Assembly (NCBI GenBank): GCA_947628535.1
Contig: CANRAF010000002.1
Location: forward strand, 1 to 41,199
Length of the DNA stretch: 41,199 nucleotides
Direction of reading: 5' to 3'
DNA from: an uncultured Bacilli bacterium
GTDB lineage: Bacteria; Bacillota_I; Bacilli_A; RF39; UBA660
The notes under the pieces are model-generated. The model ran no database searches. It was not told where the DNA came from and saw only the letters and a list, made by a program, of their open reading frames with translations. Positions 1 through 41,199 of this stretch are shown one piece after another. The position numbers and the translations under genes were made by a program. Within the stretch, counting starts at the first letter, position 1. The number at the start of each line of letters is the position of its first letter.

Positions 1-76
1 GGTGGACCCTGTAGGACTCGAACCTACGACCGCCCGGTTATGAGCCGGATGCTCTAACCAACTGAGCTAAGGGTCC
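1..76 (-). tRNA. tRNA-Ile2 (anticodon CAU, lysidine type), 3' end cut by window edge
   Basis: The reverse strand folds as a full cloverleaf: acceptor GGACCCT/AGGGTCC, D arm GCTC/GAGC, anticodon stem TCCGG/CCGGG with loop CTCATAA, and T arm GTAGG/CCTAC with TTCGAGT. The anticodon is CAU. Discriminator A is at base 3 and the encoded CC of CCA is at bases 2-1; the last A lies outside the window. The acceptor has C4-G69 and C5-G68 pairs, features used by TilS to recognise tRNA-Ile2, and the elongator tRNA-Met of this genome is a different gene at 27333-27409. I therefore favour Ile2 (reads AUA after lysidine modification) over Met. The gene itself is certain; the amino acid identity is inferred. 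Confidence 0.9.
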
Positions 77-93
77 ATTTATATGGCTCTTAT

Positions 94-123
94 ATAATAT
101 CATAGTTTAAAAATAAAAATCAA
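94..123 (-). promoter_or_regulatory. Promoter of tRNA-Ile2
   Basis: On the minus strand TTGATT (118-123) and TATTAT (94-99) are separated by 18 bases, with a TGA extended -10 just before the -10 box. A start about seven bases downstream would lie roughly ten bases before the mature tRNA 5' end at 76. Confidence 0.6.
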
Positions 124-198
124 TACTATTTTGCATTTTTTTGTAAAAATTTGTTTATCTTTTCTTGTTATTAGTTTAAAATTATTATAGGTGGTATT

Positions 199-516
199 AT
201 GTATACAATAATTAATGATAAAAAATACGATATTTTACTTATGAACACTTTTTTTGAGAGACTTAAAGGTTTAATGTTTAAAAAGGATGCTATAAAAAAT
301 ATATATATGTTTCCAAAGTGTTCATCTATTCATACCTATTTTATGAAACAGAATATTGATGTATGCATATTAGATAAAAATTATAATATTACTTTTATTT
401 GTTCTAATTTAAAAAAAGGAAGAGTACTTATAAAAAAAGGTTACTATACTTTAGAGATGCCTCTTAATACTTCAAAATATTTAAAAATTGGTGATAAATT
501 TATCATAAAAAAATAA
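199..516 (+). CDS. DUF192 family protein
   Basis: This 105-residue protein matches the DUF192 (COG1430) pattern: an early F-x-R-x-x-G-L-M segment (residues 19-26, FERLKGLM), then the I-H-T-Y-F-M (residues 44-49) and I-D-V-C-I-L-D core. Family members are small beta-rich proteins of unknown biochemical role. Many are secreted with a signal peptide; this one has none and is probably cytosolic. The start is ATG preceded by TAGGTGG. The gene stands alone, facing ddl and sharing its terminator. Family assignment is confident; no function is claimed. Confidence 0.85.
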   Translation: MYTIINDKKYDILLMNTFFERLKGLMFKKDAIKNIYMFPKCSSIHTYFMKQNIDVCILDKNYNITFICSNLKKGRVLIKKGYYTLEMPLNTSKYLKIGDKFIIKK

Positions 517-540
517 AGATTTTGTTATTTATCTTTATTT
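511..540. terminator. Bidirectional terminator between DUF192 gene and ddl
   Basis: A perfect 10-bp stem (511-520 AAATAAAGAT with 531-540 ATCTTTATTT) has a 10-base loop, with T runs on the + side and A runs on the other side. The ddl stop codon (525-527) lies in the loop, so both convergent genes end here. Confidence 0.8.
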
Positions 541-1700
541 TTTTCTTTATTTAATTTTTTACCATCTAAAATGTCATATTTTTCAAGTAAGTTTCCTGGG
601 AAGGCATATACTTTTTCATTCTTTTTATTTTCCCCTCTAATGGCTATTTGAATTAGATTTTCAATTAATTCATCTGGTTTCATTTTTTTAGCAAGCCAAA
701 GATAACTTGATAAATCTCCAGGGATGGTATTTATTTCATTTACAAATATCTTTTTGTCTTTATCATCAATTAAAAAATCTATTCTAGCTACTCCACTTGC
801 ATTTATCACTTTAAAAGTATTAACAGCATAAGTTTTCATATCTTCCATCATTTCTTTAGAAACCAAAGGGTTTGCTTTTTCATCTTTTTTACAAAGTTTT
901 GAATAACCTTCAACATATTTTTCTTTGAAAGAATAAAATTCATCGTTTGTATTTATTTCTTCTATTTCAGAAACAGTTTGTTTTTCATAATTACCAAGAA
1001 CACTAATATTAGCTTCTTTTACATTAGCTACTTTTTCTTCTACTATTATTTTAGTATCAAAAATTATAGCTTCTCTTATTGCTTTTAATAGTTCTTTTTC
1101 ATCTTTAACAACACTAATGCCTATTGATGAGCCTAAAGATGATGGTTTAACATATAATGGGTAGTTTAAAGTTTCAATTTTTTGAAGAACATCCTTTCTA
1201 TTTTTTTCAAATTCATAATCATAGAACCAAACATATTTGCATACTGGTATTCCGTGTTTTTCAAGTAATTGTTTTTGGATTACTTTATCTTGTCCTATAG
1301 CAGATGCTAAAACGTTGCTTCCTGTAAATGGAACCCCAAGCATATTTAAATATCCTTGAAGTGAACCATCTTCAAGATATGCACCATGTCCTAATGGTAT
1401 TACCATATCGATTACACAAATGTTTTTTTTGAAAAATCCTTGGCTTTCTAAAATAAAGCTTTTACCTCTTTTTACAAGTGATACTTTTTTAGCATATCTT
1501 TTTACTAAATCTATATCACGGTAGTGAAGTATATCTTTTAAGTGTTCTCCATAATACCAAGTATTATCTTTATCAATATAAATTGGAACTACTTTATATT
1601 TATTATCATCAATGTTTGCCATTGCTTCAATAGCAGAAATAATACTTATTTCGTGTTCGACACTTTTTCCCCCAAAAATAACTCCAATATTTAATCTCAT
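525..1700 (-). CDS. ddl: D-alanine--D-alanine ligase (variant motif)
   Basis: An ATP-grasp ligase that joins two D-alanines for peptidoglycan precursors in the cytoplasm. Visible features are the N-terminal GVIFGGKSVEHEIS loop, GSLQGYLNMLGVPFTGS, KPSSLGSSIGIS for ATP binding, RIDFLID and the C-terminal metal-binding VNEINTIPG. The usual NTxPGxTxxS end is replaced by NTIPGDLSSYLW, a variant I associate with Ddl-like enzymes of clostridia and relatives. A GTG at 1709 is in frame but lies inside the Shine-Dalgarno sequence (AAGGAAGTGG), so ATG at 1700, eight bases after GGAAG, is chosen (391 aa). A D-Ala-D-X specificity different from D-Ala cannot be excluded. Confidence 0.88.
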   Translation of the reverse strand: MRLNIGVIFGGKSVEHEISIISAIEAMANIDDNKYKVVPIYIDKDNTWYYGEHLKDILHYRDIDLVKRYAKKVSLVKRGKSFILESQGFFKKNICVIDMVIPLGHGAYLEDGSLQGYLNMLGVPFTGSNVLASAIGQDKVIQKQLLEKHGIPVCKYVWFYDYEFEKNRKDVLQKIETLNYPLYVKPSSLGSSIGISVVKDEKELLKAIREAIIFDTKIIVEEKVANVKEANISVLGNYEKQTVSEIEEINTNDEFYSFKEKYVEGYSKLCKKDEKANPLVSKEMMEDMKTYAVNTFKVINASGVARIDFLIDDKDKKIFVNEINTIPGDLSSYLWLAKKMKPDELIENLIQIAIRGENKKNEKVYAFPGNLLEKYDILDGKKLNKEKNKDK

Positions 1701-1754
1701 TTCATCCACTTCCTTAGTTTGAGTATATCAAAATATATATTTGTAGACAAGAAA

Positions 1755-1801
1755 AAAACAAAGACTTTTACAATATTTTTACTATTTTTATTCTTTGTTT
1801 T
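1755..1801 (-). terminator. Terminator of miaA
   Basis: On the minus strand AAAACAAAGA (1792-1801) pairs with TCTTTGTTTT (1755-1764) across a 27-base loop and is followed by a run of T. It lies directly after the miaA stop codon and before ddl. Confidence 0.6.
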
Positions 1802-1804
1802 ACA

Positions 1805-2503
1805 TTATATATTTTTTATTATATCAGAAAATGGGACTTTATCTACATCATACCAATTTATATCTTTGAATTGATTATTAAAGAATGTATACTGTCTCTT
1901 GGCATAATTTCTAGAATTTTGTTTTATTTTATTTATTGCCTCTTCTTTAGTAATTTCACCATCAAAATAGGAAAATAATTCTTTATAGCCAATTGCAGTT
2001 TTTAAGGCTCTTGAGTTAACATGCTTGTCATATAAACTTTTAGCTTCTTCTATTAGACCGTTTTCAATCATAATGTCTACTCTTTTATCAATTAATGAAT
2101 ATAACTTTTCTCTATTTCTAGTAAGGCCAATTATTTTAAAATCATATAGTTTTTCACCTTTTTTTTCGTTTTCATCAAAAGTGTAATTATAAAGTAAGGC
2201 TTTTATATAAAGACCTGTTCCCCCAACTATTATGATATTTCTATTTTTATATTTTTCTAAAAGTTCTCTTCCTAATTGTTGGTACATATAGGCATTAAAA
2301 TCTTCAGTTATACTTTTTATATCAAATAAATAATGAGGAATATTTTCTTTTTCTTCTTCTGTTATTTTAGCAGTTCCTATATTTAATTCTTTATAAACTT
2401 GCATACTGTCTGCATTAAGTATTATTGCATTTTTTTCTTTAGCAAGCATTATACTAAGTTTAGTTTTACCAACTCCTGTTGGTCCGGTTATTACATAAAT
2501 CAT
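1805..2503 (-). CDS. miaA: tRNA dimethylallyltransferase MiaA, compact form lacking the insertion domain
   Basis: MiaA transfers a dimethylallyl group to A37 of tRNAs that read UNN codons. The P-loop GPTGVGKT (residues 7-14), the NADSMQVY signature, GTAK, the HYLFDI segment, IIVGGTGLYIKALL, the IGL-x-x-x-R-x-x-LY segment and the tRNA-contacting SRALKTAIGYKE and RNYAKRQYTF are all present. The protein is 232 residues against about 300-315 for usual MiaA. The missing stretch is the helical insertion that normally follows GGTGLYIKALL and carries the LHxxLxxxDPxxAxxIHxND region: here the chain runs straight from ENEKKGEKLYD to FKIIGL. The catalytic core looks intact. The Shine-Dalgarno sequence is weak (GTAGG). 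Confidence 0.87.
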   Translation of the reverse strand: MIYVITGPTGVGKTKLSIMLAKEKNAIILNADSMQVYKELNIGTAKITEEEKENIPHYLFDIKSITEDFNAYMYQQLGRELLEKYKNRNIIIVGGTGLYIKALLYNYTFDENEKKGEKLYDFKIIGLTRNREKLYSLIDKRVDIMIENGLIEEAKSLYDKHVNSRALKTAIGYKELFSYFDGEITKEEAINKIKQNSRNYAKRQYTFFNNQFKDINWYDVDKVPFSDIIKNI

Positions 2504-2537
2504 TAAAAGGCCTACTTTCTCTTTTTTGCTTTTTTAT

Positions 2538-2566
2538 ATCCTAACACTCCTTATTTTGAAAGTCAA
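2538..2566 (-). promoter_or_regulatory. Promoter of miaA
   Basis: Minus-strand TTGACT (2561-2566), a 17-base spacer and TAGGAT (2538-2543), preceded by the extended -10 TGT. It fires away from the rpsD promoter; the 316-base gap 2504-2819 holds these two divergent promoters and the rpsD leader and no further gene that I can see. Confidence 0.65.
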
Positions 2567-2625
2567 TTTTTATTATTTTTTAGTTCTTGTTAATCTAATA
2601 TTACATTTAAAATAAGTATTTTTCC

Positions 2626-2654
2626 TTGACTTTTAACATATAAATATATATAAT
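2626..2654 (+). promoter_or_regulatory. Promoter of rpsD
   Basis: TTGACT (2626-2631), a 17-base spacer and a consensus TATAAT (2649-2654). It gives a leader of about 160 bases before rpsD. Confidence 0.85.
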
Positions 2655-2660
2655 TATTAC

Positions 2661-2813
2661 TGCATATACATTGAAGCAGCAATATTTTAGGTTTTAAAAC
2701 GCGTCTTTTTGAAATTGTTAGTAACTGGCTGCTTAGCGAAAGCATATAAATTAGACACCCTTTAAAATAGTAAAATAATATTTCAATGTTTATGAAATAA
2801 ACTTTGAAAGGAG
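2661..2813 (+). promoter_or_regulatory. rpsD 5' leader, probable S4-binding autoregulatory RNA
   Basis: The leader has long-range pairings: ACATTGAA (2668-2675) with TTCAATGT (2782-2789), and inside it AAGCAGC (2674-2680) with GCTGCTT (2728-2734). A small hairpin GTTTAT-GAA-ATAAAC (2788-2802) sits just before the ribosome binding site GAAAGGAG (2806-2813) and shares two bases with the outer helix, so the two can compete. In Bacillus, S4 is known to repress its own mRNA through a structured leader. Pairings are seen directly; the S4 role is inferred. Confidence 0.6.
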
Positions 2814-2819
2814 ATTAAA

Positions 2820-3422
2820 ATGTCAAGATATACAGGCCCAAGTTATAAAAAAGCTCGTCGTACTGGAATTTCTTTACTTGAAAATGGTAAAGAACTTGCT
2901 CGTAAACCTTATGGTCCAGGTATCCATGGTCAAGACAGAAGAAGAAGACCTTCTACATACGCAGTTCAACTTAAGGAAAAACAAAAAGTTAGATTTATGT
3001 ATGGACTTAATGAAAGACAATTTGTTAAGACTTATAAAGAAGCTGGTAAAATGCAAGGTATTCATGGTGAAAACTTACTTAAACTTCTTGAATCTAGACT
3101 TGATAATTTAGTTTATCGTATGGGATTTGCAACTACTAGAAGAGCTGCAAGACAACTTGTTAATCATGGACATATTACTGTAAATGGTAAAAAAGTTGAT
3201 ATTCCTTCATACAGATGTAAACCTGGCGATGTTATTACTTTAAAAGAACAATCTAAAGATCATAAGGCTGTAAAAGAAGCATTATCTAAAGTACTTAACA
3301 GAGTTGAATTTGTAACTTTTGATGATAGTAAAGTATCTGGAACTTTTGTTAGACTTCCTGAAAGAAGTGAACTTACTCCAGAAATTAATGAATCATTAAT
3401 CGTTGAATACTATAACAGATAA
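2820..3422 (+). CDS. rpsD: 30S ribosomal protein S4
   Basis: This is S4 (uS4), a primary 16S rRNA-binding protein that starts 30S assembly. The 200 residues begin [19 protein letters not shown]. The N-terminal region has no cysteines, so this is the zinc-independent form. The S4 RNA-binding domain lies at about residues 90-155 ([13 protein letters not shown], then [20 protein letters not shown]). AAAGGAG lies seven bases before the ATG. The gene is a single transcription unit with its own promoter, structured leader and terminator, as in Bacillus. Confidence 0.97.
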
Positions 3423-3424
3423 TA

Positions 3425-3457
3425 AAAAAGAAGTAAGTTTAATTCTTACTTCTTTTT
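3425..3457. terminator. Bidirectional terminator after rpsD
   Basis: A 13-bp perfect stem (3425-3437 AAAAAGAAGTAAG with 3445-3457) and a 7-base loop. It serves rpsD on the + strand and the DHHW gene, which ends at 3456, on the - strand. Confidence 0.88.
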
Positions 3458-4586
3458 ATATGCCTAAATGTAGTTTTAAATATTTTATTGAAAAAGCATT
3501 ATTTGACTGAGATGGGACAAAAACTACATAATCAATATTATTTTTTTTGACGTAATAATTAATACTATGACCTGTTTTATTATGTCTATAATCTATTGAT
3601 GTTACTGTTTTATATGATGGGACTGACATAGCCTCTAAAATATTGGTAAAAGATGAACCAACAAACATTATATTTTTACCATTTTTATTTGTAACTATTT
3701 TAGTATAGGCCATATCTCCTCCCATATAAGCATTTGTATAAGTATTACCTTTCCCAAAAACTTTTTTTGCACTTTTTTTGTCATTTTCATATCTTACATA
3801 AGTTAACTTATTTTTGGGGATTAAATAAAGATCTTCTAATTTCTTTTTTGCTGTTTGACCAAGTTGCCTATTATAAGAACCATTTACTAATGTTTGCTTA
3901 ACTTCAAATTCATCTTCTAATTCATACGAATTTACTTTAGTATATTTGTTTATTTCTTTATATAAAAGATAGGCACATCTCGGAGTTATGTGATGATCAT
4001 TTGAATAATAACATTTATAAATATTTCCTTTTTTAAAAACGTCTAATGCATCTATAAAAATTATATCATCATCTAAATTTTCGCTTACTATTTTGGTCTG
4101 CTTTTTGTATATATCTATACTGGAATTATATGATTTTGGAAGTTCCTTTGTCATATAAGCATCTTTTCTAGGGATTGATAAAAATATAAATTTAGCATCT
4201 ATTTTTTTACTTTCTTCATTTATTTTTTCAGTTACCTCTTTTAAAGACTTATAGTAACTAGGCCCCTCTCTTGTTTCACTCGCAGTATAAATTTCATTAT
4301 TACTTCCTTTTACTACATTACCATAGTATCTTTGAAATTGCATTAAAAAATATCCTTTTACTAAATAATTTCTAAAACTTAACTGATCATTAAAAGCATT
4401 GGTTAGATCATCGTAATATGTTTTTGAAAAAATATTTTTAACAGTAAAATCAGGGAAAGTTTTAAGTTCTCTTCTTTCTACTAAACTTATTTTTTTATCA
4501 TTTGTAAGTGTAAGTATCATAAAGATAAAAATAATTATAAAAAACAAAATCACAAATATTTTTTCTACTATGTTTATCTGTTTCAT
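3456..4586 (-). CDS. DHHW/AlgX-like SGNH-type protein, partner of MBOAT acyltransferase
   Basis: A 376-residue membrane-anchored protein: one N-terminal transmembrane helix (about residues 7-27), then an extracytoplasmic domain. Family marks are NDQLSFRN near 67-73 and NDHHITPRCAYLLY near 196-209 (D197, H198, H199), the DHHW signature with I instead of W, and a late VGSSFTN segment. Such proteins are predicted SGNH-like O-acyltransferases that work with MBOAT proteins to acetylate exported polysaccharides, like AlgX/AlgJ with AlgI. Its ribosome binding site AAGGAGG overlaps the stop of the MBOAT gene, so the two are translated as a pair. The substrate is unknown. Confidence 0.82.
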   Translation of the reverse strand: MKQINIVEKIFVILFFIIIFIFMILTLTNDKKISLVERRELKTFPDFTVKNIFSKTYYDDLTNAFNDQLSFRNYLVKGYFLMQFQRYYGNVVKGSNNEIYTASETREGPSYYKSLKEVTEKINEESKKIDAKFIFLSIPRKDAYMTKELPKSYNSSIDIYKKQTKIVSENLDDDIIFIDALDVFKKGNIYKCYYSNDHHITPRCAYLLYKEINKYTKVNSYELEDEFEVKQTLVNGSYNRQLGQTAKKKLEDLYLIPKNKLTYVRYENDKKSAKKVFGKGNTYTNAYMGGDMAYTKIVTNKNGKNIMFVGSSFTNILEAMSVPSYKTVTSIDYRHNKTGHSINYYVKKNNIDYVVFVPSQSNNAFSIKYLKLHLGI

Positions 4587-4596
4587 ATTTTCCTCC

Positions 4597-5997
4597 TTAG
4601 AACCTAAAATAAATAAAAGGATTATAGCTTGAATATGCTAAAAACATAATTGTTATTATAAAAATTACTATTAAACTGGTATAATGAAAGATATTTAAGA
4701 AAAGTTTTAACTTGCCGTTTTTTAATTTTTCTATTTTTGCAATTAATTTTTGATAAACTGGGAATGAGAATACTATTGCTAATATAAAATAAATATAATA
4801 ACTTTCTAAATAAATCATTAGTTCATTCATAGAAAACCCTGTGATATTAAATGAGAATAAAGCTTTTATGAATAAAACAAGGCTATTTAAATTATCACAT
4901 CTAAATATAATCCAACCAAAATAAATTATTATAAGAGTATATATATGTTTCAAGATAGTTGGAGTTTTTTCTAAAACTTTATTTAAAACAAATTTTTCTA
5001 AAACTAAAAATATAAAATAATAAAGTCCCCATATAATAAAATTCCACTCTGCTCCATGCCAAAAACCTGTTAAAAGCCATACTACAAACAGATTTATAAT
5101 TTGCCTTTTTACGCCTTTTCTATTACCCCCTAAAGGGATGTATACATAATCTCTAAACCAACTTGAAAGAGAAATATGCCATCTTCTCCAAAACTCAGTT
5201 ATACTTTTTGATATATAAGGGAAATTAAAGTTTTCTAAGAATTTAAAACCAAATATTCTTCCTAAACCAATTGCCATATCTGAATATGCTGAGAAATCAA
5301 AATATATTTGGAACATATAGGCAAGCCCCCCTAAAAAGGCAATAGGACTAACAAGATTTGTCTGTTGAAAAATTGTATCTGCTAATAAACCCATTTGATT
5401 TGCAATAATAACTTTTTTAGCAAGCCCTAAGATAAACCTTTTAAGGCCATATAGAAAATCTTCAAATGTTGTTTTTCTATTTTTAAGCTCTTTTTCTATA
5501 GTTTCATAACGAACAATAGGTCCAGCTACTAATTGGGGAAAAAGAGATACATATAATAGAAGCGTTAAAAAATTCTTTTGAAGACTTACTTTTTTTCTAT
5601 ATACATCTATTACATAACTCATAGCCTGAAAAGTATAAAAAGATATTCCAATAGGAAGTACTATTTTAGGAACTGGGATATCTAATTTGAAAATGTTATT
5701 AATATTATCTAAGAAAAATCCTGTGTATTTAAAATAAACTAAAATTAAAATGTTTAAAGCTATTGTTATTCCTAAAAATAATTTTCTTTTTTCTTTCTTC
5801 TCTATTAAAATTGCTCCAATATAATCTATTAGAACTATAAGAAGTAACAAAAGTAAATATTTCGGTCCACCAAATAAATAAAAAATTATGCTAAATAATA
5901 GTAGAACATAATTTTTTACTTTAGTTGGCGCTAAAAAGTAACATAATAACACTAATGGTAGAAAAAGAAATATAAAAATTGTGCTACTAAATACCAT
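4597..5997 (-). CDS. MBOAT family O-acyltransferase (AlgI/DltB-like)
   Basis: A polytopic membrane protein of 466 residues with about ten hydrophobic segments. It carries the MBOAT pattern: PIGISFYTFQAMSYVIDVYR, then FPQLVAGPIVRY, the FDFSAYSDMAIGLGR segment, FWRRWHISLSSWFRDYVYIPLGGNR, and the presumed catalytic histidine in TGFWHGAEWNF near residue 315. It moves acyl groups across the membrane onto a surface polymer. The next gene is its DHHW partner. No dlt genes (dltA, dltC) are nearby, so a polysaccharide acetylation role is more likely than teichoic acid D-alanylation. ATG follows AAGGAGG. Confidence 0.9.
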   Translation of the reverse strand: MVFSSTIFIFLFLPLVLLCYFLAPTKVKNYVLLLFSIIFYLFGGPKYLLLLLLIVLIDYIGAILIEKKEKRKLFLGITIALNILILVYFKYTGFFLDNINNIFKLDIPVPKIVLPIGISFYTFQAMSYVIDVYRKKVSLQKNFLTLLLYVSLFPQLVAGPIVRYETIEKELKNRKTTFEDFLYGLKRFILGLAKKVIIANQMGLLADTIFQQTNLVSPIAFLGGLAYMFQIYFDFSAYSDMAIGLGRIFGFKFLENFNFPYISKSITEFWRRWHISLSSWFRDYVYIPLGGNRKGVKRQIINLFVVWLLTGFWHGAEWNFIIWGLYYFIFLVLEKFVLNKVLEKTPTILKHIYTLIIIYFGWIIFRCDNLNSLVLFIKALFSFNITGFSMNELMIYLESYYIYFILAIVFSFPVYQKLIAKIEKLKNGKLKLFLNIFHYTSLIVIFIITIMFLAYSSYNPFIYFRF

Positions 5998-6009
5998 TTA
6001 TTTTCCTCC

Positions 6010-7257
6010 TTAAAAATTAAACATTAACCATTCTGGTTTAAAAAGTAATAAAAGTCCTATTATAATCATTATTATTCCACCAATTAGATGAGAGTATTTA
6101 CTATATTTATTACTTATTGCTTTGATTTTAAGTGTTTTCATAGCAATAAGGAATATTACTAAATCATCTAATAGAAAGAAGAAGACATATAAAATTATAT
6201 ATAAAATATTTTTTATACCTGTGACATTGTTATAGGCAAGTATTTCTGTGAACATTACAGGAAGTCCAAGAGAACATAACATTTCTATTAAATTAACACT
6301 TACTGCTAAAAAGATAATTCCAATAACTGCTAAAATAAAAGTTTTATTTGATAGAATTTTTTTAATTCGTAGCATTATTTTTTTTCTTTTATCTTTATCT
6401 ACAACATCACAGCCTACTTCTTTTGTTTTAAAGTATCTATATATATTGTAAGAGCCAAATACTAAAGCAAATAGAGCTATTAATATTTTTAAAATTGTTA
6501 TGCCATTTATAAACATTGCTATATTTAGAAAACTAATCATAAATAGAAAATAAACTGCTGCACTTGAAAATAGGAAAGTTATTCCTAAAATCCACATTTT
6601 TTTTCTATTTGGATAGTCAAACAACATAGTTATTAAAAAGATTAAAATCCACATAGCACATGGATTAAATCCATCGACAAATCCTATTAATGCTGCAATA
6701 GCAGGAAGTGACATATCTTTTAAATTTACTGTTCCAATTACAGGAATATCAATTAGAGTTTCATCGTTTTTTTCTTTTGAAGATATATCACTAATATCTA
6801 CTTCTTTTTTTTCTGGATCATAATTTGAATTGGTTTCTTTTTTTTCTTTTATAATTTTGCCCTCTACTACTCCTAAAGTTATACCAACATTATCATGATA
6901 ATTTTCCTTTTTTGCTTTTTCTATAGCATTATCTACTTTATTTTCCCAGGCTTTACCTTCGCTATATCCTTGTAATACTTCTTCTCCAATCACAAAGTAA
7001 GGCACCCCTTTCGATGGCTCTTCAGTTACATTCTCTACTTTTTGAAGTAATTTTTGATTTTCAGTATTATTCCAAACTTCGTATTTATAAACTTTTATTT
7101 CATCGTCATTTGAATAATTTTTATCTAAATATTCTTCTAAAGCAGCACAATGAGGACAACTTTCTCCATAAAATAGATAAATATTTACATTTTTCGCTTC
7201 TACTATAGAAGGAATAAGTAAAAACATAAAGGTTAAAATAAATAAAAATTTTTTCAT
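6010..7257 (-). CDS. Secreted thioredoxin domain fused to CcdA/DsbD-like membrane domain
   Basis: Residues 1-21 form a signal peptide, then an extracytoplasmic thioredoxin fold with active-site C34-P-H-C37 (YGESCPHC) and cis-proline segment KGVPYF. After a polar linker comes a membrane domain of about six helices with GFVDGFNPCAMWIL and VNLIEMLCSLGLPVMFTEIL, each with one conserved cysteine, as in CcdA/DsbD electron carriers. The likely role is to carry reducing power across the membrane to thiol targets outside. It sits between a small thioredoxin-like gene (8-base gap) and the MBOAT gene (12-base gap), so all are probably co-transcribed. Confidence 0.83.
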   Translation of the reverse strand: MKKFLFILTFMFLLIPSIVEAKNVNIYLFYGESCPHCAALEEYLDKNYSNDDEIKVYKYEVWNNTENQKLLQKVENVTEEPSKGVPYFVIGEEVLQGYSEGKAWENKVDNAIEKAKKENYHDNVGITLGVVEGKIIKEKKETNSNYDPEKKEVDISDISSKEKNDETLIDIPVIGTVNLKDMSLPAIAALIGFVDGFNPCAMWILIFLITMLFDYPNRKKMWILGITFLFSSAAVYFLFMISFLNIAMFINGITILKILIALFALVFGSYNIYRYFKTKEVGCDVVDKDKRKKIMLRIKKILSNKTFILAVIGIIFLAVSVNLIEMLCSLGLPVMFTEILAYNNVTGIKNILYIILYVFFFLLDDLVIFLIAMKTLKIKAISNKYSKYSHLIGGIIMIIIGLLLLFKPEWLMFNF

Positions 7258-7265
7258 TTAATCAC

Positions 7266-7517
7266 CTACTGATATTTCTTTATTTCGTTTTCAATTTCAC
7301 TATATGAAACTTCTCCTACTAATCTTGATAATTCTTTTTCATTATCATCTACAAAAATTAATACTGGTAATGTTTTTCCAACTTCATATGGAAAATCGTC
7401 AAAATCGTAATCTAGTTCTTTAATATGTACTTTATAATTTTCTAAAATCTTTTCTAAAGTATTATTTACTATAATACATGATGTACATCCAAGAGAAGAT
7501 ATTTTCATTATTTTCAT
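7266..7517 (-). CDS. Small thioredoxin-like protein
   Basis: This cytosolic protein of 83 residues has a thioredoxin-like fold with C11-T-S-C14 after the first strand and the cis-proline segment KTLPVLIF. The longest frame begins at a GTG (7526) that overlaps the ribosome binding site AAGGGAG; the ATG at 7517 has good spacing and overlaps the stop of the upstream desulfurase as ATGA. It may hand electrons to the membrane DsbD-like protein encoded just downstream; this is inferred from context. Confidence 0.75.
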   Translation of the reverse strand: MKIMKISSLGCTSCIIVNNTLEKILENYKVHIKELDYDFDDFPYEVGKTLPVLIFVDDNEKELSRLVGEVSYSEIENEIKKYQ

Positions 7518-8596
7518 TTTACCCACTCCCTTAATTTTTCAATAAATATATCAAGTTCTTCTTTTGTTGTATTTTTTGAGATACTTACCCTTACTGATTC
7601 TTCAGCTCTTTTCATGTCTTTATATAACTCGTTTATTACTTGAGAATAACTTCCATTTGAACAAGCTGTTTTACTGGAAATATAAATATCATTTTTAGAG
7701 AAAAATTCTAAAGTATCTTCGCTATTTTTTCCGTCAATACTAAAATTTAAAATATGTGGTATGGAATAATCATTGGAATTTATAGTTACTAAATCTTTAA
7801 TATTTTCTTTCAAGTAGTTATTTAACTCTTTTACATAATTTATACTTTCATCTAAAGAGTTAAATGCATCTTCTATAGCAGTTCCTAGTGATATTATTAA
7901 ACTTGTCTGAGGAGTGCCACTTCTATAAACTGAAGTAGATTTTCCTCCGTGTATTAAAGGTATTAGTTTTATGTTTTGTTTTTTTACTAAGCCCCCTATT
8001 CCTTTAAATCCATAGATTTTATGGCCTGAAAAACTTGCAAGATCAACATTTTCAAGATTTATTTGTTCTTTTCCAAGGACCTGCGTTATATCACTATGAA
8101 AATAAACATTAGGATATTTTTTTAAAATTTTACCTATCATTTCAATATTTTGTCTTATTCCTGTTTCTGAGTTTACAGCACAAATTGATACTAAAGTTTC
8201 TTCATTTGTGATTAATTTTTTTAAACTGTCAATATTTACAAGACCATTTTCATCAAGGTCAACAAAATCTATTTTTACCCCTTTTGTTTGTAAATATCCT
8301 ATTGGTGTTGTTATTGATGAATGCTCAAGTTTTGTCGTAATAATATGATTTACGTTTAAACCTTTTAAGACTGTATTATTAGACTCACTTGCACCACTTG
8401 TGAAAATAAGTTCATTTTCTTTTACACCCAAGTATTTAGAAATTAATTTTATACTTTTGTTTATCTCTTCTTTACATTGTTTTCCAAATTTATGATTTGA
8501 ATTTGGATTTGCAAAAAAATTTCTTTCAGCATTTAAAAAACTTTCTATTACGTTTTTACTTGCTTTTGTAGTTGCAGAGTAATCTAAGTATATCAT
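7514..8596 (-). CDS. Cysteine desulfurase (NifS/IscS-type)
   Basis: A PLP enzyme that releases sulfur from cysteine. From the chosen start the protein has 360 residues beginning MIYLDYSATTK. PLP-lysine K193 is in SFSGHKIYG, E91-H92 precede the cofactor-stacking region, and the sulfur-accepting C312 is in SSKTACSNGS. ATG at 8596 follows AAAAAGGTG with six bases; two in-frame upstream ATGs (8614 and 8602) lie before or at the Shine-Dalgarno sequence. This enzyme is separate from SufS at 39330-40526. No iscU or thiI is adjacent; it leads an operon with redox proteins, so its sulfur acceptor is not clear. Confidence 0.88.
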   Translation of the reverse strand: MIYLDYSATTKASKNVIESFLNAERNFFANPNSNHKFGKQCKEEINKSIKLISKYLGVKENELIFTSGASESNNTVLKGLNVNHIITTKLEHSSITTPIGYLQTKGVKIDFVDLDENGLVNIDSLKKLITNEETLVSICAVNSETGIRQNIEMIGKILKKYPNVYFHSDITQVLGKEQINLENVDLASFSGHKIYGFKGIGGLVKKQNIKLIPLIHGGKSTSVYRSGTPQTSLIISLGTAIEDAFNSLDESINYVKELNNYLKENIKDLVTINSNDYSIPHILNFSIDGKNSEDTLEFFSKNDIYISSKTACSNGSYSQVINELYKDMKRAEESVRVSISKNTTKEELDIFIEKLREWVK

Positions 8597-8612
8597 AAAC
8601 ATCACCTTTTTC

Positions 8613-8621
8613 ATTATATCA
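8613..8621 (-). promoter_or_regulatory. Possible extended -10 promoter of the desulfurase operon
   Basis: Minus-strand TGATATAAT (8613-8621) is a consensus -10 with the TGn extension; no clear -35 is seen. It implies a very short leader because the ribosome binding site follows within about ten bases. Confidence 0.4.
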
Positions 8622-8665
8622 TAATTACTCTTATTGCTCTAGTGAATTTTAAAATTTATAACTTG

Positions 8666-9670
8666 TTATATTAAAGACTTTCTTGTAAATACTTCAACAT
8701 CCTTATCTACATAAACATATACTTTCCCTTCGAGAATTGTTTTTACAAAACCAAAACCATTTATCACAATATCTTCATGATATTTTAAATCTATTTCTTT
8801 TTGAGATAAGTTTTTCAATATTTCATGTCTTTTTCCGTTTATTCTTTTTATTTTTATATTATTCGATGTAAATACTGTGAAACTATTTCTTTCTCCTTCT
8901 ACATAATCAATTCTTAAAAAATCTTCTATTATTAAGGACTGTCCTTTTCTTATTTGATAAGTTCTGGGTTTTATTTCTTTTTGAGATGAAAGTTTCTTTA
9001 TTTTATCATCTGAAATATAATTAATTATACTTTTTGAATCCACTAAACCAGGAGTATCTACTAAATTAAAATTTTTAAATGGTACTATTATTTCATCTAA
9101 TGTTGTTGATGGCATACTTGAAATAGTTACTTCTTGAGTACCATTTGAATAATTTTCAATTAATTTATTTATCAAAGTACTTTTACCTGAATTAGTATTA
9201 CCAACGACATATATATTTTTGGTATTTTTATATTTTCCTATCGTTTTCATTAATTTATCTAAATTATAATTTTTATTAGCACTTATTAATATTTCATCTT
9301 CAAAAACTCCATCATAAAATTCTTTAATGTATCCAAGAATTTTATCATCTGTTACTGATAAAGGTAACATATCTTTTTTATTAAGTACTAAAATAATTTT
9401 ACTATTTTTAAGATATGTCTTTATCTCTTCTAAATCTCTTGAAATTGAAATTACATCAACTACATACAAAACAACTGCTTTTTTCTTACCAATATTTTTT
9501 AATATTTCAATATAATCTTCATTTGATTTAGTTACTATTTCATATTCACCATAGTGCTTTAATCTAAAACATCTTCTACATAAATCTTTACTTAAATCAT
9601 TTGTATAACCCTCTAAATTAATGTTACTATCTTGGAGTTTTACTCCGCACCCTTTACAATATTTATCCAT
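8666..9670 (-). CDS. yqeH: Ribosome biogenesis GTPase YqeH
   Basis: A circularly permuted GTPase needed for 30S assembly. An N-terminal zinc finger (C5, C8, C31, C34) is followed by the permuted motifs: G4 LVLNKKD comes first, then G5-like ISANKNY, the P-loop GNTNSGKST, the switch region SSMPSTT and G3 DTPG, and a C-terminal RNA-binding domain. Length (334) is close to family size. Its ATG overlaps the 3' end of yqeG by eight bases and the ribosome binding site AGAGGTAG lies inside yqeG, so the two are coupled, as in Bacillus. Confidence 0.93.
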   Translation of the reverse strand: MDKYCKGCGVKLQDSNINLEGYTNDLSKDLCRRCFRLKHYGEYEIVTKSNEDYIEILKNIGKKKAVVLYVVDVISISRDLEEIKTYLKNSKIILVLNKKDMLPLSVTDDKILGYIKEFYDGVFEDEILISANKNYNLDKLMKTIGKYKNTKNIYVVGNTNSGKSTLINKLIENYSNGTQEVTISSMPSTTLDEIIVPFKNFNLVDTPGLVDSKSIINYISDDKIKKLSSQKEIKPRTYQIRKGQSLIIEDFLRIDYVEGERNSFTVFTSNNIKIKRINGKRHEILKNLSQKEIDLKYHEDIVINGFGFVKTILEGKVYVYVDKDVEVFTRKSLI

Positions 9671-10172
9671 AATATCTACCTCTTTTTAATTTACTATTTT
9701 TTTTAAATATTAGTTTTTCTAATAACCTATTTATTTTAGTAAAAATTACTTCATTGTTCGTAATTGGATCAATTAAAATAGAAAAGTATCCCATTCTATT
9801 TGCTCCCCACACATCAGTAATTACTTGATCACCTATCATAGCAATTTGACTATTTTCAATATTTCTTAAACGCAGTTTTTTAAAACCTTTTTTTAAAGGC
9901 TTATGACTATTTTTTATATACGGAATTCCAAGAGTTGTACATATTTTATTTAATTTTTTTTCATTTAAACTATTTGATATAATATATATTAAAAATTCTT
10001 TTTTTAATTTTTTTATAAGCTTTAAAATATCTTTATCTATTTTTTCAGTTTCTCTTTGAATTATTGTATTATCAAAATCAAATAATAATATTTTTATATC
10101 TCTTTGCTTTAGTTTTTTATAATCTATATCAAGAATACTTTTTTTATACATTTTAGGAATAAAATTATTCAT
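9663..10172 (-). CDS. yqeG: HAD phosphatase, YqeG family
   Basis: A 169-residue HAD-IIIA phosphatase. Motif I is LLFDFDNTI (residues 29-37), motif II is IISNS, the lysine is in the PLKKGF segment, and the late acidic motif is MIGDQVITDVWGANRMGY. YqeG-type enzymes act on small phosphorylated substrates; the Bacillus gene also sits just before yqeH. AGGTGG precedes the ATG and a strong promoter lies upstream at 10188-10216. Confidence 0.88.
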   Translation of the reverse strand: MNNFIPKMYKKSILDIDYKKLKQRDIKILLFDFDNTIIQRETEKIDKDILKLIKKLKKEFLIYIISNSLNEKKLNKICTTLGIPYIKNSHKPLKKGFKKLRLRNIENSQIAMIGDQVITDVWGANRMGYFSILIDPITNNEVIFTKINRLLEKLIFKKNSKLKRGRYYG

Positions 10173-10187
10173 TGTACCACCTATTTT

Positions 10188-10216
10188 ATTATAACATGTA
10201 TATTTTTGGATGTAAA
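10188..10216 (-). promoter_or_regulatory. Promoter of yqeG-yqeH
   Basis: Minus-strand TTTACA (10211-10216), a 17-base spacer and consensus TATAAT (10188-10193), preceded by TGT. Confidence 0.75.
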
Positions 10217-10234
10217 TTTATCTTTTTAAAACAA

Positions 10235-10254
10235 AAAAGCACTCTTGTGCTTTT
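10235..10254 (-). terminator. Terminator of the htrA transcription unit
   Basis: An 8-bp stem AAAAGCAC/GTGCTTTT (10235-10242 with 10247-10254) with a 4-base loop, followed on the minus strand by more T. It overlaps the stop codon of the small gene at 10253-10510. Confidence 0.75.
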
Positions 10255-10510
10255 AAACTATATGTAACTGTTCTGTCAATAATCTTTTAGCCTTTTTATA
10301 ATTTACTATTTTAAAACTATTATAAACTTCATTTAAACTTTCCTCTAAAATGTTATAAGAATAGTAATATTTTTTATTATTTATATCAATATAGAAAAGA
10401 GCTAACTTTTCATCTTTATTTATTTTTTTATTCATATCTGTATCAAGATTATCAATAAGTATTCTAGTAAGTTCATTTAATTTGTCATAATTTATTTTTA
10501 TTGTAATCAC
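10253..10510 (-). CDS. Small hypothetical protein downstream of htrA
   Basis: I do not recognise this 85-residue, lysine/asparagine-rich soluble protein. It has no signal peptide, membrane helix or cysteine. It starts five bases after the htrA stop and ends at the shared terminator, so it is probably co-transcribed with htrA. The start is unsure: the only canonical start, GTG at 10510, lies within the Shine-Dalgarno match AGAGGTGAT, whereas the codon at normal spacing, 10501, is ATA. The first internal ATG is codon 26. The long open frame and the tight position in the operon support a real gene. Confidence 0.6.
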   Translation of the reverse strand: MITIKINYDKLNELTRILIDNLDTDMNKKINKDEKLALFYIDINNKKYYYSYNILEESLNEVYNSFKIVNYKKAKRLLTEQLHIV

Positions 10511-10515
10511 CTCTT

Positions 10516-11760
10516 TTAGGCTTCTTTAGAATTTGATGTAAGTTTTACTTTAAATTCTTTTTCTTTGCCATTTCTATCAACTGTTATTTTTACAGTATCC
10601 CCAATCTTATGACTATATAATTTATATTTGAAGTATGATGAATTTTGTACCTCTTCATCATTTATTTTTGTGATAATATCTCCAGCTTGAAGTCCAGCTT
10701 TTTCTGCAGGAGAAGATTTTTCAACACTTTCAATAACTACGTATCTTTCACTTGAGAAGAATGAATTACTTCCATCATAAATTGCAACTCCAATATATGG
10801 TCTTCTTACATCTTTACCATTTATAAATTGGTCAGCATATGATGTTGCAGTTTCGATTGGAATAGCAAATCCCATTCCTTCAATTTGATTTGATGCAAGT
10901 TTCATATTAGTAATACCAATAACTTCACCATTAGCATTACAAAGTGGTCCTCCACTATTACCTGAGTTAATTGGAGTATCTGTTTGTAAAACTTTCATAT
11001 AACTACTTCCGCTTTCAACTACTCTATCTTTTCCAGATAATATACCACGAGTAACAGACCAAGAATATGTTTTAGCATCAACTGGTGTTCCAACAGCAAA
11101 TGTTGTATCCCCTATTCTCATCTTACTATTATCTCCGAGTTCAGCAACTTGAATAATATATTTTTTAGCAACTCTTAAGACTGCTATATCAGCATACTCG
11201 TCAACTCCAACAACTTTAGCAGTAACTTTTTTATCGTTAGTAAATCCAAGTTTAACTTCTGTTGCATTAGTTATAACATGATTGTTAGTTAAAATATAAC
11301 CATAAGTATTATCTGTTTTATAAACAAATCCTGAACCTGTTGCATAAAGTGATTTATTTATATAATTTTCTACTACTACAACAGAATCATACACTTTTTC
11401 TACTGAATCTGCTATACCACTATCTTTTATAGTAACAGTTTTATTACTTCTATCTATATTATCTTTACCAAAATCAATATATCTTACGATAAAAAATGCT
11501 AAAGCAAAACAAATTACAAGAATAATAAAAGTAGTAATTAAAGGTAAAATGTTTATTTCCTTTTTTTCTTTTTTTTCTTTTTCTTTTAAAGTTAAATCAG
11601 CCCCACATATAGGACAAAACTTATCTTCTTCAGAAACTAAATTATTACATTTTAAACATCTTTTATCAAGTGTTATTTTTTTTGAAGTATTATTTTTTTT
11701 ATCCTCTTTTTTTGAATTTTTTTCTAATTCTTCAGTAATTTTACTTTCATCTTTTTCCAT
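10516..11760 (-). CDS. Membrane-anchored HtrA/DegP-like serine protease with N-terminal zinc ribbon
   Basis: Domains in order: charged N-terminus; zinc ribbon with C35, C38, C49, C52 (RCLKCNN and FCPICGADL); transmembrane helix about 71-93; trypsin-like protease with H161 (TNNHV), D191 (EYADIAVLRV) and S269 (NSGNSGGPL); one C-terminal PDZ domain about 310-405. The protease faces outside and degrades or refolds damaged surface proteins; the ribbon is on the cytosolic side. The catalytic triad is intact. The cytosolic ribbon is an addition compared with Bacillus HtrA/HtrB. ATG follows AAGGAGA. Confidence 0.92.
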   Translation of the reverse strand: MEKDESKITEELEKNSKKEDKKNNTSKKITLDKRCLKCNNLVSEEDKFCPICGADLTLKEKEKKEKKEINILPLITTFIILVICFALAFFIVRYIDFGKDNIDRSNKTVTIKDSGIADSVEKVYDSVVVVENYINKSLYATGSGFVYKTDNTYGYILTNNHVITNATEVKLGFTNDKKVTAKVVGVDEYADIAVLRVAKKYIIQVAELGDNSKMRIGDTTFAVGTPVDAKTYSWSVTRGILSGKDRVVESGSSYMKVLQTDTPINSGNSGGPLCNANGEVIGITNMKLASNQIEGMGFAIPIETATSYADQFINGKDVRRPYIGVAIYDGSNSFFSSERYVVIESVEKSSPAEKAGLQAGDIITKINDEEVQNSSYFKYKLYSHKIGDTVKITVDRNGKEKEFKVKLTSNSKEA

Positions 11761-11838
11761 ATTCTTTTCTCCTTACACTAATAATATATCTTTTAAATGT
11801 AAAAATTATTTGTAGTAATTATGAAATTTTTTTGAAAT

Positions 11839-13632
11839 TTATCTATTTTTGTATCTTTCTTTATCATCAAGTATTTTTTTACGAAGTCTAATATCATCAG
11901 GTGTTATTTCTACTAATTCATCATCCTCAATAAATTCAAGAGCTTCTTCTAAAGTAAAGGTTTTTGGTTTAATCAAAGTAAGTGCTTCATCTGATCCACT
12001 TGCTCTGGTGTTAGTAAGTTGTTTATTTTTACAAGGATTAACATTTAAATCATTATCACGGTTGTTAATACCTATTATCATTCCTTTATACACTTCTTTG
12101 CTAGGTCCTACTATCATAGTACCACGATCACTTAAATTAAACAAGGAATAAGCCATAGTTTTGCCATCTTCCATAGAGACTAAAACACCATTTTTTCTTC
12201 CTCTTATTGGACCACTATAAGGCATAAAACTATGGAAACTTCTAACCATTATTCCCTCACCTTTAGTATTAGTTATGAAACTACTTCTATAACCAATTAA
12301 ACCACGAGTTGGAACTAAATATGATATTTTAGCATAGTCATTTTCATTAGTTAGTGACTTTAAAATCCCTTTTCTTTCATTTAAATCATTAATAATAGTT
12401 CCTGAATATTCATTAGGACAATTAATTAAAACTTCCTCAAATGGTTCACATTTAACACCATCTATTTCTTTATATAAAACTTCTGGTTTAGATACGCTTA
12501 ACTCATAACCTTCACGGCGCATTTTTTCAAGAAGTATTGAAAGATGTAATTCTCCGCGTCCAGAAACTTTATAACCATCACTATTTTTAAGTTCTTCTAC
12601 TTTTAAGCCAACATTTGTTTCAAGTTCTTTATCTAATCTCTCTTTAATATGTCTATTAGTTAAAAACTTACCACTTCTCCCAGCAAATGGTGATGAATTA
12701 ACTAAAAAATTCATTGATAAAGTTGGTTCTTCTATTTCAATCGCTTCGAGTGGTAAAACATTTTCTGGATCACAAATAGTATCTCCTACTCTAATGTCAG
12801 ATGATGAAGATGTTATAACTATTTCTCCATATCTTGCTTCTTTTACTTCTTTTCTTTTTATTCCCTCATTTACAAATATTTTATTTATTCTTGCGTTTTC
12901 AAGTGTCCCATCGTTTTTACTAATTGTTACCATCATTCCACTTTTTAAAGTTCCTTTAGTTATTCTTCCGATACCTAATCTTCCTAAATAATCATCATAA
13001 TCAAGTGATGATATTTGAAGTTGTACTGGGTCAGTTAGATTACCCTCTAAAGGAATAGTATGATTTATTATGGTATCAAGAAGTGGAAAGATATCTTTTC
13101 CTTCATCTTCCATCTCAAGTTTTGCTATTCCCTCTTTTGCAGTTCCATAACAAATCGGAAAATCAAGCTGAGCATCTGTTGCTCCGAGTTCAACAAAAAG
13201 ATCAAATGTCATATTAACGACATCATCTACTCTGGCATCTTTTTTATCTATTTTATTTATAAATAAAATTGGATTAAGATTATTTTTTAAAGCTTTTTCT
13301 AAAACAAATCTTGTTTGAGGCATTACTCCTTCTTTTGAATCCACCATTAAAACAACAGTATCAACTGTTTTTATAATTCTTTCAACCTCTGATGAAAAGT
13401 CTGCATGTCCTGGAGTATCTACAATATTAATTTTATAATCTTTATATCTAACAGAACAATTTTTAGAATATATTGTTATTCCTCGTTCTCTTTCCAAATC
13501 GTTACTATCCATTATTTGATGTGTATCTAAAGCCTTTTCAAGTGCTCCGCATTGTTCAAGTAGTGCATCAACTAAAGTACTTTTTCCAACATCAACATGG
13601 GCAACTACTGCTATATTAAGTATTTTTTCCAC
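11839..13632 (-). CDS. typA: Translational GTPase TypA/BipA
   Basis: A ribosome-binding GTPase of the EF-G family implicated in ribosome assembly and stress adaptation. The G domain shows AHVDVGKST (P-loop), the switch I region RERGITI, DTPGHADF (G3) and NKIDKKDAR (G4). It continues through the beta-barrel and EF-G-like domains to the TypA-specific C-terminal region (HSFMPYSGPIRGR, TNTRASGSDEAL). Full length at 597 residues. The start is GTG at 13632, eight bases after AAGGAG; the alternative ATG in AAGGAGATG is out of frame. Confidence 0.95.
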   Translation of the reverse strand: MEKILNIAVVAHVDVGKSTLVDALLEQCGALEKALDTHQIMDSNDLERERGITIYSKNCSVRYKDYKINIVDTPGHADFSSEVERIIKTVDTVVLMVDSKEGVMPQTRFVLEKALKNNLNPILFINKIDKKDARVDDVVNMTFDLFVELGATDAQLDFPICYGTAKEGIAKLEMEDEGKDIFPLLDTIINHTIPLEGNLTDPVQLQISSLDYDDYLGRLGIGRITKGTLKSGMMVTISKNDGTLENARINKIFVNEGIKRKEVKEARYGEIVITSSSSDIRVGDTICDPENVLPLEAIEIEEPTLSMNFLVNSSPFAGRSGKFLTNRHIKERLDKELETNVGLKVEELKNSDGYKVSGRGELHLSILLEKMRREGYELSVSKPEVLYKEIDGVKCEPFEEVLINCPNEYSGTIINDLNERKGILKSLTNENDYAKISYLVPTRGLIGYRSSFITNTKGEGIMVRSFHSFMPYSGPIRGRKNGVLVSMEDGKTMAYSLFNLSDRGTMIVGPSKEVYKGMIIGINNRDNDLNVNPCKNKQLTNTRASGSDEALTLIKPKTFTLEEALEFIEDDELVEITPDDIRLRKKILDDKERYKNR

Positions 13633-13660
13633 TATTATACATCTCCTTAAAGCCTTTCAA

Positions 13661-13689
13661 AGTATAACAGAAATTAAAAAAAATTACAA
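13661..13689 (-). promoter_or_regulatory. Promoter of typA
   Basis: Minus-strand TTGTAA (13684-13689), a 17-base spacer containing T8 and TATACT (13661-13666), preceded by TGT. Confidence 0.7.
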
Positions 13690-13714
13690 GTAAATAAATA
13701 ATTTATAAACTATA

Positions 13715-14551
13715 CTACATTAATTTCATTACTATATGAATTATTATTCCCATTATAACTCCAATAATATAAGTAAGCCCAAGTATAGCAAAATTTTCTT
13801 TTTTATTTTTATTTGTTTTAAATAATACTAATATGGCAATGCCTGAAGCAGATAAAAGTCCTGACATTAATGCTGCAAAAGATATAGCATTATTTAAGAA
13901 AAGTTCTGTTAAAATAACACTTCCACCACAGTTCGGAATTAAACCAATTAAACTAGTTATAAATAAACTTAAAATATTATCTTTCAATAAAATATTTTCT
14001 AAGAAATTAGATCCCCAATAATGCATTACTAAATTTATGATTAAAGTACATATTAAAATAAATATAAAGATATTAATAGTGTGCTTACATACTGCTTTTA
14101 AAAATTTTTCATCACAATCACAGTGTTCATCTTTACAAATATGATAATTAACTTTTTTTTCTTTTCTATAGATTAAATCTATTATATAACCAATTAAAAT
14201 ACCAATTATAAATTTTAAAATGAGTATAATAATTAATAATTTTAAAGGAGCTCTTTCAGCTATTAAAATAGGAATCATTTCATCACTTGTTGCTAAATAT
14301 ACTGCTATTAAAGTCCCAAGAGATATAATTCTAGTAGTATAAAAATTAGTAGCACACACTGAAAAACCACACTGAGGAATTATACCAAATAAACTTCCTA
14401 AAAGTGGTCCATATTTACCTGATTTAGATACTAAATCTTTACTTTTATTATTTAATTTATGTTCAAAAAGTTCTATTATTAAAAATGTAACAAATAAAAA
14501 TGGTAATAATTTAAAACTATCAATTAATGTTTCAACAATAACATCTTTCAT
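13715..14551 (-). CDS. ArsP_2-like (DUF2899) membrane transporter, putative metal/metalloid exporter
   Basis: A 278-residue membrane protein with about eight hydrophobic helices in two related halves. Each half has a proline-cysteine-glycine motif: IIPQCGFSVCATNFYT in the first and LIPNCGGSVILTELFL in the second. This duplication is typical of the ArsP_2/DUF2899 family annotated as putative heavy-metal or manganese exporters. Between the halves is a loop rich in metal ligands (HICKDEHCDCDEKF). The substrate is not known. A GTG at 14560 lies inside the ribosome binding site AGAGGTG, so ATG at 14551 is used. Confidence 0.78.
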   Translation of the reverse strand: MKDVIVETLIDSFKLLPFLFVTFLIIELFEHKLNNKSKDLVSKSGKYGPLLGSLFGIIPQCGFSVCATNFYTTRIISLGTLIAVYLATSDEMIPILIAERAPLKLLIIILILKFIIGILIGYIIDLIYRKEKKVNYHICKDEHCDCDEKFLKAVCKHTINIFIFILICTLIINLVMHYWGSNFLENILLKDNILSLFITSLIGLIPNCGGSVILTELFLNNAISFAALMSGLLSASGIAILVLFKTNKNKKENFAILGLTYIIGVIMGIIIHIVMKLM

Positions 14552-14597
14552 TTGTATCACCTCTAAATACTATATAATTTTATCATATGTTTTAAAT

Positions 14598-14625
14598 AAA
14601 AAAAAGAAGTTTTTGTTTAAACTTC
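14598..14625 (-). terminator. Terminator of lon
   Basis: On the minus strand GAAGTTT pairs with AAACTTC (14619-14625 with 14606-14612) and is followed by a run of T. The lon stop codon is in the loop. Confidence 0.75.
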
Positions 14626-16968
14626 AATTTTCTTAGGGTTATTTGTTGCTTTTTTCTTTTTTACTTTAATACCTTCAAAAACTTGTAAGTAATTAGATAT
14701 ATAAATAAATTTAATACCTTCTGTTATTTCTTTATCTAAAATATCTATATCTTTTTTATTATCTTCAGGAAGATATATTTTTTTTATGTTGGCATTTTTT
14801 GCTCCAATTACTTTTTCTTTTAATCCCCCTACAGGAAGAACGTCTCCATGTAAAGTTATTTCTCCAGTCATTGAAATATTTTCTTTTACTTTTAAATTAG
14901 TAAGAGAGCTTATTATTGCGGTTGTAATTGCAATTCCTGCACTTGGCCCATCTTTTTTTACTGCTCCTTCGGGAACATGAATATGAATATCTATTTTATC
15001 TAAAAGTTCACTATCAACATTAAATATTTTAGCATTACTTTTAATATAACTTAGAGCAATTTTGGCACTTTCAATAAATACATCTCCTAAAAGTCCTGTC
15101 ATAATAATATTTCCTGATCCTTTATAAAAGTTTACTTCTATTTTTAAAATATCTCCTCCAAAAATAGTATAACTCATAGCATTTACTACTCCAACTTTAG
15201 CAGTTTTATTATTTAAAGTATTTCTAAATAGTTCATTTCCTAAATATTTTGAAACTATTCCTTCATCAATAATATACATATTATCTTTTTTATCTACTAC
15301 AATTTCTTTTACTATTTTTCTTAAAATAGTATAAACTTTTCTTTCAAGTTCTCTTACTCCTGCCTCTTTAGTATAACCTCTTATTATTTTAAATATTGCT
15401 TCTTTAGTGAAATCAATATTTACATTTTCTAAACCATGTTTTTTTATTCCTTTAGGAATGATATAGCTTTTACATATGTTATATTTTTCATATTCTGTAT
15501 AACTTGAAAGTTCAATTACTTCCAAACGATCTAAAAGTTCTAAAGGTATTTGTTCTCTATAATTAGCCGTTAAAATGAACATTACTTTTGATAGATCGTA
15601 TTCTTCTTCGATATAATGATCAGAAAAATATTTATTTTGTTCTTTATCTAATACTTCTAAAAGACTAGAGGCTGGATCTCCTTTAATATCTTTTGTCATT
15701 TTATCAATTTCATCTATTACAAATACAGGGTTAGAAGATCCTGCTCTTTTTAAACCATCTATTATTTTACCTGGAGCTGATCCTATATAAGCTCTTCTAT
15801 GTCCTACTATTTCAGCTTCATCATTTACTCCGCCTACTGATATTTTTGTATATTTTTTATTTGTTGCTCTGGCAATACTTTTAGCAAATGATGTTTTTCC
15901 AACACCAGGAGGCCCTACTAAACAAATAATTGGACTATTTCCTTCAGTAATTTTATTAAGTGCTAGAAACTCAATAATTCTTTCTTTTACTTCTGTAAGA
16001 CCATAATGTGTTTCATCTAAAACTTCTAAAGCCTCTTTTAAATTATCATTATCTTTAGTATAAGTATTCCAAGGAAGAGATAAAATTGTATCAATATAGT
16101 TTTTTATCATTCCTATTTCCGAAGACATTTCAGGAATAGCTTCGTATCTTTTTATTTCAGTAAAAAGTCTTTCTCTTACTTTTTCTGGTATTTTTTTATC
16201 ATTTGCTTTTTCTTTTAATTTTTGAACTTCTTTATCTTTATCATTAATGTCTCCAAGCTCTTCTCGCATTATTTTAATTTTTTCATTTAATATATATTCT
16301 TTTTGGGTTTTATCAAGTTCAAACGATACTCTATCTTCAATTTGTCTTTCTAAATCAGTAATAGATACTTCATTACTTATATCATCTAAAAGCATCATTA
16401 CTCTACTCGTAGGGTTTACTTCATTTAAATATTCTAATTTTCTTTGATATGTACCTGGAATAAACATAGTTAAAATATCTGTAACTTTATCAATATCGTT
16501 AACTCCTAAAATATCAGATAAAATACTATTGCCAGCGTTAGGACAGTTATCAATATAAAACTCAGTTTGTTTTATTAAACTTCTTGAATAGGCCATTTCT
16601 TCTACCTGTTTTAATTTAGGTATTTTTATCTCTTCAAAATGAGATACTTTGATACCATCTATTTCTTGATGATATGATAAAACTTTTACTCTATTAAGTC
16701 CACGAATTACAATCCTTGTTTTATTATTAGGAAGATCTAATTTCATATTGATATAACCTATTACTCCAATTCTTGGAAAACTTGTTTTATCTATAGAATC
16801 TTCAAGTTCATCATTTGGATGAATAATTAGAATATGTTTATTATAATAGGAATCTGCTAAGGAGATAAGTTCTTTATCTTTATCATTCTCAAGTTCTAGT
16901 CTTATCTCACTATGAGGGAAAAGGATAATATTTTTTAGAACTAATACTGGTAGCTTTGTGTTATCCAT
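14617..16968 (-). CDS. lon: ATP-dependent protease Lon
   Basis: Full-length (783) LonA. An N-terminal substrate-binding domain (PVLVLKNIILFPHSEIRLEL) and coiled-coil lead to the AAA+ module with Walker A GPPGVGKTS near 355, the sensor regions and the Ser-Lys protease domain: catalytic Ser in KDGPSAGIAIT and Lys in the GGLKEKVIGAKNA segment near residue 720. Lon removes damaged and regulatory proteins in the cytosol. ATG follows AAGGAGG. A sigma-A-like promoter lies upstream; I see no CIRCE element (a GAGTGCTAA inverted repeat), so HrcA control is not supported. Confidence 0.97.
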   Translation of the reverse strand: MDNTKLPVLVLKNIILFPHSEIRLELENDKDKELISLADSYYNKHILIIHPNDELEDSIDKTSFPRIGVIGYINMKLDLPNNKTRIVIRGLNRVKVLSYHQEIDGIKVSHFEEIKIPKLKQVEEMAYSRSLIKQTEFYIDNCPNAGNSILSDILGVNDIDKVTDILTMFIPGTYQRKLEYLNEVNPTSRVMMLLDDISNEVSITDLERQIEDRVSFELDKTQKEYILNEKIKIMREELGDINDKDKEVQKLKEKANDKKIPEKVRERLFTEIKRYEAIPEMSSEIGMIKNYIDTILSLPWNTYTKDNDNLKEALEVLDETHYGLTEVKERIIEFLALNKITEGNSPIICLVGPPGVGKTSFAKSIARATNKKYTKISVGGVNDEAEIVGHRRAYIGSAPGKIIDGLKRAGSSNPVFVIDEIDKMTKDIKGDPASSLLEVLDKEQNKYFSDHYIEEEYDLSKVMFILTANYREQIPLELLDRLEVIELSSYTEYEKYNICKSYIIPKGIKKHGLENVNIDFTKEAIFKIIRGYTKEAGVRELERKVYTILRKIVKEIVVDKKDNMYIIDEGIVSKYLGNELFRNTLNNKTAKVGVVNAMSYTIFGGDILKIEVNFYKGSGNIIMTGLLGDVFIESAKIALSYIKSNAKIFNVDSELLDKIDIHIHVPEGAVKKDGPSAGIAITTAIISSLTNLKVKENISMTGEITLHGDVLPVGGLKEKVIGAKNANIKKIYLPEDNKKDIDILDKEITEGIKFIYISNYLQVFEGIKVKKKKATNNPKKIEV

Positions 16969-16999
16969 ATTCTTCCTCCTTGAATAAATATTTCTTTTT

Positions 17000-17027
17000 A
17001 TTATAACTTCTTTTTATAATTTATCAA
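17000..17027 (-). promoter_or_regulatory. Promoter of lon
   Basis: Minus-strand TTGATA (17022-17027), a 16-base spacer and consensus TATAAT (17000-17005). Confidence 0.7.
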
Positions 17028-17085
17028 GCAAATTCTACAATTTTTTTAATATTTATTTATTATTATTTAATTGGTGAGGATAAAA

Positions 17086-17262
17086 ATGAAAGTTAAGATA
17101 TTTGATGAAACTCATGAAATGGATTTAGAAGAGAAAATAAATGATTTTTTAGATAATTTAGATGAAGATAATGAAGTTATTGATATTAAATATGAAGTTA
17201 GTGTTTCTATCTTTTCAGAGGAACAAATATACTGTTTTAGTGCTATGATTATTTATACATAA
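17086..17262 (+). CDS. Cse60 family sporulation-linked small protein
   Basis: A 58-residue acidic protein starting MKVKIFDETHEMDLEEKIN and ending EEQIYCFSAMIIYT, which matches the Cse60 family. In Bacillus subtilis Cse60 is expressed in the mother cell under sigma-E; its biochemical role is unknown. A TTG/GTG pair at 17071-17076 lies in the ribosome binding site GGTGAGG; the ATG at 17086 is the properly spaced start. The gene is divergent from lon and convergent with nifJ. Confidence 0.8.
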   Translation: MKVKIFDETHEMDLEEKINDFLDNLDEDNEVIDIKYEVSVSIFSEEQIYCFSAMIIYT

Positions 17263-17299
17263 AAAAACCAAGTTTATCTATTTTTATTCTTGGTTTTTT
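17262..17299. terminator. Terminator between the cse60-like gene and nifJ
   Basis: An 11-bp perfect stem (17262-17272 AAAAAACCAAG with 17289-17299) and a 16-base loop, with A and T runs on the two flanks. It can stop transcription from both converging genes. Confidence 0.82.
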
Positions 17300-17349
17300 C
17301 TAATTTATTTAGTTTTTCCAGTGTGATTTTAACAAGTCAAATAAAATAA

Positions 17350-20300
17350 CTATTCTTTATTACTATTTTTAAGTTCATTATAAGTATTAATTATATCCTC
17401 TTTGCTTTCTTTTAAAAGTTCATTATTTGTTTTAAATCTATTTTCTCTTTTAAATAGTTCATCTAATTTTTCAAAATCAGCATCTGAATCTAGAGAAAGT
17501 TTTTTATTTTCTGGATTATATCTAAATAATGGAAAATATCCTGAGGTAGCTGCTAATTTCTGTTCAGAAAGAGAATCTTTCATTCCTTTTTTTATGCCGT
17601 GAGCAATACATGGAGCATAGGCAATTATAATTGAAGGCCCATTATATTTTTCTGCTTCAACTATAGTTTTTATTGTATGCATATAGTTTGCTCCTAAAGA
17701 TACTGTACCTACATAAACATGAGGATAACACATAGCAATTTTAGCTAAATTCTTTTTATTAGTTTCTTTTCCTAAAGTTGCAAATTTAGCAGTTGCACCT
17801 TTTCTCGTAGCCTTGGAAGATTGTCCTCCTGTATTTGAATAAACTTCTGTATCAAGCACTAAAATATTGACGTTTTCATTTCTTGATAAAACATGATCAA
17901 TACCTCCAAAACCGATATCATAGGCCCAGCCATCTCCACCAACTAACCAAATACTTTTTTCTTTTATATATTTTTTAAATGGTACTATTTCTTTGAAATT
18001 ACTATAATCAAGTTCATCATAAACTTTAAATGATATTTCTTTACTATAATTTTTTAAATATTCATTTACTAGTTTTTTATTTTTATCATTTAATTTGTCT
18101 ATATTTTCTTTCATGATATTTTTTACTTTTTCATGCATATAGTCTTCCCCAACTCTAATTCCAAGGCCAAATTCAGCATTATCTTCGAAAAGAGAATTAA
18201 CCCAAGGTACACTCCATGGAGTTGTAGGAAGTGATGCTCCATAAATTGATGAACAACCTGTAGCATTAGCAATCATTAAGTTATCTTTAAATAGCTGTGA
18301 TAAAAGTTTCAAGTAAGGTGTCTCTCCGCATCCAGCACAAGCACCAGGAAATTCAAAAGCTGGTTTTGTAAACTGAGTACTTTTTATTGATAAAGGAAGA
18401 TTTACTTCTTTTTCTTTTATCTTTTCTAAATAGTCGTATTTAATCTTTTCTTTTTCTTTTATTTTACCCATCTTGATAGCACCAGTTGGACATACACTTG
18501 TACAAAGACTACATCCAGTACAGTCAAATACTGAAACTCCAACTGTGTATAGATAATCACTATCTTTTATTTTTGCTTCTTTGGCATCATTTTTAACTTC
18601 AACAGGAGCATTTTCATATTCTTCCTTTGTTAAAAGATATGGCCTTATAACAGAGTGAGGACAAACAAAGGAACAAAGATTACACATAATACATTTTTCT
18701 TTATCATAACAAGGTACAACTGGTGAAAGTCCTCTTTTTTCATATTTAGAAAGACCTGGCTCTGTTACACCATCTTCTTTATCAATAAAATGACTTACTT
18801 TTATTAAAGAAGATTTGTCATGTTCTAATAGTGAGAAAACAGTATTTTCAAGTTCATCTTGTTTTAAAATTTTTGCATCTTTTATATCTACTTTTCTTAC
18901 TTCTTTTAAGGCATCATTTAAAGCATTAATATTAGAATTTATTACACTTTCTCCTTTAGAAGAAAAGTTCTTTTTAATCATTTTTATAATATAATCTTTT
19001 GATTTTTTTTCATCCATTAAATTAGCAAGTTTTAAAATAACCATTTCCATGATTGTACTAATTTTATTTGGAATATTATTTTCTTTAGCTATTTTATGAG
19101 CATTTACTATATAGACTTCAATATTTCTCTCTTTTATTATATCTATATAGTTATCAGGAAGATATAAATCTTCATTTTCTGTATTTAGAATAAAGATTCC
19201 TTTTTCTTTTATGTTTTCTAACATATCAAATTTTTTTAAATAAGTATCTTTTGTACAAACTACTACTTCGGGATTTTCTACATAATAAGTACTTTTTATT
19301 TCACTATCACTGAATCTTAAGTGACTCTTTGTAACACCACCAGATTTTTTAGAATCATATTCAAAGTAGCCTTGAACAAATTTTTCTGTATTTTCTCCAA
19401 TTATAGTTAAAATATCTTTAGAAGTTGTAACCATACCATCTGAACCATAACCATATATTAATATTTCATCATAATTTTTCTTAAATTTAGTTCCAGTTCT
19501 TTTTAAAGATAAATTAGTTACATCATCTGTTATACCTATAGTAAATTCATGTTTATTATTTGTTTTTAAATAATTATAAACTGCTTCGATATCATTTAAA
19601 TTAGTATTTTTAGAAGAAAGTCCATATCTTCCTCCAATTACTTCAATATTAAGATGATTATCTTTTATTACACTTTCAACATCTAAACAAAGTGGTTCTC
19701 TTACAGAACCTTGTTCTCTTGTTCTATCTAGAACTGCTATTTTTTTAACAGTTTTTGGTAAAACATTTAAAAAATATTTACTTGAAAATGGACGATATAA
19801 ATGAACTTCAATAAGTCCTATTTTACTTTTTTTATAGTCAATATATTCTTTTATTGTTTCGCAAACTGATCCCATTGCCACTATCACATGTTTTGCTCTT
19901 TCGTCACCATAATAGTTAAATGGTTTATAATTTCTTCCTGTTATTTCACTTATATCTTTTAAATAATTATTAACGATATCTGGAAGACGATCATAAAATT
20001 CATTTCTTGATTCAACTTCTTCAAAATAAATAGCATCTCCTTGATTTGTTCCTCTTGTGGTTGGATTATCTATATCTAAAGATCTATTTCTAAATTTTAA
20101 AAGAGCTTCTTTGTCAATTAGTTTTTTGACTTTTTCAAAATCAATTACATCAATTTTGTTGTATTCGTGGGATGTTCTAAATCCATCAAAAAAGTTAAGA
20201 AATGGTACGCGTCCTCTTATAGCAGAAAGATATGCAATACTTGTAAGATCCATTACTTGTTGTACTGAACTTGAGGCTAAAGTGGCAAAACCTGTCTGTC

Positions 20301-20691
20301 TTGTAGCATAAATGTCACTATGATCTCCCATTATAGAAAGAGCATGAGTTGCTACTGTACGGGCTGCTACATTTATTACTCCAGGGAGAAGTTCTCCTGC
20401 TATTTTATACATATTTGGAATCATTAATAAAAGTCCTTGGCTTGCAGTATAAGTACTTGATAATATACCATTTTGCAAAAGACCATGAACTAATCCTATT
20501 GCCCCTGCTTCACTTTGCATTTCAACTACTTTTACTTTTTCATTCCAAAAGTTTTTTTCATCTAAACTACTTAATTTATCGATATGTTCGGCCATCGGAG
20601 TTGCAGGAGTTATAGGATATATTCCTGCGACTTCTGTAAATTTATAAGAAACTAAAGCACAAGCTTTATTACCATCCATTATTTTTTTCAT
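17350..20691 (-). CDS. nifJ: Pyruvate:ferredoxin (flavodoxin) oxidoreductase
   Basis: The single-chain PFOR of 1113 residues oxidises pyruvate to acetyl-CoA and CO2 and reduces ferredoxin or flavodoxin. Domains in order: domain I with YPITPATPMAEHID; gamma domain; CoA-binding domain; two ferredoxin-type [4Fe-4S] sites, CIMCNLCSFVCPHSV and CTGCSLCTSVCPTGA; then the TPP domain with ACAGCGETPY for the proximal cluster and GDGWAYDIGFGG plus TEVYSNTGGQSSKAT for thiamine diphosphate. This marks an anaerobic fermenter. In-frame TTG and GTG codons upstream lie in the ribosome binding site TTGGTGAT; ATG at 20691 is chosen. A consensus TATAAT at 20708-20713 lies upstream, without a clear -35. Confidence 0.96.
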   Translation of the reverse strand: MKKIMDGNKACALVSYKFTEVAGIYPITPATPMAEHIDKLSSLDEKNFWNEKVKVVEMQSEAGAIGLVHGLLQNGILSSTYTASQGLLLMIPNMYKIAGELLPGVINVAARTVATHALSIMGDHSDIYATRQTGFATLASSSVQQVMDLTSIAYLSAIRGRVPFLNFFDGFRTSHEYNKIDVIDFEKVKKLIDKEALLKFRNRSLDIDNPTTRGTNQGDAIYFEEVESRNEFYDRLPDIVNNYLKDISEITGRNYKPFNYYGDERAKHVIVAMGSVCETIKEYIDYKKSKIGLIEVHLYRPFSSKYFLNVLPKTVKKIAVLDRTREQGSVREPLCLDVESVIKDNHLNIEVIGGRYGLSSKNTNLNDIEAVYNYLKTNNKHEFTIGITDDVTNLSLKRTGTKFKKNYDEILIYGYGSDGMVTTSKDILTIIGENTEKFVQGYFEYDSKKSGGVTKSHLRFSDSEIKSTYYVENPEVVVCTKDTYLKKFDMLENIKEKGIFILNTENEDLYLPDNYIDIIKERNIEVYIVNAHKIAKENNIPNKISTIMEMVILKLANLMDEKKSKDYIIKMIKKNFSSKGESVINSNINALNDALKEVRKVDIKDAKILKQDELENTVFSLLEHDKSSLIKVSHFIDKEDGVTEPGLSKYEKRGLSPVVPCYDKEKCIMCNLCSFVCPHSVIRPYLLTKEEYENAPVEVKNDAKEAKIKDSDYLYTVGVSVFDCTGCSLCTSVCPTGAIKMGKIKEKEKIKYDYLEKIKEKEVNLPLSIKSTQFTKPAFEFPGACAGCGETPYLKLLSQLFKDNLMIANATGCSSIYGASLPTTPWSVPWVNSLFEDNAEFGLGIRVGEDYMHEKVKNIMKENIDKLNDKNKKLVNEYLKNYSKEISFKVYDELDYSNFKEIVPFKKYIKEKSIWLVGGDGWAYDIGFGGIDHVLSRNENVNILVLDTEVYSNTGGQSSKATRKGATAKFATLGKETNKKNLAKIAMCYPHVYVGTVSLGANYMHTIKTIVEAEKYNGPSIIIAYAPCIAHGIKKGMKDSLSEQKLAATSGYFPLFRYNPENKKLSLDSDADFEKLDELFKRENRFKTNNELLKESKEDIINTYNELKNSNKE

Positions 20692-20776
20692 ATCTATCAC
20701 CAATCTTATTATACTATAAACTTATCAAAAAAAGAAGAGTAAAAACTATCATGACAAAATAATTTTAGCAAAAGTA

Positions 20777-20798
20777 AAAGACCACCGAAGTGATCTTT
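20777..20798 (-). terminator. Terminator-like UUCG hairpin after the pilin-like gene
   Basis: On the minus strand a 9-bp stem (AAAGATCAC with GUGGUCUUU, one G-U pair) is closed by a stable C(UUCG)G tetraloop. The following T run is short, so termination may be partial. Confidence 0.6.
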
Positions 20799-20806
20799 AA
20801 TTTTTA

Positions 20807-23365
20807 TTAATAGTGATAACATTTATAGCGTTTCGAACAACCATCTTTGACCTTTGTACATTTTTGACATACCACGTAGTAGCGGACCCAAAGAGCAGGA
20901 TTAGAATTTGGATGAGCTGCAGAAGTACAATTAGAGACTCCATCACGAACATACTTCCATCCAGCTCGACAGTTTGGAGTTGTAAGGACTTGTCTAACAT
21001 TACAATCACTATATATTGTGTCCGTATTACAACTAGTTTTATACTTCCAAGTTTTACAGTCACATGATGAATTTTCTGAATATACTGCTACTTTATATGT
21101 ATAATCATTTGATTTTGTGTTCCCTGCTTTATCTTTACATGTTCCTGCTAACTTAAAGTTTTCGTGTGGACCCGTTAATTTATAGGTATGATCATGGACT
21201 TGGCTGTGTGGGCTAGTTAAATTGGTATCATGAGTAAATGTACTTATTCCACTTCCACCTGAATCTGTACATTTTATGGTTGCTTTAAATGGTTTTGAAC
21301 TTGATGCTGGATAAAAACTTTTTCCACTTACTTTAGATCTATTTGCCGTATATGTTATTTTTGGTGGCTTTGTATCTATTCTTACTGGTGTTTGCGCTAC
21401 TTTACTTACATTTCCCGCTTTATCTGTTATTCTAACATAGAATGTGGTATCTCTATCTGTTGAAGCATTTGGAGTCCATGTTATTTTTTTATTATCTGTT
21501 GTTTTACTATCAAAGCCACTTGTCTTTGTTATATAACTTGCTGCTCCATTTTTATATTCAAGTTTTGCTATTCCACTTTCTGAATCTTTTCCTGTTATTG
21601 TTAATGTTACAGTTTTTTTTGTCCATTTACCACCACTTGAATTAGTTAAGGTTATAGTTGGTGCTTTTTTATCTATTTTTATAGATGTTGATATTGTAGC
21701 ACTTATATTTCCTGCTCCATCTATTGCTTTTGCATAATATGTCTGCGTGCTTGATTTGGCTTCTGTATATGTTTTATTTGTAGGTAGATTTGTTGTAAAT
21801 CCTGTTGTCTTTTCCTTATATGTTTTGTTATCTGTTGAATAATATACTTTTACTCCAGAACCTCCTGCATCAGTTGCCTCTCCTGTTATTGTTACATTAT
21901 CTTTTGACCATACTCCATTTTTTGGATTAATTAATGACATACTAGGAGCAATAGCATCTACTTTTATATTTGGTCCTTCTACTCTATTATTACTTTTTCC
22001 TGTATCTAAAGCTGAGAAAAATCCTTCTTCTAACACTACATTATCTGTTCCTGATACACTTGATTTCGTAGTATAATCTATATCATATATTACTTTGTTT
22101 CCAGTATTATTATTTGTTTTACTACTTATTCTTGGTGTTAATGTTCCTAATCCTTTATTTGATTTTAACTTGTTTTGGTTCATTGTTGCTTGATTTCCTT
22201 TATATACGTAGCACTCTACTTGTTCTGTTTTCTTTTTTAAAGTACCTCCATACCATTTTCCATCATCTTTTGTTAAAAATGTACAATATGCATTTTCATC
22301 TTTAAACATTGTTATTTTTATATCTTTCTTACATGTATTGGTTTGTCCTATTTCATCCATTACATATCCGTAGTATGTTCCGTCTTTTTTTCCACTTAAT
22401 GAGTATTCTTTTAATTTCTCTCTTTGTTGTATAGTATAATCACTTTTGTCTTTTATTGTATAACTTAAATCTTTTTCTTCTGAGATTTTATCTTTTACAT
22501 CTATTGTTATCTTTTTTTCTTCTTTAGATTTTGGTGGATTTGGATATGATAATTCACATGTTGGTTTTGATGTTTTTATTACAAAATTCGCACAACTATC
22601 TGATATATGTCCTCCATTATCTACTATTGTTATTCTATATTCCCCTTCTTTTCTTTTAAAGTATTCACTATTTTCTATATATTCTCTTAGGTTCATATTC
22701 ATTGTATCGCTATCTTTGTCTTTGGCTCCTACTGTTATTTCTTCTTCTGTTGTTATATTTTTTATTATTATATTAGAAATTTTTTTATTATCGCTTATAC
22801 CTTTTAGTTTTATTGATGTTGGATTATATCTTTTTCCAGTTATTGCCCCTTGTTTTCCACCTTCATAAGTTGCTTGGTCACATGTTGGTCGTTCTGTATC
22901 ATCCCAATCTATTATATTACATACTGCATCATTGTCACTATAATTTAGTACTTTTCCTTCTTTATTTGTACATCTTAAACATGCATGCCATTCATATTCA
23001 CTGTTTTTATCTTCATCTGGCCTTACATACACATAGCTTTCACTGCATTCATTTCCATCTGCATCTATAAATTCTTTACTTACATAATTATTGCTTTGCA
23101 TCTCTGGTAGACTTACGTAACTATAATCTTTTCCGTCTTTATATATACCTGTATAATATTTTACTGGTAGTTTTTGTCTGTTATCTGTAAAATATTCTTT
23201 CCCTGATATTAATAATTGATCTTTTAACTTTTCATTATACTCATTTTTTCCGTTTTGAATATAACTAGTTACTAATGGTATTGCTATACCTGCGAGTACT
23301 GCTATTATAGCTACTGTTACTAGTATTTCTACCATTGTAAATCCTTTTTTGTTTACCTTTTCCAT
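20807..23365 (-). CDS. Very large pilin-like (type IV prepilin N-terminus) surface protein with Ig-like domains
   Basis: About 852 residues from the chosen start. The N-terminus is a prepilin signal: a short charged leader ending KKG, cleavage before F-T-M-V-E with glutamate at +5, then a hydrophobic helix (VEILVTVAIIAVLAGIAIPL). The rest is extracytoplasmic: a cysteine-containing head, then at least three Ig-like repeats (about residues 480-760) with the recurring pattern of GxWxKxxVTxT, a YY/Y-A/V-x-D-x-A-G-N end and a linking IDxxxP. A cysteine-rich tail (more than ten Cys in the last 90 residues) ends the protein. Normal pseudopilins have 100-200 residues. No pilus ATPase, platform protein or prepilin peptidase is nearby. 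Starts at 23395 and 23377 are also possible. Its promoter suggests phase variation. Confidence 0.85.
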   Translation of the reverse strand: MEKVNKKGFTMVEILVTVAIIAVLAGIAIPLVTSYIQNGKNEYNEKLKDQLLISGKEYFTDNRQKLPVKYYTGIYKDGKDYSYVSLPEMQSNNYVSKEFIDADGNECSESYVYVRPDEDKNSEYEWHACLRCTNKEGKVLNYSDNDAVCNIIDWDDTERPTCDQATYEGGKQGAITGKRYNPTSIKLKGISDNKKISNIIIKNITTEEEITVGAKDKDSDTMNMNLREYIENSEYFKRKEGEYRITIVDNGGHISDSCANFVIKTSKPTCELSYPNPPKSKEEKKITIDVKDKISEEKDLSYTIKDKSDYTIQQREKLKEYSLSGKKDGTYYGYVMDEIGQTNTCKKDIKITMFKDENAYCTFLTKDDGKWYGGTLKKKTEQVECYVYKGNQATMNQNKLKSNKGLGTLTPRISSKTNNNTGNKVIYDIDYTTKSSVSGTDNVVLEEGFFSALDTGKSNNRVEGPNIKVDAIAPSMSLINPKNGVWSKDNVTITGEATDAGGSGVKVYYSTDNKTYKEKTTGFTTNLPTNKTYTEAKSSTQTYYAKAIDGAGNISATISTSIKIDKKAPTITLTNSSGGKWTKKTVTLTITGKDSESGIAKLEYKNGAASYITKTSGFDSKTTDNKKITWTPNASTDRDTTFYVRITDKAGNVSKVAQTPVRIDTKPPKITYTANRSKVSGKSFYPASSSKPFKATIKCTDSGGSGISTFTHDTNLTSPHSQVHDHTYKLTGPHENFKLAGTCKDKAGNTKSNDYTYKVAVYSENSSCDCKTWKYKTSCNTDTIYSDCNVRQVLTTPNCRAGWKYVRDGVSNCTSAAHPNSNPALWVRYYVVCQKCTKVKDGCSKRYKCYHY

Positions 23366-23389
23366 ATACTCCTCCATATACTCCTCCAT
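23366..23389 (-). repeat. Tandem 12-bp repeat duplicating ribosome binding site and start codon
   Basis: Reading the minus strand, ATGGAGGAGTAT occurs twice in tandem and is followed by ATGGAA. Each unit supplies GGAGG five bases before an in-frame ATG, giving two equivalent start sites (23377 and 23365), both with ideal Shine-Dalgarno pairing. Confidence 0.9.
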
Positions 23390-23412
23390 ATCCATATTTT
23401 GTTTCTATTTTA

Positions 23413-23442
23413 ATGATACCCCCCCCCCACGACTTTTGTCAA
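23413..23442 (-). promoter_or_regulatory. Promoter with G10 tract in the spacer, candidate phase-variable switch
   Basis: Minus-strand -35 TTGACA (23437-23442, perfect consensus) and -10 TATCAT (23413-23418, five of six) are 18 bases apart. Ten of those 18 bases are an uninterrupted G run (C10 at 23419-23428 on the + strand) abutting the -10. Loss of one G would give the optimal 17. This layout is known from phase-variable promoters such as Neisseria porA; the switch here is inferred. Confidence 0.8.
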
Positions 23443-23455
23443 TGCTTTTTTACAT

Positions 23456-23480
23456 AAAAAAATTCTAAAATAAATTAGAA
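23456..23480 (-). terminator. Terminator of dnaE
   Basis: On the minus strand TTCTAA-TTTATT-TTAGAA (23463-23480) is followed by seven T. It lies directly upstream of the pilin-like promoter and insulates it from dnaE. Confidence 0.7.
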
Positions 23481-23492
23481 CCTTTTTATATA

Positions 23493-26399
23493 TTAATTAT
23501 CATTTATTATTTCTATTTCATTACAAATTACTTGATATTCATCAAATCTTTTCTCTACTTTTCCATTGACTTTAATGATTTCATTTTTCTTAAATTTATT
23601 TATTTCTTTATAAAGGTTTGGAAAAACTATAAAAGTTGTACTACCAGTATTATCTGATGCTGTTAAGAAGGCCATTACTTCATTTTTCTTAGTAACTATC
23701 TCTTTTATTTTATCGATTGATGCAATAAATAGTGCTCTTTTATTTAATAGATTTTTAATATCATAAATATCAGTAATATTTTTATTTTGAAGTTTATATT
23801 TTTCAGTTTTATGACTTGTTAGATAAAAACCAAATATTTCTTTTTCTTTATTTAAAATCTCATCTATAGGTAATTCTTCAAATAACTCAATTTCTGGTTT
23901 TACAAGTGAATCTTCTTCTATTTCTGCTATAAGTTCTGTATAATTTAAGATATTATCTAAATTATTTATTAAAGTATTTATGTTATAAAATGATGAAAAT
24001 GCATGAGAGTAAATTAACGATTCTATAACTTTTTTATTATTAGTTTTTTTAAATGTTCTTTTGAAAAAATCATAGATGTCTTTATATGGAGTTTTTCTTT
24101 CTTTAACAATGAAACTTGAGATAACTCCTCCAACATTTCTAATAGCTGAAAGTGGCAATATTATTGAACCATTGCTTACTAAATATCTGTCATTTAAACT
24201 TTTATTTATGTCAGGTGGAAGAACTTTTATTCCTAGTTTTTTTACCTCATTTAAATACTCTTTAGTTTTTTCTTCACTTCCAATTACTCCAGAGAGAAGA
24301 TTTGCATAAAATTCTCTTGGAAAATAACATTTTAAATAAGCCATTTTATAAGCTACTATTGAATATGATACAGAGTGGCTCTTATTAAATCCATAATTAG
24401 CAAATGCAAGAATTAAATCAAATAATTGTTTAGCCTTTTCTTTGTTATGTCCCATTTGTACTGACTTTTCAATAAATTTAGTTTCTTCATCTTTTAACAC
24501 TTCATATTTTTTCTTACTCATTGCTCTTCTTAAAATATCTGCTTCTGCTAAAGTGTAACCAGCAAATTTTCTTGCAATTAACATTATTTGTTCTTGATAA
24601 ATAATTATTCCATATGTTTCTTCTAAGATATCTTTTAGGGAATCGTCTAAATATTCTATTTTCTCTTTTCCTTCTTTTCTTCTTATAAATGATGGAATAT
24701 TTTGTGCTGGTCCTGGTCTAAATAAGGCAATAGCATTACATAAATCTATAAAGTTTTTTGGTTTTAAATCTTTTAAAAATCTTCTCATACCATCTGATTC
24801 AAACTGAAATATTCCTGTTGTATCTCCTATTTCAAAAAGCCTCATGACTTTAGGATCATCAAATGGTATTTTGTTAAAATCTATTTTTTTATTTTCGAAT
24901 ACTTCTATATCTTTTATGACATTATCTATAATCGATAAATTTTTTATTCCTAAGAAATCCATTTTGATTAAACCTAAATCTTCAAGATATTCCATAGTGT
25001 ATTCAGTTAGATTTATATCATCGTTTGTTTTAATTGGTACAATATCAGATAAATCTTTATAACTTATAACAATTCCTGCAGCATGAATACTGGTATGTCT
25101 TTTATTACCTTCAATTAAGTCAACAATATTATATAAAAGTTTTAATTTATCATCACTTTCAATTAAAGTATTTACTTCTTTGTCTTTATGTTTCAATTCT
25201 TTAAGAGTTCCTTTAAATGGTATTTTTTTACATATTATATCAATATATTTAGAATCAATATTTAATATTCTTCCAACATCTCTTACTGAGGCACGTCCTC
25301 CTAAAGTTCCAAAGGTAATAATACCTGCGACATTATCATTTCCATATTTATTTTTTACATATTCAATTACTTCATCTCTTTTTGTATCTGGGAAATCAGT
25401 ATCAATATCAGGCATTGTTATTCTCTCAGGATTTAAAAATCTTTCAAAGAGAAGATTATATTTTATAGGGTCAACATCTGTTATACCAAGGCAATAAGAA
25501 ACTAAAGAACCTGCAGCAGACCCTCTTCCTGGACCCACTAAAATGTTATGTTGTTTTGCATATTTTATATAATCATAAACTACTAAAAAATAGTCTTCAA
25601 AATGCATATTTATAATAGTTTTAAGTTCATATTCTAACCTATCTACATATTTTTTTTCTAAATTGCCATTTAATCTTTTGATAAGACCTTTCTTGCTTAA
25701 GCTTATTAAATATTCTTTGGAAGAATCACTATACTTTGGCATAAATAGTTCTTTTTTAAAAGAAATAGAACATTTATCCGCTATTTCTAAAGTATTATTA
25801 ATGCTTTTCATACTAACTTTATTTATTACTTCGTCATTTGTAAATAAATAGTTATTTTCATAGATAAATTCTATCCCATCACTTATTGTTTTTCCATCTC
25901 TTATCATAAAAATATAAGGAAGGTATTTATATAGAGCTTTTTCTAAATACAAAGTTTTATTTAAAAAAACAGTATTATATCCTTTTAAAGAGTCTTCCTC
26001 TTTTTTATTTTGTACACCAATATAAAGAGATGAAATTATGTCTTTATATTTTTCAAAACTTTCTTTTGATAAGGCTATTCCAATAAGATGAGAATTATAT
26101 TTTTTTATTATTTCTAATGACAAGTTATCTTTATTTTTAATTGTTTCTATTTTTACTAAATTATAATATCCTTCTTCATTTTCAGCATAAAGAATTATAT
26201 CTTTTAAATCAAGACCAATTATTGGTTTTAATCCAGCTTTTTCAAATTTTTTTACTATTTCCATGGTACCATATAAATTATCATCTGCAATACCACATGA
26301 AGAAATGCCTTTTTTCTTAAGGTTTTCTATTAAGTCATCTACTTTTATAAGACTTGAAAGCAAACTATAATCTGTTTTTATATAAAGTGGACAGTACAT
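23493..26399 (-). CDS. dnaE: DNA polymerase III alpha subunit DnaE
   Basis: A replicative C-family polymerase of 968 residues. An N-terminal PHP domain (IKTDYSLLSSLIKVDDLIENL, KPIIGLDL) is followed by the palm with GPGRGSAAGSLVSYCLG and the catalytic PDIDTDFPD segment, fingers (RRAMSKKKYEV), the SHSVSYSIVAYKMAYLK region and a C-terminal OB domain. The PHP metal-binding His-x-His-x-His of active forms is replaced here by P-L-Y-I-K, and the later D-H by D-D, so proofreading by this domain is unlikely. Smaller than usual DnaE (about 1100-1160). The ATG at 26405 is one base from AAGGAGG; ATG at 26399 is at proper spacing. Confidence 0.95.
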   Translation of the reverse strand: MYCPLYIKTDYSLLSSLIKVDDLIENLKKKGISSCGIADDNLYGTMEIVKKFEKAGLKPIIGLDLKDIILYAENEEGYYNLVKIETIKNKDNLSLEIIKKYNSHLIGIALSKESFEKYKDIISSLYIGVQNKKEEDSLKGYNTVFLNKTLYLEKALYKYLPYIFMIRDGKTISDGIEFIYENNYLFTNDEVINKVSMKSINNTLEIADKCSISFKKELFMPKYSDSSKEYLISLSKKGLIKRLNGNLEKKYVDRLEYELKTIINMHFEDYFLVVYDYIKYAKQHNILVGPGRGSAAGSLVSYCLGITDVDPIKYNLLFERFLNPERITMPDIDTDFPDTKRDEVIEYVKNKYGNDNVAGIITFGTLGGRASVRDVGRILNIDSKYIDIICKKIPFKGTLKELKHKDKEVNTLIESDDKLKLLYNIVDLIEGNKRHTSIHAAGIVISYKDLSDIVPIKTNDDINLTEYTMEYLEDLGLIKMDFLGIKNLSIIDNVIKDIEVFENKKIDFNKIPFDDPKVMRLFEIGDTTGIFQFESDGMRRFLKDLKPKNFIDLCNAIALFRPGPAQNIPSFIRRKEGKEKIEYLDDSLKDILEETYGIIIYQEQIMLIARKFAGYTLAEADILRRAMSKKKYEVLKDEETKFIEKSVQMGHNKEKAKQLFDLILAFANYGFNKSHSVSYSIVAYKMAYLKCYFPREFYANLLSGVIGSEEKTKEYLNEVKKLGIKVLPPDINKSLNDRYLVSNGSIILPLSAIRNVGGVISSFIVKERKTPYKDIYDFFKRTFKKTNNKKVIESLIYSHAFSSFYNINTLINNLDNILNYTELIAEIEEDSLVKPEIELFEELPIDEILNKEKEIFGFYLTSHKTEKYKLQNKNITDIYDIKNLLNKRALFIASIDKIKEIVTKKNEVMAFLTASDNTGSTTFIVFPNLYKEINKFKKNEIIKVNGKVEKRFDEYQVICNEIEIINDN

Positions 26400-26474
26400 A
26401 AGCATTCCTCCTTAAATATATTTTATCACACAAACATATATTTTTATAAATTTTTATCATTTTTTATTATTTAG

Positions 26475-26483
26475 TGCTATAAT
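26475..26483 (+). promoter_or_regulatory. Extended -10 promoter of the slipin gene
   Basis: TGCTATAAT (26475-26483) is a consensus -10 with a TG extension; no good -35 is seen. The leader would be short, with AAGGAGG at 26490-26496. Confidence 0.5.
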
Positions 26484-26504
26484 TATATCAAGGAGGTATG
26501 TAGT

Positions 26505-27275
26505 ATGGGAATATTAACAATATTAATATTTATTGTTGTCATTATTATTTTGGCATCAATTAAACAGATTAATCAGTATGAGAGAGGAATAAAATTCTGC
26601 TTAGGTAAATTTACTAAAATAATGGAACCTGGTTGGAGATTAGTTATTCCAGTATTTCAATCATACAAAAAAGTTGATATTAGAACAAAAGCTGTTGATG
26701 TTCCAGAACAAGAAGCAATTACTAAAGATAATGTATCTGTTAAAATAAATGCTGTTATTTATTATAAAGTCTTTGATGCTTCAAAAAGTGTTTTAGAAGT
26801 TGAAGATTTCTTCTATGCTGTATCACAACTTGCACAAACTACAATGAGAAATGTAGTTGGTTCTGTATCACTTGATGAACTTCTAAGTGAAAGAGATAAG
26901 TTATCTACTGAAATTTGTAATATCATTGATAAAGCAACAGATCCATGGGGAATTAAAGTTGAAAATGTTGAACTTAAAGATGTAGCTCTACCTGAAGAAA
27001 TGAAAAGAGTTATTGCTCGTGTTGCTGAAGCTGAAAGAGAAAAACAAGCAGTTATTACAAAATCTATTGGTGAAGTTGAAGCATCTAAAAACTTAGCTAA
27101 GGCTGCTGAAACTATGTCTAAATCAGATGGCGCACTTCATTTAAGAACTTTATCTACAATCAATGATATTTCATCTGATCAATCTAATACAATTATATTT
27201 GCTCTTCCAATTGAAGTTTTAAGAGCAATCGAAAACAAGAATATTGATCTTTCAAAGATAAGTAAAAAGAATTAA
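26505..27275 (+). CDS. SPFH/band 7 (stomatin-like, slipin) membrane protein
   Basis: 256 residues: an N-terminal membrane helix (about 3-18), then the SPFH domain starting INQYERGIKFCLGKF and including PGWRLVIPVFQSY, the DVPEQEAITKDNVSVKINAVIYYKV strand region, and DELLSERDKLSTEICNIID, then a helical segment AEAEREKQAVITKSIGEVEASK. Slipins form large oligomers on the inner membrane face and are linked to membrane microdomain organisation. The usual NfeD partner gene is not next to it. It is a single-gene unit with its own promoter and terminator. Confidence 0.9.
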   Translation: MGILTILIFIVVIIILASIKQINQYERGIKFCLGKFTKIMEPGWRLVIPVFQSYKKVDIRTKAVDVPEQEAITKDNVSVKINAVIYYKVFDASKSVLEVEDFFYAVSQLAQTTMRNVVGSVSLDELLSERDKLSTEICNIIDKATDPWGIKVENVELKDVALPEEMKRVIARVAEAEREKQAVITKSIGEVEASKNLAKAAETMSKSDGALHLRTLSTINDISSDQSNTIIFALPIEVLRAIENKNIDLSKISKKN

Positions 27276-27288
27276 ATATTTAAATAAT

Positions 27289-27323
27289 AAAAAACCTAGT
27301 ATTTTATTAATACTAGGTTTTTT
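27289..27323. terminator. Bidirectional terminator between the slipin gene and tRNA-Met
   Basis: A 15-bp perfect stem (27289-27303 with 27309-27323) and a 5-base loop, flanked by A and T runs. It ends the slipin gene and, on the other strand, follows the tRNA gene. Confidence 0.9.
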
Positions 27324-27332
27324 AATTCAAAA

Positions 27333-27409
27333 TGGTAGCGACGGAGGGGATTGAACCCCCGACCTTCCGGGTATGAACCGGACGCTCTAGCCAGCTGAGC
27401 TACATCGCC
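27333..27409 (-). tRNA. tRNA-Met (CAU), elongator
   Basis: The reverse strand gives GGCGATG as acceptor 5' strand, D arm GCTC...GAGC, anticodon arm TCCGG-TTCATAC-CCGGA, T arm GGGGG TTCAATC CCCTC and 3' CGTCGCTA with encoded CCA. Anticodon CAU. Apart from a few stem changes it resembles the Bacillus elongator tRNA-Met, including the G1-U72 wobble; initiator tRNA would have a different acceptor end. Confidence 0.93.
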
Positions 27410-27658
27410 AGAAAAATATAGGCAATGTAATAATAACATAGGTTTTAAAAAGTTGCAAGTAATTTAAGATATTTTTATTTAATATTTTTCTTTCTTTTTT
27501 TTATTATGATAAAAATCTTTGATTATGAGATAGCTTATTATATTCAAAACTCTTACATTAATTTTTTAAGTAATTTTTCTATGGTTAAACTATTTGGTTT
27601 TTGTTTTATTGTAAATTTCTTGTACTTTTTCAAAGAAAAAATAAGTCATAAAACTTAT
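27410..27658. other. Intergenic stretch with little content
   Basis: Apart from the tRNA promoter (27430-27458) and the rpmF terminator (27639-27660), this AT-rich stretch holds no open frame with a ribosome binding site, no repeat and no clear RNA that I can see. Confidence 0.6.
27430..27458 (-). promoter_or_regulatory. Promoter of tRNA-Met
   Basis: Minus-strand TTGCAA (27453-27458), a 17-base spacer and TATTAT (27430-27435), preceded by TGT. Confidence 0.75.
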
Positions 27659-27660
27659 TT
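27639..27660 (-). terminator. Terminator of rpmF
   Basis: An 8-bp stem AAATAAGT/ACTTATTT (27639-27646 with 27653-27660) with a 6-base loop, followed by T on the minus strand; it overlaps the rpmF stop. Confidence 0.65.
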
Positions 27661-27895
27661 ATTTTTTTTCTTTTGATTCTTTTTTTGATTTTTTTTCTTT
27701 GTTTTCTGTTTCTTCTATAGATTCATCTTTTATTACTTGTCTATCTTTATAATTTCCACATTTTGGACATACTCTATGAGGTTTAACAACTTCTCCACAT
27801 TTTGGACATGTAGTAGTTGCTTTTGCTTTAAGTGCTACATGTGCTCTACGAGTTCTTTGACTTGTCTTAGAAACTTTTCTTGCAGGTACTGCCAT
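27659..27895 (-). CDS. rpmF: 50S ribosomal protein L32
   Basis: A 78-residue bL32 that starts MAVPARKVSKTSQRTRRAH. It has a zinc ribbon of two C-P-K-C pairs (CPKCGEVVKPHRVCPKCGN), so it is the zinc-binding form. The last 20 or so residues are a Lys/Glu-rich extension beyond usual L32 (about 57-60 residues). AAGGAG precedes the ATG. The gene is alone; its common neighbour yceD (DUF177) is absent. Confidence 0.95.
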   Translation of the reverse strand: MAVPARKVSKTSQRTRRAHVALKAKATTTCPKCGEVVKPHRVCPKCGNYKDRQVIKDESIEETENKEKKSKKESKEKK

Positions 27896-27921
27896 AATAT
27901 CACTCCTTTTCGTTAATATAT

Positions 27922-27934
27922 TGACACTTTGTCA
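27922..27934 (-). promoter_or_regulatory. Small inverted repeat in the rpmF leader
   Basis: TGACA-CTT-TGTCA (27922-27926 with 27930-27934) lies between the promoter and the ribosome binding site. It may form a weak hairpin or be an operator; the role is unknown. Confidence 0.35.
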
Positions 27935-27945
27935 TTGCTTTATAA

Positions 27946-27974
27946 ATTATACACTATATTTTTAAAAAATACAA
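27946..27974 (-). promoter_or_regulatory. Promoter of rpmF
   Basis: Minus-strand TTGTAT (27969-27974), a 17-base spacer and consensus TATAAT (27946-27951). Confidence 0.75.
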
Positions 27975-27989
27975 GGAAATTTGTAAACT

Positions 27990-28718
27990 TTATTTTATTT
28001 GGTTTAAAAAATCCTTAGATTTTAAATATAAACCTGTGTATTTTGTATAATAATCTTCTAAAAATTTGTTTATTTCTCTTTTATTTTTATCTAAAATATT
28101 TAATTCTTTTATTTTTGATATATCTACAAACTGAAACATTCTCAAAAGTTTAATAGTTTTTTCATCAGTTAAGTATTCATTGGTGTAACAGTTTTTACAT
28201 AAATAACCACCACTATCACTATTTACTGTTACAATATCTTTCATACTACCACAATTTGAACATCTATCTAAAATTGGAGAAACCCCTAAAAAGGAAAGAT
28301 ATTTAAGTTCTGCGATATTAGTTATTATTTCAGCGTCAAATCCTTTTTCTATTTTAAAAAGACTTGAAATTAAAATATCAAATATTTGTGAATCATTACT
28401 TTGGTTTATCACTTGTTTTGTTAAATCTACTAAATAAGATGAAAGCCCTATCTTTTTTAAATCTGTCTTTATATTTTTAAAACTATCTAAAATATCAACT
28501 TCAGTTAAAGTAGAAAGTCCATCATCTTTTTTGTTAAAGTAAAAAAGGCCATAAGTTAGCTTAGTTGAGGCACTTCTTAGTGGTGATTTATAATTCCTGC
28601 AACCTTTAGAAATTAGGCCCACTTGTCCATAATCCTCTGTTAAAACATTTAATATCTTACTTGATTCACTATAATTTGTATCGCTAATTACTATTCCTTT
28701 CGTTTTCACTTTCGGCAT
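27990..28718 (-). CDS. recO: DNA repair protein RecO
   Basis: RecO (242 residues) helps RecR load RecA at gaps and anneals complementary strands. The N-terminal OB fold begins KTKGIVISDTNYSESSKIL and includes YGQVGLISKGCR; the helical C-terminal part holds a C4 zinc site (DRCSNCGS and YLCKNCYT). Its first 35 bases overlap the end of the yqzL-like gene in another frame, so translation is probably coupled. Last gene of the yqfC-to-recO cluster. Confidence 0.93.
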   Translation of the reverse strand: MPKVKTKGIVISDTNYSESSKILNVLTEDYGQVGLISKGCRNYKSPLRSASTKLTYGLFYFNKKDDGLSTLTEVDILDSFKNIKTDLKKIGLSSYLVDLTKQVINQSNDSQIFDILISSLFKIEKGFDAEIITNIAELKYLSFLGVSPILDRCSNCGSMKDIVTVNSDSGGYLCKNCYTNEYLTDEKTIKLLRMFQFVDISKIKELNILDKNKREINKFLEDYYTKYTGLYLKSKDFLNQIK

Positions 28719-28803
28719 CTTCTATATTCTCCATTTCTTTATACATCATGTAATATTTTATATCCCCAGTAAGTTTAAATAAATCCCATATTTTATTCTT
28801 CAT
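28684..28803 (-). CDS. yqzL: YqzL-like small protein between era and recO
   Basis: A 39-residue frame with AGGTGAT before its ATG. It reads MKNKIWDLFKLTGDIKYYMM and continues YKEMENIEDAE. This matches the short YqzL family (W-x-x-F-x-x-T-G-x-I-x-x-Y, then KEME) that sits between era and recO in Bacillus. Function unknown. It lies 30 bases after era and overlaps recO by 35 bases. Recognition rests on motif and position together. Confidence 0.8.
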   Translation of the reverse strand: MKNKIWDLFKLTGDIKYYMMYKEMENIEDAESENERNSN

Positions 28804-28833
28804 TTTATCACCTATTATTATAGTGATACTTTT

Positions 28834-29715
28834 TTACAAATCTTTTTCAGTTATTTTTAAAAAATCGAATATTTCTTCTTTATTTTTCCAATTTTCAATT
28901 ACTTTTACATATAATTCTAGATAAACTCTCATATTTAGAAACTGTTCTATATCTTGACGAGCTAAAGTTCCTATTTTTTTAAGCATTGCTCCATTTTTAC
29001 CAATAATTATTTTCTTTAAATTTTTTCTATCTAATATTATAAGAGCTGTTATAAAAGCTTTTCCTTTTTTAAACTTTTTACTTTCTAAAACGCATGTTAC
29101 TGCATGAGGTACTTCTTCTTTAGTTAGATTTAAAACTTTTTCTCTTATTATTTCCCCTATCATAAAATCTTCATCAACAGTTATTTCATCATCTTCAAAA
29201 TACTTTATATCATCTTCTAAATGTTTTTTAATTGCTTTTATAAGCTCTTCTTTATTATCCCCTTTTAAACCTGAAACTGGAACTATTTCTAAGAAATTAT
29301 ATAAATCTTTTAGTTTTATTATTTGCTCTATTAACTCTTCTTTTGAGATTTTATCTATTTTATTTAATACTAAAATTACTTTTTTATTTTCTGCTTTTAA
29401 TTTTTCTAAAATCTTTTCATCGTTTTTACCAAAACCACTTTTAATGTCTACCACAAAAAGAACTATATCATTTTCAAATGATTCATAGGCTTTTTTATTT
29501 AAAACATTACCTAGTTTATCTTTAGCTCTTCCTATTCCTGGAGTATCAATAAATACTATTTGAACGTCTTTTTCGTTATATACTCCATATATTATATTTC
29601 TTGTAGTTCCTACTTTATCTGAAGTAATAGCTAATTTTTTATTTATTAGGTTATTTAATAAAGTAGATTTACCAACATTGGGACGTCCCACAATACTTAC
29701 AAAACCACTTTTCAC
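28834..29715 (-). CDS. era: GTPase Era
   Basis: Essential GTPase for maturation of the 16S rRNA 3' end. The G domain has GRPNVGKSTLLNNL (10-23), the switch TTRNIIYG, DTPGIG (G3) and NKID (G4); the C-terminal KH domain has IIGKNGAMLKKIGTLAR. Length (293) is normal. The start is GTG, which overlaps the cdd stop as GTGA; AAAGAGGAT lies five bases before it, inside cdd. Confidence 0.96.
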   Translation of the reverse strand: MKSGFVSIVGRPNVGKSTLLNNLINKKLAITSDKVGTTRNIIYGVYNEKDVQIVFIDTPGIGRAKDKLGNVLNKKAYESFENDIVLFVVDIKSGFGKNDEKILEKLKAENKKVILVLNKIDKISKEELIEQIIKLKDLYNFLEIVPVSGLKGDNKEELIKAIKKHLEDDIKYFEDDEITVDEDFMIGEIIREKVLNLTKEEVPHAVTCVLESKKFKKGKAFITALIILDRKNLKKIIIGKNGAMLKKIGTLARQDIEQFLNMRVYLELYVKVIENWKNKEEIFDFLKITEKDL

Positions 29716-30098
29716 TTTAAATCCTCTTTAGAAAATGGTAGTGGACATACTTCATTTAGGCTATATTCTTCTTTTTCACCTTCTATATTGTAAACAATTA
29801 CTTTAGTTTCTTTATCAAAAAATTCTAAGAAAACTTGTCTACATATATAGCATGGCATAGCCTTTTTTCTGCTATCTGCCATAATATGAATTTCTTTAAA
29901 GTCTCCTTCTTTATAACCCATGCTGATAGCTTTTGTTATAGCAACTCTTTCTGCACATATTGTAGCGCCATATGAAGCATTTTCAATATTTACTCCAGTT
30001 ATTAAAGTTCCATCTTTACACACTAAAATTGCACTTACATGAAAATTTGAATATGGTGCATAAGAATATTTTAGATTTTCTTTTAATTTTTCTATCAT
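29712..30098 (-). CDS. cdd: Cytidine deaminase
   Basis: A small tetrameric-type enzyme (128 residues) that deaminates cytidine and deoxycytidine in pyrimidine salvage. Zinc ligands C48, C83 and C86 and catalytic E50 are in GATICAERVAI and MPCYICRQ. The N-terminal YSYAPYSNFHVSAIL is typical. ATG overlaps the dgkA stop as ATGA; AAGGAG lies eight bases before it. Confidence 0.96.
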   Translation of the reverse strand: MIEKLKENLKYSYAPYSNFHVSAILVCKDGTLITGVNIENASYGATICAERVAITKAISMGYKEGDFKEIHIMADSRKKAMPCYICRQVFLEFFDKETKVIVYNIEGEKEEYSLNEVCPLPFSKEDLK

Positions 30099-30514
30099 CC
30101 TATCAACTCCTTAATTAGATTTATTATGTGAGGTAAATAAATAATTATTCCAATAATTAATGCCATAATTGAGGCTATGGAAACTGCACCACTTGCGCAA
30201 TCTTTAGCAACTTTACCATAACTACTTTTTTTATTTCCATCGTGTAAGTTTACTACTGCTTCAATAGCGGTATTCATAAGTTCAAGAGATAAAATTAACC
30301 CTATCAAAAGAATGATTACTAATCTTTCAGTATAAGTTATTTTAAAGACTATTCCTAAAATAATTGCCAGTATTCCTGCGAAAAACATTACGATAATATT
30401 TTGTTCATGATAAAAAGCATATCTTATTCCTTCTGCAGAATAACCAAATGATTTAATAAATCTTTTAAAACTTTTTCTGTTTTTTATAAACATTTCTTTA
30501 TCTTTTTTGTCCAT
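30095..30514 (-). CDS. dgkA: Diacylglycerol/undecaprenol kinase family protein
   Basis: 139 residues with three membrane helices and the family signature ELMNTAIEAVVN-LHD, followed by AKDCASGAV. Gram-positive members phosphorylate undecaprenol to recycle the cell-wall lipid carrier. It overlaps ybeY by 17 bases, as in the Bacillus cluster; CAGGAG lies ten bases before the ATG. Confidence 0.93.
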   Translation of the reverse strand: MDKKDKEMFIKNRKSFKRFIKSFGYSAEGIRYAFYHEQNIIVMFFAGILAIILGIVFKITYTERLVIILLIGLILSLELMNTAIEAVVNLHDGNKKSSYGKVAKDCASGAVSIASIMALIIGIIIYLPHIINLIKELIG

Positions 30515-30959
30515 CTAAAATCAACTCCTGTTTCTTAAACATTATTTTTTCATCTTTTTTATTCATATGATCATATCCTAAAAGATGTAAAAGTCCATGT
30601 ACTGCGAGAAATGATAGTTCTCTTGTTCTGGAATGCTTATACTCTTTGCTTTGGGCTATAGCTTTTTCAACTGATATATAAATATCTCCTAAAGACCTAT
30701 TTTTTAAATTAAAATCTTCTTTATTTTCATCTTCTAAAGCAAAACTTATGACATCTGTTTCTTTATCAATATTTCGGTATTTTTTGTTTAAATTATGAAT
30801 ATTTTTATTATCTGTTAAGATTACACTGAAACTTGCACCTTTAATATTCTCTTCTTTTAAGCATTTTTTTAAGTATTTTTTAATACTTTTTATTTCAGAA
30901 TTTAATTTATAATCTGTCATATTATATATTTTTAAATTATTTAAGGAAGGAAAAACCAT
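30498..30959 (-). CDS. ybeY: Endoribonuclease YbeY (rRNA maturation)
   Basis: A zinc metalloprotein needed for rRNA processing and ribosome quality control. The signature HGLLHLLGYDH (H121, H125, H131) and ETDVISFAL are intact. A longer frame opens at 30998, but GGAGG lies six bases before the ATG at 30959, so a 153-residue product is chosen. It overlaps the VanZ-like gene by 19 bases. Confidence 0.93.
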   Translation of the reverse strand: MVFPSLNNLKIYNMTDYKLNSEIKSIKKYLKKCLKEENIKGASFSVILTDNKNIHNLNKKYRNIDKETDVISFALEDENKEDFNLKNRSLGDIYISVEKAIAQSKEYKHSRTRELSFLAVHGLLHLLGYDHMNKKDEKIMFKKQELILDGQKR

Positions 30960-31543
30960 ATCATACCTCCGAGAGCAATAACTGTTACAATATCCCAAAA
31001 AATATCTTTGTGAAAGAATTTTGGTAATTTATCACTAAATTTTTCAAATAATTTATATAAGTAAAATCCTAAAATGCATCCTATTACATTTAAAATTATA
31101 TCATCGACATCAAATACTCTACCAATTAAAAACTGTATTACTTCTATAGAAAGAGAGGTTATAAAAGCAATTATTAAAGTAATTGAGGTTTTCTCTAACT
31201 TTACATATTTGGCAATAAATATTCCTAAGGGTAAGAATAAAAGTAAGTTACCAAAGATGTTTTTATAAAATAAACTACTTCCCAGGTCATACCTAAACAT
31301 TTCTTTAAATGGAATATAATTATGTGATGACCAACTTACATCTTGAAAGGTTACAGCATAGAAAAGACATAATATATAAATTATAAAACAAAGTTTAAAT
31401 AGTTCTTCATGAAGGATTAATTTTTTTTTGTTTACAAACAGATATGTTACTCTTAATAAAACTGCAATTATAACTCCCATGGCAATCATTGGCCAAGAAA
31501 ATTCAAGTATTGATAAAATCTCTCCTTTAAATCCTTCAATCAT
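30941..31543 (-). CDS. VanZ-like membrane protein
   Basis: A 200-residue integral membrane protein with about five helices. VanZ family marks are NIFGNLLLFLPLGIF, the IEVIQFLIGRVFDVDDIILN segment and NVIGCILGFYLY. VanZ proteins are linked to teicoplanin resistance in some hosts, but most have no known function. It sits between yqfD and ybeY, where phoH and pgpH stand in Bacillus. The ATG follows AGAGGAATAATT, inside the end of yqfD. Confidence 0.85.
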   Translation of the reverse strand: MIEGFKGEILSILEFSWPMIAMGVIIAVLLRVTYLFVNKKKLILHEELFKLCFIIYILCLFYAVTFQDVSWSSHNYIPFKEMFRYDLGSSLFYKNIFGNLLLFLPLGIFIAKYVKLEKTSITLIIAFITSLSIEVIQFLIGRVFDVDDIILNVIGCILGFYLYKLFEKFSDKLPKFFHKDIFWDIVTVIALGGMIWFFLP

Positions 31544-31545
31544 AA

Positions 31546-32703
31546 TTATTCCTCTTTTTCTTTTATTTCTTCTTCTATTTTAGCAATATTTTGCTCTTTT
31601 GCTATGTCTTCATAAGTACTTATAAAAACCTCTACATACATTCTACCATTTTTAACGTATTTTTTCAAAGTTTTTTCCTTTATTATGTACTCATCTTTAT
31701 TTAATGTTTTATTTATTTCATTTTTAGCCTTAGTTTTTAGAATATTTTCTAGATTTTTTTCAGTATATTTATCCCTTTTTAATTTATAATTTTTTTCATG
31801 TTTTAAGAAAATAGTAAATATATCATTTTTAAAAAGAGTTCTGTTTTTAGATTCTTTAGAAGTTTTAATTTTGAATAATGTAATTTCTTTATTTTGCACT
31901 TTTAAAGATAGTTTTAAAGTATTTTTGTTAAGGGGCTCTAAACTGGAGTAATTTAAGTTTTCATTTAATTTTACTATATACCAAACTTCAGCATAGACTT
32001 TTCCAGATGCTTTTACTTTTCCTACTACTTTATCATTTCTATGAATGTTACCACTTATTATTATTTCTCCTTTTTTAACGTAATCATCTATATTCTTTAA
32101 AAGTTCTCCTTTTCTTGAATATACTTTTCTAATATAACCATTTTTTTCTGCTACAATGTCTTTTAACTCTGTGTTTTCTTTATTTTTATTTCCTACACGT
32201 TCAATTACTTTAACATTTAAATTAACACCTTTTATACTTAATTCAAGCCATTCGATACTATTTTCGTTTTCAGCTTTTATTTTAGATTTTACTTCATTTA
32301 GATAGTCATAATCTTTTTTAAGAGAAAAAAGAGTTATTCCATTTTCGTTTAACTGCTTTTTTATTAAATTTTTCATGTTACTATTATCTGTTTCGATATT
32401 TATAAAAAGAATAAAACTTGACATAAATATAACAAAAAAAATACTTATGATAAAGATAAGCAGAGATATTTTATATTTTTGATATTTTTCTATTATATTT
32501 AGTTTCCCTGATGTTTTTATAATATTTATTTCATAAGAGGTTTTAATTTGTTTTATTTTTTTATATGAATCATATGATACTTTTAAAAGAGTTCTGTCTT
32601 TTTCATATTTAATGTTTTCAATATTTATGTTTTCTTTAAATATTTTTACAAGTAATCTTTTAGTATTTTTTCCTTTAATTTCTATCCAAAAATAGTTTAA
32701 CAA
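31546..32703 (-). CDS. yqfD: Sporulation protein YqfD family
   Basis: A 385-residue protein with one membrane helix (about 78-103) after a cytosolic domain and a larger outer domain. Segments such as WLELSIKGVNLNVKVIER, then DIVAEKNGYIRKVYSRKGE and YVKKGEIIISG match YqfD. In Bacillus it is produced in the mother cell under sigma-E and needed for efficient spore formation. The start is TTG at 32703, after GGGTGATAAA, which overlaps the yqfC stop. Lysine-rich; the first gene of the pair is yqfC. Confidence 0.85.
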   Translation of the reverse strand: MLNYFWIEIKGKNTKRLLVKIFKENINIENIKYEKDRTLLKVSYDSYKKIKQIKTSYEINIIKTSGKLNIIEKYQKYKISLLIFIISIFFVIFMSSFILFINIETDNSNMKNLIKKQLNENGITLFSLKKDYDYLNEVKSKIKAENENSIEWLELSIKGVNLNVKVIERVGNKNKENTELKDIVAEKNGYIRKVYSRKGELLKNIDDYVKKGEIIISGNIHRNDKVVGKVKASGKVYAEVWYIVKLNENLNYSSLEPLNKNTLKLSLKVQNKEITLFKIKTSKESKNRTLFKNDIFTIFLKHEKNYKLKRDKYTEKNLENILKTKAKNEINKTLNKDEYIIKEKTLKKYVKNGRMYVEVFISTYEDIAKEQNIAKIEEEIKEKEE

Positions 32704-32707
32704 TTTA

Positions 32708-32941
32708 TCACCCGAATTCTATAGTTTTTATTTTCCCTTCAATTAGTAATTCTTTATTAAATAAACGATTTATTGTTAGATTTTCTCCTTTTATTTTTAC
32801 TATATTCTCTTTAGCGCTTACAATGATTTGATCTTCTTCAAAAACAATTATTTCTTCATAATTATTTATATCTATTTTTTCTTTTAAAACTGTTACTTTA
32901 AATCTTTTATCATAAATAATGTTTTTTAAATCATTAATCAT
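32708..32941 (-). CDS. yqfC: Sporulation protein YqfC family
   Basis: 77 residues, all-beta looking, with YEEIIVFEEDQIIVSAKENIV and the IKGENLTINRLFNKELLIEG core typical of YqfC. It pairs with yqfD (TGA stop four bases before the yqfD start). AAGGAG precedes the ATG. No sigma-A promoter is evident upstream; CATATTCT resembles a sigma-E -10 box only partly, so its regulation is open. Confidence 0.85.
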   Translation of the reverse strand: MINDLKNIIYDKRFKVTVLKEKIDINNYEEIIVFEEDQIIVSAKENIVKIKGENLTINRLFNKELLIEGKIKTIEFG

Positions 32942-32987
32942 ATATACTCCTTTATTTAAGAATATGAATAAATTAATAGAAAATGAA

Positions 32988-33010
32988 AAAGATTAGCATT
33001 GCTAATCTTT
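32988..33010. terminator. Terminator of the bacteriocin operon
   Basis: A 10-bp perfect stem AAAGATTAGC/GCTAATCTTT (32988-32997 with 33001-33010) with a 3-base loop and T on the minus strand. It touches the stop codon of the 49-residue membrane peptide. Confidence 0.82.
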
Positions 33011-33158
33011 AAGAACAGAAGATAATATTTCTTAAAAATGTTCCAAAATATATTCCAAGACTATATATAATAGTTATTATTTTTACTATTATGGGAATTG
33101 ATAAAATAATAAGTATAGTTTTTAAAATTTCTTTTTTATTATCTTTTATTAATTGCAT
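33009..33158 (-). CDS. 49-residue membrane peptide, candidate bacteriocin immunity protein
   Basis: A short frame of 49 residues with a charged N-terminus (about 1-13) and one long hydrophobic helix (about 14-41), ending in R43 and C48. There is no double-glycine leader. Its tail has Y-x2-G-x3-G-x3-R then C (Y32, G35, G39, R43, C48), the same spacing as in the second leader peptide upstream (Y19, G22, G26, R30 of the mature form). It overlaps that gene by ten bases (ATGCAATTAA) and has no clear ribosome binding site, so translation is probably coupled. Immunity is an inference; it might also be a third leaderless peptide. Confidence 0.6.
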   Translation of the reverse strand: MQLIKDNKKEILKTILIILSIPIIVKIITIIYSLGIYFGTFLRNIIFCS

Positions 33159-33337
33159 ATTTTTCTTTTTATTGCAGATCTTAGGCTTCTTCCAAAGTCT
33201 TTACCCATATTGTAGACTGCTTTAAAAGCTGAAGTAAAAGCATTGATTAAAGTACCTGAAATGCTTACTCCTCCCGCCACTTGGAGAAGTTCAGCATTAT
33301 TAAGCTCTTTTTTTACATGTTGATCTAACATAACCAT
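33149..33337 (-). CDS. Double-glycine leader bacteriocin-like peptide B
   Basis: A 62-residue precursor: leader of 23 residues ending LNNAELLQVAGG (L at -12, E at -8, L at -7, V at -4, GG at -2/-1), and a mature peptide of 39 residues starting VSISG. The mature part is cationic, with Y19-x2-G22-x3-G26-x3-R30 and C38. GxxxG motifs are typical of two-peptide (class IIb) bacteriocins. ATG at 33337 has CGGAG six bases before it; the frame is open from a TTG at 33355. The leader is encoded over the last 38 bases of peptide A in another frame. Confidence 0.8.
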   Translation of the reverse strand: MVMLDQHVKKELNNAELLQVAGGVSISGTLINAFTSAFKAVYNMGKDFGRSLRSAIKRKICN

Positions 33338-33440
33338 CAAATGCTCCGAAACCAAATATTAATCCTGCTATTGCTCCAACTACGACCCAAACTGATACTC
33401 CTCCAGAAATTTGCTTTAACTCTGTATTACTTAATTTCAT
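33300..33440 (-). CDS. Double-glycine leader bacteriocin-like peptide A
   Basis: A 46-residue precursor: leader of 14 residues, MKLSNTELKQISGG, a textbook LSxxELxxIxGG, then 32 mature residues starting VSVW. The mature part is a glycine-zipper helix with G8-x3-G12-x3-G16 and G18-x3-G22, then R25, C28 and a basic end (KKRA). Its ATG lies in the last codons of the exporter gene (14-base overlap); AAAGGGGA is the likely ribosome binding site but at a long spacing of eleven bases. No other product is known to me with exactly this sequence. Confidence 0.8.
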   Translation of the reverse strand: MKLSNTELKQISGGVSVWVVVGAIAGLIFGFGAFDGYVRSTCKKRA

Positions 33441-35466
33441 ATAAATTACCGTCCCCTTTCAACTTGTATTTTTTGTTAAATAAATTTTTATTGCTACTGC
33501 GATGTGATATCATGATTATTATTTTATCTTTATAACTTGCAAATATATTGTTTAAAATTTTTCTTTCTTCTTCAATAGAAATCTCATTAAATACTTCATC
33601 TAATATTAAAACATTTTTAAACTTCAAAAGCCCTCTTGCTAAAATTATTTTTTTTCTCTCACCACCACTTAAATTAAAACCAGATTCATCTATTAAATAA
33701 TTGTAATCTATTTTATTTTCCTTTAGAAAATCATCAAGTAGAGTTATTTTGCTTACTTTTTCCTGGTCTTCAGCGTTTGTTGATGCAAGGCTTAAATTAT
33801 CTTTAATTGTCCCTGGAAAAAGTTCTTCATTTTGACCTATATAAGTAATGTTTTCTCTAATAAAGGACAGGTCTAAATCATCTATATTTATATTGTCTAT
33901 TTTTATTTCACCACTTGTAAGTACATAGTATTTTAGCAACAATTTCATCATTGTTGACTTTCCAATTCCAGACTTTCCCGTTATGTATATTTTATCTCCC
34001 TTTTTTATATTTAAATTAATATTATTTAGTATAGTAACATCTGTTTGATATTTTACATTTTTAAAAGTAATTGTATTAACTTCGGAGAGAAGTGTCTTAT
34101 TAAACTTTTCTGTTTGCTGTTCTAAACAATCTAAAATCCTATCTGTTCCGGTTTGATATACTTTATAAAGTGAAATACTTTCAAGTATATTTGATAACAG
34201 TCCCATTATCATATAAAAAATCGATGAAAATAAAACAATGTCTAAATAATCCATTCCGACTTTTAGAACCAAAAAAGAAGCTACAAATAATAAAAATAAA
34301 TAACAGATATCAGTAAAAAGATTTAATGCAAAATCATAATTATAAATTTTTTTATTATATTTTTTAGAAATATTTAAGGTGTCGTTGTATTTTTCGTTTA
34401 ATAAATTTACTACTTTTTTACTAATATTAAGATTTTTAATTGTTTCAAAAGATGTTAAAAAATTTATTAAAGACGATGTATAGTTAATCTTTTTTACTTT
34501 TAATGTAGTAAAATTATCATTAATGATGTATTGATATTTTTTAGTAATTATAATAAGCAATATTATTATAATAGTAAGTGAAATACCAATATAAATATTT
34601 AGAAAACACATATAACAGATAATTGTTCCAATTAAAATTAAATCAACTACTGAGAGAATAAAGATTTTAGTTACTACTTCTTTGAAATTTTCAATATCAT
34701 CAATTATAGTTACTAATTCCCCTGCTCTTTTTTTGATGAAGTATTTGTAAGGAAGATTAAAAATATGATTAGATAGTTTTTCAGTTATTTCTTTATCAAT
34801 TTTTATACTTAAATTTAGCATTAATCTGTTTCTTATGAGGCTTATGAAATTTTTAACTATGCAGATATTTAGAAAAATTATTGCTACTAGAAATAAAAGA
34901 GAAATACTTTTTATTGACAGTACTATTTTTAAGTAATAGTTAAATGCTAAAGAAAAACTTATGAAAATAAGGGAGAGAAAAAGCGTTTGTATAATAATGT
35001 TTTTATTGGTTTTACAAATAGAAATAATTTCTTTTTTAAACCGTTTATCTTTTGCTCTTTTTTTCTTTTGTCCCTTAAAAATTAAAAATATTCCTGTTGT
35101 TATTTCTTCAAATTCTTCAAATGATATTCTTTTTATTCCTTCTGCTGGATCCATTATTTTTATGTCTTTTCCTATTTCTAGAATTACTATAAAGTGAAAT
35201 AAATTTTTATCTTTAATGGTATGAGCAATTGCTGGTAATTTTTCTAAAGACTTTATATCTGTTTTTATACCATAGGCATCTAAATTATAAGATTTACTTA
35301 TTTGAATTAAATCATATGCTGTATATCCATCTCTTTTTTGCTTAACTTTCGTTATAATGTTTTCTCTCGATGGTTTTATACCATAATACATGAGAATTGT
35401 CATCATGCAAGCAATGCCACAATCATTTGAAGTTTGCTGCAGTACATAATCATAATTTTTATTCAT
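33427..35466 (-). CDS. Bacteriocin-processing ABC transporter with C39 peptidase domain
   Basis: A 679-residue exporter that removes double-glycine leaders and secretes the peptides. The N-terminal C39 peptidase has Q11 and C16 (QQTSNDCGIAC), H91 (LFHFIVIL) and D106 (DPAEG). It is followed by a six-helix membrane domain (about 155-430) and an ATPase domain with Walker A GKSGIGKST, signature LSGGERKKI, Walker B VLILDEVF and the H-loop ISHR. All catalytic residues are present. In-frame starts at 35496 and later lie upstream of GAGGAGG; ATG at 35466 is at correct spacing. No HlyD-type accessory gene is present. Confidence 0.93.
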   Translation of the reverse strand: MNKNYDYVLQQTSNDCGIACMMTILMYYGIKPSRENIITKVKQKRDGYTAYDLIQISKSYNLDAYGIKTDIKSLEKLPAIAHTIKDKNLFHFIVILEIGKDIKIMDPAEGIKRISFEEFEEITTGIFLIFKGQKKKRAKDKRFKKEIISICKTNKNIIIQTLFLSLIFISFSLAFNYYLKIVLSIKSISLLFLVAIIFLNICIVKNFISLIRNRLMLNLSIKIDKEITEKLSNHIFNLPYKYFIKKRAGELVTIIDDIENFKEVVTKIFILSVVDLILIGTIICYMCFLNIYIGISLTIIIILLIIITKKYQYIINDNFTTLKVKKINYTSSLINFLTSFETIKNLNISKKVVNLLNEKYNDTLNISKKYNKKIYNYDFALNLFTDICYLFLLFVASFLVLKVGMDYLDIVLFSSIFYMIMGLLSNILESISLYKVYQTGTDRILDCLEQQTEKFNKTLLSEVNTITFKNVKYQTDVTILNNINLNIKKGDKIYITGKSGIGKSTMMKLLLKYYVLTSGEIKIDNINIDDLDLSFIRENITYIGQNEELFPGTIKDNLSLASTNAEDQEKVSKITLLDDFLKENKIDYNYLIDESGFNLSGGERKKIILARGLLKFKNVLILDEVFNEISIEEERKILNNIFASYKDKIIIMISHRSSNKNLFNKKYKLKGDGNLYEIK

Positions 35467-35503
35467 ATTCATCCTCCTCATATATACAATTAGCAAAAAA
35501 AAT

Positions 35504-35523
35504 AAAAAGACCTAGGTCTTTTT
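35504..35523. promoter_or_regulatory. Perfect 20-bp palindrome upstream of the bacteriocin exporter
   Basis: AAAAAGACCT/AGGTCTTTTT (35504-35513 with 35514-35523) followed on the minus strand by a T run. It is 38 bases before the exporter start. It may be a second terminator (attenuator) or a regulator site. I found no convincing promoter between it and the gene. Confidence 0.5.
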
Positions 35524-35542
35524 TTAAATATGAAAAAAAAAT

Positions 35543-35572
35543 AAAAGTACAGAAAAATTATTCTGTACTTTT
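35543..35572 (-). terminator. Terminator of the 353-residue unknown gene
   Basis: A 12-bp perfect stem AAAAGTACAGAA/TTCTGTACTTTT (35543-35554 with 35561-35572) with a 6-base loop, followed by T on the minus strand. It lies just after the stop codon at 35579. Confidence 0.88.
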
Positions 35573-35578
35573 TATATA

Positions 35579-36640
35579 CTAAGCTAAATTTCTATATGCT
35601 TGAGCATCTTCTTCAAAACTATTTAAATAAGGTTCAATGTTTACTACTGATTGATTAGGATTAACATAATTAATTCCAATTTCATTATTTTCAATACCTG
35701 AATTATCTCTAGTTTGAATTACTGGCTCTTCTATTCTAGCATCTCTTGCAACTTCTTCATATTCATCTTGAATTGCTTTCTTACTTGCAGCTTCTGTTGC
35801 AGTGTAACTTTTGCTAACTTCAATTATATTACGAATTGTTGGAGTGTGTTTAGCAATAAAACTATTACGAGATTCTGTAAGTTTTTTTATAGTATCTCTT
35901 ACTTTTTCAGATTCTTTATCAATATCTATTTTAGCTTCAGCATATTGTTTTATTTTAGCTTCTGTTTCATTATATACTGTTAAATTAGTATTTAAAAGAT
36001 TCTTTAAAGCTTCATCAACTTGTTGTATTGCTTCGATTACTCTTGGGTCTTCATTAGCTCCTATTTCAAGATATTGGAAATTATCAGATTTTTTCATTTC
36101 AGCAGTTCTATTTTTTCTCCCTTCATTATCAGATTTAGCACTTTGATCTTCATTAGATATTTTTTGGAATGTATCTGCAAGACGAACTTGTTTAGCTTTT
36201 TCTTCATTAAGACGTGCCTTTTTTTGATCATAAACTGCTTTATACATTTCCATTTCATCTTTCATAATTGTAACAGGAGTATTTAATAAATCTTCAAATT
36301 CTTTTTCAGTAACTACTTTTGGTTTTTCAACTTCAACATCTTTATGTTCATGTTTTATTGTTTCTTTATATCCACCATAATTTCCAGCAACCTTTGCTTT
36401 TATTTTTTCTTCGTTAAGTTCATATGGCATTTTTCCTATTTCACTACCATAAACAAAAGATGGTTTTTCAGTTTCTACAGGTTTTTCTGGTTTAACATCT
36501 ACTGGGCTTGGTTTAACTGGAACAGTAAAACTTGGTTTTTGGCTTGCTACTTTTTCTAAATCTGCACCTTTAAGTTTTATCTTTTTTGAATTTATAACTG
36601 TAACATTTATATATTCTTCACTAAAAATTCTTATATCCAT
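35579..36640 (-). CDS. Unknown coiled-coil protein with Pro-rich N-terminal linker
   Basis: I do not recognise this 353-residue protein. The first 25 residues look like a short beta segment (MDIRIFSEEYINVTVINSKK), followed by a Pro/Lys/Val-rich linker (about 34-62, several PxKP and EKP units), then long charged helices likely to form coiled coils (about 115-160 and 200-290). It has no signal peptide, membrane helix or cysteine, so it is probably cytosolic. AAGGAGG precedes the ATG. It follows the DUF1292 gene by 11 bases and is probably co-transcribed with it. A structural or scaffolding role is possible but not shown. Confidence 0.75.
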   Translation of the reverse strand: MDIRIFSEEYINVTVINSKKIKLKGADLEKVASQKPSFTVPVKPSPVDVKPEKPVETEKPSFVYGSEIGKMPYELNEEKIKAKVAGNYGGYKETIKHEHKDVEVEKPKVVTEKEFEDLLNTPVTIMKDEMEMYKAVYDQKKARLNEEKAKQVRLADTFQKISNEDQSAKSDNEGRKNRTAEMKKSDNFQYLEIGANEDPRVIEAIQQVDEALKNLLNTNLTVYNETEAKIKQYAEAKIDIDKESEKVRDTIKKLTESRNSFIAKHTPTIRNIIEVSKSYTATEAASKKAIQDEYEEVARDARIEEPVIQTRDNSGIENNEIGINYVNPNQSVVNIEPYLNSFEEDAQAYRNLA

Positions 36641-36651
36641 AATACCCCTCC

Positions 36652-36924
36652 TTATGCTTCTTCCTTTTTAGCAAGTTTTCTTAAAACATCTTTTATTCTA
36701 TTCCATTCTTCATCAGTGGATACTCCAATAAATCTTGTCCCTTGATCATCAGTTACTACTTCAGTTACATAAATAGTAACATTACCATTTGAATCAACTT
36801 CATTTTTTGTATAAACAACATACCTTTTTTTAGTATCATTGAATTCAAAGCTTATTACTTCTTCTACTTCTTCAGTTGTACCATCCAATTTATTTATTGT
36901 TAAAGTTTTCTTATTTTCATTCAT
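36652..36924 (-). CDS. DUF1292 family protein (YrzB-like)
   Basis: This 90-residue acidic protein matches DUF1292: a start rich in strand (LTINKLDGTTEEVEEVISFEF), then KKRYVVYTKNEVDSNGNVTIYV and a helical end with EEWNRIKDVL. The family is widespread in Firmicutes; its function is unknown. The open frame extends to 36984, but AAGGAGG sits nine bases before the ATG at 36924, and the promoter maps inside the extension. Confidence 0.85.
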   Translation of the reverse strand: MNENKKTLTINKLDGTTEEVEEVISFEFNDTKKRYVVYTKNEVDSNGNVTIYVTEVVTDDQGTRFIGVSTDEEWNRIKDVLRKLAKKEEA

Positions 36925-36952
36925 AAATATAGTCCTCCTTATTCTATAATGC

Positions 36953-36981
36953 ATTGTATCATAAAAAAAAATCAATTTCAA
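36953..36981 (-). promoter_or_regulatory. Promoter of the DUF1292/unknown pair
   Basis: Minus-strand TTGAAA (36976-36981), a 17-base spacer with a T9 run and TACAAT (36953-36958). Confidence 0.7.
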
Positions 36982-37061
36982 CAAATTTTGATTATTTTAT
37001 CGTTATTTTGTTTTAAATATAGATATTTTATATATTTCTTCTGTACTTTTATAATATTTAT

Positions 37062-37087
37062 AAAAAAAAGCAGATATTATTCTGCTT
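37062..37087 (-). terminator. Terminator of ssb
   Basis: A 7-bp stem AAGCAGA/TCTGCTT (37068-37074 with 37081-37087) with a 6-base loop that contains the ssb stop, followed by eight T on the minus strand. Confidence 0.8.
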
Positions 37088-37427
37088 CGCTATTATTTTG
37101 ATTATCTTTATTATTACTTGATAAAAATGTTACGCGCTCTGCTATTACTTCTGTTAGATACTTTTTGCTTCCATCTTTTTCATAAACTTTTGATTCAATA
37201 CGGCCCTTTACTCCTACAATATCACCTTTTTTACAATACTCTTTTGTATTAGTGGCCATCAGTTTCCATAAAGTACAATCAATAAAATCTGTTTCATACT
37301 CGCCATTTACATTTTTATAACTTCTTGGAATAGCTAAAGTTATATGAGAATAACTCGTACCATTTTTAGATTCTCTTACTTCAGGATCTTTTACTAGTCT
37401 ACCTACTAAAACTATTTGATTAAGCAT
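37077..37427 (-). CDS. ssb: Single-stranded DNA-binding protein
   Basis: A 116-residue SSB with one OB fold: MLNQIVLVGRLVKDPEVR, then TDFIDCTLWKLMA and GDIVGVKGRIES. It coats single-stranded DNA in replication and repair. The tail is short and ends in SEAE rather than the usual DDDxPF partner-binding tip, so interactions with RecO or other repair partners may be weak. It is not between rpsF and rpsR as is common. AAGGAGGTG precedes the ATG. Confidence 0.93.
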   Translation of the reverse strand: MLNQIVLVGRLVKDPEVRESKNGTSYSHITLAIPRSYKNVNGEYETDFIDCTLWKLMATNTKEYCKKGDIVGVKGRIESKVYEKDGSKKYLTEVIAERVTFLSSNNKDNQNNSEAE

Positions 37428-37447
37428 TTTTTCACCTCCTTGTTATA

Positions 37448-37476
37448 ACTATAAAGTTTTAAATATTTAGACGCAA
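37448..37476 (-). promoter_or_regulatory. Possible promoter of ssb
   Basis: Minus-strand TTGCGT (37471-37476), a 17-base spacer and TATAGT (37448-37453). The -35 is weak (three of six), but spacing is ideal. Confidence 0.5.
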
Positions 37477-37521
37477 ATGACCATTTTTAGGTTTTTATTT
37501 TTATACTTTTTACTAAATAAA

Positions 37522-37540
37522 AAAATTCCATTTATGGAAC
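37522..37540 (-). terminator. Terminator of the suf operon
   Basis: On the minus strand TTCCA-TAAA-TGGAA is followed by seven T, about 60 bases after the sufB stop. It separates suf from ssb. Confidence 0.7.
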
Positions 37541-37601
37541 TTTTGGTTTTAATTATTTTATATATTATCTAATTTTAATTTTTATAGTTTTTAATTTTTT
37601 T

Positions 37602-38909
37602 TTATAAATTTTGTTTAAGCAACTGATTTAATTCAACAGCATATTCCATAGGTAGTTCTTTTTTAAATCTATCAGTAAACCCGAGTACAATCATTTCTAT
37701 GGCCTTTTCTTTGGGAACTCCACGAGACATTAGATAAAATAATTTTTCTTCACTTATTTTAGATACTGTTGCTTCATGTTCAATAGTACTTTTATTTGTT
37801 TCTAAGATATTTGTAGGATAAGCATCACTTTTAGAATCTTTATCTAATATAAGAGTATCACATTTTACTATTGCTTCGCTATTTATAGCACTTTTTTTAA
37901 TATGAACTTTACTTCTAAAATCTGCTTTTCCACCATTTTGAGCAATACTTTTAGAGATAATACTACTACTTGTATTTTTTCCAATATGAATCATTTTAGC
38001 ACCACTATCTTGATGTTGGTTTTCTCTTGCAACACTTATAGTTACACAAACTCCTTTGGAATTATCACCTTTTAAAATAGAACAAGGATATTTCATTGTT
38101 TTATAAGATCCAATATTACCATCAATCCACTCCATTTTTCCACCTTCTTCTACTAAGGCTCTTTTAGTTACTAAGTTATAAACATTAGTAGCCCAGTTTT
38201 GAATAGTTGAATATCTGCAGGTACTATTTTTACCTACATAAATTTCTACTACTGCTGCATGAAGATTAGAGCTTGAATAGTTTTTAGCAGTACAACCTTC
38301 TACATAATTTAAAGAGCTGTTATCATCTACAATAATTAAAGTTCTTTCAAATTGTCCTAAATCTTTACTACTTATTCTAAAATAACTTTGAAGTGGCCTA
38401 TCTAATTTAGTATTTTTAGGAATATAAATAAAACTTCCACCAGAAAATACTGCTCCATTTAAAGCAGTGAATTTATTTTCTCTGTAATTTACAATTTTGC
38501 CAAAATATTTATCGATAAGTTCTCTATGATTTTTAAATGCATCTTCTATTGAGGTGAAAATAACATTTTTATTTTTTAACTCTTCAAGCATATTATGATA
38601 AATTACTTCACTTTGATATTGAACTCCTATTCCATCTAAATATTTTTCAGATGATATAACTCCTAAAGTGGAAAGTTCATCTTTAGTTTTTTCGCCTATT
38701 TGTTCCCAAGAATTAGTCATATCATCTTCACTAGATTTATAATAGTTAATATTATCAAAATCAATATTTAATTCTGGTCCAAAACTTGGAAGAGGAAGAT
38801 TTTTAAAAGCTTCATAACTTTTTAAGCGATAAGATAAAGCTTTATCATCCTCTCCCTTTAGTTTGGAAATTTTTTTTATTTTTTCTTCGTTTATTCCTTT
38901 AATTATCAT
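37602..38909 (-). CDS. sufB: Fe-S cluster assembly scaffold SufB
   Basis: A 435-residue beta-helix scaffold on which Fe-S clusters are built with SufC and SufD. Typical segments are SWEQIGEKTKDELSTLGV, the SGGSFIYIPKNTKLDRPLQSYFRI segment, VEGCTAKNYSSSNLHAAVVEI, the MEWIDGNIGS region and EHEATVSKISEEKLFYLMSRG. Its ATG lies 11 bases inside the end of sufU without a clear ribosome binding site, so translation is probably coupled. Last gene of the operon. Confidence 0.95.
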   Translation of the reverse strand: MIIKGINEEKIKKISKLKGEDDKALSYRLKSYEAFKNLPLPSFGPELNIDFDNINYYKSSEDDMTNSWEQIGEKTKDELSTLGVISSEKYLDGIGVQYQSEVIYHNMLEELKNKNVIFTSIEDAFKNHRELIDKYFGKIVNYRENKFTALNGAVFSGGSFIYIPKNTKLDRPLQSYFRISSKDLGQFERTLIIVDDNSSLNYVEGCTAKNYSSSNLHAAVVEIYVGKNSTCRYSTIQNWATNVYNLVTKRALVEEGGKMEWIDGNIGSYKTMKYPCSILKGDNSKGVCVTISVARENQHQDSGAKMIHIGKNTSSSIISKSIAQNGGKADFRSKVHIKKSAINSEAIVKCDTLILDKDSKSDAYPTNILETNKSTIEHEATVSKISEEKLFYLMSRGVPKEKAIEMIVLGFTDRFKKELPMEYAVELNQLLKQNL

Positions 38910-39330
38910 TTTCTAACTTTTTTATTAACCTTTCTATTGCCTTAGCGGGAAGTAATGCACAGTTTTTTCTATTTGGTTGTAGATATACTTCGTCATAAGC
39001 AATTAATTCTTCTAATAATTCTTTATCATATTCTTTTTCATTTATCATATTTTGGTAATTAATAAGAAGAGTTTTAGCATATTCTACACTTTTTCCTACT
39101 AATTTTCTTAACATAATAGAAGTAGCACTTGTTGATATAGCACAGGCTTCACCATTAAATGCTACATCCTTAATAAAACCACCCTCCACTAAAAAATAAA
39201 TATCTAAATTGTCAATGCAAGACTCATTATTCGTATTTATTTTTATATATTTTTCATCAGCTACTTCTTTTCTGTTATATGGGTTTTGATAATTATCAAG
39301 TATAAGAGTTCTTCTTAAATTTTCATCCAT
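38899..39330 (-). CDS. sufU: Sulfur-transfer protein SufU
   Basis: The zinc-dependent partner that takes sulfur from SufS. In this 143-residue protein the three cysteines expected are in NESCIDNLDIYF, GEACAISTSATS and NRKNCALLPAK; the aspartate after the first cysteine is kept (C-I-D). It begins MDENLRRTLILDNYQNPYN as in the family. ATG overlaps the sufS stop (TAATG) with GGTGAT before it. Confidence 0.94.
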   Translation of the reverse strand: MDENLRRTLILDNYQNPYNRKEVADEKYIKINTNNESCIDNLDIYFLVEGGFIKDVAFNGEACAISTSATSIMLRKLVGKSVEYAKTLLINYQNMINEKEYDKELLEELIAYDEVYLQPNRKNCALLPAKAIERLIKKLENDN

Positions 39331-40526
39331 TATATCACCACTTCAAATATATTTTTTGAATTTTTTAATACTTCTATTAACTTATCTATTTCATCTTTAG
39401 TATTGTATAAATATAGAGAAATTCTACATGTGTTTTTAATCCCTAGTTCATCTTTTAATAATTTTGCACAGTGATTACCTGCGCGGACACAAATATTATA
39501 ATGGTCTAGATATACTGCTGTATCTTGGGGAAATACTCCATCAATATTAAATAGAATATTTGCAGCTTCTCCTTTCTTATTCAAAACCTTAACATTATCT
39601 ATTTTTTCTAGATTACCAAGTAAATATCTTTTAAGTTCTTGTTCATGTTTTTCAATATTTTCAAGCCCTATTTTGTTTAAATACTTTATAGCAGCATTAA
39701 GTCCAAGTACTCCTTCAATATTTTGGGTTCCTGCTTCAAATCTAGTAGGAAGTTCTTTGTATTCTACTCTTCCATCACTTTCAAAAAAGTTATTCATTCC
39801 TCCGCCATAATTTAAAGGTTTAGTCTTTTCTAAAAGTTTTTCCTTGCCATAAAGAACTCCTATTCCTGTAGGTCCGAGCATTTTATGTCCTGAAAGTGCT
39901 AAAAAGTCAATATTCATTTTTTGAACATCTATCTTTCTATGACCAGCACTTTGAGCAGCATCTACAACAAAGTATATACCTAATTCCTTTAAAATTTTTC
40001 CTATTTCTTCAAGATCTCTTACGTCTCCTATAGTGTTGGTTACATGAGCAATTGATACTAATTTTACTTTTTTAGTAAGGGAGTTTTTTAAATTCTGAAT
40101 AGTAAGTTTTAAATTTTCATCTAAAGGAATATATCTTACTTTTATTCCTATTTCTTTTTCAAGTTCAAGCCAAGGCAGTACATTTGATGCATGTTCTGTT
40201 TTAGTAATTAAAACTTCATCGCCTTTTTTTAAGTTTTCCTTAGCAAAACCAAAAGCAACTATATTAAGTGAATTTGTAGCACCACTTGTAAAGATTATTT
40301 CTTTTTCTTTTTCTGCATTTATATATTCTTTCATTAATGATCTTGTCTCTTCATAAAGCATATCAACTTTTAAACTTGTTTTATAATCTCCACGATGGGC
40401 ATTTGAAGTATATTTTGTATAATAATTAGTTATTTCATTTAAAACTTGTTTTGGTTTTAATGTTGTAGCACTGTTATCAAAATAAATTATGTCACTTTGA
40501 AGCATTGGGAAATCTTCTCTATTCAT
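39330..40526 (-). CDS. sufS: Cysteine desulfurase SufS
   Basis: Group II cysteine desulfurase, 398 residues, PLP-dependent, feeding sulfur to SufU. Visible are IYFDNSATTLKPKQV, the HRGDY segment, FTSGATNSLN, ITKTEHASNVLPW, the VDAAQSAGH segment, PLP-lysine in LSGHKMLGPTG and active-site cysteine in RAGNHCAKLL. ATG follows GGAGGTGAT; the sufD stop TGA lies in that site. Second cysteine desulfurase of the window. Confidence 0.96.
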   Translation of the reverse strand: MNREDFPMLQSDIIYFDNSATTLKPKQVLNEITNYYTKYTSNAHRGDYKTSLKVDMLYEETRSLMKEYINAEKEKEIIFTSGATNSLNIVAFGFAKENLKKGDEVLITKTEHASNVLPWLELEKEIGIKVRYIPLDENLKLTIQNLKNSLTKKVKLVSIAHVTNTIGDVRDLEEIGKILKELGIYFVVDAAQSAGHRKIDVQKMNIDFLALSGHKMLGPTGIGVLYGKEKLLEKTKPLNYGGGMNNFFESDGRVEYKELPTRFEAGTQNIEGVLGLNAAIKYLNKIGLENIEKHEQELKRYLLGNLEKIDNVKVLNKKGEAANILFNIDGVFPQDTAVYLDHYNICVRAGNHCAKLLKDELGIKNTCRISLYLYNTKDEIDKLIEVLKNSKNIFEVVI

Positions 40527-40530
40527 TTTA

Positions 40531-41199
40531 TCACCTCCAGTACTTTTTTAATATTTCTAAAATAATATTTCTTTCTTTAAATGATATATCCATACTACCT
40601 AATAAAAATGATTTTACAAGTAATTTTTCTGCATCATTTTGATTTAGTCCTCTTGTTTTTAGATAGAAAATATCATCAGATTTAAATTCTCCGACATAAG
40701 CAGAATGATTTGCTTCTATATCGTCATTTGCTACTAATAAACTTGGTTTTATAGTGGCAACACCATCATTTAGAAGAATTATCTTACTATCTTGTGAGGT
40801 TTTTATTCTAAAGCTTTCATTTGGAACAATAGTGTTAATAGTAAAATTTAAGTTGTTTTTTAAACATACTCCATGATTAGTTATTTTACTTGTTATATTA
40901 TTTTCTAAATGATTTATATCTATTTCGTATTTATTATTTTTATTATTTATAGTGCTATATGCATAGTTTAAATTTGTATAAGACTTTTTCATATTTATTT
41001 TTTCTTTTATACTACTATTTACTGAGAAGATATTAAGTTTTAAATTATTTTCTGTTTGAAGCTCTCTATCTAAAGATGACTCTATTATACATTCAAAAAT
41101 ATTTACTTCATTTTTTATATCATATTTTATTTTTAAATTACTATTTTTTATAAAAATTATAGTATCTTCAGAGATTATAATTTCTTTTTCTTCATCTTT
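40531..41199 (-). CDS. sufD: Fe-S cluster assembly protein SufD, 5' end beyond window
   Basis: The frame is open to the right edge, so the N-terminal part lies outside. The 222 residues seen are the C-terminal beta-helix and tail, with VATIKPSLLVANDDIEANHSA and DIFYLKTRGLNQNDAEKLLVKSFL, typical of SufD/SufB. An internal ATG at 40992 is only a methionine codon; the frame continues 69 codons before it. SufD forms the SufBCD complex with SufB and ATPase SufC, whose gene probably lies to the right. Confidence 0.92.
   Translation of the reverse strand, partial: KDEEKEIIISEDTIIFIKNSNLKIKYDIKNEVNIFECIIESSLDRELQTENNLKLNIFSVNSSIKEKINMKKSYTNLNYAYSTINNKNNKYEIDINHLENNITSKITNHGVCLKNNLNFTINTIVPNESFRIKTSQDSKIILLNDGVATIKPSLLVANDDIEANHSAYVGEFKSDDIFYLKTRGLNQNDAEKLLVKSFLLGSMDISFKERNIILEILKKYWR

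Follow-up and report, generated by a model that had tools for sequence, protein, structure and literature searches.

The window, meaning the whole analysed stretch of 41,199 nucleotides from an uncultured Bacilli bacterium, carries on its minus strand a polC-type gene, a terminator-like hairpin, a compact promoter with an embedded homopolymer and a gene for a large pilin-like protein, arranged as follows:

20807..23365, minus strand: 852-aa pilin-like surface protein with a prepilin N-terminus and Ig-like domains, the gene proposed to be switched
23367..23390, minus strand: two 12-bp tandem repeats (ATATGGAGGAGT-like) in the leader, each with an SD-like GGAGGAG and an in-frame ATG
23413..23418, minus strand: -10 box TATCAT, five of six consensus bases, spacer 18
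23419..23428, minus strand: G10 homopolymer flush against the -10 box, the proposed slippage tract, a design that the genome repeats 11 more times
23429..23436, minus strand: fixed 8-bp part of the spacer, AAAGTCGT
23437..23442, minus strand: -35 box TTGACA, perfect consensus
23450..23492, minus strand: terminator-like hairpin (18 bp stem, 3' arm rich in T) that separates the polC-type gene from the promoter
23493..26405, minus strand: polC-type gene (DNA polymerase III alpha), upstream neighbour outside the switch

The placement of the G10 tract between a -35 and a -10 box, as stated in the original prediction, is exact, with TTGACA-N8-G10-TATCAT on the minus strand, a spacer of precisely 18 bases and 11 of 12 consensus bases in the two boxes together. 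The plus strand at 23413-23442 reads ATGATA-CCCCCCCCCC-ACGACTTT-TGTCAA, equivalent to TTGACA-AAAGTCGT-GGGGGGGGGG-TATCAT on the minus strand from 23442 to 23413. The promoter is located 48 bases 5' of the 852-aa gene and directly 3' of the strong terminator-like hairpin (MFE -15.9 kcal/mol, z -7.6 versus shuffles), while a GC-based terminator scan detected nothing, being blind to this hairpin because of its AT-rich stem. The likely start of the pilin-like gene is, by alignment with its paralogue, the ATG at 23365 and not the longest-ORF start at 23395. The two leader repeats precede this ATG, and a change in their copy number would keep the frame while start sites are gained or lost. A conserved synteny of the pilin-like and polC-type genes was considered and found no support, as three genus relatives possess other genes after polC and in a fourth the contig ends.

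The pilin-like nature of the downstream gene, equally anticipated, has been confirmed by profile matches above cut-off to PF07963 N_methyl (29.3 bits, cut-off 21.2; E-value 5.5e-7) and TIGR02532 (28.9 bits, cut-off 16.3), accompanied by the Ig-like domains Big_7 (6.7e-8) and Big_3_2 (9.6e-7), and a class III signal peptide with a hydrophobic N-terminal helix is present. As the gene scores far below cut-off against the GspG, PilA and ComGE models and thus matches no full-length family of pilins or pseudopilins, it is called only 'pilin-like'. The host genome encodes the prepilin peptidase PF01478 and two small pilin-like genes; the prepilin signal and Ig-like domains together with the genomic PF01478 suggest that the protein is surface-exposed. 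The closest pilin-like paralogue is preceded by a promoter of identical design with AAAGTATA in place of AAAGTCGT, and the two differ in tract length, with G10 (spacer 18) in the window versus G9 (spacer 17) in the paralogue. The two proteins (20807-23365 and L049:3398-5719) are near-identical over the N-terminal 60 residues and strongly diverged in their C-terminal Ig-like parts, a pattern which would be expected under diversifying selection or recombination.

A G10 tract in DNA of this composition was expected to be improbable by chance, which holds under all models applied: with the tract masked during fitting, G or C runs of at least 10 are expected 8e-4 times per window by an order-1 Markov model, 1.4e-4 times by order 2 and 1e-2 times by order 3. 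The uniqueness of the tract is restricted to the window, where a scan for G or C runs longer than six retrieved nothing else and the next longest run is C6 at 5326; in the genome, 21 tracts of at least nine G's were found, a set extending to tracts inside coding sequences that the original prediction had overlooked. A chance origin is rejected on the basis of these Markov expectations and of the reversed-pattern controls given below.

The host genome (G000; 933,275 bases on 20 contigs, with genome-wide counts taken from pattern searches and fetched stretches) contains these 21 G-runs of at least nine against a Markov expectation of 0.02-0.9, all of them pure and 9-11 long. Twelve are promoter spacers and nine are located in 5' coding parts. 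The 12 promoters consist of TTGACA, 6-9 bases, G9-11, 0-3 bases and a -10-like box, which puts the boxes 16-19 bases apart, according to the -10 box selected. Downstream of them lie genes for a pair of pilin-like proteins, for several proteins with signal peptides that match Listeria-Bacteroides repeat, SH3 and, weakly, LRR models, and for two zinc-ribbon proteins, of which at least one has a membrane anchor. A hydrophobic N-terminal segment is found in 10 of 11 complete products versus 7 of 29 genes of the window (p=2e-4), and surface or envelope functions appear to prevail among the genes equipped with G-tracts.

In the assembly, six of the nine coding tracts keep the reading frame, and three (C1:148019, C5:17667 and C15:18674) do not. 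Six of the nine belong to one family of long, mostly LamG-bearing proteins, in which the tract directly follows codon 6 (ATGAAGAAAATTATGTCT-G9/10). Copies of this LamG-type surface protein family, distributed over C1, C3, C5 and other contigs (L048, L050, L051, L054, L057, L058), are partly in and partly out of frame. The remaining coding tracts are found in two ATP-grasp glycan genes and one lipoprotein-like gene. The two ATP-grasp genes, associated with sugar transfer, carry G10 each, both in frame (C4:40084 and C4:43386; L056), and might point to phase-variable glycan or capsule synthesis. As a separate observation, genes for spore germination (GerAC, spore permease), a YlbD coat-like protein and YqfD occur at L310 (G000:C11:18000-28000) and at 31546-32703 of the window, hinting at a spore-forming ancestry of this 0.93-Mb genome.

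Comparison among promoters strongly supports the interpretation of the locus as a phase-variable promoter, as put forward originally, through the 11 further promoters of the same design in the genome, through the distance between -35 and -10 boxes that relatives hold while its parts vary, and through near-identical copies that differ in tract length. In a set of 73 promoters (13 genomes), 3 to 10 bases precede the tract, the tract itself has 8 to 14 and 0 to 7 follow it, yet the box-to-box sum is 16-21 in 72 of the 73, with a mode of 19. This sum has a variance of 1.5 across 23 cassette classes, against 12.7 with the parts shuffled, ties in the choice of the -10 box having been broken towards 18; because this choice favoured 18, the test was repeated with a spacing-neutral choice of the -10 box (p 0.001 and 0.016). 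That the spacing peaks at 18-19 and not at 17 points to a sub-optimal state in many of the assembled promoters, whose expression would then rise upon loss of G's.

With one genome of the host species at hand, differences in tract length are those between near-identical copies, orthologues and paralogues, in short-read assemblies that count homopolymers imperfectly. In relative G016, eight copies that share 93% identity in the 30 bases downstream of the tract possess G9, 9, 10, 11, 11, 13, 14 and 14, and in a related genus three species have a lipoprotein promoter whose flanks are almost the same and whose tract is G10, G10 and G12. The copies in G137 are nearly all G9, so that some cassettes look stable or recently amplified. 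Variation of tract length within the host species, with an effect on transcription, would be in line with these comparisons. On the other hand, the tract might have been a switch in an ancestral promoter cassette that was later duplicated, and be neutral at this locus today, as promoter cassettes have clearly been copied within genomes and the two pilin-like paralogues share their promoter. A neutral G10 should decay in AT-rich surroundings, though, and with 21 of 21 host tracts still pure and 9-11 long and both promoter boxes intact, such a relic is considered very improbable.

Beyond the host, the pattern TTGACA-N4-11-G8 is found in 35 of 145 genomes of the family, compared with 2 of 145 for the reversed-pattern control, and in 48 of 394 genomes of the class, compared with 0 of 394. 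A stricter pattern matched at least 117 contigs of named genomes, many of them rabbit-gut Bacilli and Clostridia assemblies; among the matches listed are also Saccharibacteria, spirochaetes, Helicobacter, Streptobacillus and others. Long homopolymers in assemblies can arouse the suspicion of a sequencing or assembly artefact, that is spurious poly-G from two-colour Illumina chemistry or at contig ends, and indeed some tracts of relatives are no more than about 100 bases away from a contig end, with one of them (G113:C56), a G15 followed by a run of A's, looking artefactual. The tract in the window, however, is embedded in the interior of a contig of 119 kb and bordered by unique sequence to either side, its position between the boxes and its orientation to the gene are reproduced in dozens of independent genomes, and an artefact would know neither gene polarity nor spacing compensation. 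A two-colour artefact has thus a next to negligible probability and is rejected for the window locus, and retained for the one contig-end tract.

The number of G-runs of at least nine per family genome ranges widely, with none in 65 of 145 and at least ten in 24 of 145. The G-tract set seems to come and go quickly, since the sole genus relative in the 145-genome family sample has one such run. Four family genomes (G040, G089, G098 and G151) contain 34-46 G-tracts of at least nine each and no match to the TTGACA-spacer pattern; therefore their tracts must occupy other contexts. In another genome (L309; G443:C6:7000-24000), five genes on one strand of a 17-kb stretch have near-identical signal peptides and promoters (TTGACAAATTGAATAC-G9-TATAAT) and diverged mature parts.

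When C8 replaces G8 in the promoter pattern, matches fall to control level, with 1 of 145 family and 2 of 394 class genomes. Promoter tracts are thus almost always G and hardly ever C on the non-template strand, a regularity not accounted for by spacing alone, since poly-C works in Neisseria opc (PMC3960869). Conjectural causes are a partially extended -10 element (G at -14) and strand-specific slippage. Such strict polarity (G- versus C-spacers in 48 versus 2 of 394 class and 35 versus 1 of 145 family genomes), which pure switching of spacer length does not need, favours a G tract that is a fixed structural or protein-binding promoter element, such as a weak stiff spacer or a help to RNA polymerase through non-template G's, with length change being incidental. 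Still, a fixed element is regarded as unlikely, as tract length differs among near-identical copies (G9-14) and orthologues, as equally long G tracts are present inside reading frames of the host, where only slippage makes sense, and as the homologue in the genus relative G003 possesses a promoter-like TTTACA-18-TATAAT without a G run.

A slipped-strand promoter switch of the porA type, embedded in a genome-wide set of contingency loci, is consequently considered highly likely, judged from sequence comparison. On the observed sequence design, its recurrence, the held spacing, the length differences between near-identical promoters and the mixed coding frames is built the interpretation that the tract varies by slippage and that its length would set expression. 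In this mechanism, the G10 tract would be the variable spacer of a predicted sigma-70/A-type promoter, in which slipped-strand mispairing would add or remove single G's and thereby change the distance between the -35 and -10 boxes from 18 as assembled to 17 upon loss or 19 upon gain of one G. The altered spacing would turn transcription of the pilin-like protein up or down at random in individual cells. Equally, the nine coding G9-10 tracts would act as translational on/off switches, and the 12 promoters and nine coding tracts together would constitute a phase-variable repertoire of surface and envelope genes. As eleven more such promoters and nine matching G-runs inside genes exist, the host very probably switches surface proteins up and down at random by DNA slippage. 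Loss of mismatch repair as a cause is rejected, as MutS1 is intact in the host genome and in nearly all relatives; with MutS1 present, repair loss is unneeded, and slippage may occur less often than in organisms deficient in repair.

Several class relatives of this tiny-genome family are gut metagenome assemblies, and the host might, from its relatives, be a gut commensal. A recent review from 2025 considers species with multiple phase-variable loci still relatively uncommon and what looks like their restriction to pathogens an open question (PMC11868660), which is why scale and lineage matter. In the family, 24 of 145 species have at least ten G-tracts of at least nine and a quarter have promoter-spacer tracts, so that the question of pathogen restriction becomes directly testable with existing metagenome reads. 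Furthermore, the preference of G over C in promoter spacers could reveal how tract sequence, beyond length, matters. A broader conjecture, possible rather than probable, is that poly-G cassettes have been repeatedly acquired and amplified across uncultured gut Bacilli, not known as pathogens, to give large phase-variable surface repertoires, and, at the same time, that the near-absolute G polarity reflects a tract that does more than spacing, such as influencing RNA polymerase or strand-specific slippage. In the open-access literature, a search brought up no relevant work on phase variation by homopolymers among uncultured lineages, an absence which is weak evidence.

The comparisons with porA and opc drawn in the original prediction are borne out by the literature (PMC3639595; PMC3960869). 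By its anatomy, porA of Neisseria meningitidis appears to be the system that works alike, with a run of 9-11 G's between -35 and -10 in front of a gene for a surface protein (PMC3639595); at the window locus the homopolymer is equally located between recognisable -35 and -10 boxes, and the spacer of 18 is near the functional window. In porA, a strain with 11G has yielded antibody-escape variants with 9G and 10G (PMC3639595), and graded expression from spacer length would be expected for the pilin-like gene as well. Unlike porA, the host belongs to another phylum, the product is a pilin-like Ig-domain protein and 12 promoters of related cassettes are present in one 0.93-Mb genome. Neisseria opc is likewise a surface protein controlled by a promoter homopolymer of variable length (PMC3960869), which is, however, C in opc and G in the host promoters, C-spacers being at control level in the host lineage. 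The G9-12 tracts of the sortase-pilus genes in Bifidobacterium breve, a gut bacterium that switches pili by slippage, resemble the nine coding tracts of the host; in contrast to the host promoter, they are intragenic translational switches of sortase and not prepilin-type pili (PMC9187656). Helicobacter canadensis and Campylobacter are reported to have sets of phase-variable genes with many G/C homopolymer loci per small genome, intergenic and intragenic as in the host (PMC2823697; PMC8355987), but are Campylobacterota, whereas the host is an uncultured Bacilli-type organism with MutS1 and homologous promoter-spacer cassettes. The kind of switch is already known, a familiar trick rarely reported on such a scale outside pathogens, while its scale, lineage and polarity are new.
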